Positions 1 to 64,000 of a stretch of DNA of 64,000 nt are shown piece after piece. Every line of letters starts with the position of its first letter. The first letter of the stretch is position 1. A program made the translations under genes and the position numbers. Source of the DNA: Aradus depressus (taxonomy: Eukaryota > Arthropoda > Insecta > Hemiptera > Aradidae). The notes under the pieces were generated by a model. It was not told the DNA's origin and did no database searches. It saw only the letters and a program-made list of their open reading frames with translations. Location: assembly GCA_963662175.1 (NCBI GenBank), contig OY759215.1, forward strand, positions 26,945,534 to 27,009,533. The letters run 5' to 3'.

Positions 1-1
1 C

Positions 2-1858
2 GTAATATTCGATGAACGACCAAAAGTTAAAGGAGAGATGGTTTATATACCGGCTATTGAAGATAGATCTATCGATAAAGAACCTGAAGTTAAAGAGAAA
101 AATAAAGAACCAGAAAAAGAAACTAGGGTAATTCCTAAAATAATAATTAAAGATCAAGACCAGGCTGAAGATGATAATAGTCAGAAAAGAGCAATACAAG
201 GTCAAGATTCAGGAAGAGTAAAGAGGAATGTTCAAAAACCTCAATGGCAAAAGGATTTCGCAATGGACATGAGCTACGAAGAGCAGAATGAATCATTATA
301 TGCTCTATTGGGAAGCCTAACTGATGTACCTAAAAACTATGAAGACATTGAAGAAAGAAAAGATAAAAAACTATGGAAAGAAGCTGTGAAAGAAGAAATA
401 AAAGTATTAAAAGAAAGTGAGACATGGATAACAGTTGCAGCTCCTGAAAACGTTAAGTTGATAGACTGTAAATGGGTATTTGCAAGGAAAGAAGTGAAAG
501 ACAAAGAGGTGTACAAAGCGCGATTAGTAGTAAGGGGCTTTCAACAAGAAGATAATTTTAGTGAAGTGTATTCTCCAGTACTAAGACTTCAAACGTTAAG
601 AATATTGTTATCGGTAGCGTGTGAAAGAAATTACTATATACATCAAATGGATGTAAAGGGAGCATTTTTATACGGTAGAATTGACGAAGAAGTATACTTG
701 AAACCACCTGAAGGTGTGACTGTTGAAAATGGGCATGTGCTAAAATTAACAAAGTCATTGTATGGGTTAAGGAAATCACCAAAATATTGGTATGAATGTT
801 TTAATACGACCATTACTGAATATGGGTTTGAAAGATCAGATAATGATTATTGTATGTATAAAAACGGAGACTTGTATTTATTATTGTACGTTGATGATTT
901 GTTGATCTTAGGAAGTAACTTGAAAGAAATACATTTAGTAAAAGAATTTTTGTCATCAAAATTTAGAATGAAAGATATGGGCCATGAAAATTTAACATAC
1001 TTAGGCATTGCAATAACTAAAAGGTCTGATAGTATTGTCATTGATCAGGCTAAATATTTAAAAGGTGTGTTAAAGAAATTTGGAATGAATGACTGTAAGG
1101 AGTGTGATACTCCTATGGATGCTAATTTTAAAATGGATGAGTCATGTACAATTAATCAGAATTATGAAAAAGAATGTAGATCGATGATAGGATCTCTAAT
1201 GTATGCGACTGTTGGTTCAAGACCTGATTTAGCAACTTCCGTTTATTACTTAAGTCGATTTCAGTCAAAACCGACCAAAGAATTGTGGTTAGCACTTAGA
1301 CGAATTATGAGATATGTTAAACATACGGTAGGCTATGCTTTAGTGTATACGAAGTGTAATAAGAGTGTGCCGTTGATAGGATATGCCGATGCCGATTGGG
1401 CTCGAGACTGGGATAGGAAATCAACGACGGGCTATTTGTTTAAAGTATATAATAATACAGTAGTATGGAAATCACAAAAACAGGCAACAGTAGCTTTAAG
1501 TACAACAGAAGCTGAATTCGTATCTTTGTGTGAAGCAACTGCTGAAGCCTGCTGGATTAAAAAATTATTAGAAGAATTATCAATTAATGTCAAGAGTGTT
1601 AAAATTTTCGAAGATAATCAGAGTACAATATATGCTGTTAAAAATCCAGATCAGAAACGCTTAAAACATATGGATGTTAAATTTAAATTTGTGAAACAGA
1701 TGGCAGAAGATAAGGTGATTGAAGTTGAACATTTGTGTACTGAAAAACAGTTAGCTGATGTGCTAACTAAACCATTATGCAAGAAACGATTTCTAATTTT
1801 TGTTAATCAATTAGGTTTGATAAATTTCACAAACAGTGATATTGAGGAAGAGTGTTGA
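2..1858 (+). CDS. Ty1/copia polyprotein, C-terminal reverse transcriptase and RNase H (5' partial)
   Basis: This is the C-terminal part of a copia-type polyprotein. The frame is open upstream of the first ATG (38) to the window edge and reads VIFDERPKVKGEM, so the true start lies outside; an ATG at 38 gives 606 codons to the TGA at 1856-1858. Counting from that ATG, residues 1-100 are a charged linker. The reverse transcriptase follows, with WITV...CKWVFARK near 130-150, first catalytic Asp in QMDVKGAFL (D205), SLYGLRKSP near 240 and the YVDD catalytic box at 284-287. RNase H has YADADW (D451/D453), STTEAEF (E491/E493), EDNQS (D526) and LADVLTKPL (D574). These motifs and their order are typical of copia, which lists integrase before RT; integrase must lie upstream. 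There is no stop or frameshift in over 600 codons, unlike every other TE frame here, so the copy is probably young. Confidence 0.96.
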   Translation, partial: VIFDERPKVKGEMVYIPAIEDRSIDKEPEVKEKNKEPEKETRVIPKIIIKDQDQAEDDNSQKRAIQGQDSGRVKRNVQKPQWQKDFAMDMSYEEQNESLYALLGSLTDVPKNYEDIEERKDKKLWKEAVKEEIKVLKESETWITVAAPENVKLIDCKWVFARKEVKDKEVYKARLVVRGFQQEDNFSEVYSPVLRLQTLRILLSVACERNYYIHQMDVKGAFLYGRIDEEVYLKPPEGVTVENGHVLKLTKSLYGLRKSPKYWYECFNTTITEYGFERSDNDYCMYKNGDLYLLLYVDDLLILGSNLKEIHLVKEFLSSKFRMKDMGHENLTYLGIAITKRSDSIVIDQAKYLKGVLKKFGMNDCKECDTPMDANFKMDESCTINQNYEKECRSMIGSLMYATVGSRPDLATSVYYLSRFQSKPTKELWLALRRIMRYVKHTVGYALVYTKCNKSVPLIGYADADWARDWDRKSTTGYLFKVYNNTVVWKSQKQATVALSTTEAEFVSLCEATAEACWIKKLLEELSINVKSVKIFEDNQSTIYAVKNPDQKRLKHMDVKFKFVKQMAEDKVIEVEHLCTEKQLADVLTKPLCKKRFLIFVNQLGLINFTNSDIEEEC

Positions 1859-2141
1859 GATGGCAATATCACTGTTAATATAAAAGTCACATGTTTATAA
1901 AAAGTATAAAATGTTCAGTTCAATATTACAGTTAATAAAAATGAAACATAGTTCCCAATAGTTTGTCCTAGTATTTTCTTATCCTATTTTCATGTAATAA
2001 ATTTAATATAAAATATTTATCACAGCATCACTTTTCCCATTTATTTTTTGCTTTTTGGGAAGTACCTACCCCCATCATCAGTATCTCTAATTTATCTGTT
2101 CTTTATGTTAACAATTGTTTTTCCTTCTTTTTACAGAACAT
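1854..2141 (+). repeat. Putative 3' LTR of the copia element
   Basis: A purine tract (GAGGAAGAG, 1845-1853) ends exactly where TGTTGAGATGG begins, as expected for a polypurine tract followed by an LTR starting TG; the pol stop codon would lie inside the LTR. The segment is A+T-rich and has an AATAAA-like signal at about 1996-2003. The right border is a guess: a CA end near 2141 (TTTACAGAACA) fits, but the 5' LTR is outside the window so it cannot be checked here. Confidence 0.5.
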
Positions 2142-2299
2142 ATTTATTGAGTCCGACCACTATATTCAAAGATCAAGTCAAGGCTGAATATAGAGGTATT
2201 ATAAATATATAACATATGAATTCAGGACTTCTTTACACAACCCAAACCCTTATAATAATGCAAACGTCATTTTAGAAAAAGTCTTCGGTGAATCAATAA

Positions 2300-2357
2300 C
2301 TGTGTTATATAATCGGGGGTTCGAATCCTGACCGGGAGAGAAATTTTTTTTTTTTTG
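2300..2357 (+). repeat. tRNA-like B-box fragment with T-run
   Basis: A perfect B box, GGTTCGAATCC (2318-2328), is followed by a T-run at 2343-2356 that would terminate RNA polymerase III. No A box at tRNA spacing and no acceptor-stem pairing are seen, so this is a 3' half of a tRNA-derived repeat (possibly SINE-2), not a tRNA gene. Confidence 0.4.
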
Positions 2358-2690
2358 TTTTCTCAGAGCAATATGCACTTCTCAAGTGGAAGCGTTGTCC
2401 AACCCGAAGCGTGTTTTCTGCTCGATGGGTCTATCACGGGGAACATCCAGATGAACGAGATGACGGGATGTATTATCACGACCACCGAGATACTCCACAG
2501 CAAGCTGTACAACAGCTCGAAGAAGATCCGGGACCTTAATGTCGTTTTTTGACGAGCGAGGCCACGTATGAGAGAAGGTGCTGATCCTGCTCTCCTCCCA
2601 GTTACAGATCGTGATTACAACTCTTTTTGTAAAAGGAAGTAGTTTTGTAAGTACGTTAACCACAAAAAAACGGATCAACAGAAGTGGGGA
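2358..2690 (+). other. G+C-richer segment, possible LINE C-terminal remnant
   Basis: This segment is clearly richer in G+C than its surroundings. One plus frame (2355-2552) includes LYNSSKKIRDLNV, which resembles IHNSSKDIRESNV in the LINE-J-like fragment at 23311-23517. It then stops before the NPPRR end expected of that family. The resemblance is short and the call is weak. Confidence 0.25.
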
Positions 2691-2966
2691 AAAAAGGAGG
2701 GGGTGGTTTTGAAAAATTCGTGATTTTCGAAAAACATTATAAGAGGGGATACTACACCCTAGAAAATCCCAAAAATGTTATCAAAGTTTTGTTTTATATT
2801 TGGAATTTCTCCATTTAATCACTAGGAAACACTAGGCTATCAGACACAATCAAATAATAGCAAAAGTTTTTGATAACTTATCTAAAGGTTTTTACACAGT
2901 ATTTTGTTACAGAGCTTGTCAGCCTGGAAAGTACCTGAAATAAAATATTATAAATAAAAATAAAAA
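2691..2966. other. No recognisable feature
   Basis: A+T-rich sequence with scattered G runs. No coding, repeat-family or RNA signal was recognised. Confidence 0.4.
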
Positions 2967-3310
2967 AGAATTAGTCTTCGATGAATCATCGGCAATGTAC
3001 GACCCCATCTTGTATTTTTTGTATCCAACTAAGTTTCTGCTCTTCCTCTAAACTCCTCTCCCCTTTGGCTGAAAATTAATAGATGTTTTACTCTGGGAAT
3101 TTTAAATTCTTGTCGACAGTTTTTAGTGTTTTGTGTTTAGCCTCATCTTATTCCCCTCCTTGTTTGAGCTAGTCTGGCTAAAAATCAATTAGGTGCATCC
3201 TTATGCGCTTCTGAATAACTGAATACACATATACAATTTTGTGTTGATATATTCATTCTATCTACAGTTTTTTTTTTTTCATTTTTGGATTGTTGCAGAT
3301 GGAAAATATG
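2967..3310 (-). repeat. Family A repeat, antisense fragment
   Basis: It begins with the family 3' terminal hairpin in antisense (GAATCATCGGCAATGTAC) and continues through AAAATTAATAG and ATTCATTCTATC blocks. It meets a sense copy at 3325 head to head, so two copies or an inversion are joined here. Confidence 0.75.
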
Positions 3311-3324
3311 ATATTCATGATAAG

Positions 3325-3948
3325 TATAGGGGAAGTTATGTAGTCGGTCAGAAATTCGGTACGGTATTTTGCGTTGAAAACACCGTAGATGGAAAAACAA
3401 AATTTAAGTCTGTGTGTCTATGAACACGATAATTCCCGATAGAATGAATGTATCAATTATTAATATACAGAACCCTCTAATGAGACACCTATTGATTTTC
3501 AGCCAAATCGTCCAGCGAGAAGCGGAAGATTAGGGAAAGGCTCAACTCAGAAACTTTAATAATTGCCGTTGTAATAAATAGTTTAACACAATATTTTATA
3601 TATTGATTCCACATCCCATAATGACGACACTTTGCAATTTTCTGCAGAATCGGCTAAAGGGAAAAGGGGAGTCAGAGGAGTGCTCTGTAATGAACGTATC
3701 ATGAAATTTCAGTAAAATCGGTCTAAAGGAAGGTGGGTTCTGGGGAGGGTTCTCAACTGAAAACTCCTATAACTGCCGATGTAATGAATTTATCGATACA
3801 AAACTTAGTAAGAAGGTCTAAGGGTCCCTATGTAAGTCAACTATTGGTTAATAGCGCAAACGGTCGACTGGTTTTGGAGGGGAAGCGAACATTTAATTAA
3901 TTAATTTGTTCTGTGGAAGTACATTGCCGGTGATTCACCAACGACTTT
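3325..3948 (+). repeat. Family A repeat, near full length
   Basis: It starts at GATAAGTATAGGGGAAG and ends at CATTGCCGGTGATTCACC (3923-3946), so both ends of the family are present. Internal blocks seen are GAACACGATAA, GATAGAATGAATGTATC, TTTTCAGCCAAATCG, AACTGCCGATGTAATGAA and GGTCGACTGGTTTTGGAGG. The block around TTTTCAGC..AACTGCCG occurs twice, so the copy carries an internal duplication. No transposase frame is seen. Class unknown. Confidence 0.8.
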
Positions 3949-5100
3949 TTTTATTTCAAAATGGCAAATATTTGTTTTTTTTTGCCTTTCAAATTTGGAA
4001 TCACGGAAATATTGTAGAACTTGTTCAACATGTAACATCCAGGATATGATTACTTCCGTTATCTCAAATATCTGTTTTTTTTGTTTTTTTTTAATGATAA
4101 AACGACAATCTCTAAGATATTATAATCATTAAAATTGGAAGAATCTCCGATGATAATGAATGCATTTTTTTTTTTTTTGTTTCAATACATTACTTTTATA
4201 ACTAGAAATAGTTCAAAATGAAACTCCGACATTTTCATGTTAAGATTCTCCAAGAACAAAAAAAAAACTAAATAAAAAATCTGAATGTTGCTCTAACAGA
4301 ACTTTTTTTATGCCAATCATATTTTTACAGATCACTCTCCAAACCTCTTGCCTCTCAAATGGATTCATTTACTGGGCATAATAAATATTTTAAAATTTAT
4401 GGCCATACGTTAAAACATTGTGATGTAAAGAATTTACACACATTAAGATTATTAATATATTATAAAACCAATTATTATTATTTGTATAAAAACAGCTGTT
4501 AGGAATGAAGTAACTCAATTAGTGAATAAATATTCAAAGATGGACTAGTCGCATTTTGTTTTGAAATGAAATGTGAACAAACAATGAAGAAAAAACAAAA
4601 TACGACGATCAGCTGTTTCAAAGAGTGTGGAACAGTCTAAGGAGAGATAGGTAAGTGGATAGTCTAGAAAGAGAGTTGTTTTTAGGGTTAAGGTAGTGAA
4701 CCAAATAGGAATGAAAAGAACAGTGAAGTAAATGAGCAAAAGTACTTTTATTTATTTATATGTTTATATGCCCCAAAATAATTAAAGAAAGTCCACAATA
4801 TTTAAAAAGAAAAGAGACTAAAGTAGATGAAGAAATTAGTTTGTAACATTTTTATTGTAAATAATTTGATTTTTTATTTCATTGAAATTTTGATTTTATT
4901 GTAAATGTAGGTTAAGTAAAATAAACCCAAGTATTTGTTCTCTTATTCTATGCTATTAATTTTCCCTGTAAACCCAGTAAGATAATTTATACCTTTGGAT
5001 TTGATTGAACATTTTTGAAAATTTAGGAAAACAATATGGCATCTCATTATTATATTTAGAAGAAATCCAAATAAATAATTATTAATTGAAATTTTTTTTA
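3949..5100. other. A+T-rich unique sequence, nothing recognised
   Basis: Poly-T and poly-A runs dominate. The stretch 4545-4740 is less biased but has no recognisable protein in any frame. Confidence 0.4.
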
Positions 5101-5103
5101 AAT

Positions 5104-5283
5104 ACGTGCACCCCTCGTTAAAGACCCCTGCCCTAGGTGAATAAAAATTTAGGGTAGGCAAAATTTAAGACTCCCATTGTAGAGTCGGGCTCATGTCCAA
5201 CAGAGTGACGAAAGAGCGCTCTGGTAGTAGGCGATATGACCTCGTGGTTAAAGCCCGGGCATGAGTCATAAAACATAACTAAC
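5104..5283 (+). repeat. SINE-1, 3' fragment
   Basis: It covers the SINE body from CTCGTTAAAGACCCCTGCC through GACGAAAGAGCGCTCTGG to GCCCGGGCATGAGTCATAAAA. The tail is degenerate (ACATAACTAACTTA) compared with the CCTAA tail of better copies. The tRNA-like head is missing. Confidence 0.85.
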
Positions 5284-5332
5284 TTATTGTTAGTTTTTTA
5301 TTAAAATTTATAAAAAAATAAAATATACGTTA

Positions 5333-5597
5333 TATGGTCATAACATGATTTTCTTACACCAACTACATCTCTACTTGTCACTCTTGCTCCTCCTCCCCCT
5401 TCTCAAAATCATTTCATATTGGCATTATTAGGTATAAGAAAGTCACTTTCAGAATTATGCTGTGCTCATTACTTATATATATTATATATTACTTATACTA
5501 TATATATTAACGCCAATATGAAATGATTTTGAGGGGGAGAGAGAGTGGTATGTGAAAACGTGGTTGGTATAAGAGTCCTATTATGGCCACATCACAT
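5333..5597. mobile_element. Family F foldback MITE
   Basis: The arms are inverted copies: CTTCTCAAAATCATTTCATA (5399 on) is mirrored by TATGAAATGATTTTGAG (5517-5533), and the ends read GGTCATAACATGATTTTCTT and ..CCTATTATGGCCACATC. The middle is a TA-rich spacer. It is non-coding, and five other copies lie in the window. Confidence 0.75.
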
Positions 5598-6113
5598 AGC
5601 AGGTACTAGGCTGGAGAAGTGAAAAATCTGAGACTCGTGGAGTTGTCTTGTGAAATCGTTTCCATCTATTGTACATGTTTGCAGAGGTAGAACCTCACCG
5701 CTGTTATTATAGTGTGGAAATACAACCATAATTACTAAAGTATAATACAACGTTTTCGAAACATTCGGTAAGCGTATGAAGAAAATTATTTTGAAGGGTC
5801 CTTTAAAACAGAAATGTATTTTTCTCGTTCCATACACCCCAAGTTGTCTGTTCTAACTAAATATGTATTTCCTACACAACACGTAACTACGTGAACTAAC
5901 TAGTGAAAACAATTTCACTGAATGGTCAAAATGTGTCTCCAAAATATAGATAACAATATTAACAAAAAAACTTAATTAAAATTTATTTATTTTTTCTTAA
6001 ATTAATTTTTTATTAATGACACTACCTAGACAAGTGAGGTATCAAAATAAAGAACTCAATGGGTAGAATGTCAATATTATTTATTCATTCACACTTTCTT
6101 ATACCTACCTATA
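5598..6113. other. No recognisable feature
   Basis: A+T-rich sequence without an identifiable gene or repeat family. Confidence 0.4.
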
Positions 6114-6300
6114 GTATAAGGAAGAATTGTAATCGTGCAAAAATCCGAGATCGAATTTCAACGGATTTTCACGTTTCAAGGTCTCCTGCATTTGTTTTGT
6201 CAATTTTCGCGATGATGTCTATCTGTGTGTGTGTAGATTATTGGAAAGTTGTGAGCTCTCTACCGCAAAAAAGACTAGCTATGAATTTGAAATTTGGAAT
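6114..6300 (+). repeat. Family C repeat, 5' part
   Basis: It contains the family start (AGTATAAGGAAG), CCGAGATCGAATTTCAACGG, CACGTTTCAAGGTCTCCTG and a short TG-rich segment (CTGTGTGTGTGTAG) at the site that has expanded in other copies. Confidence 0.7.
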
Positions 6301-6329
6301 GAAGGAGGACTTAAAGAGGGGGGTCCTAA

Positions 6330-6766
6330 ATCCTCAAATTAAATTGCGTGTCCATAAACTCATTACATCGGCAGTTATTAGAATGTTTTGGCAGATTTCG
6401 CTGAAATTAAACAAGTATTGTCCTCAGGGGTCTTTTTACTAAAAATAAGAAATTTCATATCGATATATTCAATACATTGGCAATTATTGTGGTTTTTGAG
6501 TTCAGCCCCCTCTGATCCTCCCCTTTGCGTTGGCCGACTTAGCCCAAAATCAATAGGTGTCGTCCTTAGAATCTTCTGGCTATACATACAAAATTGTGTC
6601 GATACATTCATTCTATCGGAAATCACAGAGACACATAAATTGTTTTTTTTTTCATTTTTGGAATATGGAGATTCGTAAACATGAAATTCCGTTGAAAACC
6701 CCGCATCGAATTTCTGACCGATTAAATAACTTCCCCTATACTTGGTCTAGCTGGGGAACAGGTTGA
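6330..6766 (-). repeat. Family A repeat, antisense
   Basis: It ends at the family 5' terminus in antisense (CTTCCCCTATACTTGG..AGCTGGGG, 6731-6757). Internal antisense blocks ATTACATCGGCAGTTATTAG and CAATAGGTGTCGTCCTTA are clear. Open frames seen across it are not coding. Confidence 0.8.
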
Positions 6767-7423
6767 CAGATGTATAATATACAACAGGAATATAATTTAC
6801 GATTATGTCTATCTTATCATTTGTGTATTTCTACAACAGTGATAAACCAACCGCCAAGGAAGTAGATTAAATGTGTTTAACTGTATTCAGTTAGTGTAAT
6901 AATTATACTAACAATTATTGTACTTAGTTCACCGCCTATTAGGATAATACATAAATTAGTAACAAATAGAGGAGGGGGAAGGGGTTCGAATTTCGTGAAA
7001 CTTCGTGACGGGGGGGTCTTGAAAAGTTGTACGTAACTTCATTTTAGTTTTGAACATTTAGAGGACAAATTTTACTATTTTTAACCGGAAAAAATTATAA
7101 TTAACTGTTTCCAATTTCTATAGTATAAGGAAGTTTTTTAATATTTTTTTGTTAGTTGGTAGAAGTCACTCAGCAGCGGTACTGAGGCTCTCCTCGCCCA
7201 TACCCCGCCGAGGATAGAATCCAACCTTCTAAAAATATGTAGGGTATCCTATTGGGGAGGAAATGAATCTAGGGTGGTTTTAGTGTCTTGGTGTAGGGGA
7301 GAAATGGGAAAACCTACTACTTCCTTCCTACTACAAGCTCGCCTGACACAACTTTTTTTTTTGCAAATTTTTCAATGATTCATAAAAAACACTATTTCGT
7401 TTTAATGATTTTACTACCTTCGA
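6767..7423. other. No recognisable feature
   Basis: Mixed A+T-rich sequence with a moderately G+C-rich patch near 7160-7230 (CAGCAGCGGTACTGAGG). No product or repeat family was recognised. Confidence 0.35.
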
Positions 7424-7650
7424 AATATAGGGAAAGTTATGTAGTAAATCGGTTAGAAAATCGATGACAAATTTTCGACGGAATTTTCCTGTCTGTGTTT
7501 GTTCATGAACATGACAACCTCGATAAAAATAAATGCACCGATACGAAATTTTATATGTGTATCCATAATCCTATTAGGACGATATCTATTGATTCAGAGG
7601 AGGTGGCTCAAATTCAAAAACTCTAATAACTGCCGATGTAAGAAATTTAT
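7424..7650 (+). repeat. Family A repeat, sense, 3' truncated
   Basis: It begins CTTCGAAATATAGGGAAAGTTATG and is cut at ACTGCCGATGTAAGAAATTT by the adjoining pogo-like MITE. Confidence 0.75.
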
Positions 7651-8137
7651 AACCTTATCCGGCGCAAAATAATATCGAATTTGTTAAACTAAAATTAACA
7701 TTCAATTATTGGATTATCAATTATTTGAGTCACGTGTATTTACGAGCACATAATAATTCCGAAACTCACGAATATTTTATGTATTTTTATTGTACATACA
7801 TATTGTATTTATAATGAAGGGAACGCTAATACAATATTTTATTACGTCACTTAATTAAACGCAGATTTCAAAATATATTTTTAATGCTTGGATAAATATA
7901 TGTACATATGTACGTACATATAATAAATCAATGTTCTGTATGTACATATTTGTCAATTTAATAAATGTTATCAACAAAATACATACGTGTTTTATTCCTT
8001 ACCTCACCTAAAAACACTTTTTTTATGCTTTAATTGATATATTTTTTCTCATTAATTGATGATTTCCGTTATTCGGCGTTTTCTGTTATCCGGCGTTACG
8101 TCGGAGCCGGCAACGCCGGATAAGGGATAGTCTACTA
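7651..8137. mobile_element. pogo-like MITE, copy 1 (5' truncated)
   Basis: The right end is CGCCGGATAAGGGATAGTCTACTA; the left end begins inside the matching TIR (CCTTATCCGGCG). It shares its interior with the copy at 53721-54094 but keeps roughly 110-150 bp of internal sequence (around 7800-7940) that the other lacks. It is non-autonomous with no transposase frame. Confidence 0.7.
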
Positions 8138-8637
8138 TATAAAATAATAATAATAATAAAAAAATAAAAATAAATAAGAAAAAAAATGAAAAAATTTAGT
8201 AATAATAAAAAATGAGAAAAAAAATTATAAATTAGAAGTTAGTATATACCTACTATTCATTTGTAATAATTTCATAAAAGTGTAAAGGTACATAGTAGTA
8301 ATCCTAGGCGCTGATAACCCTCGTAGTTGAGCGCCCCCCAAAAAACAAACTAAACCCTAACAGGAGTTGACCTAAGAAAGTGGTCTGGGCCATCCGAGGA
8401 AGTAACACATCCCATACAGCATCGAACAGAATTCCGGAAACCTTCGAGAACCGCGATCTGACCAAAGATTAGCTCAGTAACCGCAGCATAGTGAAATCCA
8501 CAACGCAATCAGTGAGGCATTCTTCAGACAATTAAAGTTATGGTTGTTGTGAAATGTAATTGTGCCTATGACGAAGATGTATCTATCCAATCGCGGGGAA
8601 AACTAAAATTACGAAAGGCAACAAAAATAAAAATTAT
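8138..8637. other. A-rich low complexity, then unrecognised sequence
   Basis: 8140-8225 is A-rich with ATA triplet runs. 8300-8530 is more balanced in composition but gives no recognisable protein or repeat. Confidence 0.35.
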
Positions 8638-8832
8638 ATGTGACGTGACCATAACAGGAATTTCTTATACCAACCACTTTATTACAGTTCACTTTCTTCC
8701 CCCCACCACCTCCCCTTCTCTTAAATGCTGGCATTATTGGGTATATGAAAGTCATTCCCAAAATATGTAAATTGACGTCAACACATTTGAGAGGGTGCTC
8801 TGTAAAAAAAGTGGTCGGTAAAAGAATGTCCA
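8638..8832. mobile_element. Family F foldback MITE, diverged
   Basis: The left arm (GTGACCATAACAGGAATTTC, CTTATACCAACCAC) is clear. The right arm is shorter and degraded (TGGTCGGTAAAAGAATGTCC). Confidence 0.65.
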
Positions 8833-8907
8833 ATATTCTTGAATCATTTTGAGAACAAGTCTTATTTTCGATGTCCGTTCACTGTCTGCCGCCTCTCAAT
8901 CTCGATG

Positions 8908-9031
8908 AGTACCTGACATCATAAAGACTTGAGACCATCACTTAACGTTCCACTTCCCTCGGCCGGGTTTCGAACCCGCGTTCTCGAACTCGGTATGCAA
9001 GCGTGTTATCTCTGAGCTACTGGCTATCCTC
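8908..9031 (-). repeat. SINE-1, antisense, tRNA-like head retained
   Basis: In antisense it retains the B box as GGTTTCGAACCC (8967-8978) and the A box region as GAGCTACTGGCTA (9015-9027). The middle body is deleted. Confidence 0.75.
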
Positions 9032-9375
9032 CTGATGGATTGATGTTATGGATAAATGGAAATAAATAATATTATTATAATCAGCTGTGAAATAACGATT
9101 TTAATGTGATACTTTCATCTCGAGGAAACATCGCTGTGTAGACTTTCTTATTCACGTATGGCCAATATCTGATTTTACCCCTTGTCAGCCTTTTTTTAAT
9201 ATTTAAAAAAAAATTGATTATTATAAGCGTTAATTCGTGTCAGAGATAGAGAGAAGGTTTAGCGCTGTCCAGCGTCTATACTTATAACACCGGTCCTCCT
9301 TGAAAACGGGAAAACAGATTTTATCCCGGCTACAACTGACATATGAAATATTTAAATTATTAAAATTTTCTAAGT
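9032..9375. other. No recognisable feature
   Basis: A+T-rich sequence. No gene or repeat family was recognised. Confidence 0.35.
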
Positions 9376-9660
9376 ACAAGGAAAATCTGAGGTGGATAAT
9401 TTCTACGGATTTTCACGTTTCAAGAACCCATTAACACATTTTCTTGACGATGTCTGTAATTCCATCTGTGTCTATAGAATGTTTGTGGGCGCTCTAATGA
9501 AAAAACGATAAAGTTAAAATTTAGGTTAGATTTTGGGTGAAATCAGACGAAAACTAAGACCACATTACTTCGGAGCCTAAGTACGTTTTACAAGATGCTG
9601 TATATATTTATGACCTAATCAACAATCTCTTCAAATAAATAAATATTGAAAGGCACATTT
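9376..9660 (+). repeat. Family C repeat, sense
   Basis: It includes GGATTTTCACGTTTCAAG, GGGCGCTCTAATG and ACATTACTTCGGAGCCTAAG. The TG-rich block is collapsed here (CATCTGTGTCTATAG). Confidence 0.65.
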
Positions 9661-9685
9661 TATAATAATACGTTTTCTCGAATGT

Positions 9686-10085
9686 CATCAATGTTGCAAA
9701 AGGGCATAAAGTTCTGTTCCATAAAATATTGTGGAAATAAAATATTAAATAAATGTAAATAAATTATATGAATAAAAAGTAACAAAAGTTAAATTGATAT
9801 AAAGAGTTTTAAAAATAAACATACCTGATAAAATAATTTATTTGCTTTCAAAATTATTCATCAATTTAATGTTTTTTTTTTTTTATTCATATAATTTAAT
9901 ATTTTATGGATTTTAACGAACAGAACTTTATGCCTGTTTCTTTGTTTTGTCAATGTTGTTTTCTTGTAGACTGCCTGATGATGAGGGCATTCTTCAAAGC
10001 CGGCGAGCAAAAATTGATAAAATCTGTGAGAGGTCAGACTATATTTTATTTTACAACCTGTGAAACTATACATATATTTAATTTA
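9686..10085. mobile_element. P2 foldback with a degraded hammerhead-like core
   Basis: The arms are inverted: GGGCATAAAGTTCTGTTCC (9700-9718) is mirrored by GAACAGAACTTTATGCC (9917-9933), and ATATTTTATTT blocks also pair. The right arm continues into GACTGCCTGATGATGAGGGC (9969-9988), CAAAGCCGGC and CTGTGAGAGGTCAGACTATA. The core GAAA has become CAAA and stem II is broken, so this copy should be inactive as a ribozyme. Confidence 0.55.
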
Positions 10086-10199
10086 ATTTTTTATCAAACA
10101 CTGTTTTCATTGTTCATACTATGAGAGATGAGTGCCCTCTCCAACCCATCCCTGATGACTTCAGGATCAGTAATGTCCCGACAGTAAGCGATACAGTGC

Positions 10200-10569
10200 G
10201 ATATATTTATAGGTTAGGTTAGGTTTTATGACTCATGCCCGGGCTTTAACTACGAGGTCATATCGCCTACTACCAGAGCGCTCTTTCGTCACTCTGGTGG
10301 ACATGAGCCCGACTCTACTGTAGGAGTCCTAAATTTTGCCTACCCTAAATTTTTATTCATCTAGGGTAGGGGTCTTTAACGAGTACCTGTCATCGTACAG
10401 GCTCGGGACCATCGCTTAACGTCCCATCCGAAGGACGGCGTGCTTAAGTTTATTTTACCTCCCAGATAAAATAAACTAAGGGCCTCGGTCGGGCTACGAA
10501 CCCACAACCTTGAGCTCAGAAGTCAAGCACGCATACCACTGAGCTACCGGCGCCCTCGATATATTTATA
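10200..10569. other. 12-bp target site duplication flanking SINE-1
   Basis: GATATATTTATA occurs at 10200-10211 and 10558-10569, directly at the two ends of the SINE. This fixes the element borders and shows insertion by retroposition. Confidence 0.8.
10212..10557 (-). mobile_element. SINE-1, full length
   Basis: The element is 346 bp. Read on the minus strand it starts GAGGGCGCCGG, with A box TAGCTCAGTGG near 10537-10547 and a one-base-changed B box (GGTTCGTAGCC). Next comes a hairpin whose 11-bp arms AGTTTATTTTA/TAAAATAAACT enclose a 9-base loop, and then a body of about 220 bp unrelated to tRNA. The tail is AAACCTAACCTAACC. Pol III would transcribe it; mobilisation would depend on a LINE. 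No LINE sharing its 3' end was identified in the window. Confidence 0.9.
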
Positions 10570-10759
10570 TAATTATTGTATGTATATTTATTTTGGTGGT
10601 ATTAGGCAATATAAGTGTTAAACAAGTCAGTTGCTTTTATATTTCAATATTATATAATATATTGTAACAAAATCATCTGCGTTTTTGCAGTTTTTTGAAA
10701 ATATGTTAAAATAGTGATAAATTAAATAAATACACTACTCTGCGCTGATAATACATTCT

Positions 10760-11035
10760 ATTATAACATGAAAATGGGTACAAAACATTCATACCCCTGA
10801 TCCCCTCCTTCCTTTTGTGCGATTTAGCTGAAAAAAAATAGGTGTCGTCCTCATGGATTTTTGAATACACATTCTGAATGTCGTGTTCATGCATTCATTA
10901 CATAGGTAGTTATTATGGTTTTTGAGTTGAGAAAGGAAGTTTTTTATTTTTGGAATGAGAGGGTCGCAAAATACAATATTCTGGTGAAAACTCATCTTCG
11001 AATTTCGGACCGATTACATAACTTTCCCTATACTT
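10760..11035 (-). repeat. Family A repeat, antisense
   Basis: Blocks TAGGTGTCGTCCTCATGG, GCATTCATTACATAGG and CCGATTACATAACTTTCCC mark it. It meets a sense fragment at 11070. Confidence 0.75.
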
Positions 11036-11069
11036 TTTATAGTAAAAAAAAAAGGTAAAAAATCCCGTC

Positions 11070-11203
11070 TCTTATGATTCAGAAGCCAAATATCGAGTTT
11101 TAGCCCAAACGGTCGATAGACTTTTTGGAGGCAGAACGTAAACGTAATTGATTAATTTATTTTGGGGAAGTACATAGCCGGTGATTCACCGTCGACTAGT
11201 CAA
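11070..11203 (+). repeat. Family A repeat, 3' end
   Basis: It runs from TTCAGAAGCC to the terminal hairpin GCCGGTGATTCACCGTCGAC (11178-11197). Confidence 0.8.
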
Positions 11204-11532
11204 ATATTTTTCCAGATCCATTTTATAGTTGCATTCAATTTGGGTTTGAAAGACTGCACCCACTATAGAGAGGGGTGCAGTTTGATTCTAGCATGAAGTG
11301 GCTCTGGTTGCCAAGGTTACATCAAGGTATTGTGTGTGGTGATGGAGGATAGGGAGTGTTTTGAATAAAATCTAGAGCAATGGCCTTTATGTGAGAACAG
11401 CCAGTTTGTACAGCTTCTGTGAGCGATATCAACAAGTACCTGGGTTTTATCTTACGTATAGCGATGGGCGGAATAAAACTGGGCGCACTCTTCAGTCAGC
11501 TGTATGAATTTCCACTGTATTTCATATTTTCC
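11204..11532. other. No recognisable feature
   Basis: Balanced composition, no recognisable product or repeat. Confidence 0.35.
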
Positions 11533-11656
11533 GAGTAATCACCGGCAATGGACTTCTGCAGCACGAATTAATTAAATTACCACTTTCCCTCCAAAACCAA
11601 AGGACCGTTTGGGCTAAAAATCAATAGTTTACTTACATAGGGACTCATCAGGGGTT
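11533..11656 (-). repeat. Family A repeat, antisense 3' end
   Basis: It begins GTAATCACCGGCAATGGACTTC and includes CCGTTTGGGCTAAAAATCAA. Confidence 0.75.
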
Positions 11657-11658
11657 TG

Positions 11659-11887
11659 AGGGCAACGAAAGGGCTGATCAAGAGCTGACAGAGAACCTAT
11701 AGGATCGGAACCCTTCTGTGGCATCTCTAAGAGCACCCCAAGGGCGGCAATAAGTTGTTGGCTGACCAGGAATCACATCCAGTTCTGGAGAGAGGTCCCA
11801 ACGCAAAGATATTCAAAACTCTTTGTAGCGGAAACCTCAGAGAAAAGGAGCCGAGAGCTCCTGAATATGAACAGAATGGATCTAAGA
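11659..11887 (+). pseudogene. LINE-R ORF2 fragment, RNase H end (part 1 of a split copy)
   Basis: The frame gives GNERADQELTEN (the GNE.AD signature of LINE RNase H), then after a one-base shift GSEPFCGISKSTPRAAIS, then WREVPTQRYSKLF and RSRELLNMNRMDLR. This is the region just after the RNase H domain of I/R1-like LINEs. The frame is interrupted at 11887 and resumes at 12947 in the same register. Together the two parts form one coding segment split by a later LINE-J insertion. Only the C-terminal end of ORF2 survives; RT and endonuclease are absent. Confidence 0.8.
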
Positions 11888-12156
11888 AGCCATCTAACAT
11901 CAAGCGTATCCAGTCCTTCCAATCCAAAGTCCTAAGAACAATGGTCGATGCTCCCTTCTATGTGTCCAACCTTACCCTCCATAATGACCTTAAAATTCCC
12001 TATGTTATTGACCTCATCAAGTCCCGCTTCTCCAAATTCCACTCTAACCTTTCTTCCCATGTCAATCCAGTTGCTCGACTCTTGTCATCCCATTCCCATC
12101 CAGATAATCCCCCCCGAAGACAGAGGCGGCGCTGGCCGAGAGACCTGCTACTGTAG
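11888..12156 (+). CDS. LINE-J ORF2 C-terminal fragment
   Basis: The translated piece includes IKRIQSFQSKVLRTMVDAPF, YVSNLTLHNDLKIPYV and, before the stop, NPPRRQRRRWPRDLLL. These are the hallmarks of the end of jockey-clade ORF2. Related ends occur at 31413-32018, 35845-35900, 39540-39600, 56528-56821 and elsewhere. The fragment has no RT core and cannot be functional alone. Confidence 0.85.
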
Positions 12157-12416
12157 CAAAAATATGACCAGCTTCTCCCCTCATGTAATCCTCTTACCTT
12201 CAACTCTCCTCCTTCTTGGCCTGCCTCCACTGCTGGACAGTGATTGGAGGGGCGAGAAGGCAGGAGGGATCACTCGAGCCCCCGCGGCCTCCCCTCCCCC
12301 ATTAAGTTGGAGGGATGGGGATGACAGAGAACCGGGGGTGTTTCGAGGGGTTGCGAGTTGAAGGGTTTTCATGTTAATAGAAATAAAAGACGTTGTCTTC
12401 CCACTGTTTTATTTAT

Positions 12417-12458
12417 ACCAGAACTGGTTTTCGACGTAACAGCGTCATCATCAGTGGT
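12417..12458 (-). ncRNA. Hammerhead-like ribozyme motif (P1, left arm, damaged)
   Basis: Core CTGATGA and GAAA are intact and stem I ACCA/TGGT pairs. Stem II has lost one pair (GACGC against ACGTC) and the stem III palindrome is broken (AACCAGTT). Confidence 0.4.
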
Positions 12459-12508
12459 TCATCCACCCACACAGCACAGCGGTTGGAAGATAACTGGCCA
12501 GTGGATGA

Positions 12509-12550
12509 ACCACTGATGATGACGCTGTTGCGTCGAAAACCGGTTCTGGT
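12509..12550 (+). ncRNA. Hammerhead-like ribozyme motif (P1, right arm, intact)
   Basis: Read 5' to 3': stem I ACCA (12509-12512), CTGATGA (12513-12519), one extra T, stem II GACGC/GCGTC with loop TGTT (12521-12534), and GAAA (12535-12538). The last A opens the self-complementary stem III AACCGGTT, followed by C12546 as the nucleotide before the expected cleavage, then stem I TGGT (12547-12550). Every conserved hammerhead position is matched except for the extra nucleotide after CTGATGA. A stem III without a loop implies action as a dimer, as proposed for Penelope-type minimal hammerheads. Confidence 0.6.
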
Positions 12551-12739
12551 ATAAATAAAACAGTGGGAAGACAACGTCTTTTATTTCTATTAGAAATCTA
12601 GTCCCACAACATCTTATTATCACATATGGTGTTCATGTTCATTTTATTATATCAATATTATTATTTTATTCTTATGTTTATGTTTATTATAATTTAAATT
12701 TAATATTTTCTCTTTGTTTTGTACATATTATATTATTTG

Positions 12740-12840
12740 CATAGTTCTTAGTTTTTTTTTTTTTTTTTTTTTTTTTCTATTATTATTTTGTACACAATCA
12801 TATTCTTTCGATGTATATATATATATATTTTTTTTTTCTC
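12740..12840 (+). repeat. Poly-T tract and TA run in LINE-J 3' UTR
   Basis: A T-run of about 26 bases (12752-12777) and an alternating TA run near 12812-12825 make this part low complexity. Open frames over it are artefacts. Confidence 0.7.
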
Positions 12841-12946
12841 TCTTTCTTTTAATGTTTTGTCTTTCATCAAATTTACTCATGGTGTACCTATACCGATTGT
12901 AAATATTCAAAATAAAGAATTAAGGATAAAAAAAAAGGATCTAAGA

Positions 12947-13260
12947 ACTATGACAGGGCTGATCACAGGACACTGTCATATGAACAAACACCTACACAAT
13001 ATGGGCATCGCTAGAAGCCCTCTGTGCAGGAAATGTGGCGAGGAAAATGAGATTCCGGTTCATATTCTAAGCAAGTGCAGGGCACTAGAATGCAGAAGCC
13101 CCCCTGCTTCGGGTCTGCCATATCGGGCTAATCGAGGGAACCTGCAGCAGAATCCTGGACTTTATTAAAGATACAGGGCTGCTGTAGGGAACAACACACA
13201 CAGGGCGCACAATAGGCCTATTCTGGCCGCGGTGACTCAATCAGCTCTCGGGGGGAAAAA
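12947..13260 (+). pseudogene. LINE-R ORF2 C-terminus (part 2 of the split copy)
   Basis: The frame continues TMTGLITGHCHMNKHLHNMG and then a CRKCGEEN...HILSKCRALE zinc-knuckle-like segment, as in the C-terminus of I/R1-type LINEs. After a frameshift it reads ILDFIKDTGLL, matching ILRFIKETGRL in the copy at 36023-36238. The 3' part lacks a clear tail before the family A copy at 13289. Confidence 0.8.
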
Positions 13261-13288
13261 ATACATTCTGAATCCTCCAACTACAATT

Positions 13289-13690
13289 TTACTTCCCCCA
13301 GAGTATAATTTCATTTTTTCCGACGTTCAGATTCCAAATATGAAAAACAAGTTTCTGTCTGTCTGTGTGTCATAACTCACGATAACTCACAACAGATTAA
13401 AAGTATCGATAAGAAATTTTATATGCGAATCAAAAACCCTGTAACAACAACACCTATTGATTTTCAGCCAAATCGATCAAAGGAAAAAGGGTTAGGGGAG
13501 AGGCTTGTCAAAAACTAATAACTGACGTAATGAATCTATCCAAATTGTATATATGAATTCAAAACCCCATATGGACGCCACTTATTAATTTTCAGCGATA
13601 TCAGCTGAAGAGAAGGGGACTCAATTCAAAAACCCTACAAAATTTAGTATGGGAATTTAAGAGCCCTTATTTAAGTCAAATATTGAATAA
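13289..13690 (+). repeat. Family A repeat, sense
   Basis: It starts ACTTCCCCCAGAG and contains GATTTTCAGCCAAATCGATC, ACCCCATATGGACGCCAC and AAGAGCCCTTATTTAAG. It meets an antisense piece at about 13715. Confidence 0.75.
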
Positions 13691-13714
13691 TCGTCGTCGT
13701 TATGTAGTTCCGGA

Positions 13715-13868
13715 TTCACTTATATACATTTGTTCTATCGGGAATTATCGTGTTCACAGACAGGAATTTTTTTTTGGTATCAGAGGATCGATAGGAAAAC
13801 ATGAAGTTTTGGTAACTACTCAACAAATTCCTGACCGATTCTTAGTTCGTATAACCGGGAAGTAAAAA
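13715..13868 (-). repeat. Family A repeat, antisense 5' end
   Basis: It runs through TTCTATCGGGAATTATCG and GAAAACATGAAGTTTTGG to TATAACCGGGAAGTAAAA, the family 5' terminus. Confidence 0.75.
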
Positions 13869-14289
13869 AGCCCACAAAAAGATTTTTATTCACAAAAAAA
13901 GTTTTCATTCACAAAGATTCAGTTTCCCAACTACTGCTATAGTAAATGTCAAAACATTTTTATCTCTGAACTTTTTCGTAATTATGTAAATTTTTTTTTG
14001 ATTCTTCACTTTTGAATACCTTGCGTAGAGTATAAGAATTTGACAATTAGCGGTTTAAAATGAAATATTAATAGAGCAAACATTGTGAACATTCCCCGAT
14101 TCTACAAAATGTATACAGGTTTCAGGTTTCTCTTTTGTTCTATGGGGCTAATGTTTGCAGAAGTGGTTAAGACCTAAGTGGTAAATTCTATCGCAGGACT
14201 TCCGGCTCAATACTTCATTCCTCACATGAACATGTGGAGAATATTTAAGAGAAGTTTCTTCCGCGAAGAGTGATATTGAATCTCATTCT
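13869..14289. other. No recognisable feature
   Basis: A+T-rich with no identified gene or repeat. Confidence 0.35.
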
Positions 14290-14512
14290 TGAGCACGCCG
14301 TCCTTCGGATGGGACGTTAAGCGATGATCTCGAGCCTGTACGATGTCAGGTTCTCCTTAGAAACCCCTAACCAAGGTGAATAAACGTAGGTAGGCCAAAT
14401 TTGAGAATTTCGCTGTTGAGTCGGGCTCAAGTTCATCAGAGTGACGAAAGACCGCTTTGGTAGTAGGCGATATGACCTCGTAGTAGGCCGGGCAAGAGTC
14501 ATAATACCTTAA
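14290..14512 (+). repeat. SINE-1, 3' two thirds
   Basis: It starts GAGCACGCCGTCCTTCGG and ends GAGTCATAATACCTTAA. The tRNA-like head is absent and the tail is degenerate. Confidence 0.85.
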
Positions 14513-14561
14513 TTTTGATTCTCATATGTGATAGTAAAGATATGGTGGGACAAGGTTTCTC

Positions 14562-14752
14562 GTAGAAATAAAAGACATTGTCTTCCCACTGTTTTATTTC
14601 CAAGCCATCAGTACAGTGCGGAGTTAGAGACTTTTCATTGAACTCCACACTGTACGATTGGGATGGGCCATTGATCATGACGCAGATGCGTTGAAAACCG
14701 GTTCTGATTAGAAATAAAACAGTGGAAAGACTACGTCTTCTATTTCTATGTT
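14562..14752. mobile_element. P1 foldback, diverged copy
   Basis: The outer arms TAGAAATAAAAGACATTGTC (14562) and CTACGTCTTCTATTTCTA (14733-14750) pair, as do inner arms GTACAGTGCGGAGTT and AACTCCACACTGTAC. The hammerhead region at 14667-14708 keeps stem II (GACGC/GCGTT), GAAA and AACCGGTT, but its CTGATGA has become TTGATCA. It is therefore probably inactive. Confidence 0.6.
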
Positions 14753-14887
14753 CTATATTGATTCTATTTATCTATTCAAGCGACCATGAACTAGGATATG
14801 CCTCACCCTCTTTCCCCTCCCGGCGACATTTGGATGAAAAACAGAGTGTATATTTATATGGATATCGAATCCATATTTAAAATTGAA

Positions 14888-15135
14888 AAAAATGCATAAG
14901 AGAAACGTAATACAAATAATGTAGGTTGAAGTTTGTGTGAAAATGTGAGATCGAGAAATTAGGTAAGTCAAAATACATAAGAGAAACAATCAAGAGAAAA
15001 ATTATAATACATAGGATGACGGGCTCAATTTTGAGTGAAAATGTGAGATCGAGAATGTAGGTGTCAGGAGACAAAAAAATAAATATAATAAATAGAATGA
15101 CGAACTCAAGTTTGCGTGAAAATGTAATATGAGAA
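14888..15135 (+). repeat. Degenerate tandem repeat, about 80-98 bp, three units
   Basis: GTGAAAATGTGAGATCGAGA recurs at about 14937 and 15035, with a weaker third at 15116. The units share flanking words such as AATACATA and TCAA.TTT. Long minus-strand open frames here come from this bias. Confidence 0.55.
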
Positions 15136-15631
15136 CGCACGCCGCCCCAACACAGAGACACTCGTATGCCGCCTAATACAATTTGCATTACTGCAAGCTC
15201 ACAACACTATTAACGTTCCGTCAAGTACATATACACTTAGCAGTTCGCCTACTTCTCCAAATCATTTGATTGCAGTGTTCCTGGATACATTTCTCCATGT
15301 TTAGTGTCATAATTGTCCTGTATTGTCGCATTCGCAGGTTACATAAGTACATATATATCACATTCTACATACATTACAATTTTCATAGTTAACCTTGATG
15401 CCAACTGCTGACATGAATAAATACAAAATTATTTCATCGAGGAAAGCAATTTAGGACCGACATGTTTTTGTTCACATTTGAAGCTATTTCCGGCAGGGTT
15501 TGGTCATTCAAATACAATTGTATTCAACACAAAGCAGGAATTGAAAATGGAAAAAATCCTTTCAACTTTTTTTTCTTATTTTTAGATAACTGTATGAATA
15601 TGTAGGAGAAGAATGTGTAAGAAAATATAGT
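15136..15631. other. No recognisable feature
   Basis: Mixed composition, no recognised gene or repeat. Confidence 0.35.
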
Positions 15632-15893
15632 AATGCGTGCTAGCTTACTGATCTCAAGATCGCGGGTGTGTGGGAGGCAGAAAACTCTTGAGCACGCCGT
15701 GCTTCGTTTGGTTCCGAGCCTGTAATTATTCGTTAAAGACCCCTTCCTTAGCTGGATAAACCTAGGGTAAGCAACATTTAGGACAGCCACAGTTGAGTCG
15801 GGCTCATATTCATCAGAGCGGCGAAAGAGCACTCTAGTAGTAGGCGATATGACTTAGCAGTTAAAGCCCGGGCAATAATCATAATAACTAACT
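15632..15893 (+). repeat. SINE-1, internally deleted
   Basis: It retains TGCGTGCTAGCTTACTG and GATCGCGGGTGTG from the tRNA-like head, lacks the hairpin block, and continues from TTGAGCACGCCGTGC to GCCCGGGCAATAATCATAAT. Internal divergence is high, so it is an old copy. Confidence 0.8.
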
Positions 15894-16133
15894 ATAGTAA
15901 TATCCACATGAAAATTTGAATTTTATTAATGAACTAGCAGATTACCCTGCTGGAGTAACTTCAAGCAGGTCAGGAACAATACACAGATCAGTAATTTTGA
16001 GCAGATTAGTAACTTTCAGCAGTATTAGTAACTTTCAGCAGGAGATAACTTTATCTCCCCGGTTAGTAATTTTAATATATCTGATTTTAGAAATTTAGAA
16101 ATGAGAATATTTTTAGTGGTTTGTAACTTTTCC
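15894..16133. repeat. Short irregular tandem motif region
   Basis: TTAGTAACTTTCAGCAG occurs twice in succession near 16007-16040. Nothing else was recognised. Confidence 0.4.
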
Positions 16134-16141
16134 GCCCCCGC

Positions 16142-16998
16142 CAGTGCCGGATTAAGCCAGCGAGGGGCCTGTAGCAAATTCTGTCAAGAGGCCCTTGGTT
16201 TGCTTTAGGTTCTCAAGTTTAGGGTATTAAATAAAACAAAACTGTTACAATTAAACTTTTCTGGATTTAATATGGGCAAATTTAGAGATACCACTTTCAA
16301 TATCGACTTCTTTAAGCAAATCATGCTCTATATTCATCAAAGTGAGATGATTAAGACGTTCTTGGCCCATCGTGTTTCTTAACTCATTTTAATACGTTTT
16401 AATGTTGAAAAAGAACGATCGCCACTGCAGTTAGTGATCATGAGAGACAAGTAAATGCTACGTTTGGGAAACACGATTCTAAAGAATTATTTAATAAAAG
16501 GTTATAAAATTGCAGTTCCAGAGGCAATTTTCAAAAGGGATCTGCTCAAGAGTATTACGAAAAATTAAAAAAAAAAAATAAGCTAAAAAAATGTATTTAT
16601 CGGGAGTTGTAGTGTTTCCAACACCATAAACATTAGGACATTAACGTTAAAAAGTTAGTAAAATACTTATTTTTACATGAACGTGTTAATTGATATACTT
16701 AAAAATGTATCAAATCTGTTAATTAATTAATTTCCTATCTAATAGATATATTTTTATACCATACAAATGTAAATGATTAATTTCAGATAAGATTTGACGT
16801 GACGAAATCGAGTTTTAGATTTTCAGGTGGGAGTAAAGCATAGCCTAAGCGCTTCGAGCTTAAGGCATGCAAAATATTTTTACGCTCCTATCTAAATTGA
16901 TATTTTTTTACGGTCAGATAGGCGTTGAAGCGCGGGTCCCCCCAATTCGCGGGGCCCGTAGCATTTGCTACTCTTGCTACGTAGCTAATCCGGCACAG
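16142..16998. mobile_element. hAT DNA transposon, internally deleted
   Basis: The termini are CAGTGCCGGATTA on the left and, in reverse complement, CTGTGCCGGATTA on the right. Both have subterminal GTAGCAAAT/ATTTGCTAC motifs near 16171 and 16964. The 857-bp length is far short of an autonomous hAT. A remnant of the transposase C-terminal domain is present on the minus strand. Confidence 0.85.
16240..16450 (-). pseudogene. hAT transposase C-terminal dimerisation (hATC) remnant
   Basis: Minus-strand frames read CSGDRSFSTLKRIK and, after a frameshift, LRNTMGQERLNHLTLMNIEH and ISKFAHIKSRK. These match the conserved hATC pattern (ERSFS.LK.IK...LR.TM...RL..L.ll.IE). Stops and at least one frameshift make it dead. 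Confidence 0.8.
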
Positions 16999-17151
16999 GC
17001 CCCCGCCCATGCCATCTCAGCATAAATGGAATTCGCTGATACCTCAAGACCTATATAAGACTTTTAAAACGATGTTCTACTCAATGCTCAATTCAAAACT
17101 CATAACCTATATGAATGGATGAGTCACAATAACTAACATATACAATTTTTT

Positions 17152-17649
17152 ACTTCCAGCTACACGAAGTATAGGAGAAGTTATGTATTCGGTCAAAAAA
17201 TTCGATGTAAAGTTTCCACTGGGATTTCATGAGACGATAACTCCCGATATAATAAAAGTATCGACATGAAATTTCATATTTAATTTCAAATTCCCATAAG
17301 GACGATAACTATTAATTTTCCGAGGAATCGGCCGATGGGAAAGAGGAGGGCTTGAAAACCTCGATGTAATGAATTATCAAATCCCCATCAGGACGACAAC
17401 TATTAATTTTCCGAGGAAACGGCCGATGGGAAAAAGAGGAGTGCTTGAAAACCTCGATGTAATGAATTATCAAATCCCCATCAGGATGATACCTATTAAT
17501 TTTCCGAGGAATCGGTCGAAGAAAAGAGGGAGAAAAGGTCGGGGTCGACTCAAAAATCATAATTACTGCTAACGAAATTAATGCAGCTCCACATTGATTT
17601 CGATCGATTGGTTTTGGAGTCTGTGTGAAAACTTCATTGATTAATTCTC
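17152..17649 (+). repeat. Family A repeat, sense, with internal 91-bp triplication, cut by T1
   Basis: It starts at ACTTCCAGCTACACGAAG. A block beginning CCCAT.AGGACGA and containing TATTAATTTTCCGAGGAA and CCTCGATGTAATGAATTATC repeats at 17293, 17384 and 17477 (steps of 91 and 93 bp). The copy stops at TTGATTAATTCTC where T1 begins and resumes after it at 18249. Confidence 0.8.
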
Positions 17650-18248
17650 TGGTCACAGGGAATAAATTGGTAACTCTAATAATATATAAATATAATACGA
17701 ATATAAATATATAATAAATATAAATTCGTAACTTTTCAAGGCACCACTTTTTTACTTTTGCATTAATCGTGTAAATCAAGTTTTTGGAATAAATAAATTA
17801 TGTTTGCATCATTATTAATCACAAACCTTCTAAATTTATAGGAGTGAATGAAAATGAATATTGTTAATCCTTTCTTGGATTTTTCCCTTAGTTACCTAAT
17901 CATTCCCCATCACTTACCTAATTATTGACTACACTTACCTAATTATTTACCATAAGTACTTTTTGAAATACTCGTGAATGATGCTTCTCTAAAGTTGATT
18001 TAACCAAACATACCCTCTTCACTTGGAATAGTCTGCCGTAGTGAATAAATTGTTAAATGCATTTCATGGATGATTCCTCAAAGAAGTAGATTAAGTTGAT
18101 TTAACCGAGGACATACACAAAGAACCCCAGATCTTCATAATTCCGAAAGTATTAGAGTCCTGAGCTCCCAACTTCTTCACAGTGCGCAGATGGCTTGGGA
18201 GATCATGACAGTACACTTAACTCATTTTGGACTTATTCCCTGAGATCA
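17650..18248. mobile_element. T1 TIR DNA transposon, copy 1
   Basis: The left end is TGGTCACAGGGAATAAATTG and the right end, in reverse complement, TGATCTCAGGGAATAAGT. The interior matches 50278-50863 in opposite orientation (for example GAGTCCTGAGCTCCCAACTT, TGGATTTTTCCCTTAGTTA). There is no transposase frame. Superfamily is undecided; a clean target duplication could not be read. Confidence 0.7.
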
Positions 18249-18300
18249 TAGAATTAGTGCTGATGAAATACATTACTGGCGATTCACCGACGAATGTTCG
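18249..18300 (+). repeat. Family A repeat, 3' end displaced by T1
   Basis: GAATTAGTGCTGATGAAATAC continues the copy interrupted at 17649 and ends at the terminal hairpin GGCGATTCACCGACGA. Confidence 0.75.
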
Positions 18301-18766
18301 GAAAACGTACCTTTAAAGTCCGTTAGTAAAAATCATTTCAAAACATGTCCTATGGCGATGTCAGATTCTCGTGAATATACATGTTCTGGCAGTTCAAAAT
18401 AGACGCAGCTTTCTACAGAGTAAACGTTCCAGAAAGCGTTAAGAAGAGCACAGGATCTGAACGACATATATTATATATATATATATAATGAATCCCCATT
18501 GTATAGGAAGAAATTATAGAGCTGACGTCTTCATGCTCCAGACAATAGTAATCACATCCGAAACTACTGGAAGTAACGTCATTATGTACCGAACGGATGA
18601 GTGGCCAACAAAAGTACCGAAACGTTCTGTCCGGAAGAATAGATAACATTCGTGTGATTCTTGTGACCTATTTATGTTTGGTGGAAGGACTTATGGGGAA
18701 GAAAATTAGATATAGGATAAATTAATTTGAATAAGAGAAAATATGTTGAATTTTATTGTAGCCGTA
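18301..18766. other. No recognisable feature
   Basis: Contains a short TA run at 18470-18488. No gene or repeat family was identified. Confidence 0.35.
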
Positions 18767-18895
18767 CGATATGACCATTACAGGTCTTTCTTATACGAAC
18801 TACTCTTACAGATCACTCACTTCCTCCCTCCATCTTCTCAAAATCATTTCAAACTGGCATTACTGGGTATAAGAAAGTAATGAGTTGGCGCCGGC
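18767..18895. mobile_element. Family F foldback MITE, left half
   Basis: It has the left arm (GACCATTACAGGTCTTTC) through TGGCATTACTGGGTATAAG, then only GAGTTGGCGCCGGCG of the middle. The right arm is lost. Confidence 0.65.
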
Positions 18896-18957
18896 GTTTT
18901 TTTTTTTTTCGCCTCATAAAAACTATCAATAATAAAAACATATTTTATAATATTATT

Positions 18958-19108
18958 TAGGGGGCGCCGAAAGCTCAGTGGTATAAGTGCTTGCCTTCTG
19001 AGCTCAAGCTGCCCTTATCTGGGAGGTAAAATAAACTTGGATGGGACGTTGAGCGATCGTCCAGAGCCTATATGATGTAAGGTACTCGTTAAAGACCCCT
19101 GCCCTCTG
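18958..19108 (+). repeat. SINE-1, internally deleted, head retained
   Basis: It starts AGGGGGCGCCGAAAGCTCAGTGG (A box). The B box and half of the hairpin are deleted, and it ends in GACCCCTGCCC. Confidence 0.8.
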
Positions 19109-19460
19109 AGGACTTATTAGCAATTGAAAATTTGCTAAGGAACGTTTTCGGTAAAAAAAAACAACCTTTTTTTCGATAGGACTAACCGTTTTCGGGTAAA
19201 TCAAGGAAACATCTAAAAATATGTATCTTAAAACTACATTTCAGGATGGTTTTCAGCATATATCTCGAAAACTGGACTGTGAAAAATCATATTTTATATA
19301 AAATGTGTATTTATTTTTCTTTACAACTACTTTGAAAGAGTTTTGATTAGGTCATAAACATAAGCTTACTTAGGCCCTGGAGTAACGTGGTCTACATTTT
19401 CGTCCAATTTCGGCCAAAATCTAATCAGATCTTAATGCTGGTTATTTTCTCAAATATGTA
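19109..19460 (-). repeat. Family C repeat, antisense 3' portion
   Basis: Blocks CGATAGGACTAACCGTTTTC, CATTTCAGGATGGTTTTC, GGCCAAAATCTAATCAGATC and GAGTAACGTGGTC match antisense the copy at 34843-35335. Confidence 0.7.
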
Positions 19461-19824
19461 AATACAATTAAAAGCATACTAGCAAATAATTGTATTTATT
19501 TTTTTTCTTTAATTGTATTCATTTATTAAAGCCCTATAGAAGAGGTTTCTCACAAAGAATTTTGAATTTCATATCGCTAACGGTAACTGGATAGCTACAA
19601 AGAAATATGTAGATTCAAGCCACTTACCTGCTAGGCACTGACCTTGGTAAAGTTACCCTGTTGGCCTTAACTCAAAATACAAGAAATTTATTCCATCAAT
19701 CGTTATTCCTCGGTATTACTCTGTAGTAGGAGACATTTTAGTCTTCATTATACTTTAGTTTCATGGTCCTATTGTCTTTTTTTAGCGCTATATAGTTTTT
19801 ACTTTCCATAATACGTTCTACGTT
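19461..19824. other. No recognisable feature
   Basis: A+T-rich. No recognised gene or repeat. Confidence 0.35.
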
Positions 19825-20283
<459 letters not shown>

Positions 20284-20416
20284 AATCCGAAGGACGGAGT
20301 GCTTAAGTTTATTTTACCTCCCAGATAAAATAAACTGAGGGCCTCGGTCGGGTTTCGAACCCACGATCTTGAGTTCAGAAGGCAAGCACGCATACCACAG
20401 AGCTACCGGCGCCCTC
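20284..20416 (-). repeat. SINE-1, antisense, 5' third
   Basis: It contains the hairpin arms, B box GGTTTCGAACCC and head GAGCTACCGGCGCCCTC. The A box reads CAGAGCTA, one base from consensus. Confidence 0.85.
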
Positions 20417-20508
20417 AAGAGATAAGAAATAATTCAAAGTTAAAATGTATCGCTTAGCGAATTATAAAATATTTGTATAAATATATTTTTAAAAAATGTA
20501 ATATATTT

Positions 20509-20771
20509 GATGTGGCCATTACAGGATTTTCTTATACCAACCACGCTTATAGATAACTCTCTCTCCCCCTTCCCCTTCTCAAAATCATTTTTTACTAACA
20601 TTACTGGGTAGTATATGAAAATCACTCTGAAAATTACGCTTTACAATGAATCAAAAAAATACCGCTGACGCCAACTCATTTCTTTCTTATACCCAGTAAT
20701 CTCAGGTGGGGGAGGGTGAGAGAGATTGTGAGCATGATTGATATAAGAAAGTCTTGTAATGGCCACCACAT
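20509..20771. mobile_element. Family F foldback MITE
   Basis: The termini are TGTGGCCATTACAGGATTTT and AAGTCTTGTAATGGCCACCACA. The arms pair over most of their length, with a unique centre (ACCGCTGACGCCAACTC) also present at 27107-27123. Confidence 0.8.
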
Positions 20772-21571
20772 ATTTTTTACATTTTTGATTAAAAATGATG
20801 AAATGTACTCGTAAAATATATTCCATGAGGCGTAAAATTTGTATTTACTTCAAAATCAAGAATTGCAACATGATTGAATTACAAAATATTGAATCTAGAG
20901 GGGTGGAGGTGATCCATGAAACTAATTACTAACTGTGAAAAAACTGTCTATATCTAGATTTTAAATTTCTTAAATGGACCCGACTTTGTTTTTTTACTGT
21001 ATGGCCGTAGAAAGACAGCTGAATAAGGAGAAATTGTGGGGAATAACTGGCTAGAAGCTCATGACATTCTTCGGCATTTTGTAAAAACTACTCCTATTCC
21101 TTAGTCGACCACATATCTACACTTGCAATTCTCATGAGTGTCAGACTAACGCAACTCTCTTTTTCAAACAGTTTTTACAAGTAATTATAAGAAAAATGTT
21201 GTTCCTTCATAGAACAGTTACTCAACTGAGTACTGGGAACTGGTAATTAATTGTACAAAGTACAATTTGACAAAAAATCCCTTACTTTTTCAAACTTTTT
21301 GAAAGATAAATATATTTAAAAATATAAATTAAATTTTAAATGTTTATATCGTAGAATTGTTCTCAATCGTTCTCATTGTTCAAAAAAAAAATAATAATAA
21401 AATAAAATAATCATATAAAAGACGTGTTTTTGAATATAATAACTTTAATTCATACTTTGCTTTCATTTTTTATTTTATTTCCAACATCTATCCCATAATT
21501 TATATCGTAATTACTTTTGTTTATTATTATTATTATTATCATTAATTTCATGAGTTAATTATCATTTCGTG
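20772..21571. other. No recognisable feature
   Basis: A+T-rich with ATT triplets near 21520. No gene or repeat identified. Confidence 0.35.
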
Positions 21572-21933
21572 TTACTTGTTATAGGTTAGGTTAGGTTTTA
21601 TGACTCATGCCCGGGCTTTAACTACGAGGTCATATCGCCTACTACCAGAGCGCTCTTTCGTCACTCTGGTGGACATGAGCCCGACTCTACTGTGGGAGTC
21701 CTAAATTTTGCCTACCCTAAGTTTTTATTCACTTAGGGCTGGGGTCTTTAACGAGTACCTGACATCGTATAGGCTCGGGACCACCGCTTAACGTCCCATC
21801 CGAAGGACGGCGTGCTTAAGTTTATTTTACCTCTCAGATAAAATAAACTAAGGACCTCGGTCGGGTTTCGAACCCACGATCTTGAGCTCAGAAGGCAAGC
21901 ACGCATACCACCGGCGCCCTCTTACTTGTTATA
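21572..21933. other. 12-bp target site duplication flanking SINE-1
   Basis: TTACTTGTTATA is present at 21572-21583 and 21922-21933, at the two ends of the SINE. Confidence 0.85.
21584..21921 (-). mobile_element. SINE-1, nearly full length, A box damaged
   Basis: All parts are present, with B box GGTTTCGAACCC and a CCTAA-type tail, but the A-box segment has lost about 8 bases (CATACCACCGGCGCCC). This copy retains its target duplication yet should be poorly transcribed by pol III. Confidence 0.9.
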
Positions 21934-21995
21934 TATAAATATTATAGATTATATATAAATTAAAAAAATATATGTAAAAATAACTTAAATTATAC

Positions 21996-22026
<31 letters not shown>

Positions 22027-22050
22027 GTTTGGGAATATTTTGCTTCTTGT

Positions 22051-22088
22051 GACCTGAGGAAGGGGCACGTAATCGTCCTAAAATATCT
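22051..22088 (+). ncRNA. Degraded hammerhead-like motif (P6 type)
   Basis: CTGAGGAAGG..ACGTAATCGTCC is followed by TAAAATAT where GAAATATT is expected. G12 is lost, so activity is not expected. It is related to the arms at 27371-27412 and 38103-38144. Confidence 0.3.
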
Positions 22089-22100
22089 CCCTGAAAGAAG

Positions 22101-23310
22101 ATTTATTTTAAAGAAATATAAATTTTAAAATTTATAAATAAAAAATAATATCTATTATATTTATTAAAATTAAGAATTTTATATTCACTTCTCTTCTATT
22201 ATTAATTATTTTTTCTTGATTGTTTACTAATTAACAAAGACGGTTGGCTGAGAAATGGAGGCGGTACTATTTTGAACGGCACATCTCCATGGATTTAGAA
22301 CAAGTTCTATAGCTAAAATGTGATGCTTACAATTGTATGACGCATCCAATTACCATGTTAGGGTTTAACGAAAATAAATATTAATTATTATTATTATTAT
22401 TTCAATAAGCAACAGATGCCAACCGTGAGATGTGGGAAAGTTTCATGCATAAAAATGAAGAAATTTTATGACAGGTTTTTTCACCGTTTATCTCAGATAG
22501 ATAGATATGTAAAGATGTTTATTTTAAATTTTAATATTTAATAACTAAATAAAAATAAAAATATAAAATGAACAGAAAATGAAAAGACTACCACATCACT
22601 AGACAATGGTCATTTGACCGTCTGTCTGGTTGGATCATAATCTCTCCCAGCTACTGTTAGTGTGGTTCATATTTGTGTTTTTTTTTTAATTAAAAAAATA
22701 AATAAATGTATAATAATAAATAAACAAACAAATTCTTAAGAATAAAATAAATAAAAAAATATAGGTATATAAATAATATTTAAAAAATAAAGTAATTATA
22801 ATAAAATAAATAAATAAGACAAATTGTCATCTAATGAAGTATAAATAAACAAAATATAAGACATTTATTGTAATTAAGAAATTTCTTTTTTAAGAATTTA
22901 TCATAGGAACCCCTTTCCCGAAAATGATTTGTCATATGTGTATGTCTAATATGGATTTCCTTCGCCATAAGTGATGAGAGGAGAAACGTAAGTCATCTCT
23001 GAGAAAATGAATAGAACATAACCAAATTTGAACTATAAAATAGGTATTCATTTTTGGCACAAGGTGAACTTCTTGTGTAGTTGGTGGATAAGTACAGGTT
23101 CTTTTTATCATTTTTGAGGTTCTATAGATCTAAGATTTTAATAAGAAACCCTTATAACGCTTATTACGTCTGTCTGTTTCTGATATTGCTGAAGAGGAAA
23201 TATCAATGGGAGTCTTCTTCATCTTACTTTCTGCAGCAAAGTGACTTGCATATACTGCAACTTGCGTAAATGCTACTTATGCAATCTAAACTGTAAGTCT
23301 ACTTTGATAT
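22101..23310. other. A+T-rich low complexity, nothing recognised
   Basis: Long AAATA-type stretches (22690-22860). No credible gene; short open frames near 23081-23269 show no known motif. Confidence 0.4.
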
Positions 23311-23560
23311 ATGGCGTTCAGTGAATTTCAAAATGAAACCATCCAAACAGTTATACAAGATCCATACAAACATCAAGGCCAAAGCATACAATTCTTACTC
23401 GAGGACATACAACTTTACAAAAAAATTCACAACTCATCCAAAGACATAAGGGAAAGCAATGTCGGAAATCCTCCTCGGCGACTGAAATGTCGGCCGCGAG
23501 ACCTCCTGTTTGGTGCTGTCCAACCTCTTCATCAAGTTCTTGTTGTGCATATTATAGTGA
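23311..23560 (+). pseudogene. LINE-J-like ORF2 C-terminal remnant
   Basis: The frame gives IHNSSKDIRESNV and then NPPRRLKCRPRDLL, the jockey-like ORF2 end. Upstream residues do not align convincingly, so only the terminal portion is supported. Confidence 0.55.
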
Positions 23561-23574
23561 AAAAAACTTCTAAT

Positions 23575-23734
23575 AAATTATGGGGAAAAAAAATCGTCGA
23601 TGAATCAACGGATATGTACTTCCCCAGCACGAATTATTCCATTACGTTTTTGCTCTCCCTCCAAGGCTGATCGACCGTTTGTGCTAAAAATCAATAGTTG
23701 AGTTACATTGAGATTTCTAAATCTTCGTAGAAAA
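23575..23734 (-). repeat. Family A repeat, antisense 3' end
   Basis: It starts at ATGAATCAACGG and TGTACTTCCCCAGCACGAAT. The copy runs into the inverted repeat at 23735. Confidence 0.75.
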
Positions 23735-23967
23735 ATGTGTACGCTACAATCATTACCTCAGCTGTTATTAGGGTATTTGAGTCGAGTCCCAACTAACACA
23801 AAGACTGTAGTTACTGCTGTCGTAATGAATGTATCGTAAGAAAATTTCATATACATATGAAATTTTCTTACGATACATTCATTACGATAGCAGTTACTAG
23901 AGTTTTTGTGTTAGTTGGGGCTCGACTCAAATAACAGCTGAGGTAATGAGTGCATCGTACAAAATTA
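23735..23967. repeat. Long inverted repeat made of two family A segments
   Basis: The arms (23735-23851 and 23856-23967) are mirror copies. The inner 31 bases on each side are a perfect palindrome around a 4-base spacer TACA (23852-23855). Outer parts have drifted and differ by small indels. Confidence 0.85.
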
Positions 23968-24155
23968 TATACATATTTAAAGCCTCATAAGGACAACACT
24001 CATTAATTTTTTTAAGGCCAAAAGTTAGGGGGTACAGGGCAATGTTTAGTAGGATTAAGAAGCCCTTAGGTTAGTCAACTATTGATTATTAGCCCAAATG
24101 TTAATTAATTAATTAGTTTTGGGAAAGTACGGCTGACGACTTTTTAAATTGTGAG
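23968..24155 (+). repeat. Family A repeat, sense 3' part
   Basis: It contains CCTCATAAGGACAACACTC, AAGAAGCCCTTAGG and TTTTGGGAAAGTAC. Confidence 0.65.
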
Positions 24156-24242
24156 ATCTGGGTGATAACACCTCGAATAGCAACAAAATTCAAATTAAAA
24201 ATAATAAACAAAGTAATCAAAAGTGATTAAAAAAACTAAACG

Positions 24243-24590
24243 CTAGGAGAGAGTGTGACTTACGATTCTCTGTGTCTTGTCGGGAGCGATGAGAGTGATG
24301 TCAAATCGGCGGAGGTTATCCCTGGACCCGAACTCATGCCGTATCCTGGTTCCTATGAGAGCGGGAAGGGCAGAGGTGACGAGGGACAATCGTCGGGACA
24401 GACGACGACCCAGTTTGGACCGACGAACACTCCTGGCACGGTCCATAGTTGTGGCATGACGGGCCTCGCGCACCACACTGACTGGGAGAGCGGCGAATCT
24501 GGGCAGGGTGGGGACCCGCCGCTTCGTCTGTTCTGGAGACAGAGCGGCCCTCACTACCGCACTTGTACACTTCGGTGGAGTCACCCATCA
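24243..24590. other. G+C-rich island with overlapping open frames, unrecognised
   Basis: This 350-bp block is sharply richer in G+C than its flanks and has open frames on both strands: plus 24255-24683, minus 24243-24584 and minus 24334-24615. The minus frame at 24243-24584 is Arg-rich. None shows a motif I can name. It could be a piece of an unidentified transposon or an exon-like host fragment. It ends at a TA run (24592-24603). Confidence 0.3.
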
Positions 24591-24603
24591 TATATATATA
24601 TAA

Positions 24604-25182
24604 ACAAAAAATCAATCCTTATCGATAGAAAATTTCCCGCTCTACAACTTTGGTTCCCTGTCATATTTGAAAAAAATTCATAGTTTTTGCTCAAAATCCC
24701 AAAATACAATGCACGCGTGTGTAATACAGAAACGTATTTTTTTAATTTTTGAGCCTAATAATGGCTACTTTAAACTCAGATTTCCAGCTCCAAATTTTCA
24801 GAGACTATTTATGTATGTTTGGAGAATATTTTACTACATTTTCATGAAAGTGTGTACACATTAGAAGCGGTCTAGATCGAGGTTAACAAGAGATTAACAA
24901 GATAAATCCAAGTGCGACATTTTGAGATAAAAATACATAGAATAACGAATCATTTGCCGCCAGTTACATGTCTATACCAGTTTTCAACGCTGAGAAAACG
25001 ATTGTTGAAGAATAGGCTATTTTTAGCTCTTTTTTAGGGGCCGCAGGAGGTCGGAAATGGATCTGTGGGCTAAAACTGTGGGAATCCTTTTTTTTTGGTA
25101 CATACTTTCAGGTTCTAAAATTTGGCGCTATTCCGAGAACCCGACTTTTTCGAAATTGTACAAAATTAATGGAATTACCCAT
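24604..25182. other. No recognisable feature
   Basis: A+T-rich. No recognised gene or repeat. Confidence 0.35.
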
Positions 25183-25912
25183 ATATGTGTGTGTGTGTGT
25201 GTGGCGGGCTGGTGTTTTACACCTAGGGACCTAAGCATCCATTGCTCTTATCCCTTCCCTGGAAGCGCTAGGCTCCCCTTATTTTGTTACCTGTATGTTT
25301 ATACTACCTAAACCAAGTCCTTCATGAAGTACTCAGTCTCACAGTTTCCCAAAGATGTGGAATCTCGTTCGCGCGTATCCCGAGCAAATGCCCAGGAAGT
25401 GTGCCGCCGTTTCGTCTTCTTCCCCAAATCTAGTAGGACTGACTGTCCCTGACTCCCACAGTGTGTAGGTGTCTATTGAACGGACCATGTCCTGTGAGAA
25501 CTCCAGTCAGTTTCCGAAGCTCGTTCCTTTTGAGGTTCAGGATCCCATCCTTCAACACGTTGGACTCTCCTCCAAGGAACATCTTCGACTGTCTGCATGT
25601 GGTCTTTTCTCTCCATATACGCTCCAAAAGATCCTTAGTTCACTCTTTAATCCGGGTTCGGTATGCCTCCCGAGATATTCCTATGACTGGCTCTGGCCCC
25701 ATAAAGAGCTTACTTGAACCTTTCTTGGCTAGTCGGTCTGCCTCTTCGTTTCCCTGAATCCTCGAGTGCCCGGGAACCCAGTAGAGTCCAACCTTCTTGC
25801 AGTTTCCTAGGGTATTTAGAGTCACAGATGAAAATTGACTTAAGTTGTGAGTTGAGCACTCAGAAGAGCTGTAAGTTCCGTAAATAGCCCAATTTACAAT
25901 ATTGTACACCAC
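25183..25912 (-). pseudogene. LINE-R ORF2 end with RNase H domain, disrupted
   Basis: Read on the minus strand from 25912: an RNase H segment with VGLYWVPGHSRIQGNEEADR and then GPEPVIGISREAYRTRIKE, a TGA stop, LLERIWREK, LRKLTGVLTGHGPFNRHLH and, after a frameshift near 25450, GEEDETAAHFLGICSGYART. The 3' end (GACCTAAGCATCC in plus) is shared with 36023-36238 and finishes in a (CA)n tail (25190-25202). The plus-strand open frames across it are shadows. RT and endonuclease are missing. Confidence 0.85.
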
Positions 25913-25928
25913 TTTTTAAAATTACGTT

Positions 25929-25972
25929 GCGGGAAGTCATCGGTGAATCTTCGGCGCAGCTCGAATTATTTG
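25929..25972 (-). repeat. Family A repeat, terminal fragment
   Basis: GTCATCGGTGAATCTTCGG and CAGCTCGAATTATTTG mark the antisense 3' end. Confidence 0.5.
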
Positions 25973-26297
25973 TAATAAAGTAAGTTTATGAGCAGTTCTC
26001 CGAAAGTTATTTAGAAAGCCTCACCGTCGTAGAACCCGACTCATTACCTCACAGCATACTGTGTCTAACTGTACTGCTTCTACATTTAATTATATTAAAA
26101 TAGATTTAACAGATAAAAAACTATTCTGATCCTCAAAGCAACAGTAATCATTTTGTTAAATACACAATAATTATTTCACAAAAATTACAATTTTTATTTT
26201 ATTTATTTACAGAGAAAATTATACATAGTTAATAATTACGACTGATAATGATAATGCCATTAATTATTGAAATTATTTATTAAAATTATAATTGACA
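25973..26297. other. No recognisable feature
   Basis: A+T-rich. Nothing recognised. Confidence 0.35.
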
Positions 26298-26702
26298 CGA
26301 CATTATATTCAAAGCCCTATAAGGGACGACATCTACAAATTTTCAGAGGAATCAGCCGAAAAGAAGGGGAGATGAGAGGGAGGGCTCAACTCAAAATCCC
26401 AAGAACTGCCGAAGTAATGAATAAATATATCAACATGAAATTTTATATTTAAATTCAAAACCCCATAAGGATGGCATCTATCAACTTTTCACCAAAATCG
26501 GTCGAAGGGAAGGGAGGGGGTAGAGAAGAGGGGCTCGACCTTAAATACCCTAATAACTGCCGGTGTAATGAATGTGTAGACTCGAGAATTCAGAAGCCAC
26601 CATGTAACTCAAATATTGATTTGGGTTTGGAGGGAGAGCAAACACGTAATTGATTATTTCTTGATGGGGAAGTACAACTAGTGATTTATCGACGAGTTTT
26701 AT
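26298..26702 (+). repeat. Family A repeat, sense, 5' truncated
   Basis: It contains two successive CAGC/ACC..AATCGG(CC/TCG) blocks and ends GGGGAAGTACAACTAGTG. Confidence 0.75.
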
Positions 26703-26975
26703 GCTGTGTGTCTTCGAATGTACATCAAGTCACTGCACTGCAGAGGTGTGTGGCGTTTTGATGCACAGCCAGGTACATCCCGAGCAAGTCACGATGCCAG
26801 GTTCGATTGTCGGCAGGGTATTTAGTGTTTGAATGAGAGGTTTGGCGTGAATGGCGAGTTTGACGTTGAAGTTTGTGTATCTCTCTGTTACAACTGTGGA
26901 AACGAATGACACATGTAAGTCATCGGTAGTTTTTGTGAAAAAATTTAAAATTGAGGAAACAAATAAAATATATTT
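26703..26975. other. No recognisable feature
   Basis: Mixed composition; a minus open frame (26730-27050) overlaps the family F copy and is not supported. Confidence 0.35.
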
Positions 26976-27237
26976 AATATTGCCATTATAGGACTTATAC
27001 CAACCACGCTTACAGATCACTCTCTCTCCCCTCCCCCTTCCCAATATCATTTCATGCTGGCATTACTAGGTATAAGAAAATCACTCTCATTACGCTGTAC
27101 AATGAATACCGCTGACGCCAACTCATTACTTTCATACATCCAGTAATCCCAGTATGAAATGACTTTGAGAAGGGGGAGCGGGAGAGAGTTTTCTATAAGC
27201 ACGGTTGGTATAAGAAAGTCCTCTAGTGATCACATCT
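26976..27237. mobile_element. Family F foldback MITE
   Basis: The arms read ATTGCCATTATAGGACTTAT and AAGAAAGTCCTCTAGTGATC with mirrored internal segments; the centre matches the 20509 copy. Confidence 0.8.
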
Positions 27238-27370
27238 CATATATTTTATAAATACTAGAAAATAAATTAGAACAAAATAATAATACTAAAAAATACAGCA
27301 AATACATTTTTTTAATTATAATTTAAATTATGATAAATATTTTTTATAATTCTTTCAGAAGTGTCTTTTT

Positions 27371-27412
27371 CACGACAATATTTCGGAAGAACCTAAAGTC
27401 ACTTCCTCAGGT
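27371..27412 (-). ncRNA. Hammerhead-like motif, P6 type, uncertain
   Basis: On the minus strand CTGAGGA and CGAAATATTGTC are separated by a region that can pair GGAAG with CTTCC. That pairing would overlap the conserved GGA, so the fold is not canonical. Confidence 0.3.
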
Positions 27413-27420
27413 CACAACGT

Positions 27421-27862
27421 ACAAAATATAGAAAAGAAAGAAAAACAACAAAGAAAAAGAAAAAAAAGGGGTAGGAGAAGAAGACATGGAGAATATAGCC
27501 GTACCTCAGGAGCAAGAAAGAAGAACTTCTACATCCTCAGATAGAGTTGGCAAAGAAGAAGATTAAGAACTCGAGGAAAGAGGAAGAAAGGTTGGCAGAC
27601 TTATATTAGTCCTAGAAGATGAAGACAACATAGACCACCAAGAGATACTCTGATTCGGACTATACTAATCATATGTAGTTAAAAAAAAATAAGAAAAGTA
27701 AGATGTAATGTAATTGAGATTGATTGGAGTTGTTCAATAATCGAATAATCGATAGTAAAAGGAGGATATAGTTAGGTTATCTTGGGGCATGAGATCGGAG
27801 TTGTGCAGTGTAAACAGCAAATAAATTTCTGTTAAAATCAGTTATCATTATTAAGTTACACT
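27421..27862 (+). other. Purine-rich segment, possible LTR-like end
   Basis: 27430-27620 is strongly purine-biased on the plus strand (GAAGAAGA-type words). It is followed by an A+T-rich stretch with AATAAA at 27822-27827 and a possible TTACA end near 27855. A second LTR or matching end was not found, so this remains a suggestion. Confidence 0.2.
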
Positions 27863-28127
27863 CTTACACTACAAATAATAATAATAATAATAATAGTAGC
27901 AACAAAAAAATAAATCAATGAAATTAAAATTAATTAGTATATGAGTAATGAAAAATAATGATATTACTCATGAAAATATTAAACATAAGTAGATTGGACA
28001 AAACTTATAAGAGAATATTTGTGGAGGAATTCTGCCGAAAAAATAAAAATGGAAGCTAAGTATGGCTGTGGCTAGCTGCTAAAGCGATTAACGAAGAAAA
28101 AAAATAAATAAAAGTAATATTTTTGTA
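27863..28127. other. A+T-rich, nothing recognised
   Basis: Includes an (AAT)n run at 27873-27894. Confidence 0.4.
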
Positions 28128-28490
28128 TACCAAAATATCACATAACCGGGGTTCCTATAACAGAAACGTTTAAATGATTTTATCGATCCTAAAGTCTTCA
28201 AGAAGTGGGGAAGGCCATTAAAAAATTGTCTACTTTTTTCAAAAAGAGAGGAGCAATGTTTAGTTATTCGAAAATCTTTCTTCCTGTTATCGTAATCATT
28301 ACTAGTATTGTTAAGAGGGAAAATATTGTTATTTTTTTAAATAATCACTAATGTTTCAAATATTGTTTATTATTCTTAGTGCCTTCTTTTGAAATTTAAA
28401 TGTAGCAATAATCGAGCTACAAGCACCCCAATGTATTAAACCATAATTGATTATAGAATGGAAATAAGCGTTATATATAGTAGTTAATGT
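28128..28490 (-). pseudogene. LINE-Q reverse transcriptase C-terminal region
   Basis: Minus-strand translation from 28487 gives YNAYFHSIINYGLIHWGACS and FQKKALRIINN, the thumb-region pattern (Y...S.I.YGI..WG....QKK.IR) of CR1/jockey-type LINEs. After stops and shifts it continues FFNGLPHFLKTLGSIKSFKR, the usual end of such ORF2 proteins. Several stops make it dead. Confidence 0.7.
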
Positions 28491-28727
28491 TTCCTTTGGC
28501 ACGATCTTTTTCAAATTTAAATCAATTAATCTATTTTTTCTTTCCCTATCATAAGATGATGGCTTACTTATGCTATTTTTCAGTTTTCATTGTCTCCTCT
28601 TTCTGTTTTGTAATTTTTAATATTCTTTTTCAGTTATATATTTTAAAAATATTTATTTATTTATTAAGTTGAAAGCCTTTGAGAGTGACGACATTTTGTT
28701 TTTGTTCTTTAGTTTTATTTTATTGAG

Positions 28728-29361
28728 ATGCTCACACCATGTTATTCATACTACAGCAACACTTCAACAAAATTGAAGTTTGGAGTAAATATTGGAAAAA
28801 TGAAATATAACGCAACAAAATATCAACATGTAACATTCGCCCTCCGCCGTGGTGACTTCCCCCAGTATCCATTTAAAACATTTGAGGTCATTAACTCAAA
28901 CCTCTTCCGTAAAATATGTAGAATTAACCTGGCTGACTTGGAACCCTCACTCGCACTAGACCGACGACTTAAGACGATTGTACAGTATTTTGAATGGGCA
29001 TTCTAAATTAACTATCCGACGAAAACTGAATTGTTACACCCATCTTCTCCGACCTCTCTACATAACCTATGGCTTAAACGTTTATACCAACGTTTCTACA
29101 CCAAAATTTACTTACACACCAATCTGGGAGTTCGCAAAATTTAAAATCTAAATATACCCCACAATCCTCCAAGAAGATTAATATAAGGAGAGTTTGGCAT
29201 AGAGATCTCCTGTTATGAAGTGATGTCATGAGGGTTCACCGCTGGGTGTTTTTCCTCACTCAAGCCTTTCATGTCATTTTTATCTTATGTATAGTATAGC
29301 CCAGCCGCTGGTTATGCATTTTTGTATAGTTGTGGCTTCAGATGAATAAATACAAAAAATA
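28728..29361 (+). pseudogene. LINE-J-like remnant with 3' UTR and tail
   Basis: A degraded ORF2 part ends in a recognisable NPPRRLI...WHRDLL near 29157-29215. The 3' UTR that follows (CACCGCTGGGTG, CTTTCATGTCATTTT) resembles 56822-56985 and ends in an AATAAATACAAAAAATAAA tail. The open frame 28728-29006 is only partly related to ORF2. Confidence 0.55.
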
Positions 29362-29640
29362 AATATTCTCAGCTTTAGCTTACTTCCGATATTATTATTA
29401 TTATTTTTTTTTTAGTATTGTTTATTTATTCTATGCTTATTAGTAATTATTCTGAGGGGATCTCCTCCTTAGAATAAAATTATTTTTTATTTTCAATCAT
29501 AATTTTTTTAATAAAGGAGTTTTTAAAAGGTTTTGATTTTGGCGGAAGGAGTAATCTTGTAGTGCAGAGTAGGCCCTGCTACGGATGCAGTTTAATGGAA
29601 GAGCTATAATATGAAAAAGTGCATCATGTTATTATGCACT
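29362..29640. other. No recognisable feature
   Basis: A+T-rich. Nothing recognised. Confidence 0.35.
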
Positions 29641-29648
29641 ATTTAGAC

Positions 29649-30232
29649 CCGCCTTTCCCAAAGTGGGCGATAACGCCCCCTTGTGGGCGCTGCAGGACTA
29701 AAGGGGGGCGGTAAGAGACCCAGAAAAAAAATGGTGGCGTTGTTGTGTAGAGGCTTAGGGGGCGATTTGTAATTTCATCTAGGTCCTTACATTAGGAGCC
29801 ATCTAGTGGCTTATTTCAGAACCTATCGATACGTGAATCGTGACGGGGAAAAATGTAGGTAATCATCCTTCACATTAGTTTTTATATTAGAATCTATTAT
29901 GTTTGTTTTATTTTGAATAAAAGATACTCTGTCTGAATACTATAAAGTTTCGTTTCAATAATCATTCTCATTGGCAGGTGTAGCCCGTAAGAGTTAACTT
30001 GAGACCTGAGCGCCGTTGTGTACTACCTACTGCGCTCAGGTCTCAAGTTAACTCTTGCGGGTTGTAGTAAAAGTCTCGTTTAGAATGAATGTTTAATCTC
30101 CGCTAATATAGCTCACAATAATTAATTTAATTTGAAGTTATAGTGGTTTTTAAGTAGGTGAAAAATGGGAGGCGCTAAAAAATAATTTATTCTCAAAGTG
30201 GGCAGTAGACAAAATAAGTTTGGGAACCTATG
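29649..30232. mobile_element. hAT-type MITE with internal palindrome
   Basis: The ends are CCGCCTTTCCCAAAGTGGG on the left and, in reverse complement, CATAGGTTCCCAAACTTATT on the right, both with the CCCAAA core common in insect hAT elements. Near the right end GGCGCTAAAAAATAATTTAT is followed by TCAAAGTGGGCAG. The 584-bp element has no transposase frame. A palindrome (29976-30068) lies in the middle. Confidence 0.8.
29976..30068. repeat. Inverted repeat inside the hAT MITE
   Basis: Arms of about 36 bp centre on GAGTTAACTTGAGACCTGAG and its mirror CTCAGGTCTCAAGTTAACTC, with an 18-base loop. Arms differ only at a few outer bases. Confidence 0.85.
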
Positions 30233-30534
30233 ATTTAGACGGTCCCAGTGCCAAGACGACTTTATCGAGAGAACTTCAATTATTCACTTTTTTTTATTAT
30301 CCACAGTTTATTCACAAAAGAATTGTCTCAAAATATACATAAATTTAAAATAAAACATTTTTTTAAGCATCAGGTAATTTTGTTAGCTGTGTGTTGCGTG
30401 AAAACAACAGCTGCCACCAAAAAAAAAAAAAAAAATTAATAAAAGTTAAATATTACTTACTACACAATAAAAAATATAAACAAAAATGTAGGTTTTTTAA
30501 AAATATTGTCTATTTCACAAAACATATCAAATAT

Positions 30535-30572
30535 ATGGGAGTATTTTCGGTATTGCTTCCATCTTCAGCCAC
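30535..30572 (-). ncRNA. Hammerhead-like ribozyme motif (P5, left arm)
   Basis: On the minus strand: stem I GTGG, CTGAAGA, one extra T, a short stem II (GG..CC with a weakened third pair), GAAA, then AATACT where the other arm has the palindrome AGTACT, C as the cleavage-site nucleotide, and stem I CCAT. The core is intact, stem II and III are weak. Confidence 0.4.
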
Positions 30573-30612
30573 GACTTAACAAATACCTACTATAAAAAGA
30601 AAGATAATTTGT

Positions 30613-30655
30613 TAAGTCGTTGTTGAAAAAGGGAGCAATTCCTAAAGTACTCACA
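30613..30655 (+). ncRNA. Degraded hammerhead-like motif (P5, right arm)
   Basis: Stem II GGGAGCAATTCC and AGTACTC survive but CTGAAGA has become TTGAAAA and GAAA has become TAAA. Confidence 0.3.
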
Positions 30656-30752
30656 TTTATTTTATATATTTTGTGAAATAGACAATATTTTTAAAAAACA
30701 TACGTTTTTATTTATATTTTTTATTTACTGTTTCACAATATCTCTGCAAAAA

Positions 30753-30893
30753 TGTTTTATTTTATTTATTTACATATTCATAACGACAACATTTGTCACT
30801 AGTGATCGTGATGATGTGCTGTGGCAAGTGTGTCGCTGTACTGCTGAGGTACGTGACCGAAGAGGAGTCCAGGCTAGTCCTGGAGCAGGCCCC
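30753..30893 (-). repeat. LINE-J 3' end, severely truncated copy
   Basis: About 130 bp match 31300-31430 almost base for base (ACTAGTGATCGTGATGATGT, GAGGAGTCCAGGCTAGTCC). It has the same (AAAT)n tail on the minus strand. Confidence 0.85.
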
Positions 30894-31280
30894 CCTGATA
30901 TATTATAAAAGTAAACTTTTGTTTTAACAGTTAATTCTTCCATTAAAAACTAGAACTGGATGTTTAGGTACTGAAATATGTTGAGTTAAGCAGGCAAAAA
31001 GGCACTAAAAATCCATTCAAATGTCTATCGATATCTTAGAATGGAGATACTAAAACATTCGCTCTAAAAGTGCAACAGACACTGTTCAAACGAAAAACTT
31101 AAATTTGAGTGAAATGTGGCATCAATATAAAAGTTTTAGCATGAATCTATGATCAACATTTGGCCAAAATCTAGAAAAACATTTACTATATGAATTTTAA
31201 GAAGATGAGTGATACGAAAACTTAAACGTTTAATTTCGAGTCCATACATAGCCTCGATAATATGTGTTTCAATACTTTCT
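30894..31280. other. No recognisable feature
   Basis: A+T-rich. Nothing recognised. Confidence 0.35.
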
Positions 31281-32030
31281 CTCTCAAGAGATTTATTTAT
31301 TTATTTATTTACATATTCACAACGACAACATTTGTCACTAGTGATTGTGATGATGTGCTGTGGCAAGTGTGTCGCGGTACTGCTGAGGTACGTGACCGAA
31401 GAGGAGTCCAGGCTAGTCCTGGAGCAGGTCCCTCTGCCATGCCCGCTTTAGACGTCTTGGCGGATTTGTGGGGAGAGTGTTTGTGGATAATTGGAGAATA
31501 AGTGGATTGGCGTGATGATGGAGTTTGTCGTGAAAATGTTGATATCGTGTCTTGATAACAGAAGGTATAAATGGGATGTTGAGGTCATTATGTAATGTGA
31601 GGTTGGAAACGTAAAATGGGGCATTGGCAATGTGGCGTAGTATGATGGATTGTAATGACTGAAGGCGTTGTATGTTTGATTTTTTGGCTGATCCCCATAT
31701 CTCGATTCCGTAAGTCCAGATGGGTTTTAGTATAGTGTTGTAAATGTGAAGTTTGTTTTCAAGCGATAATGTCGATCGTCGTCCGATGATTGATTTCAGT
31801 CGTCCAAATCGTCTTTTGAGGTCTGTGCGTTTCAGTCTGATATGAGTTGTCCAAGTTAAACGTCTGTCTAAATGAAGTCCTAGATATCGGACAGTGTCTG
31901 ATGCAGGAATGGGCTGGTTGTTAATGTATACTGGTGGACAAGTGTTGTGTCTGAGAGTAAATGTGGTTTGCAGAGATTTGTCTCTATTAATTTTTAGTCT
32001 CCATTTGTTGGCCCGCAAAAATGTTAAGTA
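31281..32030 (-). mobile_element. LINE-J, 5'-truncated copy with (AAAT)n tail
   Basis: The tail (31287-31306), 3' UTR (to 31412) and ORF2 end (to 32018) are contiguous. The 5' break lies near 32018-32030 inside ORF2. This copy and the 30753 copy share the 3' end, so two independent truncated insertions of one subfamily are present. Confidence 0.8.
31413..32018 (-). CDS. LINE-J ORF2 C-terminal third, open
   Basis: An uninterrupted 200-residue frame covers the end of RT and the C-terminus: KINRDKSLQTTFTLR, RYLGLHLDRRLTWTTHI, LENKLHIYNTILKPIWTYGI, SNIQRLQSLQSIILRHIANA, FYVSNLTLHNDLNIPF and the terminal NPPRRLKRAWQRDLLQD. The YADD catalytic box lies upstream and is lost. The first codon is TTG at the truncation, not a real start. 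Lack of stops shows this insertion is fairly recent. Function alone is not expected. Confidence 0.9.
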   Translation of the reverse strand: MRANKWRLKINRDKSLQTTFTLRHNTCPPVYINNQPIPASDTVRYLGLHLDRRLTWTTHIRLKRTDLKRRFGRLKSIIGRRSTLSLENKLHIYNTILKPIWTYGIEIWGSAKKSNIQRLQSLQSIILRHIANAPFYVSNLTLHNDLNIPFIPSVIKTRYQHFHDKLHHHANPLILQLSTNTLPTNPPRRLKRAWQRDLLQD

Positions 32031-32660
32031 TCATTTAACACAATGTCTTAGTTTCGAAATCATGGTTTGTCTACATTTGTAAGTTCGCTAGATTTATAGA
32101 TATCTATTTTTTTCTGGATCCGATACTATAATAATCATTCATCAAATCACTTAAACTATAGATGAGAAAAAATTGATTTAAATATTTTCTTTCTGACATA
32201 TTTTATATTTCGCCTTACGTTTTTAAAAATAGAACATTTTCAATATGTACTAATAATAGTAATACGGTCTAATAAAAATATAAATAATATAATTACTAAT
32301 ATATTAATAATAGTAAAACTGTCTGCCTACATTGATATTGCATCCCTCTTATGGCAGTTAAACTTGTTTCTCTCTTTAGTTTCACACTTTCCCAACAGAG
32401 TGAAGCACCTGTCTATTTTGGGGTTAGAGGGTATTTTTATTTATTTTTTTGTTTGTGGCCTTATGAACTTAACATATCAGCCGTTTACTTGCAATGGAAG
32501 GGTTAAATGACTATATTATTAATAGAAATGCATCAAAAAAACAAATATATGTATTTTTTTTATCCATCGTTTGTTCTTGTATAAAACAAAGTAACAATCT
32601 GAGAATAATAATAATTAAATAAATAAAAAATGTCTATGATAATCATAAACTATGAACATA
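32031..32660. other. No recognisable feature
   Basis: A+T-rich with low-complexity TAATA words. Nothing recognised. Confidence 0.35.
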
Positions 32661-32663
32661 AAA

Positions 32664-33178
32664 CTAAGTAATATATATGTTGTCATCGAGGAGGAAAATA
32701 TTTGTATGAAGCGCTCTCGGGTTGATCTGGAAGTCTGTTAGGATCGATTGGTCAGTATTTTGGACAGTCCGAAAATAATAATAAATAATCATAATTTCTG
32801 AAGGAGTGGATTTGGTTTGGCCTCTCGAATTAGCCACTCTACTGCTTCGCATTGTAGTCATCACTAGGCAGGAAGCTTGGACCTAGGTTACTGAAGGACT
32901 AGGGGATATTGCTTCTTCTGAATAGAAAATTGCTGATATACTATGAAGGAGAGAAAATAGTGCTAAGGAGACGGAAGTAGCTTGAAGATAGTTGGTCAAT
33001 TTACCCGAGATGCACTGCTTTCAAGTTTCTTCAAGAAGAAGGTGACTCTGTGGGATATGATGTCTTGATCCCTGCAGCGGTGGTGGAAATCCTCAGTCGC
33101 TTCAGGTCGCACGGTACACTGCCTGTAATTAGGAGGATGGTTACACCAACGCCAGGGAGCTCTCACGGCTTCCTCCAT
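32664..33178 (-). other. Unrecognised segment with short minus frames
   Basis: The minus frames at 32664-32864 and 32996-33178 (the latter Arg/His-rich, with CTVRPEATEDFHHRC) lie in moderately G+C-rich DNA. I do not recognise a family. Either an exon-like host fragment or an unidentified transposon is possible. Confidence 0.25.
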
Positions 33179-33190
33179 GCCTCCAGCGCA

Positions 33191-33565
33191 CTAGATCCCT
33201 GACTGGGTGCCCTTAGTCAAGGGGATATCAACTCCAAGCTCTTCTTTTTCAAGAGGCGTCGAGACTGCGGAACAGTTCTCGAATGCCCACTGTACGACGA
33301 GCCTAGGGTGGAGCTGATGAGTGAGGCTGATTGCCCGGAATTCGATCGATTCGTCGCTTCCTGGTGGAAGGTAAAGAAGATAGTATAACGTGGTTCCGGG
33401 GATGACCGCTGGGGGCTGTAACACGCCCATCCTCGTCGCAACGCAGCCGTGAAACATAAATGCCTTGGTCCCGAGCTCTCTCAGAAAAAGCCGATAAGGT
33501 AGGATGAAGATTCCAACCGATTGCTCCGGCGAGTGGTCTGGTTCTACAACCAGCCACATCACCAT
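33191..33565 (-). CDS. Unrecognised 124-codon open frame
   Basis: The frame opens ATG at 33565 and ends TAG at 33191. Parallel frames (33217-33441 and 33303-33635) are also open, which suggests base composition rather than selection keeps them open. Notable strings are VVEPDHSPEQSVGIF, MGVLQPPAVIPGTTLYYLL and VDIPLTKGTQSGI. There is no signal peptide, membrane segment or known motif that I can name. It may be part of an unidentified element spanning about 32.7-34.0 kb. Confidence 0.3.
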   Translation of the reverse strand: MVMWLVVEPDHSPEQSVGIFILPYRLFLRELGTKAFMFHGCVATRMGVLQPPAVIPGTTLYYLLYLPPGSDESIEFRAISLTHQLHPRLVVQWAFENCSAVSTPLEKEELGVDIPLTKGTQSGI

Positions 33566-33718
33566 AAATAACTAAAAATAACAATAAAATTTCGGCGGAT
33601 GGGTGGTGTGGAGCACCCTTCAGTGGTTGGTACACCCGAAAAAAAAATACAGGTTGGCCCTAGTACTTCTCTGTATGGACATTACTGATGACAGAGAAGA
33701 TACCGAGGGTTCTGTAAT

Positions 33719-34015
33719 TCAGACCAGCCTTCTGAGGGTGAAGACCTGGTGAATGTTTTCTTGGGACCCCCGGTCCACCTCAAACAATGGGAGGAAGCAC
33801 TTGATGGCAGAGCTCAGCCCATCTTTTTCTTGATGTTTAACGCCAACTAACTCAGAAAATTTTCCATGTACAAAATGTTGGTCTTGGTATAGCTGAAATG
33901 TCTTAGAGGCTCTCTGCCTGTAAACATGATCAGTATCACCCGGCAGAATAAACATTTCGACACGAAACTTTATACTCATTATTGTTTGCATAGGGGCACC
34001 CCCTCCCCCCCTCAA
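33719..34015 (-). other. Unrecognised 98-codon open frame
   Basis: A minus frame in the same moderately G+C-rich block, with FRVEMFILPGDTDHVYRQRA. The first few codons sit on a C-rich run (GGGGGAPM in translation). No family was recognised, and the next frame upstream (34518-34751, minus) is also unrecognised. Confidence 0.25.
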
Positions 34016-34137
34016 AAATACTTAAATATGTTCATTTTTATTTTATTAGGGTTCTTATTTGTAGTACTAACTAAAATTTTTATACATAAATATTCAGGAG
34101 GTTGAAAACGGTTTTTCCATAAATGGATTAATTAAGG

Positions 34138-34520
34138 AAAAACTGAAGCGATCCTGTTTACAAAAAGACAAGCATTACCCCAGAAAGTAGAAAATTTGGA
34201 CAGAACCGATACAGTAAAATACCTTGGTGTTCTTCTCGACAGACGACTGACCTTCAGGCAACATATCAGACAGAAAGCAAATACTGTGAACAGTTCTCTT
34301 TATTCCCGTTACTCCACAGAAAGGCAACCCTTAATATAACCAATAATCTAGTTTCATAGAAATTTCATATTTCCTGAATATACAAAACATACAATCCTCA
34401 TATACAATCTTCTGTTGCGGCCAGTGATAACGGTATGCCCAGTGTATAAGGTTAATGGTTAAGGAACCTTATTGTATATGTGTATTGTAAATGCGACTAT
34501 TATAATAAACTCTTCTTCTA
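34138..34520 (+). pseudogene. LINE-K ORF2 fragment with 3' end
   Basis: The plus frame reads KTEAILFTKRQALPQ and VKYLGVLLDRRLTFRQHIRQ, the RT-to-thumb junction of jockey/CR1-type LINEs, then decays. The 3' end (GTATAAGGTTAATGGTTAAG, AATAATAAACTCTT-like end) is shared with the antisense piece at 47695-47800. Confidence 0.75.
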
Positions 34521-34751
34521 CAAGTTATCTGAAAAGCGCAGACATAGCCTAAGGTAAGGCATGAGGATGGTATGTTGATTTGATTGAGCCTGAGGCCGGG
34601 TAGACGCCCCCTTCACAATGGACCACAGTCTACAAAAGATCCGCACCACTTCACAATTAAGTTCTGAGAACCCCTCATCTTCGTTTCCTTCTTTCTGCGT
34701 GAGGTAGACAGCTCCTCCCGAACCGTGGGAGGCCACATACTCGTATACCAA
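34518..34751 (-). other. Unrecognised 77-codon open frame
   Basis: An ATG-initiated minus frame with moderate G+C content directly beside the LINE-K 3' end. No motif was recognised; coding status is doubtful. Confidence 0.2.
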
Positions 34752-34842
34752 CCTGTCCTCAACTAAACTATTTTTACTTTGTTGTACTTTTTATTATACC
34801 TATAGTTTCCTTAAACTATACTATAACTAGTTTTTTAATCGT

Positions 34843-35335
34843 GCGAAAATCCGAGATCGAGATTTCAAGGGATTTTCACGTTTCAAGGCCTCTTGAATAC
34901 GTTTTGACCATTTTTGGAATGTTGTCTGTGTATATGTATGTGATTGGGAAGTTGAAAGCTCTCTAAGGCAGAAACGATTGTAGCTATGAACCTTTAACAT
35001 TTATACGATAAGTATAAAAGCGTGTTAAAAAAAAATCATATTTTATTCATAGAATGAAATTATGTTGACATTATTTACAATATATTTCTTATATATACTG
35101 CTTACACTCAAGTCCTAATCAAAAATCATTTCTAGTAAAAGTTGTAGATAAAACTAAAGGGCACATTTTATATAAAATATGATTTTTCGCAAGTTCGGTT
35201 TTCGAGATACCTGCGAAAAACCGTCCTGAAATGTCGTTTTGAAACACATTTTCTTGATTAACCAGAAAACGGTGAGTCCTATCGAAAAATGTTTGCCTTA
35301 AAAGTCCCTTATCAATTTTCCAATTCCTATCGTGT
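34843..35335 (+). repeat. Family C repeat, sense, long copy
   Basis: It has the 5' part (CGAAAATCCGAGATCGAGAT, CACGTTTCAAGGCCTC) and the 3' part (GTTCGGTTTTCGAGATACC, CCAGAAAACGGTGAGTCC), with a break in the middle near 35000-35100. Confidence 0.75.
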
Positions 35336-35504
35336 ATTCAAATTTGAGATATGACCAATACGACGAAAGTTATATCGCCTGAAAGAAATGAATTCCCCTG
35401 GAAATATTTCAAAGTAATATTTAAATTGTATCGCGTAGCACCGAATCATTAAATATTTTTTTATTATTGGTATAGTTTTTATTAAAAATTATTTTTTATT
35501 ATTT

Positions 35505-35645
35505 TTTTTTTTTTTGGCTTTTATTCATAAAGATGCAACTGTTGCTAGGGGGCAACAACCAGCATCTATGTTGGTAGGTATGGAGACGTTGGCGTGAATG
35601 GCATGTGAGAGGAAGGCCACCCAGTGGTAGGTCCTCGGGACGAAA
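35505..35645 (-). repeat. LINE-J-type 3' UTR, antisense
   Basis: Minus strand: ACCACTGGGTGGCC and TAGCAACAGTTGCATC lead to an A-rich tail (the T-run at 35500-35515). The ACCACTGGGTG word is shared with the 3' UTR at 56860. Confidence 0.55.
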
Positions 35646-35844
35646 ATTTATATTAATTATAAGGACAAGGGAAAAAAAAATAAATAAATAAATAATAATA
35701 ATAATAATAATTTTAAAAAAATAAATAAAAAGGAATTGAAAGACAACTTTGATGGAATGGGTAAGAGAGATGAGAAAAGTGAAGGAAAATAATGAAAAAG
35801 AATAAAAAAAAATAAATAAAAATATTAAGAACGAATAGGAATTA
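35646..35844. repeat. A-rich low complexity
   Basis: AAATA and AATAATAAT runs. No coding signal. Confidence 0.6.
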
Positions 35845-35905
35845 AGGTGGCAGTAAGTCGCGGTTCCACCTCCTCTTCAACCTTCGTGGGGGGTTTTGTG
35901 GTAAG
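35845..35905 (-). pseudogene. LINE-J ORF2 terminal remnant
   Basis: Minus strand encodes PQNPPRRLKRRWNRDLLP. It probably belongs with the 3' UTR at 35505-35645, separated by low-complexity sequence. Confidence 0.65.
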
Positions 35906-35960
35906 TGTTGTGAAGATAAAGATAAGATTATAAAAAATAATTTAAACAATTGAAAATATG

Positions 35961-36262
35961 TGACACAGGACTTTCTTTTACCCTCTCTCTCTTCTCAAAA
36001 TCATTTCATATTGGCATTACTTACTGTAGAGGAGGACTTTAGAAGATTGGACTATGAGAGCATTCTCAGGTTCATTAAGGAAACTGGGAGACTGAGCACT
36101 GAAGGACTTGGTTTAGGTAGTATAAACATACAGGTAATATAATAAGGGGGAAGCCCAGCGCTTCCAGGGAAGGGATAAGAGCACTGGATGCTTAGGTCCC
36201 TAGGTGTAAAACATCAGCCCACCACATATATATATTATATTACTTGGTATAATAAGAAAGTC
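35961..36262. mobile_element. Family F MITE interrupted by a LINE-R 3' piece
   Basis: The left half (CACAGGACTTTC to TTGGCATTACTT, 35965-36022) and the right remnant (ATTACTTGGTATAATAAGAA, 36239 on) flank a LINE insertion. The duplicated ATTACTT at 36016-36022 and 36239-36245 is the target site. Confidence 0.75.
36023..36238 (+). mobile_element. LINE-R 3' end, 5'-truncated insertion
   Basis: It encodes only DFRRLDYESILRFIKETGRL and GLGLGSINIQVI, the ORF2 end, followed by a 3' UTR (GCGCTTCCAGGGAAGGGATA) nearly identical to that at 25215-25270 and a TA-rich tail. With its 7-bp target duplication this is a clean short retroposition event. Confidence 0.85.
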
Positions 36263-36907
36263 ACATTTTTCCGAGCTTCATCAAGATTTCTATCTATATT
36301 ATAGATATGTATATCTGATTCGAATGTTCAGACTGAGTTCATTATACCCTTCATGTTTGTATATGTATTTGTGCATATGGTCTGGGTGTATGATTGTTGG
36401 TGCATAAGTATGCTGAGTGAATGCCCGGAGCACAAGTGACAATTCCGCGAAACAGAAATTTGTGAAATAAACTCTATTTCGGATTTTTGCATTGATTACA
36501 TTAATTCCTTATACTTAAGGTAAAAAAAAAAAGTTCAATGGGTGGCAACTGAAAAAAATAAAAATAAATAAATACTTCTCTAATAACTTCGCAGTTAATA
36601 TGTCGTGTAACTTTAACGAAAAAAAAAGGTTATCTTACATTTCTTACTTCCTCTTTGGAATTACATAATGTATATTTCGCAACTTCCCATATCAGCTGTG
36701 TACTGAACTATATGAGCTGCAAAACGAATTAAGACATTTATGTAAATCGGTATTTATTGTTATTATTGTTCACACAAGTCTTATTTCTCATTTGTTTTCT
36801 TGAGCGTTTTACTCTTCTGTTTTACAAGCGTAACAATTGTAGCATCTTTAATTTCCCTATCAGAATTTTGCCTTCTCAGGTTCAGTTACCTAAAGTAAAG
36901 ACTTTAG
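36263..36907. other. No recognisable feature
   Basis: A+T-rich. Nothing recognised. Confidence 0.35.
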
Positions 36908-37050
36908 TCGAACTGGTTCCGGACCATCGCCTTACATCCCTTCTAAACGACGGTATGTTCAAGAAATTTTAATATCCAAATAAAAAGTATAAGGGCGTCG
37001 GCCGCGATCTTACATAGGCAAGCACTCTTATCTCTCAGTTACTGGCGCCT
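36908..37050 (-). repeat. SINE-1, antisense, strongly diverged
   Basis: GTTCCGGACCATCGCCTTAC, CTTCTAAACGACGGTATG and TTACTGGCGCC align with the family; the B box is deleted. Confidence 0.65.
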
Positions 37051-37114
37051 AATCGGTATATATAGTTATATATATATATATATTTTTAAATTGGTGATGA
37101 TTAACTGAATTTAC

Positions 37115-37250
37115 GGGGGTCATGGTGGCCGTGCGGGTTAGAGCTTAGGGCTTTGGTTACATGGTCCCACCATGGTTTGCGGGTTCGAATCCTGTCCAGG
37201 ATTTTTTATTTCGTAGATAGAACTCGGATGTTGTAAATAACTAATATAAT
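37115..37250 (+). mobile_element. SINE-2, tRNA-derived
   Basis: It starts GGGGGTCATGGTGGCCGTGC with an A-box-like TGGCCGTGCGG (37126-37136) and has a perfect B box GGTTCGAATCC (37182-37192). The 46-base spacing between boxes is longer than in most tRNAs, suggesting a source with a long variable arm. The body continues GATAGAACTCGGATGTTG, TAAATAACTAAT, shared in antisense with 59838-60030. Confidence 0.7.
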
Positions 37251-37427
37251 ATATTACCTAAATCCGGGAACTAAATGTGTACTTGTAGAAACAGAGTTCA
37301 GTTTGGTGACACTCAAAGTCCACAGAAGCCTATGTGTAGCGGTCAACGAACCCAGAAGTGTCGTGGCCCAACGTCTGTGTATTGTCATTGTGCAAGTGGG
37401 TGGGTGGTCATGTGAGATTTTGTCGCT

Positions 37428-37602
37428 TTGGTCGTGTTAGACCTAACTAATAACCAGAAAATAGCGAACTCTACGACATCCCTCTGGAATGAATGTCTAT
37501 TCATTAACGAGCTGGATGCACGAAAAAAATGTATAAAGATACTTATATATATATACAACTTCCAAGTTGAGGAACGCGGACATATTGTGGAATTTGTAAT
37601 AA
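37428..37602 (+). pseudogene. Unidentified retroelement 3' end with AATA tail
   Basis: An open frame ends FQVEERGHIVEFVINK followed by an (AATA)n tail. The last 50 bp (GAACGCGGACATATTGTGG) recur in antisense at 40497-40557, and a similar ending (IRIRICNK plus AATA tail) occurs at 52816-53016. It lies directly beside the P3 foldback. Which element it belongs to is unknown. Confidence 0.4.
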
Positions 37603-37670
37603 ATAAATAAAACAAACTTATTTTTTGAAATATTGTCTATTCCTCTAAAGATAATTATAAAACTACCGGT

Positions 37671-37705
37671 TTCGACCTCACACCAACGTCAGGTCTAGTG
37701 ATGAA
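37671..37705 (-). ncRNA. Degraded hammerhead-like motif (P3, left arm)
   Basis: GAAA and ACCGGT remain, but CTGACGA has become CTGACGT, changing the invariant A9. Confidence 0.35.
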
Positions 37706-37713
37706 CTCATAAC

Positions 37714-37752
37714 TAGACCTGACGATGGTGTGAGGCCGAAACCGGTAGTTTA
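37714..37752 (+). ncRNA. Hammerhead-like ribozyme motif (P3, right arm)
   Basis: Stem I TAGAC (37714-37718) pairs with GTTTA (37748-37752, one wobble). Between them lie CTGACGA (37719-37725), an extra T, stem II GGT/GCC around GTGAG, GAAA (37738-37741), stem III palindrome ACCGGT and A37747 as cleavage nucleotide. All core positions match. Stem II is only three pairs. Confidence 0.5.
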
Positions 37753-37827
37753 ATAATTATCTTTAGTGGAATAGACAATATTTCAAAAAATAAGTTTGTT
37801 TTATTTACTTATATATACTACAGAGAA

Positions 37828-37880
37828 ACCCAAATAACTGCCCTTGTAATGAATGTTTCAGCATGGAATTTAGTAGAAGT
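37828..37880 (+). repeat. Family A repeat fragment
   Basis: ACTGCCCTTGTAATGAATG and CAGCATGGAATTTAGTAG match the family. The next part of the family reappears at 38439 after a SINE-1 copy. Confidence 0.55.
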
Positions 37881-38102
37881 TTCAGAATAAGATATATAAT
37901 AATATGAAATGAATTTTTATATAATAATATTTATTTCCGAGACTGACTTCCATGGATTAGAATTAACAAAACTACTAAAAAAAATTAATTGAATAAATAA
38001 ATACTTGAAAATATGAATAAAAACGTAATAATATTAATAAATATTTTTTTTATTTAATTAAAATAAGGGTAATAATTTTTTATAACTTCCGGAATAGTCT
38101 TT

Positions 38103-38144
38103 TTCACGACAACATTTCGGAACGTTCTTACGTACCTTTATCAG
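38103..38144 (-). ncRNA. Hammerhead-like motif, P6 type, degraded
   Basis: Minus strand CTGATAA (core mutated), a pairable GGTACGT/ACGTTCC stem, GAAATGTTGTCGTG. It is the same arrangement as at 27371-27412; the mutated core argues against activity. Confidence 0.3.
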
Positions 38145-38223
38145 ATCGCAATGTACGGGAGGCAGGTAGGTACTCCTTAAGACGTAAGCTATCATTGCTC
38201 TTATTCCTGCACTGTTCGCTCAA

Positions 38224-38438
38224 CTGTAGCAGTCCTAAATTTTACGTATTTAGATTTAGTTACGTATCCCTTATCTTTATGTATTTAATATCGAGCATCG
38301 CTTAATTTCCCATCTGAAGGACGGCGTGCTTAATTTTGTTTTACTTCCCAGATAAAATAAACTAAGGGCCTCGGTTGTGTTTCCGCGATCTTGAGCTCAT
38401 TAAGCAAGCACTCATACCACTGAGCCACCGGCGCCCTC
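38224..38438 (-). repeat. SINE-1, antisense, B box deleted
   Basis: Head GAGCCACCGGCGCCCTC and the hairpin are present; the B box reads TGTGTTTCCGC, missing the GAA core. Confidence 0.8.
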
Positions 38439-38565
38439 AATGTTCCGGCATGAAATTTAGTATGTTAATTCAGAAGAAGTCTGATCTGGAAGATTGGTTT
38501 CAGAGGGAGAGTGAAAACTTATTTGTTAATTTGTACTGGAGAAGTACTTTGCCGAATTTGAATCT
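38439..38565 (+). repeat. Family A repeat, 3' end
   Basis: From CATGAAATTTAGTATG to GGAGAAGTACTTTGCCG. Confidence 0.7.
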
Positions 38566-38800
38566 GTATTCAACTCATGGTACGGATGAGAGGTACTCTC
38601 CCACTCGGAGATCCTCGGTCCAGCTCGGCTATCGTTCCGAGCTCTGACTCTCTTGTCCCCCATCTCTTCAGTTCGCTGTCAGTTGGCTTGTGTTGCTGTG
38701 TTGTTATCTTCGGGATCTACCGGCTTCCCAGCCCTCGCCTCTCGTAACCTGACTGCACCCCAGACCACCGTAAGTGCTTCCCTCGTTTATTATATTATAT
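38566..38800 (+). other. G+C-rich block with initiator-like and splice-donor-like motifs
   Basis: This block is markedly richer in G+C than its flanks. It contains TCAGTT initiator-like motifs near 38678-38693 and ends at ACCACCGTAAGTGC (GTAAGT donor at about 38769-38774), after which composition returns to A+T-rich. That layout would fit a non-coding first exon or an LTR/LINE promoter. The frames 38375-38647 and 38653-38934 show no known domain. Confidence 0.25.
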
Positions 38801-38917
38801 TCTCTTCCTGTTTAATTCATTTCTCGAGTGCCACCATATTATATAGTTATAATGTCAAAATAATTTTTAAAAATATTTTTTTTTTTGATATAGGTATATA
38901 TATATATTTTACTAGCC

Positions 38918-39100
38918 CACGTTATACGAAGTAAAAGGGAGTTATGTAATTGGCCAGAAATACGATGTTGTGTTTTCACCGGAATTCCAGGTTGAACACG
39001 ATAACTCCCGTAGATTGAATATATCGACACAAAATGTTCGTAAAAAATGTGTGTATCCAGAACAGTATTAGGACGACACATCATCCCTACCACAGAACAA
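38918..39100 (+). repeat. Family A repeat, 5' part
   Basis: ACGTTATACGAAGTAAAAGG is the family start; GAACACGATAACTCCCG follows. Confidence 0.75.
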
Positions 39101-39227
39101 GACTGTCACAACTAAAAAAATGTGAATTTTGGGAAATCACGTTTTAAAATTCACTGATCCTTAAGGATACTTTACTTTTGATTTGAGTTCTAAATCTCCT
39201 AGATATAGCTATTTATTGCTAGAGCAA
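39101..39227. other. Unrecognised insert between two family A parts
   Basis: This stretch does not match the family A order and may be an insertion or a diverged interior. Confidence 0.3.
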
Positions 39228-39478
39228 CAGACAGCTATAAATTTTCAGCTAAAAATGATAAAGTATTTGCAGTAAAATCAGTCTAAGGGAAATTTGGGAT
39301 CAGAGGAAGGGGCCTAACTAAAAAACAATAACCGATGATGAGTCAGAAGTCCCTGAATAAGGTATTTGTATATTTTCAGCCAAATCGGCAGATTGGTTTT
39401 AGAGGGAGAGCAAAAACTTAGTTGATTAATTTTCTATGGGGAAGTACATGACCGATAATTCACACAAGATTTTTTCCA
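39228..39478 (+). repeat. Family A repeat, 3' part
   Basis: From TATAAATTTTCAGC to TGGGGAAGTACATGACCG. Confidence 0.7.
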
Positions 39479-39530
39479 TTGTTTTAGTATAAGGATTATG
39501 GGATTTGTGATCAATTTATGATTTTATTTT

Positions 39531-39640
39531 TATTTTTTATTCACTTGCCACTCAATCCTTCCAGGAGATTGAAGAGGAGATGGAACTGTGACTTACTATA
39601 ATCCCAAATTGCAACCCCCCACTTGAAACAAAATCATAAT
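39531..39640 (+). pseudogene. LINE-J ORF2 terminal remnant
   Basis: The plus strand encodes LNPSRRLKRRWNCDLL followed by a stop. Nothing upstream is recognisable. Confidence 0.6.
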
Positions 39641-39656
39641 ATCCCCATAATGTTCA

Positions 39657-39912
39657 GAGGGCGCCGGTAGCTCAGTGGTATGCGTGCTTGTCTTCTGAGC
39701 TCAAGAACGTGGGTTCGAAACCCGACCGAAGCCCTTAGTTTATTTTATCTGGGAGGTAAAATAAACTTAAGCATGCCGTCCTTCGGATGGGACGTTAAGC
39801 GGTGGTCCCGAGCCTTTACGATGTCAGGTACTCGTTAAAGACCCCTACCCTAAGTGAATAAAAATTTGGGGTAGGCAAAATTTAGGATTCCCAAAGTAGT
39901 CAGGCTCATGAG
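39657..39912 (+). mobile_element. SINE-1, 3' truncated, perfect promoter boxes
   Basis: A box TAGCTCAGTGG (39668-39678) and B box GGTTCGAAACC (39712-39722) are both perfect, 33 bases apart. The hairpin arms AGTTTATTTTA/TAAAATAAACT (about 39736-39766) are intact. The copy stops at CAGGCTCATG, about 80 bases short of the full 3' end. Confidence 0.92.
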
Positions 39913-40053
39913 GGTGGAGGGTATAGACTCCCGGGGGCACAGCCTGCAGTTTCTGTGGTTAGCGTTTCAGACTTTTTGTTATTAATTTGGGAGACTCGGA
40001 CCTCTAGAAGCTAACCGCTGAGGTAACCTCTGACTGTAATACTTAAGTTGACA
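39913..40053. other. No recognisable feature
   Basis: Mixed composition. Nothing recognised. Confidence 0.3.
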
Positions 40054-40190
40054 TTACATGAGCAGCAAAAATGCAAAGAGCAGCAGCAGCAAATGCACGC
40101 TGTGGTTTCTGTGCTTTTACAATTAAATGACTCACATCCAATAGCGTGCATTTGCTGCTGCTGCACTTTGCATTTTTACTGCACATGTAA
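40054..40190. mobile_element. Short hairpin MITE
   Basis: Arms 40054-40101 and 40143-40190 are 48-bp inverted repeats (TTACATGAGCAGCAAAAATG and its mirror ending TGCACATGTAA) around a 41-base loop. It is a single copy here. Confidence 0.75.
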
Positions 40191-40496
40191 AATCAGCTTT
40201 AAGAGTATAAAGTATAACATAAATGACGATTTTGAGAGAGGAAATGAAATGATCGAATTCATATATGTATATTAAAATAAATGTAATATGACTTGTTTTG
40301 TACATGTACATTTATGTAACAGCTGATTGCTGATTTAGGAATCAGACGCACGGGAAATTTGAAGATCCTATTGGTCACTTGCAAGCAATCCATTTTTAAT
40401 AAAAACTATTTTTTTAGTTTATTTCATTTTTATCTTGGTTTTTTTGCTTTGGCCGGAGGGGGGGGGCACGCGCCTGTAAACAATTATATACCTAGG
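40191..40496. other. No recognisable feature
   Basis: A+T-rich except for a G-run at about 40456-40466. Confidence 0.35.
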
Positions 40497-40557
40497 AGTT
40501 TTATTTATTTATTACAAATTCCACAATATGTCCGCGTTCCTCAACTTAGAAATTATA
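40497..40557 (-). repeat. Retroelement 3' end with AATA tail, antisense
   Basis: The last 50 bp match 37553-37602 on the opposite strand. Confidence 0.7.
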
Positions 40558-40690
40558 TAGGACCCTAAAAAACAAGTTTTTAATTTTAACTGAGAAAAAG
40601 GGGCATTTATATTTTATTTTTGAGAATGCACACATTCATTGGAATTACATTTCTAACACACTATACTTTAAATCTATTATGCCATAATAC

Positions 40691-41040
40691 AGATCAGAGA
40701 GAGGGCGCCGGTAGCTCAGTGGTATGCGTGCTTGTCTTCTGAGCTCAAGATCGTGGGTAAACAATTATATAGATCGTGGGTAAACAATTATATAAGCACG
40801 CCGTCCTTCGGATGGGACGTTAAGCGATGGTCCCGAGCCTGTACAATGTCAGGTACTCGTGAAAGACCCCTGCCCTAGGTGAATAACAATTTAAGGTAGG
40901 CAAAATTTAGGACGCCCACAGTCGAGTCGGGCTTATGTCCACGAGAGTGACGAAAGAGCGCTTTGGTAGTAGGCGATATGATCTCGTAGTTAAAGCCCGG
41001 GCATGAGTCATAAAACCTAACCTAACCTATAGATCAGAGA
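40691..41040. other. 10-bp target site duplication flanking SINE-1
   Basis: AGATCAGAGA at 40691-40700 and 41031-41040. Confidence 0.9.
40701..41030 (+). mobile_element. SINE-1 with a duplicated filler replacing the B box
   Basis: Head GAGGGCGCCGGTAGCTCAGTGG and 3' tail CCTAACCTAACCTAT are intact with flanking target duplication. Between GATCGTGGG and AAGCACGCCG, the B box and hairpin are replaced by two tandem copies of a 22-base unit (40749-40770, 40771-40792) that ends in TAAACAATTATAT. GTAAACAATTATATA also occurs 270 bp upstream at 40476-40490. Confidence 0.9.
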
Positions 41041-41089
41041 CATTATCTAATACTATGGTTATTATTTTTTTTAAATCGGTCGACATTTA

Positions 41090-41490
41090 AAGAAAAAATA
41101 CGTAGGTGAATCACTGAGAATGTACTTCCCCAGAGCAAATTAATGAACTAAGACTACTGAGAGACTTTGAGTCTTCATACTAAATGTCAATACATTCAGT
41201 AGGTCGACATTCAAGTTGAGCCTCCTCCTTTAGCTATTGTTCTTATGGGTTTCTGGATTAATATATAAAATAGAAACAGCAATTCTTGAGGTTCTTGTGT
41301 TAAGCCCTCCTCACAATTTCCCCCTTCTCTGCTTCGACACATTCTTTTTTTGATTACTTATATAATTCATTTTCATTATTTGTAATTAATGGGTCAAAAT
41401 TCATAAAATTTCGGTGATAACACCACCTATGGGATTCCTGACGAACTACATAACTTCTTCTATACATTGTACAGCTGTGGAAGTAAAAAT
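41090..41490 (-). repeat. Family A repeat, antisense, both ends visible
   Basis: It runs from GTGAATCACTGAGAATGTAC to CTATACATTGTACAGCTGTGG. The interior is diverged. Confidence 0.7.
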
Positions 41491-41793
41491 GATCGCTACA
41501 TATTGAAGATGCTATCTAATACATAAGTAGTTATGTACGAATATAATTTATATTTAATCAAAATGTTTACATTAAGAGAACAAAATAAATGAAAATTCAT
41601 TTCAATTGCAATGCAGATTCTTCACGTGAATTGTACTGTTTTGTTTCTATTATTTTTCACTCGCGTTAATTTAAAAAAATTTTCCCCCAATAAAACGGCT
41701 TTGAGCGTGGTTACTATTTCCAAACATTTATGTCACATTCAATGAACGAATGATTACTCTAATATGAAGATGGCTGATGTAGTGAGAAGTGAT

Positions 41794-42056
41794 TATTTCA
41801 CAGGATGTCAAATATAAGATAGTCTGACCTCTCACAGATTTTTATTGGTAATAACAGCTAGCCGGCTTTAGATTGTTATTTATTTATTTTTATTTTTTTT
41901 TTATTATATTATATTATTTAGTTCTATTCAAAAATTTTTAATTTTTTATCAGACTGCCTGATGATGAGGGAAACCTCGAAAGCCGGCTGGCTATTATTAC
42001 CAATAAAAATCTGTGAGAGGTCAAACTATCTTATATTTGACATCCTGTGAAATGAT
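41794..42056. mobile_element. P2 foldback
   Basis: Arms start TTTCACAGGATGTCAAATAT and mirror it at 42036-42053. The spacer is A+T-rich. The 33 bases left of the element (AAGATGGCTGATGTAGTGAG) are also found left of the P2 copy at 59100, so the two share flanking sequence. Confidence 0.7.
41957..41990 (+). ncRNA. Hammerhead-like motif (P2, right arm), cleavage-site mutated
   Basis: CTGATGA (41958-41964), extra T, stem II GAGG/CCTC with GAAA tetraloop, GAAA, stem III GCCGGC are intact. The base after T41988 is G, which hammerheads do not accept at the cleavage position. Confidence 0.45.
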
Positions 42057-42235
42057 TACTCTTTTTCTAAAAGAACGTTTATATTTATCAAATATGAATC
42101 ACAATTCTCTTCACGTATGTTCTAGAGCAAACAAGGAAAGTTTGTTTTCTTATATTCTATTTTTTTCATTTACTCTGTACCTAAATTTATATTTCAAAAA
42201 TAGCCGAAAATAAGTATAATTTGAATTACAGTTGG

Positions 42236-42485
42236 TTAGTTTGTAGATTATGTATGTATTTACATTATGTACCAGATTATGTATTTACATTCTCGTTTCT
42301 TATTCTATCACATCAAATTTATTTATGGTGATATTTACCGATTGTTTATATTCAAAATAAAGAAAATATGCAAAAAAAACATGTGTTGTGGACGAAGACG
42401 CCATTGGCCTTGGCCCCAATATGGTGCATGTTTGGTGGAAATTCAGTAAAACACTGCTCTAATCATGTTCGAAATTGGTGCAGAA
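42236..42485 (+). repeat. Family D repeat
   Basis: It contains TTTATGGTGATATTTACCG, ATATTCAAAATAAAG and CATGTTCGAAATTGGTGCAG. The same order recurs in antisense at 46983-47135. The first half resembles the end of the LINE-J insertion at 12870-12920, so it may be a LINE 3' end plus neighbouring sequence duplicated together. Confidence 0.55.
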
Positions 42486-42490
42486 TTTTA

Positions 42491-42546
42491 GAAAGAGCGC
42501 TCTGGTAGTATATGACCTCGCAGTTAAAGCCCGGGCATGAGTCATA
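42491..42546 (+). repeat. SINE-1, 3' end fragment
   Basis: AAGAGCGCTCTGGTAGTA to GGGCATGAGTCATAAT, joined tail to tail with an antisense copy after 14 bases. Confidence 0.75.
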
Positions 42547-42560
42547 ATAACAACAATTAG

Positions 42561-42744
42561 TTAGTAACGAGTAGGTACCTGACATCGCAGGCTCGGGACC
42601 ATCGCTTAACATCCCATCCGAAGGACGACGTGCTCAAGGTTTATTCACTTCCCATATAAAAAACCTAAGGGCCTCGGCCGGGTTTCGAACCCGCGATCTT
42701 GAGCTCAGAAGGCTAGCACGCTACCTGTGAGCTACCGGCACCCT
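42561..42744 (-). repeat. SINE-1, antisense, head retained
   Basis: B box GGTTTCGAACCC and head GAGCTACCGGCACCCTC; hairpin partly lost. Confidence 0.85.
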
Positions 42745-42787
42745 CCATTTGCATTATATTTCTCTACTTGTGACTTAATAATATTAT

Positions 42788-42925
42788 TCTCCCGTTCGCC
42801 TTTTCAGTAGAAAATTAACAGGTATTGTTCTCATGAGGGATACGTTTATAAAATTTCGTGGGATGTATTCATTCCACTGAGAGTTATCGTGTTCACAACA
42901 CACATAGACATACAGGAAATAAAAT
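42788..42925 (-). repeat. Family A repeat, antisense interior
   Basis: GAAAATTAACAGGTATTG and AGAGTTATCGTGTTCACAA. Confidence 0.6.
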
Positions 42926-43089
42926 TTAAAAAAAGTCACCACAAGGTTCAACCATAATGGAGATATGAGCTAGGCAGACATATTTATATTAACTTAAGAG
43001 TACCTGGTATGAAGGGTCCTCCCTGGGTAAAACCTAAAATGAAATTTAAAAAAGTGCTTTATTTATTATTTTTTAAATTTTATTTATTA

Positions 43090-43262
43090 GTATTTCCACT
43101 ATATCGACACAAAACGCAAAAAATGTATTCGGACTCATATAGGATATGTTTACATTTTTGGAATCGGGATCGCGGAAAACATGAAATACTGGTGAAAACT
43201 CAATATAGAATTTTCGCCCGATTACATACCTTCCCTTATACTTAAAATAGCTGAGGAGGTAG
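43090..43262 (-). repeat. Family A repeat, antisense 5' end
   Basis: GGAAAACATGAAATACTGG to CCCTTATACTTAAAATAGCTG. Confidence 0.65.
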
Positions 43263-43653
43263 TATATAATAGGAGCGAATGAGAGCGCAGAATCAAACAG
43301 TGAGGAGAACTTTCTACGGTACGGCTGTTGTCATGTCACCGAGCCCTTTGTTTGTTAATTAGATGGTTTGTTTTAATATGCCGTTAAAATGAATGAACTT
43401 TGTATACAAAATTGTTGTTTTTGTGTCGGCAATACAAAAAAAAACCAGATTGCAAATGCCGCTTGACTCAGAGCTGAGTCAGTGCCGGCAGCGGACTTGT
43501 GTAGACAGTTCAGCCTTGTACGCTCCCTCCCTATTCGAGATGTGTCCATTGTTTGTTTTTTTGAGTCGCGTCTTGTCCTGTACTAAATTCTTCAACTTCA
43601 GGGGCACCAGTAAAATAAAATTAAACCTAATATTGTTTTCGAGGCTTTGTCTC
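43263..43653. other. Unrecognised segment with a 103-codon plus frame
   Basis: The frame 43393-43704 is Cys-rich in places but shows no named domain, and it runs into the MITE at 43657. Coding status is doubtful. Confidence 0.25.
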
Positions 43654-43946
43654 TTATGCCGCGTTTACACTATGAAGGAAAACAGCTATATAGCCGAGCT
43701 ATGAAGAGCTATATAGCTGGTAATGAGTTTCCCATCGGTTGTCGGTAAGATCAAAGGGAACTATGCAGCCGGGCTATATAGCTGTCGCCCAAAGACGCTC
43801 GTCAGTTGTCAACACCATCTCGAAGTAAACTGGTTGATTTCATCAAGTACGTGCTCATACAGCTGCTACAGCTACACAACGAAACGTTTTTATTCAATGT
43901 TGAAGGAAATCGAGGTTCTGTCGTGTAAAAGAAAAATGTAAAATTT

Positions 43947-43988
43947 GGCCAACGTTTCGAAAACTATTTATTTTCTTCTTCATGTCCT
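43947..43988 (-). ncRNA. Degraded hammerhead-like motif (P4, left arm)
   Basis: All parts match the right arm, but the invariant C of CTGAAGA is A (ATGAAGA) and stem I is weakened. Confidence 0.4.
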
Positions 43989-44264
43989 ACAGAATATAAA
44001 CAAACAAATTAGACATTATGGATAATGATATAAACAGATACTTTATAATAATTTGAAAAAGAGATGGAAAACAATTTTTTTTTTAATTTTATTTTTTAGT
44101 TCTTTAGAGAGATATATATTGTTGTATATAGTTTATTACTACTTTCCTACTAATTTCAAAAGTTGTATGTATTATTATAATTTTTCTCTCTTTCATTTAT
44201 GTTAAAAATTTGTTTTCCATCTCTTTTTCAAATTATTATAAAGTATCTGTTTATATCAATTCAA

Positions 44265-44705
44265 TTCTTTATTAGCCTTTAGGAAATACATCTTTTAGGC
44301 TCAGGGTTCGGCCTGATATATACATTATTCAGTTTAAAAAAATACAAATAAATGAAAATAGAAAATAATAATAATAATAAAATACAAAGTAATAGAATCT
44401 TAATTATCAAATGAAAAAAAAATAGTGAAAACACTTCTAGTGAAATGTTATTTTATTTAAATACTTCAATGTCCTCTAATTTTTAGCGCTCTTTCTATGT
44501 ATAGTATGATATTATTGAGGTTTTGGTTGTTTGCAATGTTGAAAAGGGTCTTGTGAGATTGCGGGCTCTTTAGTGCTTCTACCAGGTTCTTTTTTCTTAA
44601 TTGGCTGAAGGCTGGACATTCCAAGAAGAAGTGGTGGATGTCGTCCGGTCGGTCTTCGTTGTAGACACTACAGCTGTCTTCCCTGTTAAAGAGGTAGGTC
44701 AATTT
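44265..44705 (-). mobile_element. LINE-Z 3' piece inside P4
   Basis: Contains the C-terminal frame below and an A-rich 3' region (44330-44430, T/A-rich on the plus strand). Confidence 0.6.
44466..44702 (-). pseudogene. LINE-Z ORF2 C-terminal end
   Basis: The minus frame has DIHHFFLECPAFSQLRKK, the H...CP.....R segment found at the end of many non-LTR retrotransposon ORF2 proteins, and ends IILYIERALKIRGH, the customary (A/L)..R terminus. The frame opens at a non-ATG truncation at 44702. RT is absent. Confidence 0.75.
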
Positions 44706-44723
44706 GTTTGTTTATATTTTGTA

Positions 44724-44764
44724 GGCCCTGAAGAAGAAAATAAATAGTTTTCGAAACGTTGGCC
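44724..44764 (+). ncRNA. Hammerhead-like ribozyme motif (P4, right arm, intact)
   Basis: Stem I GGCC (44724-44727) pairs with GGCC (44761-44764). Then CTGAAGA (44728-44734), an extra A, stem II GAAAA/TTTTC with a 7-base loop (44736-44752), GAAA (44753-44756), stem III palindrome ACGT and T44760 as the cleavage nucleotide. All core positions match; cleavage would fall between 44760 and 44761. Confidence 0.6.
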
Positions 44765-44950
44765 AAATTTTGCATTTTTCTTTTACACGACAGAACCTCG
44801 ATTTCCTTCAACATTGAAAAGATACTGTCGACTCAATTATTCGTTTTTAGTCATAGCTATACGTAGCTTTTTTTAGTCATAGCTATCTAGCTCAACTACA
44901 TATAGCTCGGCTATATAATTGTTTTGCTACATAGTGTAAACCCTGCTTTA

Positions 44951-45332
44951 GTTACATCCACAGCCACACGAAGTATAAGAGAAGTTATGAAATCTGTCAT
45001 ATTCCATTATGAGTTTTCAACGGAATTTCCTAATTCAAAAAATGAAATTCCTGTCCTTGTGTCTATCAACACCATAACTCCCGATAGAATGAATATGTCG
45101 AGACGAAATTTGATAAGTAAATGCAAAATCCAATATGGACGATACATATAAATTTTTAGCGAAATATGACGAAGGGAAGGAGGTTATCAGAGGGGGACGC
45201 AATTAAAAAAAACAATAACTGCCTGTGTAATAAATGTACCGACATGTAATTTATATTTCAATTTAAAATTAAATTCCCATGAGAATGGAACCGATTAATT
45301 TTCCGCGAAATGGGCCAAAGAGAAAGAGTATG
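44951..45332 (+). repeat. Family A repeat, 5' and middle, interrupted by SINE-1
   Basis: CCACACGAAGTATAAGAG to CCAAAGAGAAAGAG. It resumes at 45657. Confidence 0.75.
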
Positions 45333-45656
45333 AGTTAGTTATTGTGACTCATGCCCGGACTTTAACTTGTGGTGATGAGGTCATATCGCCTATTACCAGA
45401 GCACTCTTTCGTCGCTCTGGTGAACATGAGCCCGACTCTGCTGTGTCCTAAATATTGCCAATTAGATTTTTACATTTTATTATTTCGATTTTTTATTCAC
45501 ATAGTATAGAGGTTTTTAATGAGTACCTGACCTCGTACGACCATCGCTTAACGTCCCTTCCGAAGGACGGCGTGCTCAAGATAGAAAGCGGGATTCCGAA
45601 CCCGCGATTTTGAGTTCAGTAGGCTAGCATGCTACCTCCGAGCAACCGGTGCCCTC
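45333..45656 (-). mobile_element. SINE-1, diverged, inserted in family A
   Basis: Nearly full length with head GAGCAACCGGTGCCCTC. The hairpin block is shortened and an A+T-rich insert lies at 45450-45490. Confidence 0.8.
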
Positions 45657-45806
45657 TTGGAGCGAATCAGGGAAGTGGGACTCGACTCAACTTAAATATA
45701 AGAACTTTAACAACTACTGGTGATGATTTTCAAGGGAGAGCGAAAACATAATTGATTAATTCTTGCTGGGGAAATACATTTCCGGCGATTCAGGGACGTT
45801 TTTGTT
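45657..45806 (+). repeat. Family A repeat, 3' part after SINE-1
   Basis: GCGAATCAGGGAAGTGGGAC to ATACATTTCCGGCGATTC. Confidence 0.65.
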
Positions 45807-46099
45807 TTAAAATATATTAAGTAATTCTCAGCTCGCACAATGACCAATGCTCCAGGACCTATTGATGTCACTAGATTTACATTTCTAATCACATTTTCAT
45901 AGCAACAACTGTGAAGAGAAAGGTCAAATGACCACGTTCCGTTGTTGTTGAGTGCATAACTGTACGTAAAAATACTTTGTTATAAATGCAGTTATGCATA
46001 GTATGTCAAAATAGGCAGTATTTCTGCTGTCAAACCACGTTCTAGATGACCACGTCATTGTCATGTTTGAGAGAAGCAGTTTATATTTAGTAATGAAGG

Positions 46100-46210
46100 A
46101 TTTTACATTACAGCGGTGTCTTTGAATTTAAAGTGCAGGCCGCAGAATACGTACGGTTTTTCAGCGCTAGCTGCACTTTAAAATAGTCCTTTCATGAAAC
46201 ACCGGCAAAA
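46100..46210. mobile_element. Possible short TIR element
   Basis: CGGTGTCTTTGAATTTAAAG and TTTAAAGTGCAG are mirrored by CTGCACTTTAAAATAGTCC and GAAACACCGG. Low similarity in the outer arms. Confidence 0.4.
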
Positions 46211-46390
46211 AACGAATTAGTCAAACTAAATTAATCAACTAAGTGTCATCTAAATCCACGTACTGTGTCGATGCATTCTGTTAATCGGTAGTTATAACAG
46301 TTTTGTATTACGCCCCCTCCCTCATCCGCTTCTTCCCTCCGGCGGATTTGACTAAAAATCAATTAGTCGTCAAATTTGAGACGATAGATA
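46211..46390 (-). repeat. Family A repeat, antisense interior
   Basis: TCGATGCATTCTGTTAATCG, CAATTAGTCGTCAAATTT. Confidence 0.55.
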
Positions 46391-46393
46391 TAT

Positions 46394-46711
46394 TTAGGAG
46401 GTAAAAAAGCCTTGAGCACGCCGTCCTTCGGATGGGAAGTAAGGCGTTGGTCCCGTGCCTGTACGATGTCAGGTACTGGTTAAAGATCTTTACCCTAGGT
46501 GAATAAAAATTTAGAGTAGGCAAAATTTAGGACTCCCACAGTAGAGTTTGGGCTCATGTCCACCAGAGTGATGAAACAGCGCTCTGGTAGTAGGCGATAA
46601 TATCATCGCTCTGGGAGTAGGCGATACTCATGTCTGAGCTTTAACTACGAGGTCATATTATGACCTCGTAGTTAAAGCTCAGACATGAGTCATAAAACCT
46701 AACCTAACCTA
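46394..46711 (+). mobile_element. SINE-1 with a foldback duplication in its 3' end
   Basis: Body from GAGCACGCCGTCCTTCGG to tail CCTAACCTAACCTATA. Near the 3' end, GCTTTAACTACGAGGTCATA appears in inverted copy just before its normal position. Confidence 0.88.
46629..46690. repeat. 31-bp palindrome within SINE-1
   Basis: Arms TCATGTCTGAGCTTTAACTA.. and its mirror meet at about 46659-46660 with practically no spacer. Confidence 0.9.
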
Positions 46712-46862
46712 TATATATATTATTTTTTTTTTCAAATTTTATTTATCATTCTTTTCTTCTTTTTTATTTTTATTTAATTTTTTTTATGTATCATTCTTCA
46801 AATTTACTTATGGTTTATACCGTTTTTAAATATTAAAAATAAAGAATTATTAAAGAAAAAAA
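46712..46862 (+). repeat. LINE-like 3' end
   Basis: TCAAATTTACTTATGG, AATATTAAAAATAAAG resemble the LINE-J 3' end at 12870-12936. Confidence 0.5.
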
Positions 46863-46980
46863 TATTACTGTTGATGTAACAAATGCATCAACACGAAATT
46901 TAAGGTAGTATGAGGATTCAGAAGTCTCCGTCTAAGTCACCTATCTATTTTCAACCAAATCTGTAAGTTTATTTATCGGT
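46863..46980 (+). repeat. Family A repeat fragment
   Basis: ACTGTTGATGTAACAAATGC, ATGAGGATTCAGAAG. Confidence 0.6.
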
Positions 46981-46982
46981 CA

Positions 46983-47135
46983 AATTAAATTCTGCACCAA
47001 TTTCGAACTTAAAACAGTGTTTTACTGAATTTCAACCTAACGAGCACCACTCATAATATCTGAATTTCATATTTTCTGTATTTTTACGATCGGTAAATAT
47101 CACCATAAGTAAATGTTATCTCGTGATATACTATA
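46983..47135 (-). repeat. Family D repeat, antisense
   Basis: ATTCTGCACCAATTTCGAAC to CGGTAAATATCACCATAAG. Confidence 0.6.
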
Positions 47136-47184
47136 AGAAAAGAGAAATTAAATACTTAAGAAAATAAATGATCTATGTAGAAAA

Positions 47185-47235
47185 CAATTAATTCATTCTG
47201 GCGGAGTACATTGCCGTGGATTCATGGGAAATTGT
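47185..47235 (+). repeat. Family A repeat, 3' end
   Basis: ATTAATTCATTCTGGCGG, ACATTGCCGTGGATTC. Confidence 0.55.
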
Positions 47236-47267
47236 TTAAATATTATATAATTCTTTAATAATAATAT

Positions 47268-47692
47268 ATTAAAAAGTCGTCGGTGAACCACCGGCGATAT
47301 ACTTCCCCAGAACGAATTAATCAATTAATTTTTCGTTCCCTCTTCAAAACCAGTCCACCGTTTGCGCTAATATTCAACAGTTGACTTACATAAGGGCTCC
47401 TAAATACTCATACTAAATTTTGTGTTGATAAATTCATTACATCGACAGTTATTAGGGTTTTTTGAATTGAGCCCCTTCACCTGATCCGCCCCTTTCCTTC
47501 AGCCGATATAGCTGAAATTTGACAGGTTATGTCCTCATTGGGCTTTGACTTAAAATATTAAATATGTCGATACATTCATTACATCGGCAGTTATTGGGCT
47601 TAATGAGTTGAGCCCCCCTCTCCTTCTTCCGATTCCGCTGAAAATGTATAAGTATCCTTATGCGGTTTTGTATTCACATATGAAATTTAAAT
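47268..47692 (-). repeat. Family A repeat, antisense, long copy
   Basis: Begins GTCGGTGAACCACCGGCGAT. The block ACATTCATTACATCGGCAG appears twice (near 47438 and 47570), giving an internal duplication. Confidence 0.8.
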
Positions 47693-47694
47693 TA

Positions 47695-47800
47695 TAATAA
47701 AAGGAGAAGAAGATAAGAGTTTATTATTTCAATGGCATTTACAAAGGTACCATTATACAATAAGGTTCCTTAACCATTACCTTTATACACTAAATACAAA
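47695..47800 (-). repeat. LINE-K 3' end, antisense
   Basis: AGAGTTTATTATTTC and AATAAGGTTCCTTAACCATT match 34440-34520 reversed. Confidence 0.75.
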
Positions 47801-48410
47801 TTTAAAAAAATCAGTTAATTAAAAACAATGCTACTGCTTAAGATTAATTTTAAAAACTCTTAAAGAAAAAGAAAAAATAATAAGTACAAAGTAAATGAAA
47901 TGAATAGAAAATAAATTAATAAACATTCAAAACAGAGATTATAATTTTAAATCGTGAACGGATATTTTTGTGTTTCCCTCCCTGAGTTTTCCCTATTTTC
48001 TTTACCAAAACGTTTGTGATTTGTGTCACACTTAAGTAAAAAGTTTTTACTGATAATAAAACATCATTCGTTTGAATCCAAACAAACACTAATTAATGTT
48101 TTAATATTTCATGTTTTAATATCTAACCGTGCGAATGTGTCACATTCGTTAATTTACATGTTGTGACACCACTTGAATAAAGATTCACGACTGTAAACCA
48201 GCGAATCTGGCACAGTCCATTGTATTCTTGAGATCTGGTAAAAAATAATATTGACAAAAAGGGAATGTTTCATTTACATAAGTTTATATTGTGTCAAAAA
48301 TAGATTATGGAGTTGTAATTAACGTGGAAAATTGCAAATGTACCACATTTATAAGATTGCGGTACCGTTGGAGTATTTCTACTGTATTTCGAAACCTGTC
48401 AAGGTGTCAT
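47801..48410. other. No recognisable feature
   Basis: A+T-rich unique-looking sequence. Nothing recognised. Confidence 0.35.
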
Positions 48411-48820
48411 TTCCTCAGCTAAACGAAACATAGGGGTAGTTATGTAATCTATCAGGGAATTCAAGTTTTCCAATCAAAAATTAAGAAAACATTCCAGTCT
48501 GTATGTGTTTCTTTGTGTACACGATAAAGGTATGTATATATCGATTTCCTTGACCGACACCTATTAATTTTCAGCCAAATCGGTAACTGCTGGTGTAATG
48601 AATGTGTCGAGACCCCAAAATCCAAAACCCCGTTTGGTAGATAACTATTAATTTTTGGTCGAAATAATAGGGCCGGATCAGAGGAGGCGGCTCAACTCAA
48701 AAATCCTAATAACTGGCAATAAAAGGAATATATTAACACGAAAATTAGTACGAGAATACAAAAGTCTGTATGTAAGACACCTTTTAATTTCAACCAAAAA
48801 CAGTAAATTTTCGAGAAAAA
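48411..48820 (+). repeat. Family A repeat, sense
   Basis: CAGCTAAACGAAACATAGGG to AAGTCTGTATGTAAGACACC. Confidence 0.75.
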
Positions 48821-48839
48821 AGATCAGGCAAAGTCCAAC

Positions 48840-48960
48840 TCCAAATTAAATTCTGCACCAATTTCGAACATGTATATATATATAAACGAATTTTTGTTTT
48901 TATATATTATATTTTAATTTCCATATTTTCAAAAAAAAAATAGGGGAGACATTTTTAATT
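48840..48960 (-). repeat. Family D repeat, short copy
   Basis: ATTCTGCACCAATTTCGAAC is followed by a TA run and T-rich sequence. Confidence 0.45.
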
Positions 48961-48995
48961 GTGGGTGATGGGTTGTGGTGAGCTTCGGGTTGTGT

Positions 48996-49055
48996 GATGT
49001 TCTTTGAGTGGTGGAGCGGCAGATTGATGTTCTTTGAGTGGTGGAGCGGCAGATA
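48996..49055 (+). repeat. 30-bp tandem duplication
   Basis: GATGTTCTTTGAGTGGTGG... occurs twice without spacer and without a mismatch, so it is recent. Confidence 0.9.
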
Positions 49056-49239
49056 TTTCTTCTCTATTCTCTTCATAGCTCAAATATACGCTATATCACT
49101 CCTATATATTCTTTTTTTTTTTTTTTTTCACCTCCTAAATCTTTGCCATATAGAAATAAGAAAAATGCACTGATGCAAACTTTACGGATGGACGGACATG
49201 CAGACTCGGGGACAGGGAGACGTGAACCCCTCGAGCTAG

Positions 49240-49640
49240 ACCAGCTTTCTCCCTTCTTTTCAATTATTATTTATTGTTTAATTGTTTTATATACTATTTA
49301 TTTAGACCCCCTAAACATAGACCGTTACAATATATATAAATAAGTAAATAAAATATATAATAATAAAATAAATATTAATATAAAATAATGAAAATAAAAT
49401 AAATACATAGGAATAAATGCCCTGATATAGCTATCAGCTCCTCGAGACCCCTAGAAAAAACCCCGGTTCTCTGCTATCCCCATTCCTCCAACTTAATGGA
49501 GGCAGGGGAGGCGGCTGGGGCCCCAGTGATCCTCCTTCTTATCTCGCCTGTACATTGTCCAGCAGTGGTGGCAGACCAAGAAGGAGAAGAGAACTGAAGG
49601 AGCACACGAAAAATTGGTCTTCATCGGCACTTCCTAATTT
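49240..49640 (-). repeat. LINE-J 3' UTR, antisense
   Basis: CTCCAACTTAATGGAGG and GGTTCTCTGCTATCCCCATT reversed match 12200-12350, including the conserved inverted segment CCATTAAGTTGGAGG. Poly-A-type tail is unclear. Confidence 0.75.
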
Positions 49641-50097
49641 TTTGTATTTAAGACCTTTCCTTCTTCCTCAATAAGTGAACATTTTTTTACTGTGCCCGGC
49701 TGGAAACCAAGCAATGGTGGAGTGTATATTTGTATGCTTATTTTAGCTAGTCAGAGTTGTCTCGTTGCTAGTGAATGCCCAAACTGGGTGCTCAAGGTGG
49801 TTACCTATGAGACTAATTCAAGGTAAGAGGACACAGTACTCGTATTGCGGTAGAACTCAAGGTAGTGTCCATATCACCTTAAATGTTACACCTATAGGTA
49901 GATCTATTCAGATGGTTTCCCAATCTTTAATTATAGTCTTTCATCTATACTCGGCTCGTCGAGAGGTCCATAATCAACCTTCACAACTCACTCTATTAGC
50001 AAATTGAATCAAGTGTAATGTCGCAGGGCCGACTTCTCTGTTCTTCAAGATTCAATGGAGCAGTGACACGGTTTTAAAAGAGAAAAAAAAAAAAACT
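49641..50097. other. No recognisable feature
   Basis: Balanced composition, an 80-codon plus frame at 49765-50007 without known motif. Confidence 0.3.
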
Positions 50098-50277
50098 GTT
50101 CTACTTCCCAAGCTTTGCGTATTATGTAATCAGTCAGAAATTTGATGTTGCACTTGCACCGCAAATGCATATTTCCCTCCTTAATCCAATGAAAAAAAAT
50201 GTCATGTCAGTACGTATTTTGTGAACATCATAACTCCCGATAAAATGAATGTATCGACACGAAATTGTATATTTCTA
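50098..50277 (+). repeat. Family A repeat, 5' part, cut by T1
   Basis: ACTTCCCAAGCTTTGCGTAT to CGACACGAAATTGTATAT. It resumes at 50866. Confidence 0.75.
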
Positions 50278-50863
50278 TGGTCACAGGGAATAAGTTGTTA
50301 AAATGGCCAAGATGAGTTAATCATCTGTGATCATCTCCCAAGACATCTGCGCACTGTAAAGAAGTTGGGAGCTCAGGACTCTAATACTTTCGGAATTATA
50401 AAGATGTGGGTTTCTTGGTATCTCATAAAGTTGTGTATGTTCTGGGTTAAATCAAATTAATTTACTTCTTTGAGGAATCATTCACGAGATAACTGCATTT
50501 AACCATTTATTCACTACGGCAGACTATTCCAAGTGAAGAGGGTGTTTTCGGTTAAACTTGCTCAACTTAAGAGAGGCATCATTCCCGAGTATTTCAAAAA
50601 GTAAGGTTAATAATTAGGTAAGTGTGTAAAATATTAGTTAAGTGATGGGGAATGATTAGATAACTAAGGGAAAATCCAAGAAAGGATTAACAATATTCAT
50701 TTTCATTCACTCCTATAGATTTAGAAGGTATGTGTTTAATAATGATGCAAACATAATTTATTTATTCCAAAAACTGGATTTACACGATTAATGAATGCAA
50801 AAGTAAAAACTGCTGCCCTGAAAAGTTACGAATTTGGACTTACCAATTTATTCCCTTTGACCA
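50278..50863. mobile_element. T1 TIR DNA transposon, copy 2
   Basis: Termini TGGTCACAGGGAATAAG and, in reverse complement, TGGTCAAAGGGAATAAATTG. The interior is an inverted match of 17650-18248. 586 bp, no transposase. Confidence 0.75.
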
Positions 50864-50865
50864 CA

Positions 50866-51120
50866 TATTTGTCTTCAGAACCGACACCTAATGATTTCGG
50901 ACAAATCTGGCAAAGGGAAGGGGGAGATTAGGAGAGGGGGTACAAAAACCTCAATAACTACCATAAATAATGATTATATTAACACGAGATATATAAATCC
51001 AAAACCCCAAAAGGAGATTGTATGTTGTTTTTTAGGAGAATCAGTCAAAGGGAAATGGGGGGGGGGGGGGGGGGCAGAGGGTGGGGGTTGTACTCAAATA
51101 ACCTTATTAACTTAACTATC
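50866..51120 (+). repeat. Family A repeat, 3' part after T1
   Basis: GAACCGACACCTAATGATTT, TCCAAAACCCCAAAAGG. Includes the G-run below. Confidence 0.65.
51057..51074 (+). repeat. Poly-G run
   Basis: 18 consecutive G, followed by GGGTGGGGG at 51081-51089; could form a G-quadruplex or be a polymerase slippage/assembly-prone site. Confidence 0.9.
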
Positions 51121-51425
51121 GATGTGTACTTGGTTCGTTGAACGGATCAACATGGCTTGGGCCATAATTTTTAAGCACATTTATTAATTATGAAAGTGTG
51201 AAGTGTTTCGATCTCTATTCAGTGCATTTTCTCCCCATTGTGAAGCGGTCTTCCTCTTGGGTGGAATGCACATTAACCTTGACTGACACGGCTTCTGCTT
51301 TGCAACCTGAGAAGTGTCCCCTCATATGATATAATGTCCCTTACATTCCTTGCCTGGACAACTCGCTAAGTGTCCAAAAAATATCTTCAACTGGAGGATA
51401 AACCTAAATTCTTCTAATTTAGCTA
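51121..51425. other. No recognisable feature
   Basis: Unique-looking sequence leading into the tandem array. Confidence 0.3.
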
Positions 51426-51950
51426 GACAAAGATCACTCATACAAACGCTACCACCACAAAAAGGCTTACTATCATTGCTTTACCGGGATGAAGTTCGGC
51501 TGAGTGCTTGTCTAGTGTGGTATCGACAGGAGCACTGAGGCCGATGACCCATTATGTCACACTGGACAGTGAAGAGCGATATGTCGTTGACAAAGATCAC
51601 TCATACAAACGCTACCATCACACAAAGGCTTATTATAATTGTTTTACCGGAATGAAGTTCAGCTGAATGCGTGTCTAGTGTGTATCGACAGGAGCACTGA
51701 GGCCGATGACGCGAGGAGCGATATGTCGTTGACAAAGATCACTCATACAAACGCTACCACCACAAAAAGGCTTACTATCATTGATTTACCGGGATGAAGT
51801 TCAGCTGAGTGCTTGTCTAGTGTGGTATCGACAGGAGCACTGAGGCCGATGACCCATGATGTCATACTGGGCATACGAAGAGCGATATGTCGTTAACAAA
51901 GATCACTCACACAACGCCACCAGCACACAATGGATCACAGCTATTGGATC
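51426..51950 (+). repeat. Tandem array, units of 142-164 bp
   Basis: GACAAAGATCACTCATACAA begins units at 51426, 51589 and 51731, and a partial unit starts at 51895 (AACAAAG). Each unit contains TTTACCGG.ATGAAGTTC, TATCGACAGGAGCACTGAGG and GAGCGATATGTCGTT. Unit 2 lacks about 20 bases before GCGAGGAGCG. No coding frame persists through units. Confidence 0.92.
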
Positions 51951-52815
51951 ATCAAACCGGAACCACTTCATATACTGGCCAGCCATCACGGTCTCACCTC
52001 TCTCTTTGGAGATGTAGATTTTTATAATGCTCCCATCCTGTTCTCTATATTATTATCTTGCAGCTTATCTCTGTCTACATTGTTTGTTTAGATTAATATC
52101 TCTTATTCGGGAGGCCTCGACTTTTATGTAATGACCGGCCGTTAACTGAAATAGTGACTGGCTCCCATATTGAATATTAACAGCTGATGTCTATCATATC
52201 AGTAAAATAGTCGAATCCTTCATGCCCAGCATAAAAACCTCAGAGAGATAATAATTCCTAATCTGTAGCACTCATTTTATCAAATGAAGTAGTTTCCGAG
52301 TCCCGGATTTCCTCCATTTTGATAAAGAAGAAGGAAAAGATAACTAAGTTCGGTGAATCAAGCCTCGTGATGGGTTTGTCCATTCCGTATTTACAGGTCT
52401 CAGTATGTTCATGGTTCTTGTATGAACCGACGTATTGTATTATGAACTTGTTACAATTTATATTTATTTTTTTACATTTATTTGGAGTATACATAATGAG
52501 CAAATGTGATAACTATTTACATGAATAAGTGTCTATGACATAAGTTGGGAGAAGTCAACCAACGCTGACACTCCCTAGAACGTTGTAAAATTTTTAAATT
52601 TCACTAAAAAGATCTCGAGGCCATATTGTCAGGATGGGATTGAGAGGATAGGACTTGTGTAAATGGGTTAGGTTAAGATGAAATGACAATTATTGTGGAA
52701 GGTTAATAATCGGGATTGGATTAGTTCCTGGAGTGCTGGGATCTTCATGGAGTAAATTATTGGTGACGAAGAAGGTAGCATTAACAATTCGAGGGAGGAC
52801 TTTGGACTGGAAAGC
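51951..52815. other. No recognisable feature
   Basis: Mixed composition. Open frames at 52258-52528 on both strands show no known motif. Confidence 0.3.
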
Positions 52816-53016
52816 TTGGTTGCGGAGTTTATATTGGATTGTATGGCTGAACGTAGTAGTCCGTTACGTCAATTTAACTCTTGTTTAAATCGTGTGGATT
52901 CCTCTTCATTTAATTTTATCCGGCAGAGGTTACCATTTCTCAATTTCATGGAGGTGTTCTTGGAGAAGGAGAAAGGCTACATTAGGATCAGGATTTGTAA
53001 CAAATAAATAAAACAA
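52816..53016 (+). pseudogene. Unidentified retroelement 3' end with AATA tail
   Basis: A 63-codon frame ends IRIRICNK and is followed by AACAAATAAATAAAAC, parallel to 37428-37608. Element identity unknown. Confidence 0.35.
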
Positions 53017-53035
53017 ACGACGATTTTAAATATTT

Positions 53036-53677
53036 GGGGTATTCATGATGTGTGTTTTAACTATGTTAAATATGTTAACTGTGTTAGTTCGATAAAAATT
53101 TTGACAGTAGTCTGCTAAATATATGACTTTAACACACTTCGATCTAACTGAGGAAAAGGTATGTTAGATCGTTTTGTTAAATCGATATTGGTAAGGTTAT
53201 GCCATTAGGTAGCAATCTACAGCCCACACAATTTTTTAGTTTTGGCTTTTAAATTTTTACACATATCTACATTATAGCGAAAACTGTATACTAATAAAAT
53301 ATTGTCCATTATTTCGTCTAATTCATCATCACTTAAATCATCCTATTGATCTGAATTTCCAGTAAAAAGAGTTGAGTAGCTCCTTCAATGAGCTCGTTAA
53401 GCAATTTACTTTTATTACTTACTTTAGGCATCTTATTTATAATAAAAACACAAACAATCTTTAACTTGTTTTTTTAGAAAACTAATAAAACAAGATAAAT
53501 GACAACAAACATGTAACCTCCTTGGTTGGTTATATTGAAACTTCCTTTAGTTGCCACTTGGAGCGCTAGTTATAACAGTTAGCATTTAACAATTAACAAG
53601 GGGTGTTCATGAATTTCTGTCCCTGTAAATTTTTATTTCGATAACATTTAACACCTAACACACATTATGAATACCCC
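53036..53677. mobile_element. Harbinger-like element, internally deleted
   Basis: Termini GGGGTATTCATGATGTGTGTT and its mirror AACACACATTATGAATACCCC (19 of 21 match). Minus strand keeps a transposase-like start, MPKVSNKSKLLNEL, then after a frameshift DDLSDDELDEIMDNILL. A target duplication was not clear. Confidence 0.55.
53240..53435 (-). pseudogene. Harbinger-type transposase N-terminal remnant
   Basis: The acidic DDELDEIMDNILL segment downstream of an MPK start resembles the start of some Harbinger-derived proteins in insects. Stops and a frameshift are present. Family assignment is by resemblance only. Confidence 0.4.
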
Positions 53678-53720
53678 TATTGTCTATTTCGGCATTACAC
53701 CATAGTCAGGTTTAGTTGTA

Positions 53721-54094
53721 CAGTAGTCTCTCCCTTATCCGGCGTTCTGTTAACCGGCGCGCTCCCTTATCCGGCGCTTGCAAAATAATATTAAATTTGT
53801 TAAACTAAAATTAACATTCAATTATTAGATTATCAATTATATGAGCCACGTGTATTTATGAGCATATAATAATTCCGTAACTCACGAATTTTTTATGTAT
53901 TTTTATTGTACATACATAATATGTACATATTTAATAAATGTTATCAACAAAATACATCCGTTTTTAATTTCCTTAGCTCACCTAAAACACTTTTTTTTAT
54001 GCTTTAATTGATATATTTTTTCTCATTAATTGATGATTTCCGTTATCCGGCGTCACGTCGGTCCCGGCAACGCCGGATAAGGGATAGTCTACTG
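53721..54094. mobile_element. pogo-like MITE, copy 2, intact ends
   Basis: Both ends begin CAGTAG(T/A)CT(C/A)TCCCTTATCC and are flanked by TA (53719-53720, 54095-54096), as for Tc1/mariner/pogo. The interior matches 7651-8137 with an internal deletion. 374 bp, non-coding. Confidence 0.85.
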
Positions 54095-54096
54095 TA

Positions 54097-54329
54097 TGCA
54101 CTATGACAAGTTAGCTGAGTGCGAACAGTTCTTATATGCAAACAAGGTAAAGTTAGGTAAGGAAGGGGATTTGAACTAGGAAATTCTCGTTGCTTTACAG
54201 CAATCATATTGTTATAATACTCAATCATTATTTCACGCTTATCCCATATAAATGTTGTTAGAAGTTATTAACTGTTTCTTTAATTTTAGTTTTACTATTA
54301 TTATTGAAAATATAAGTGGCATCTTGTAA
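54097..54329. other. No recognisable feature
   Basis: Nothing recognised. Confidence 0.3.
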
Positions 54330-54800
54330 AATGTAGGTACTGTACTGGGGGCCGCAGGTAAAGAAGCCTTAATTTTCGTCCATCGGCCAAAATCTAATCA
54401 GATCTACGTTAGCACATGAGACTTCTCCATTTCAAATTTGAGGTTCATAGCTACAATAGTTTCTGCGTTAAAGCGCTCACTTTCCATTAGACACACACAC
54501 AGAGCGCTCACCTTCCATTAGACCCATACAAAGAGCGCTCACTTTCCATTAGACACACACATAGAGCGCTCACTTTCCATTAGACGCACACACAGAGCGC
54601 TCACTTTCCATTAGACACACACACACACATACACACAAAGCGCTCACTTTCTATTAGACACAAACACAGAGCGCTCACTTTTCATTAGACACACACACAC
54701 ACACACACACACACACGTATAGACAGACATCAGCGCGAAATGGTATTCTGAGGACCTAGAAATATGAAAATCCGATTATAATACTTCCTTATAATATAGA
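54330..54800 (-). repeat. Family C repeat, antisense, with minisatellite
   Basis: GGCCAAAATCTAATCAGATC, TTCATAGCTACAATAG, the minisatellite, and AAATATGAAAATCCGATT. It contains the same TG-rich site seen at 19939. Confidence 0.75.
54471..54716. repeat. 31-bp minisatellite, seven units, ending in (CA)n
   Basis: GCGCTCAC starts at 54473, 54504, 54535, 54566, 54597, 54640 and 54671: steps 31, 31, 31, 31, 43, 31. Each unit is AGAGCGCTCACTTTCCATTA plus GACACACACAC. Confidence 0.95.
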
Positions 54801-54833
54801 TATAGTTTTGAAGGCCTTACGTAGGCCGTGTGT

Positions 54834-55566
54834 AGTGGTGTGGAACTATCAATAGTACTATCGATTAATCGGTTGGTTTTACAAAAAATATTATTGATAG
54901 TTATATTTAATATCGATTGTAATATCGATTTTGACATTGTAATTTGAAATTAGCCGTCTTGCACTTTCCAATTTCTCTATATTTTATGATAGGTTTACTG
55001 AATTTTTACACTTCTTCTTCAAGACTAATTTTTCCTGGGATGACGAAAACATGACATGCACCAGACTTGTAAGAAGAAACTGTAAATTCTTTGTGAATAA
55101 GGTAGGCACCTAATTTATTCATTTTCCATGTTACCACAAGCAGATGATTCTAGGGCCATAAAATAAAACAGCACATCTGATGCTAAATGTTATTAAAATA
55201 TAGATATTTTTAACATAACATTTTTTTCGATCTAGATTTTTGGTTTACGAACTTGTTCATTTTAAATTAAGTTAACTGAAGTATACATTTTTAAAAAAAC
55301 TTGTTTTTGTAAAGAAAAACATTTTTTTTTAAAATAAAAACATATTAACTATTTAATAAAAATATATTAACTAGTAGGTTAAAGGAACTGATAATACTGA
55401 TTAGGACGAAACCTCTTTTCTTGGTTACTGACAGAATAGCCAACCGTATGGAAACCGAACTCTTTTCCCAACAGCGGCAATTGCTTTTCATGTTCGAAAT
55501 TCATGTTTCAGAATTTCGATTACACTATCGATTCGACCGATTATCGATAGTTTGACACATGTGGCA
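54834..55566. mobile_element. hAT-like non-autonomous element
   Basis: Subterminal mirror words ACTATCGATTAATCGG (left) and CCGATTATCGATAGT (right), with ends AGTGGTGTGGAACTATC and, reversed, CACATGTGTCAAACTATC. Interior A+T-rich. No transposase and no clean 8-bp duplication seen. Confidence 0.45.
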
Positions 55567-56080
55567 TCAGAAATTTTCATTTATACTAAGACGGGTGGTT
55601 TGTCACGAAACACCTGTCTTAAAATCATTGAAAATTTCAATTTATTTCTAAAATTATGTAACGGAGTACTAACCGGGCAGATTCTGATTTCCCTGGGACA
55701 TTTCAGAAAAAAAGTTTAACAAATATTGTTACATAAGCTGCTTTTCTCGGTCCAGGATTATAGAGTTTTGGGTCTACTATTTCTTGACCTGAATAACAAT
55801 AGATAACATTTGATGAAGCAACATTGCCTGTTGTCGAGACAATTGGAGCAACAATGACAATGTGAATGTGACGGACGTTTCGTGATTCCCACACAGGCAA
55901 TTGACTGACCGCTTTAAACGTATGACTTTGAACATTCTTCGTTCAGTCTTTCGTTATTTCCAATGGAGTAATTTCTTTTGTTTGTTTTTTACCTGGAGAT
56001 TGAACCTGAATGGAATGTGAACCTTCAAAGGTGAATTTCGTCACGATGAATGAAGTAGCTATTAGAAAGAAATGCACGTT
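55567..56080. other. No recognisable feature
   Basis: Nothing recognised. Confidence 0.3.
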
Positions 56081-56083
56081 ACT

Positions 56084-56405
56084 CCCCTAGATGAATAGGG
56101 GAAGTTATATAATCAGTGAGGAATTCACTGGAATATCATGTTTTCCGATCCCCTGTTTCCAAAAGTAAAAAAAAAAAGTCGTTAGTGAATCATCGGTAAT
56201 GTATTAAGGGGTCGCTCTCTGTCCAAAAATCGATTGTTATTTACATAAGAACATCTGAATCCTCATACTAATTTTTACTTGATGACTTTTCAACTCCTGA
56301 TAGAATGAATGTATCGGCACGAAATTTTATACATATTTGTATCCAGAAAACTCTTAAGGACGATATGTATTGGTTTTCAGCCAAATCGGCCAAAGGGACA
56401 TGGAT
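56084..56405. repeat. Mosaic of three family A fragments
   Basis: Sense 5' end (CCCCTAGATGAATAGGGGAAG), then antisense 3' end (TAGTGAATCATCGGTAATG), then sense interior (GAATGAATGTATCGGCACG). Confidence 0.7.
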
Positions 56406-56519
56406 GTTGTTAATTGGATGTAGTCTGATCTCTCACAGATTTTTTATTTGTATTAGCTACCCGGCTTTCGAGGTTCTTTAATTGATCAGAAGTTTGACGT
56501 TGAGTTTTCACCAGTAGAC

Positions 56520-56985
56520 TTACGGACTTGAACTCTGGGCTTCTGCCAAGACTTCCAATCTCCAGCACATCCCAATCCCTTCAATCCAAAATCCTTCGTA
56601 CAATAGCCAATGCTCCTTACTACGTCTCCAACAAAACTCTTAAAGTACCTTTCATCACTGAAGTCGCTAAATCCAAATATAAAAAATTATTTTCCCTTCT
56701 TAGTTCCCACAATAATCCTCTAGTCCGTGCCCTCCATTCTGCCATACTTCCCCAACGACGGCTTAAGCGTCGATGGCCTAGAGACCTCCTGAGCAGAAGC
56801 AGTGACAGTGACAGTGATTAGCTAAAAACGAGAGAAAAACAGTGGACTAGGAAGTGTCACCACTGGGTGATTTCTCCCCTCATGACATTTTGACATTGCC
56901 ATTACCTCTTTATTAGCACATTTGCTTGTTGTATTTATGTGTATACAGTTGTAAATAGCTATTTGTAAATAAATAAAAAAAATAT
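56520..56985 (+). mobile_element. LINE-J 3' end inside the P2 foldback
   Basis: ORF2 end, 3' UTR (CACCACTGGGTGATTTC) and A-rich tail (AAATAAATAAAAAAAATATG). Confidence 0.8.
56528..56821 (+). pseudogene. LINE-J ORF2 C-terminal fragment
   Basis: SLQSKILRTIANAPYYVSNK, then a deletion of several residues relative to other copies, TEVAKSKYKKLFSLLSSHNN and RRLKRRWPRDLLSRSSDSDSD. The first ten or so codons are unrelated, so the fragment is 5' truncated. The acidic SDSDSD end is not seen in the other copies. Confidence 0.85.
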
Positions 56986-57013
56986 GCTTAAGGATGGTTT
57001 CTTTTGTAGACTG

Positions 57014-57048
57014 CCTGATGATGAGGGCAACCTCGAAAGCTGGCTAGC
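57014..57048 (+). ncRNA. Hammerhead-like ribozyme motif (P2, right arm)
   Basis: CTGATGA (57015-57021), extra T, stem II GAGG/CCTC with GCAA tetraloop (57023-57034), GAAA (57035-57038), stem III GCTGGC (one wobble), T57045 and A57046 as cleavage nucleotide. Stem I is only two pairs (GC/GC). Confidence 0.5.
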
Positions 57049-57092
57049 TAATACAAATAAAAAATCTGTGAGACGTCAGATTACATCTTATT

Positions 57093-57360
57093 TGACTCTC
57101 GATAGAATGAATATATCGACACAAAATGTTGTATGTGTATCTAGAATAAAATCAGCCTAGTGATTTTCAACCAAATCGGCCAAAACACAAAAACTATTAA
57201 CTGCGGATAACTAAATATAATAAATGTATCGACATACAATTTAGTATGTCCCAGGATTGATTATTAATTGAATTGGTAAATTGGGTTCAAAATCAAAGCG
57301 AAAACATAGTCCATTAATTCGCTTTGGGGAAGTACATTGTCTATGATTTTGTGAATTTCG
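57093..57360 (+). repeat. Family A repeat, sense, after P2
   Basis: TCTCGATAGAATGAATATAT to GGGGAAGTACATTGTC. Confidence 0.7.
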
Positions 57361-57645
57361 TTTGCTCTTGGTTTCTTATGCTACACACACATTCTCATGA
57401 ATCAATAAATGATTAATGGAATTAAGAAATACATTTCTACATGTCATCTGTTAATATTTTCTCCCTTAATACAGAGCTGTGTCGACCTACGTAAATGATA
57501 ATTAAATATGAAACAGTTACATAATCATGAACATACATATGTAATGAAATAAGACTGTGTGTGGGCTTAACTTTCTATTTTCCCACTGTCCTCATAGAAG
57601 AAAGAATATATAGGAAAGTTGGCAGAACATAGGGAAGAGGGCACC
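57361..57645. other. No recognisable feature
   Basis: A+T-rich. Nothing recognised. Confidence 0.3.
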
Positions 57646-57835
57646 GCTCTTTTGAAGATCACCTGCGATGTACATTCCCAGTTACAATTATTTGTAGTCA
57701 ACTAAGTTTTCACTCTTCCTCTAAACTTTTTTCACAATTCCTTGTCGATATATATATTTATTATATTGAAATATTTTCAGTAAAAACCCCTCTCCTCTCA
57801 TCTCTCTTCCGCTGAAAATTATATAGTAATTTTAC
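57646..57835 (-). repeat. Family A repeat, antisense fragment
   Basis: TCACCTGCGATGTACATTCC, AGTTTTCACTCTTCCTC. Confidence 0.55.
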
Positions 57836-58065
57836 TTTTTTAGCTGTACGAAGTGTATGAGAAGTTACGTAATCGGTGAGAAATTCTATATTGAATTTTA
57901 ATAAGAATTTTATTTTTTCCAACCTTTGATTCCAAAAATGGGGGAAAAAAAAACAGTCTTGTCTGTCTGCTTGAGTGTGTATCTGAACACGATAACTCTT
58001 CATAGAATGGATGTATAGACATGAATATTTAGCATACCCAGAATCCCATAATGGTGCACACATAT
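57836..58065 (+). repeat. Family A repeat, sense 5' part
   Basis: TAGCTGTACGAAGTGTATGA to AACACGATAACTCTTCATAG. Confidence 0.75.
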
Positions 58066-58076
58066 AAAACGTGAGT

Positions 58077-58264
58077 GTCCTTTAACGAGTAACTAACATC
58101 TTACAGGCTCGGGACCATAGCTTAACTTCTCATCCGAAGGACAGCTTGCTTAAGTTTTTTTTACCTCCCAGATAAAATTAACTAAGGGTCTCAGCAGGGT
58201 TTCGAACCCGCGTTCTTGAGCTCAGTAAGCAAGCACGCAAACCACTGAGCTTCTGGCACCTTCT
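58077..58264 (-). repeat. SINE-1, antisense 5' half
   Basis: B box GGTTTCGAACCC, head GAGCTTCTGGCACCTTC with changed A box. Confidence 0.85.
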
Positions 58265-58610
58265 CAATGTTTAGGTATATATATGCGATTGAAAATATCC
58301 AATATATATATATTTCTTTTTTTAAATCAAGATCTGGAAATATGGAGCAATGCAGTTTTCTTATGGCTGAGTGCAGTTATTAGAAAGTGTCATAGTGGGA
58401 CTATTATTAATTTTAACGGATATAAATCCTGATTTTTTTGGTATCCTTTTTCCCATGGAAAAGCGGTATTTCTTTAGTTCGAGCTTATTTAGGTCGACCG
58501 TGTTATGCATTTTATTGACTTTTTTTTATGACGTGGGAGTGTTGATTTTCATTCTTTATTTTCCTTTCTGAAACTATTAATAAAAGGAATTTCATCTAGA
58601 AAAAAAAAAT
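58265..58610. other. No recognisable feature
   Basis: T-rich. Nothing recognised. Confidence 0.3.
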
Positions 58611-58612
58611 GT

Positions 58613-59066
58613 AAAAACGTCATAGTTGAATCACCGGCTATGTACTTCCCAGCAATTGAAAAATTAATCAATCAAGTTTTGTTTTCAAATATTTAATCTA
58701 TACAGTGACTTACTAGTACATCATACTAAATTTTGTATCGATACATTCCATACATTTGCTGTTATTAGTGTATTTGAGTCCAGCCCCTTCTCTGGTCCCT
58801 CCTTCCTTTCGACTAAATTCGCTGAAAATTAATAGATGTCGCCCTTCCTTTTCTTTTGGTGTCGTCTCGTTAGAGTTTTCTGGATTCAGTCACGTTCATA
58901 TTCGTCTCGTTACACTCATTTCGTCCGGAGTTATCTTGTTCACAGAACATAAACACACAGACACATTTATTTTTCATATTTTGAATTTGGAGGTCGGAAA
59001 ACATAAATTTTACTTGAAATCTCCGCATCAAATGGTTGACCTATTACATAACCTCTCTTATACTTA
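58613..59066 (-). repeat. Family A repeat, antisense, near full length
   Basis: GTTGAATCACCGGCTATGTA to CTATTACATAACCTCTC. Confidence 0.75.
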
Positions 59067-59099
59067 ATATGAAGATGGCTGATGTAGTGAGAAGTGATT

Positions 59100-59483
59100 A
59101 TTTCACAGGATGTCAAATATAAGATAGTCTGATGAATCTGAAGTCCCTCAGATTTTTATTGGTAGTAATAGCTAGCCGGCTTTCGAGGTCTCCCTCATCA
59201 TCAGGCAGTTGATAAAACATTTTAAAAAAATGAATAAAACTAAATAATATAATAAAAATGTGACTCAGATGGTGGACAGGAATAACTCGTCTGTCCCCAT
59301 CCATGATATTTTAAATTGTTAATGTTTTAGATTGTTATTTATTTATTTTTATTATATTATTTAGTTTTATTCAAAAACTTTTTTTTTTAAATTTTTTATC
59401 AGACTGCCTGATGAAAGCCGGCTAGCTATTACTACCAATAAAAATCTGTGAGAGGTCAGACTATCTTATATTTGATATCCTGT
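59100..59483. mobile_element. P2 foldback
   Basis: Arms TTTCACAGGATGTCAAATAT (59101) and its mirror near 59465-59483. The left arm carries a complete core; the right has lost stem II (CCTGATGAAAGCCGG, 59407-59421). Confidence 0.75.
59171..59206 (-). ncRNA. Hammerhead-like ribozyme motif (P2, left arm, intact core)
   Basis: Minus strand: CTGATGA, extra T, GAGG/CCTC with GAGA tetraloop, GAAA, perfect stem III palindrome AGCCGGCT, A as cleavage nucleotide. Stem I is two GC pairs. Confidence 0.5.
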
Positions 59484-59522
59484 CTCTTATACTTCTTCAG
59501 GATAAAAAATAGATAAAAATAG

Positions 59523-59752
59523 TGAAAAGTTGTGTTTGTTTCGTGTTTGTAATAACTGCAACCAATAGTGTCACATTGAATCCTGTACCCTTATCTTCAT
59601 GAAACTAAATGATGTTCTATTTCAGCGAAAAGTGGTGTTTGTTTTGTGTTTGTAATAACTGCAACCGTCTGCATGAAAATATAGTGTCACATTGAATCCT
59701 GTACCCTTATCTTCATGAAACTAAATAATGTTCTATTTCAGCGAAAAGTGGG
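59523..59752 (+). repeat. Direct tandem duplication, about 106-114 bp
   Basis: GAAAAGT(T/G)GTGTTTGTTT.. to GTTCTATTTCAGC is present twice; a third unit begins at about 59743. Unit 2 has an extra GTCTGCATGAAAAT. Confidence 0.9.
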
Positions 59753-59837
59753 GTTATCGTAAAATTCGTCCTCTGTCAGTTTTTTTTTTCTGAAATTTTT
59801 TTTTTGACCTTATGGTCAATGCATTAGCCATGACTCT

Positions 59838-60030
59838 GTGGGGTTATTAGTTATTTACACAACATCCATGACCCCGGTAGAATTTTATCTGTGAAATAAA
59901 ACCCTAAATCGAAGGGGTTTCAGATTCGTAGCCATGGTGGGTCCATGCAACCAAAGCACTATGCTAGAGCATAGTTTGGTATCGGCAGCTACTAGGGTTC
60001 ATGAGTCAAGAGCTTGGCCACCATGACTCC
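59838..60030 (-). mobile_element. SINE-2, antisense, diverged
   Basis: Minus strand: GTCATGGTGGCCAAGCTC, GCTTTGGTTGCATGG, then TTTTATTTCACAGATAAA and GGATGTTGTGTAAATAAC, in the same order as 37115-37250. The B box is mutated (GCTACGAATCTG). Confidence 0.7.
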
Positions 60031-60342
60031 TAATCTCTGGAAGATTAGAGGCCGATTCTTATTATTTATTCTTGTAAATCATACTTTCACCGATAATCTC
60101 CTCGGATAACCAGATATTTTTTCTCGTAACTCTGGATTAAGGTTTAAAATCGGTGATGTGATTTCTACTAATCTGTGCGTTACGAAGCGTAATTTTTAGA
60201 AGTACACATACTGATGATGAACCTAACAGCCTAACATAGCGAAATCGCTCCTCATCCACACAAGCCAAGTTGTCACAGGGAACACACGAAACCCTTCCAA
60301 AGATCAGGGCTTTTATTAAATAACTAAATTAATAATACTAAA
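60031..60342. other. No recognisable feature
   Basis: CTGATGATGAACC at 60206 resembles a ribozyme core but lacks a stem II. Nothing else. Confidence 0.3.
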
Positions 60343-60722
60343 TTAAAAGGTTTTCGCTCTCCCTCCAACGTTTGAGCTAAAAATCAATGACTTACTAGTG
60401 GCTTCTGACTCAACATACAAAATTTTGGGTCCGATACATTCATTAAACCGGCAGTTATTAGAGTTTTTATGTTAAGCCGCCCCTCTAACCTACCTTCTCC
60501 TTAACGCCAATTTGACTGAAAATTAATAGGTTTCGTCCTTCGGGGTAATGGATAAACATATAAAATTTCGTGTGATACATTCATTTTAACATGTTCACAG
60601 GCAAATAGCACTATCTTATTCATTTTTGGAATCAGAAAGTCGGGAAACATGAAATTTCGGTGAAAACTCAAAATCGAATTTTTGACAGATTACATAACTT
60701 CCCATATACTTTGTTGGGGAAG
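60343..60722 (-). repeat. Family A repeat, antisense
   Basis: TTTTCGCTCTCCCTCCAACG to ACATAACTTCCCATATACTT. Confidence 0.75.
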
Positions 60723-60742
60723 TATAAATGTCCTGGCAGTAT

Positions 60743-60855
60743 GCCTGACAACACAATAACTGATAGAATGAATGTATCGACAAGAAATATATTTAAATAT
60801 ACCTGTACCCAGGGAGGATTGATTTGCAGCGAAACTGACCGAAGGGAATTCACCG
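60743..60855 (+). repeat. Family A repeat, sense fragment
   Basis: ACTGATAGAATGAATGTATC, AGCGAAACTGACCGAAGG. Confidence 0.6.
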
Positions 60856-61329
60856 ACAACTTTTCGGCTTTGCCGTTTTCAAGTCGTGGCTTGAAACCAC
60901 ATTGAATAATGGAGCTGACTGACAGAGACGTTCTACATACAAGTGTGTGTAGCGTTATGCTTTCATGACTCCCCCTGTGTTTCCTGGTCCTCGCCGATTA
61001 CACACCCCCTCATCCCGTTTCCTTATTGAATCTATGTTTACTTTCTACCGCAATGCCCTCTCTCGGCTACATTGCAGTTAGTATTAACATGTTAATTGTA
61101 AATATAAAGATGAAGAAGAAGTGAAAGTGCAGCGAATGGACGCTAATGTTAAGTCCTGGTCATTGATTTGACTTCGAGACCTTCATCTCAAACGAAATTT
61201 CACTCAATGTACATTCATTGCAGTCCTGAAGAAGTTGATTTAAGAGAACGTAGATATCAATTTGAAACAGAAGTTCAAAATACTCCACGAACTCTGTTGA
61301 AGTTGTGAATAGTATTGCTTATGGATCCA
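60856..61329. other. No recognisable feature
   Basis: Mixed composition. Nothing recognised. Confidence 0.3.
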
Positions 61330-61425
61330 AGAAAATCCATTTGGCCTTAGTTCTGCATCCCAAACTCATCCCGACATTCCTCCCCGAAGCCTGAGGCGGT
61401 GCTGGCCGTTTGACATGTTAGTTGA
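61330..61425 (+). pseudogene. LINE-J ORF2 terminal remnant
   Basis: HPDIPPRSLRRCWPFDML corresponds to the NPPRRLKRRWPRDLL end with several substitutions. Confidence 0.45.
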
Positions 61426-61431
61426 TTATTA

Positions 61432-61600
61432 CTTTCTTATACTTTCAGTATAAAGAAGTATTGTCGTACCGAAAATCCGTGGATTTTCACGTTTCAAGGT
61501 TGCCTGAATACGTTTTAACCATTTTCGCGTTTATGTCTGTCTGTGTGTATATCTATCATTTCTAACTTAGAATGTATGACCCTGAAATTTGAAAACAAGA
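61432..61600 (+). repeat. Family C repeat, 5' part
   Basis: TATACTTTCAGTATAAAG, GGATTTTCACGTTTCAAGG, TCTGTCTGTGTGTATATC. Confidence 0.7.
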
Positions 61601-61760
61601 TATCACATGTTGACGGCACTTATTGATTTTCCGCAAAATCAGCCGAAAGGAAGAAGAGGGGGCTAGAATCAAAAACCCTACTAACTGCCGATGTAATGAA
61701 TGTATGGACACAAAATATGGTATGAGGAATCAGTAGCCATTGTGTAAGTAATAATAAATT
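61601..61760 (+). repeat. Family A repeat, sense interior
   Basis: TTATTGATTTTCCGCAAAAT, CTAACTGCCGATGTAATG. Confidence 0.7.
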
Positions 61761-61857
61761 AAAAGACATTTCCTGGAGGAGACCAAGGCTCTTGATGGAG
61801 GCTGTAGCGCCTATAGCCTTCATCTACCTGAGGAAGTAAACGCATTGAAATCCAGTG

Positions 61858-62232
61858 TTACGAAAGTCAATACGTACAAACGTTTCGTTTCGCCTTTGAC
61901 TGCATACACAGCCCCCAGAGTCTGAGAGACAGCTTCAGATAGACCTGACTAGTCAATTGCTCGACAGGTTCGACAAGTCGATTGTTGTGCAAGTACAAAC
62001 TAGTTACTATGTGCAAAGCAAGTCAAGTGGACTACTTGGGTTGATGGGACCGTTTTACTGGCTTACATAAATCTAGAAAAGAACAATAGTGTTCAAGTAA
62101 CGCCTCATAATATCCCTGGAAATGATAAGCCAAGTTGACAAGAGTGTTGCGACAAGGAGAGCGCACACTGTAACACTTGCCTCTTATAATATTTTACGAA
62201 ATAAAGAATTGTTTCCATTTTTTAAGGTTGCG
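61858..62232 (+). repeat. Candidate solo LTR
   Basis: Starts TGTTACGAAAG, has AATAAA at 62203-62208 and could end near GCGCA or AATCA. It is unlike its flanks in composition, but no second copy or target duplication is visible. Confidence 0.3.
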
Positions 62233-62287
62233 CAGTAATCATTAGTTATATTATTATTATTATTATTATTATTAGTAATATTATTTT

Positions 62288-62423
62288 TTGAGGGGGAAGT
62301 TATGTAATCGTTAAGAAGTTTGAAGTTAAATTTTCACCAAAATTTCATGTTTTTCAACACCAAATTTTCACCAAAATTTCATGTTTTTCAACACCCTCAT
62401 GCAAAAAATGAAAAAAAAAGAGT
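62288..62423 (+). repeat. Family A repeat, 5' part with 32-bp duplication
   Basis: GGGGGAAGTTATGTAATCG, then AAATTTTCACCAAAATTTCA..CAACACC twice in tandem. Confidence 0.75.
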
Positions 62424-62570
62424 CGGTGAATCATTGGCTATGTAATTCCCCAGCAAGAGTGAATCAATTAAGTTTTCGCTCTCCCTCCATAGCTAGTCGA
62501 CCGTTTGGGCTAAAACTCAATATTTGACTTACATAATGGCTTCTGAATCCTCCTACTGAATGTTGTACGA
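62424..62570 (-). repeat. Family A repeat, antisense 3' end
   Basis: GTCGGTGAATCATTGGCTAT, CGACCGTTTGGGCTAAAAC. Confidence 0.75.
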
Positions 62571-63089
62571 TACTGTGGTAATAAATTAAGTGTTAATCTT
62601 AAATAAATGATAAATAAAAAAAATATAAATAGTAATTAATAATAATGAAATAATAATTATATAATCAAAATAATAAACAATAAATTACAACATTTCCTGT
62701 AGAAATTTTATAACTGGTCTTCTATTTAATTTTGATTTCTATTGTAACTAGTTTTCGAAAAGGGCCCTAAAAATATCAAAAGTTCAAGTCGTGCAATTTT
62801 TAAGAAAGTGCCGCATTAAAAAAAAAAAATTCAATTAACCAACTTTTCATTTGGATTTCTAAAGAGATGCCATTTTAATAATTTTAAATAATATTAAATC
62901 TAATCCAAAGGTTTTCAAATTATCTTACGGGGCCAACAGGGAAAAAGAACTCTGTTGAACCCAGGCCCCGACTCGTCATTACACACACTAAAAAACAGCT
63001 GATGGTCGTGTTTTGTTTTTTTACTCATTTGTTTTAAAAGAAATGTTTTTTTTATTATTTATAGAAAAATAAATATAATTTAATTGATG
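62571..63089. other. A+T-rich, nothing recognised
   Basis: Low complexity AATAATTATAAT near 62590-62690. Confidence 0.35.
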
Positions 63090-63867
63090 TGACAACGTTT
63101 TATAATTTGGTAGGCCGGTACCCCATGTTCGAAAACTGCGTTATGTTACTTTCGGTAACACGTAACACACCTATCGCGCATGCGCCGAGAGAGAGAGAGA
63201 AAGAGAGACATCTGTTACTACTAATACAGAATATATATTATATTATAGTACAGCTGTTACTTTCTGTATATACAGATAACCTAGTTATCCAATATTATTA
63301 TTAGATATATACAGATTAATAATAAACTCGTTTTTTAACTATTATGCTTATGAATGTTTTCTTTCTATATTGTTTTTAAATTGTTTCAAGGTTCAACAAT
63401 TTTATTGAAATGATTTGTTATATTTGATTCTTGACACTTTCGCTATCTCGCAACTCAGACGTTGTCACGCTCATTTCGCCACGCATCGGAGTTGCACGCA
63501 CCCGATTTTTTTATTATTAATGATTTAATGTGTGTATATTTTTTTTTTAGACTATAACTTGTATGTTGGTACGTTAAAGTGATTACAGATCTGTTACGAA
63601 CTACAGGAAACAAGAGAAGGCTTTTTTTCTACTTCCGTATACAAGAACTGTATGAAAACTAAGAAATATCTTAAGAAATCTTAAACATGAGCTACTTTTG
63701 AGAAAACAATGTGAATCAGGAAGAGAATCATGTCAGATGGGTATCGCGTGTGTCACACAAACCTGGTCATTGAGCGAAACCAAACTGGGAGCGTATTCGA
63801 TATGTATTCCACCACCCATTCTGCCCTGAATACTTTTCCAATTGTAGAACACAATATAGTTTCTCAA
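63090..63867. other. Unrecognised segment
   Basis: Contains a (GA)n tract at 63188-63208. GTGACAACGT at 63090 is mirrored by ACGTTGTCAC at about 63461, which could mark a TIR element, but support is thin. Confidence 0.25.
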
Positions 63868-63935
63868 CACGAATACAACATACTAAATTTTGTTTAGATA
63901 CATGAATTACATCGGCAGTTATTAGAGTTAGTTCT
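63868..63935 (-). repeat. Family A repeat, antisense fragment
   Basis: ACTAAATTTTGTTTAGATAC, ACATCGGCAGTTATTAG. Confidence 0.55.
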
Positions 63936-63955
63936 ATCGAAAACTTGGTGGGTTT

Positions 63956-64000
63956 GAGGGCGCCGGTAGCTCAGTGGTATGCGTGCTTGTCTCCTGGGCT
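63956..64000 (+). mobile_element. SINE-1, head, cut by window end
   Basis: GAGGGCGCCGG and A box TAGCTCAGTGG; the rest lies outside. Confidence 0.85.

What the first reader, a model, noticed from the sequence alone, without database searches (positions are those of the whole stretch)
12375..12592. P1 foldback with a complete hammerhead-like core in LINE 3' UTR
Seen: near-perfect 91-bp inverted arms; the right arm has stem I ACCA/TGGT, CTGATGA, stem II GACGC/GCGTC, GAAA, palindromic AACCGGTT and C before the expected cleavage site. Known: minimal, dimer-type hammerheads occur in the terminal repeats of Penelope-like retroelements in animals. Inference: this is such a terminal repeat pair without coding part. 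A self-cleaving RNA inside the 3' UTR of a LINE could cut LINE transcripts.
Basis: partly seen in the sequence, partly recalled or inferred. Interest (0 to 1): 0.75.

Follow-up and report, generated by a model that had tools for sequence, protein, structure and literature searches.

The report
Penelope retroelement mini-copies with hammerhead motif
The near-perfect hairpin is a tiny, gene-less copy of a Penelope-type jumping gene whose coding relative sits elsewhere in the same genome; its ribozyme-like motif is the known Penelope hammerhead, and its many sister copies record how such elements insert as inverted pairs.

Summary
Confirmed: 92-nt inverted arms (98%) and the hammerhead-like letters, plus an extra U (12520) between A9 and stem II. 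It belongs to a family: the core occurs 3,238 times (<=1 mismatch) in the window's own genome, control 0. The 30 loci fetched share arm', variable centre, arm, and a 36-nt tail; 29 of 29 tested have exactly one tail and flanking repeats of 8-15 nt. L062 is a coding Penelope-like parent (RT above, GIY-YIG below the Pfam cut-off, but aligned to a sister element) with the same motif and tail, and a 93-nt interval (GT..AG in two of three pLTRs) where the small copies are joined. So this is an ORF-less, apparently spliced Penelope mini-copy. Hammerhead, inverted pLTRs, tail and TSD are published PLE features; the intron-less, high-copy foldback form with strict tail asymmetry was not found in my literature searches. 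Cleavage untested.

The parts
12365..12375 (.). left target-site duplication GTTTTCATGTT
   Evidence: 10 of 11 identical to 12629-12639; longest exact word TTCATGTT; the other 28 loci of the test have words of 10-15 nt, which may include up to 2 nt of the element's edge
12376..12466 (-). pLTR arm without tail (antisense on +), hammerhead-like motif with one broken stem II pair
12463..12497 (-). 5' head (exon 1 of the parent leader, CCAGTTATC...GTGTGGGTGG) belonging to the no-tail arm
12498..12504 (.). head-to-head junction region (CTGG|CCAG, then the 5'-truncated second arm)
12501..12592 (+). second pLTR arm, sense
12509..12550 (+). minimal hammerhead motif: stem I ACCA/TGGT, CTGATGA, extra U at 12520, stem II GACGC/GCGTC, GAAA, AACCGGTT, predicted cut 12546|12547
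   Evidence: the same motif is in the coding parent L062
12593..12628 (+). 36-nt tail ending CACATATG, which in the parent runs into the ORF start region
12629..12639 (.). right target-site duplication GTGTTCATGTT

Best explanation
The feature is an ORF-less mini-copy of a Penelope-like retroelement family whose coding parent is in the same genome. Its arms are two copies of the parent's pseudo-LTR in head-to-head orientation, one arm ending at a no-tail site and the other 36 nt further (tail), with target duplications of about 12 bp. Mechanism (inferred): a short, spliced sense RNA made of leader, hammerhead and start of the coding region is bound by PLE protein; both strands of a staggered cut prime reverse transcription, one from each of two fixed internal start sites on the RNA, and the two cDNAs meet head-to-head near the RNA 5' end, one usually near-complete and one 5'-truncated. 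The hammerhead motif is the conserved minimal PLE hammerhead; it may process tandem transcripts as a dimer or with protein. It most likely has no role for the LINE-like sequence it landed in. Shown: family, TSDs, tail asymmetry in the sampled loci, missing 93-nt interval, coding parent. Inferred: splicing, two-primer synthesis, trans supply of protein, any cleavage.
For: 3,238 core matches, control 0. In the 30 loci fetched (the 30 best of 40 scored of 1,596 candidates) there are 28 distinct spacers; the longer head is on the tail arm in 18 and on the other arm in 12. TSD words 8-15 nt in 29 of 29 (mean 12.2; mispaired flanks mean 4.2, >=8 in 22 of 5,604) and exactly one tail in 29 of 29; L004 was left out of these counts as composite. 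Parent L062: 824-aa ORF with RVT_1 (E 3.2e-10) and a GIY-YIG match below the cut-off (14.9 against 22.6 bits), 40% identical over 812 aligned positions, that domain included, to a second full PLE, L061, which passes for both domains. L062's three pLTR copies all hold a 93-nt interval (GT..AG in two, AT..AG in one); over all fetched loci exact strings give 50 joined and 3 interval-type junctions, the 3 all in L062. L062 itself has a tail at one end, none at the other, and GAAGTACACCGCC at both flanks (read by eye). L004 is an intermediate: foldback plus a short direct unit with 34 nt of ORF start. Published PLE architecture matches: inverted pLTR, optional 31-bp tail, TSD, shorter inverted pLTR (PMC3846280); both strands cut and extended, two internal RT starts that explain the tail (PMC11167929).
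Against: The fetched loci are the best matches to this very foldback, so intron-less copies with similar centres are favoured; genome-wide counts of spliced against unspliced copies could not be obtained. 60 of the first 100 listed exact cores have no exact partner within 600 bp, so many copies may be single, decayed or full-length. 17 of 28 readable centres have CTGG|CCAG, whereas the parent has TATG|CCAG and 1 of 28 has TATG; a simple meeting of two cDNAs does not explain CTGG. The paper on the Anolis element saw no start-site difference between strands (PMC11167929), unlike the strict asymmetry here.
Confidence: 0.85

Rival explanations
1. Palindrome first: one cDNA folds back and primes its own second strand (self-priming), or two complete cDNAs join, giving a perfect palindrome; its centre is later trimmed asymmetrically, giving copy-specific spacers.
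For: CTGG|CCAG centre in 17 of 28, not the parent sequence TATG|CCAG; L009, L012 and L018 look internally trimmed (my reading); self-priming was proposed for PLEs (PMC3846280, passages).
Against: Self-copying should give both arms the same outer end, but 29 of 29 have one tail only; the A-run variant differs between arms in 2 of 30 and the G-run variant in 3 of 24 readable, as if from two templates, though slippage could do this too, and most arms agree.
Confidence: 0.3
2. A foldback/MITE-type DNA transposon that merely picked up a hammerhead-like sequence.
For: Long inverted arms and TSDs.
Against: 28 distinct centres in 30 copies, one-sided tail, varying TSD length, missing interval, coding PLE parent with the same ends.
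Confidence: 0.03
3. A working self-cleaving element that cuts LINE transcripts in cis.
For: Complete core with C at the cut position; 47 of 60 arms in 30 loci keep the same 46 nt.
Against: One sense motif inside a near-perfect 92-bp duplex; hammerhead fold -8.6 (-5.7 with the short stem III) against -13.5 for the rival fold of the arm alone, stem I pair probabilities 0.12-0.26; low divergence fits young age (28 private, 0 shared changes between arms) and need not mean selection.
Confidence: 0.04

Closest known systems
Penelope-like elements, Penelope/Poseidon type (GIY-YIG containing)
   Same: inverted and direct pLTRs, optional 30-40 nt tail on one side, short TSD, shorter inverted copy, hammerhead near the leader/ORF start (PMC3846280, PMC11167929); introns kept in full copies (PMC3846280; the leader intron of Drosophila Penelope is recalled)
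   Different: the finding has no ORF, lacks the 93-nt interval of its parent, and belongs to a very numerous family of pLTR pairs
Minimal hammerheads of Penelope-like elements (Cervera & de la Pena 2014, recalled; Luense, Weinberg & Breaker 2017, seen only as a citation; review PMC6155905, passages)
   Same: CTGANGA, stem II, GAAA, reduced stem III; expected to act as dimers
   Different: extra U between A9 and stem II, which here falls in an ATG; I could not check whether published examples have it
Animal non-LTR retrozymes (PMC7229834, results parts 1-2)
   Same: small ORF-less retroelements with a type I hammerhead, TSD
   Different: those are direct tandem repeats with circular RNAs; here head-to-head pairs; of the loci fetched only L004 was seen to have a direct short unit

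Membership tests
Penelope-like element family | reverse transcriptase in the coding member | tested here: met
   L062 824-aa ORF, RVT_1 40.5 bits against cut-off 29.6. The window copy has no PLE protein remnant.
Penelope-like element family | GIY-YIG endonuclease in the coding member | tested here: inconclusive
   L062 14.9 bits against cut-off 22.6; but BLASTP aligns it through the domain, including GVY and YIGQTG, to L061, which passes (28.6 bits)
Penelope-like element family | pLTRs in direct and/or inverted order | tested here: met
   L062: two direct, one inverted; window: inverted pair
Penelope-like element family | optional tail on one end continuous with the ORF start region | tested here: met
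   29 of 29 one-tailed; in L062 the tail runs into the ORF start region
Penelope-like element family | variable short TSD | tested here: met
   29 of 29, words of 8-15 nt
Hammerhead ribozyme | conserved core C3-A9, G12-A14, A15.1-U16.1, H17 and three stems | tested here: met
   stem III only as an 8-nt palindrome; the extra U after A9 departs from the recalled consensus
Hammerhead ribozyme | stem II kept by compensating changes | tested here: met
   Only between the three families of this genome: pairs GC AT CG GC CG in 55 of 63 P1 motifs, GC AT GC GC in 25 of 30 type A, GC GC and TG or CG in 11 of 12 type B. Within P1 no compensated change: 5 of 63 have one broken pair, 1 a GT, 2 a broken core; the window copy's two arms are counted twice (window and L001), so 4 of 61 distinct arms have a broken pair. 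Motifs with more than 5 edits were not collected.
Hammerhead ribozyme | covariance-model hit | tested here: not met
   no Rfam hammerhead at E<=10; the motif beside a GIY-YIG ORF (L035) is missed too, so the models may not cover this type
Hammerhead ribozyme | self-cleavage | not testable with these tools
   none
Animal retrozyme | direct tandem repeats giving circular RNA | tested here: not met
   0 same-strand pairs within 600 bp among the first 100 of 3,238 places, exact cores only; L004 is a partial exception; RNA not testable

The most novel reading that the evidence does not exclude
A high-copy, ORF-less Penelope lineage that moves as spliced sense RNA and is rebuilt at every insertion from two reverse-transcription starts, one per target strand, each fixed to a different site on the RNA (tail / no tail). 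If so, it answers from genome data the open question of how PLE inverted repeats form and shows that PLE machinery accepts spliced sense templates, while its coding parent keeps its intron.
Probability: 0.45. Interest if true: 0.65.

Novelty: new variant of a known kind. Interest (0 to 1): 0.45.

Why it matters
How Penelope-like elements make head-to-head copies and why they keep introns is left open in the 2013 paper (PMC3846280, passages), and later insertion steps are called not yet validated in the 2024 paper (PMC11167929, main text). A family with more than three thousand near-identical cores in one genome, many of them short young insertions, can supply junctions, tails and TSDs in numbers, so rival models (two-primer synthesis, self-priming, antisense template) can be scored against data. 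It also warns that long hairpins in eukaryotic genomes may be PLE mini-copies and not MITEs.

Tried and rejected
Rfam at gathering and relaxed thresholds found no hammerhead; its microRNA hits there (MIR396, MIR172, mir-1992) are below their gathering scores and I take them as what a long hairpin gives. MAFFT put stem II out of register between families (A1, A2); pairs were counted in a script instead. Cofolding of two arms could not score the dimer hammerhead (pseudoknot). No exact P1 core pattern in viral contigs. Similarity of the ends of P1 and the type-A PLE: 1 of 2,000 shuffles reached the score for arm plus tail, but the tail alone was not significant (585 of 2,000), nor was P1 against type B (735 of 2,000). 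A count of unspliced junctions was faulty (it returned 0 though three exist); exact strings replace it. Literature searches showed me no ORF-less spliced PLE foldback family; I saw listings and passages only, the listings are capped, and most subscription papers are not held. The 2014 and 2017 papers on PLE hammerheads were not read (the 2017 one is not held). PMC6155905, PMC12910113, PMC10085705 and PMC3846280 were seen as passages; PMC7229834 as outline and parts 1-2 of 3 of its results; PMC11167929 as passages and its main-text section.

Full report
Observation. The inverted repeat is real: 92-nt arms, 98% complementary, 34 nt apart, folding at -167.8 kcal/mol against -48.8 for shuffles. 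The right arm reads ACCA-CTGATGA-U-GACGC-TGTT-GCGTC-GAAA..AACCGGTT-C-TGGT at the places given.

A family, not a singleton. The window lies in a 698-Mb genome (G000:C2). The 218-bp foldback has 40 scored places (of 1,596 first-look candidates), full or nearly full length at 92-100%, most of them also matching in reverse, and two partial matches (82 rows in all). The 32-nt core occurs 1,643 + 1,595 times at <=1 mismatch, control 0. Of the first 100 exact places listed (all on contig C1), 40 form 20 head-to-head pairs within 600 bp, none is tail-to-tail and none same-strand within that distance; 60 have no exact partner that close.

Anatomy. In the 30 loci fetched (the best-scoring ones, so biased towards this form) the unit is arm', centre, arm, and a 36-nt tail on one side. 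For 29 loci (L004 set aside as composite) the flanks share words of 8-15 nt, mean 12.2 (the window copy's is the 8); mispaired flanks average 4.2 and reach 8 in 22 of 5,604; the words may include up to 2 nt of the element's edge. Exactly one tail was seen in 29 of 29. There are 28 distinct centres in 30 loci; the longer head sits on the tail arm in 18 and on the other arm in 12. Arms differ from the family sequence by 28 substitutions, none shared by both arms of a copy, and 47 of 60 arms keep the 46-nt motif region unchanged: these copies are young.

The parent. GIY-YIG frames are abundant (150 scored of 1,852 candidates, all 150 over the cut-off). In 16 of the 30 such loci fetched a strict pattern finds a sister motif, CTGATGATGA..CCTCGAAAGCCGGCTAGC or near it; in copies read through it follows the ORF end. 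That is the motif of three other pieces in the window (near 41958, 57015, 59204), and the 59204 piece still holds the last 20 codons of that ORF (59260-59319, 100%). Three P1 cores within 4.4 kb on C1 led to L062: one inverted and two direct P1 pLTRs around an 824-aa ORF with RVT_1 above the cut-off and GIY-YIG below it, but 40% identical through that domain to L061, which passes for both. The tail runs on into the ORF start region. L062's outer ends are tail on one side and no tail on the other, with GAAGTACACCGCC at both flanks (read by eye). All three pLTRs hold a 93-nt interval, GT..AG in two and AT..AG in the 5' direct one, at the point where the foldbacks join GTGG(G) to ATGAACC. I infer that the foldbacks derive from spliced RNA; whether spliced once in a source copy or at each insertion is not known. 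L004 is a half-way form: foldback, then tail, 34 nt of ORF start, and a second short unit, flanked by ACCCTAGTTT.

The motif. In three families of this genome (P1, A, B) the core is CTGANGA + U + stem II + GAAA, with the second and third stem II pairs changed on both sides between families. Changes within P1 are uncompensated single decays (8 of 63 motifs counted, two of them in the core; the window copy's arms are counted twice there). The extra U falls in an ATG. In the published Anolis element the ORF begins at stem II and the cut is 26 bp after the start codon (PMC11167929), a comparable layout; here the ATG opens only a short frame that ends at TAA (my reading). Whether the P1 RNA cleaves is not shown; in that paper cleavage needed the protein and was not needed for insertion.

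Mechanism. Published: the Anolis protein cuts and extends both strands and starts at internal RNA sites that delimit the tail; inverted pLTRs with one optional tail and a TSD are described as typical. I infer two cDNAs, one per strand, meeting head-to-head. Against a plain version: the centre is CTGG|CCAG in 17 of 28 readable loci, TATG|CCAG as in the parent in 1, which fits a palindrome-first route or a foldback acting as its own source; and the Anolis work saw no start-site difference between strands. The one-tail rule speaks against self-copying. The matter is open and testable.

The LINE. Joined flanks match an uninterrupted relative at 49600-49329 (72%, partly AT-rich), so the host sequence is LINE-like 3' sequence; Pfam gave no significant hit for the two LINE frames tested, and the LINE name is by eye. 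I found no evidence that the insertion acts on LINE transcripts.

Host. Not identified. Among the 120 listed relatives of the type-A protein most are unnamed; those with names include a moth, psyllids and a beetle at 34-37% identity, and one record labelled as a bacterial MAG at 40%, so this says only 'probably arthropod'.

Noticed in passing
window 14523-14749: Older, diverged P1 copy (about 71%), tail on the left, TSD word TTGATTCT.
   Followed up: partly
window 41760-42070: Foldback of the sister (type-A) family, TSD word AATGATTACTCT, left arm without the motif.
   Followed up: partly
window 59080-59500: Type-A head-to-head insertion that still holds the last 20 codons of the PLE ORF; TSD word AAGTATAAGAGA.
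   Followed up: partly
window 57002-57113 and 44728: A single type-A end next to a LINE-like 3' end, and another CTGAAGA..CGAAA motif with GGCC/GGCC as possible stem I.
   Followed up: no
L035, L038, L041-L043, L045: Third PLE family (type B) with motif CTGACGATGG..GCCGAAACCGG after its GIY-YIG ORF.
   Followed up: partly
L061, downstream of its PLE ORF: Tandem repeat array that is open as a 418-aa repetitive frame on the other strand.
   Followed up: no
L062 1-119 and 4628-4801: The coding P1 parent is inserted in what looks by eye like a Ty3/gypsy reverse transcriptase.
   Followed up: no
L062 about 690-720 and 1085-1120: The inverted and forward copies of the ORF end meet here, and the reading frames given for the ORF end differ between copies; described only.
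   Followed up: no
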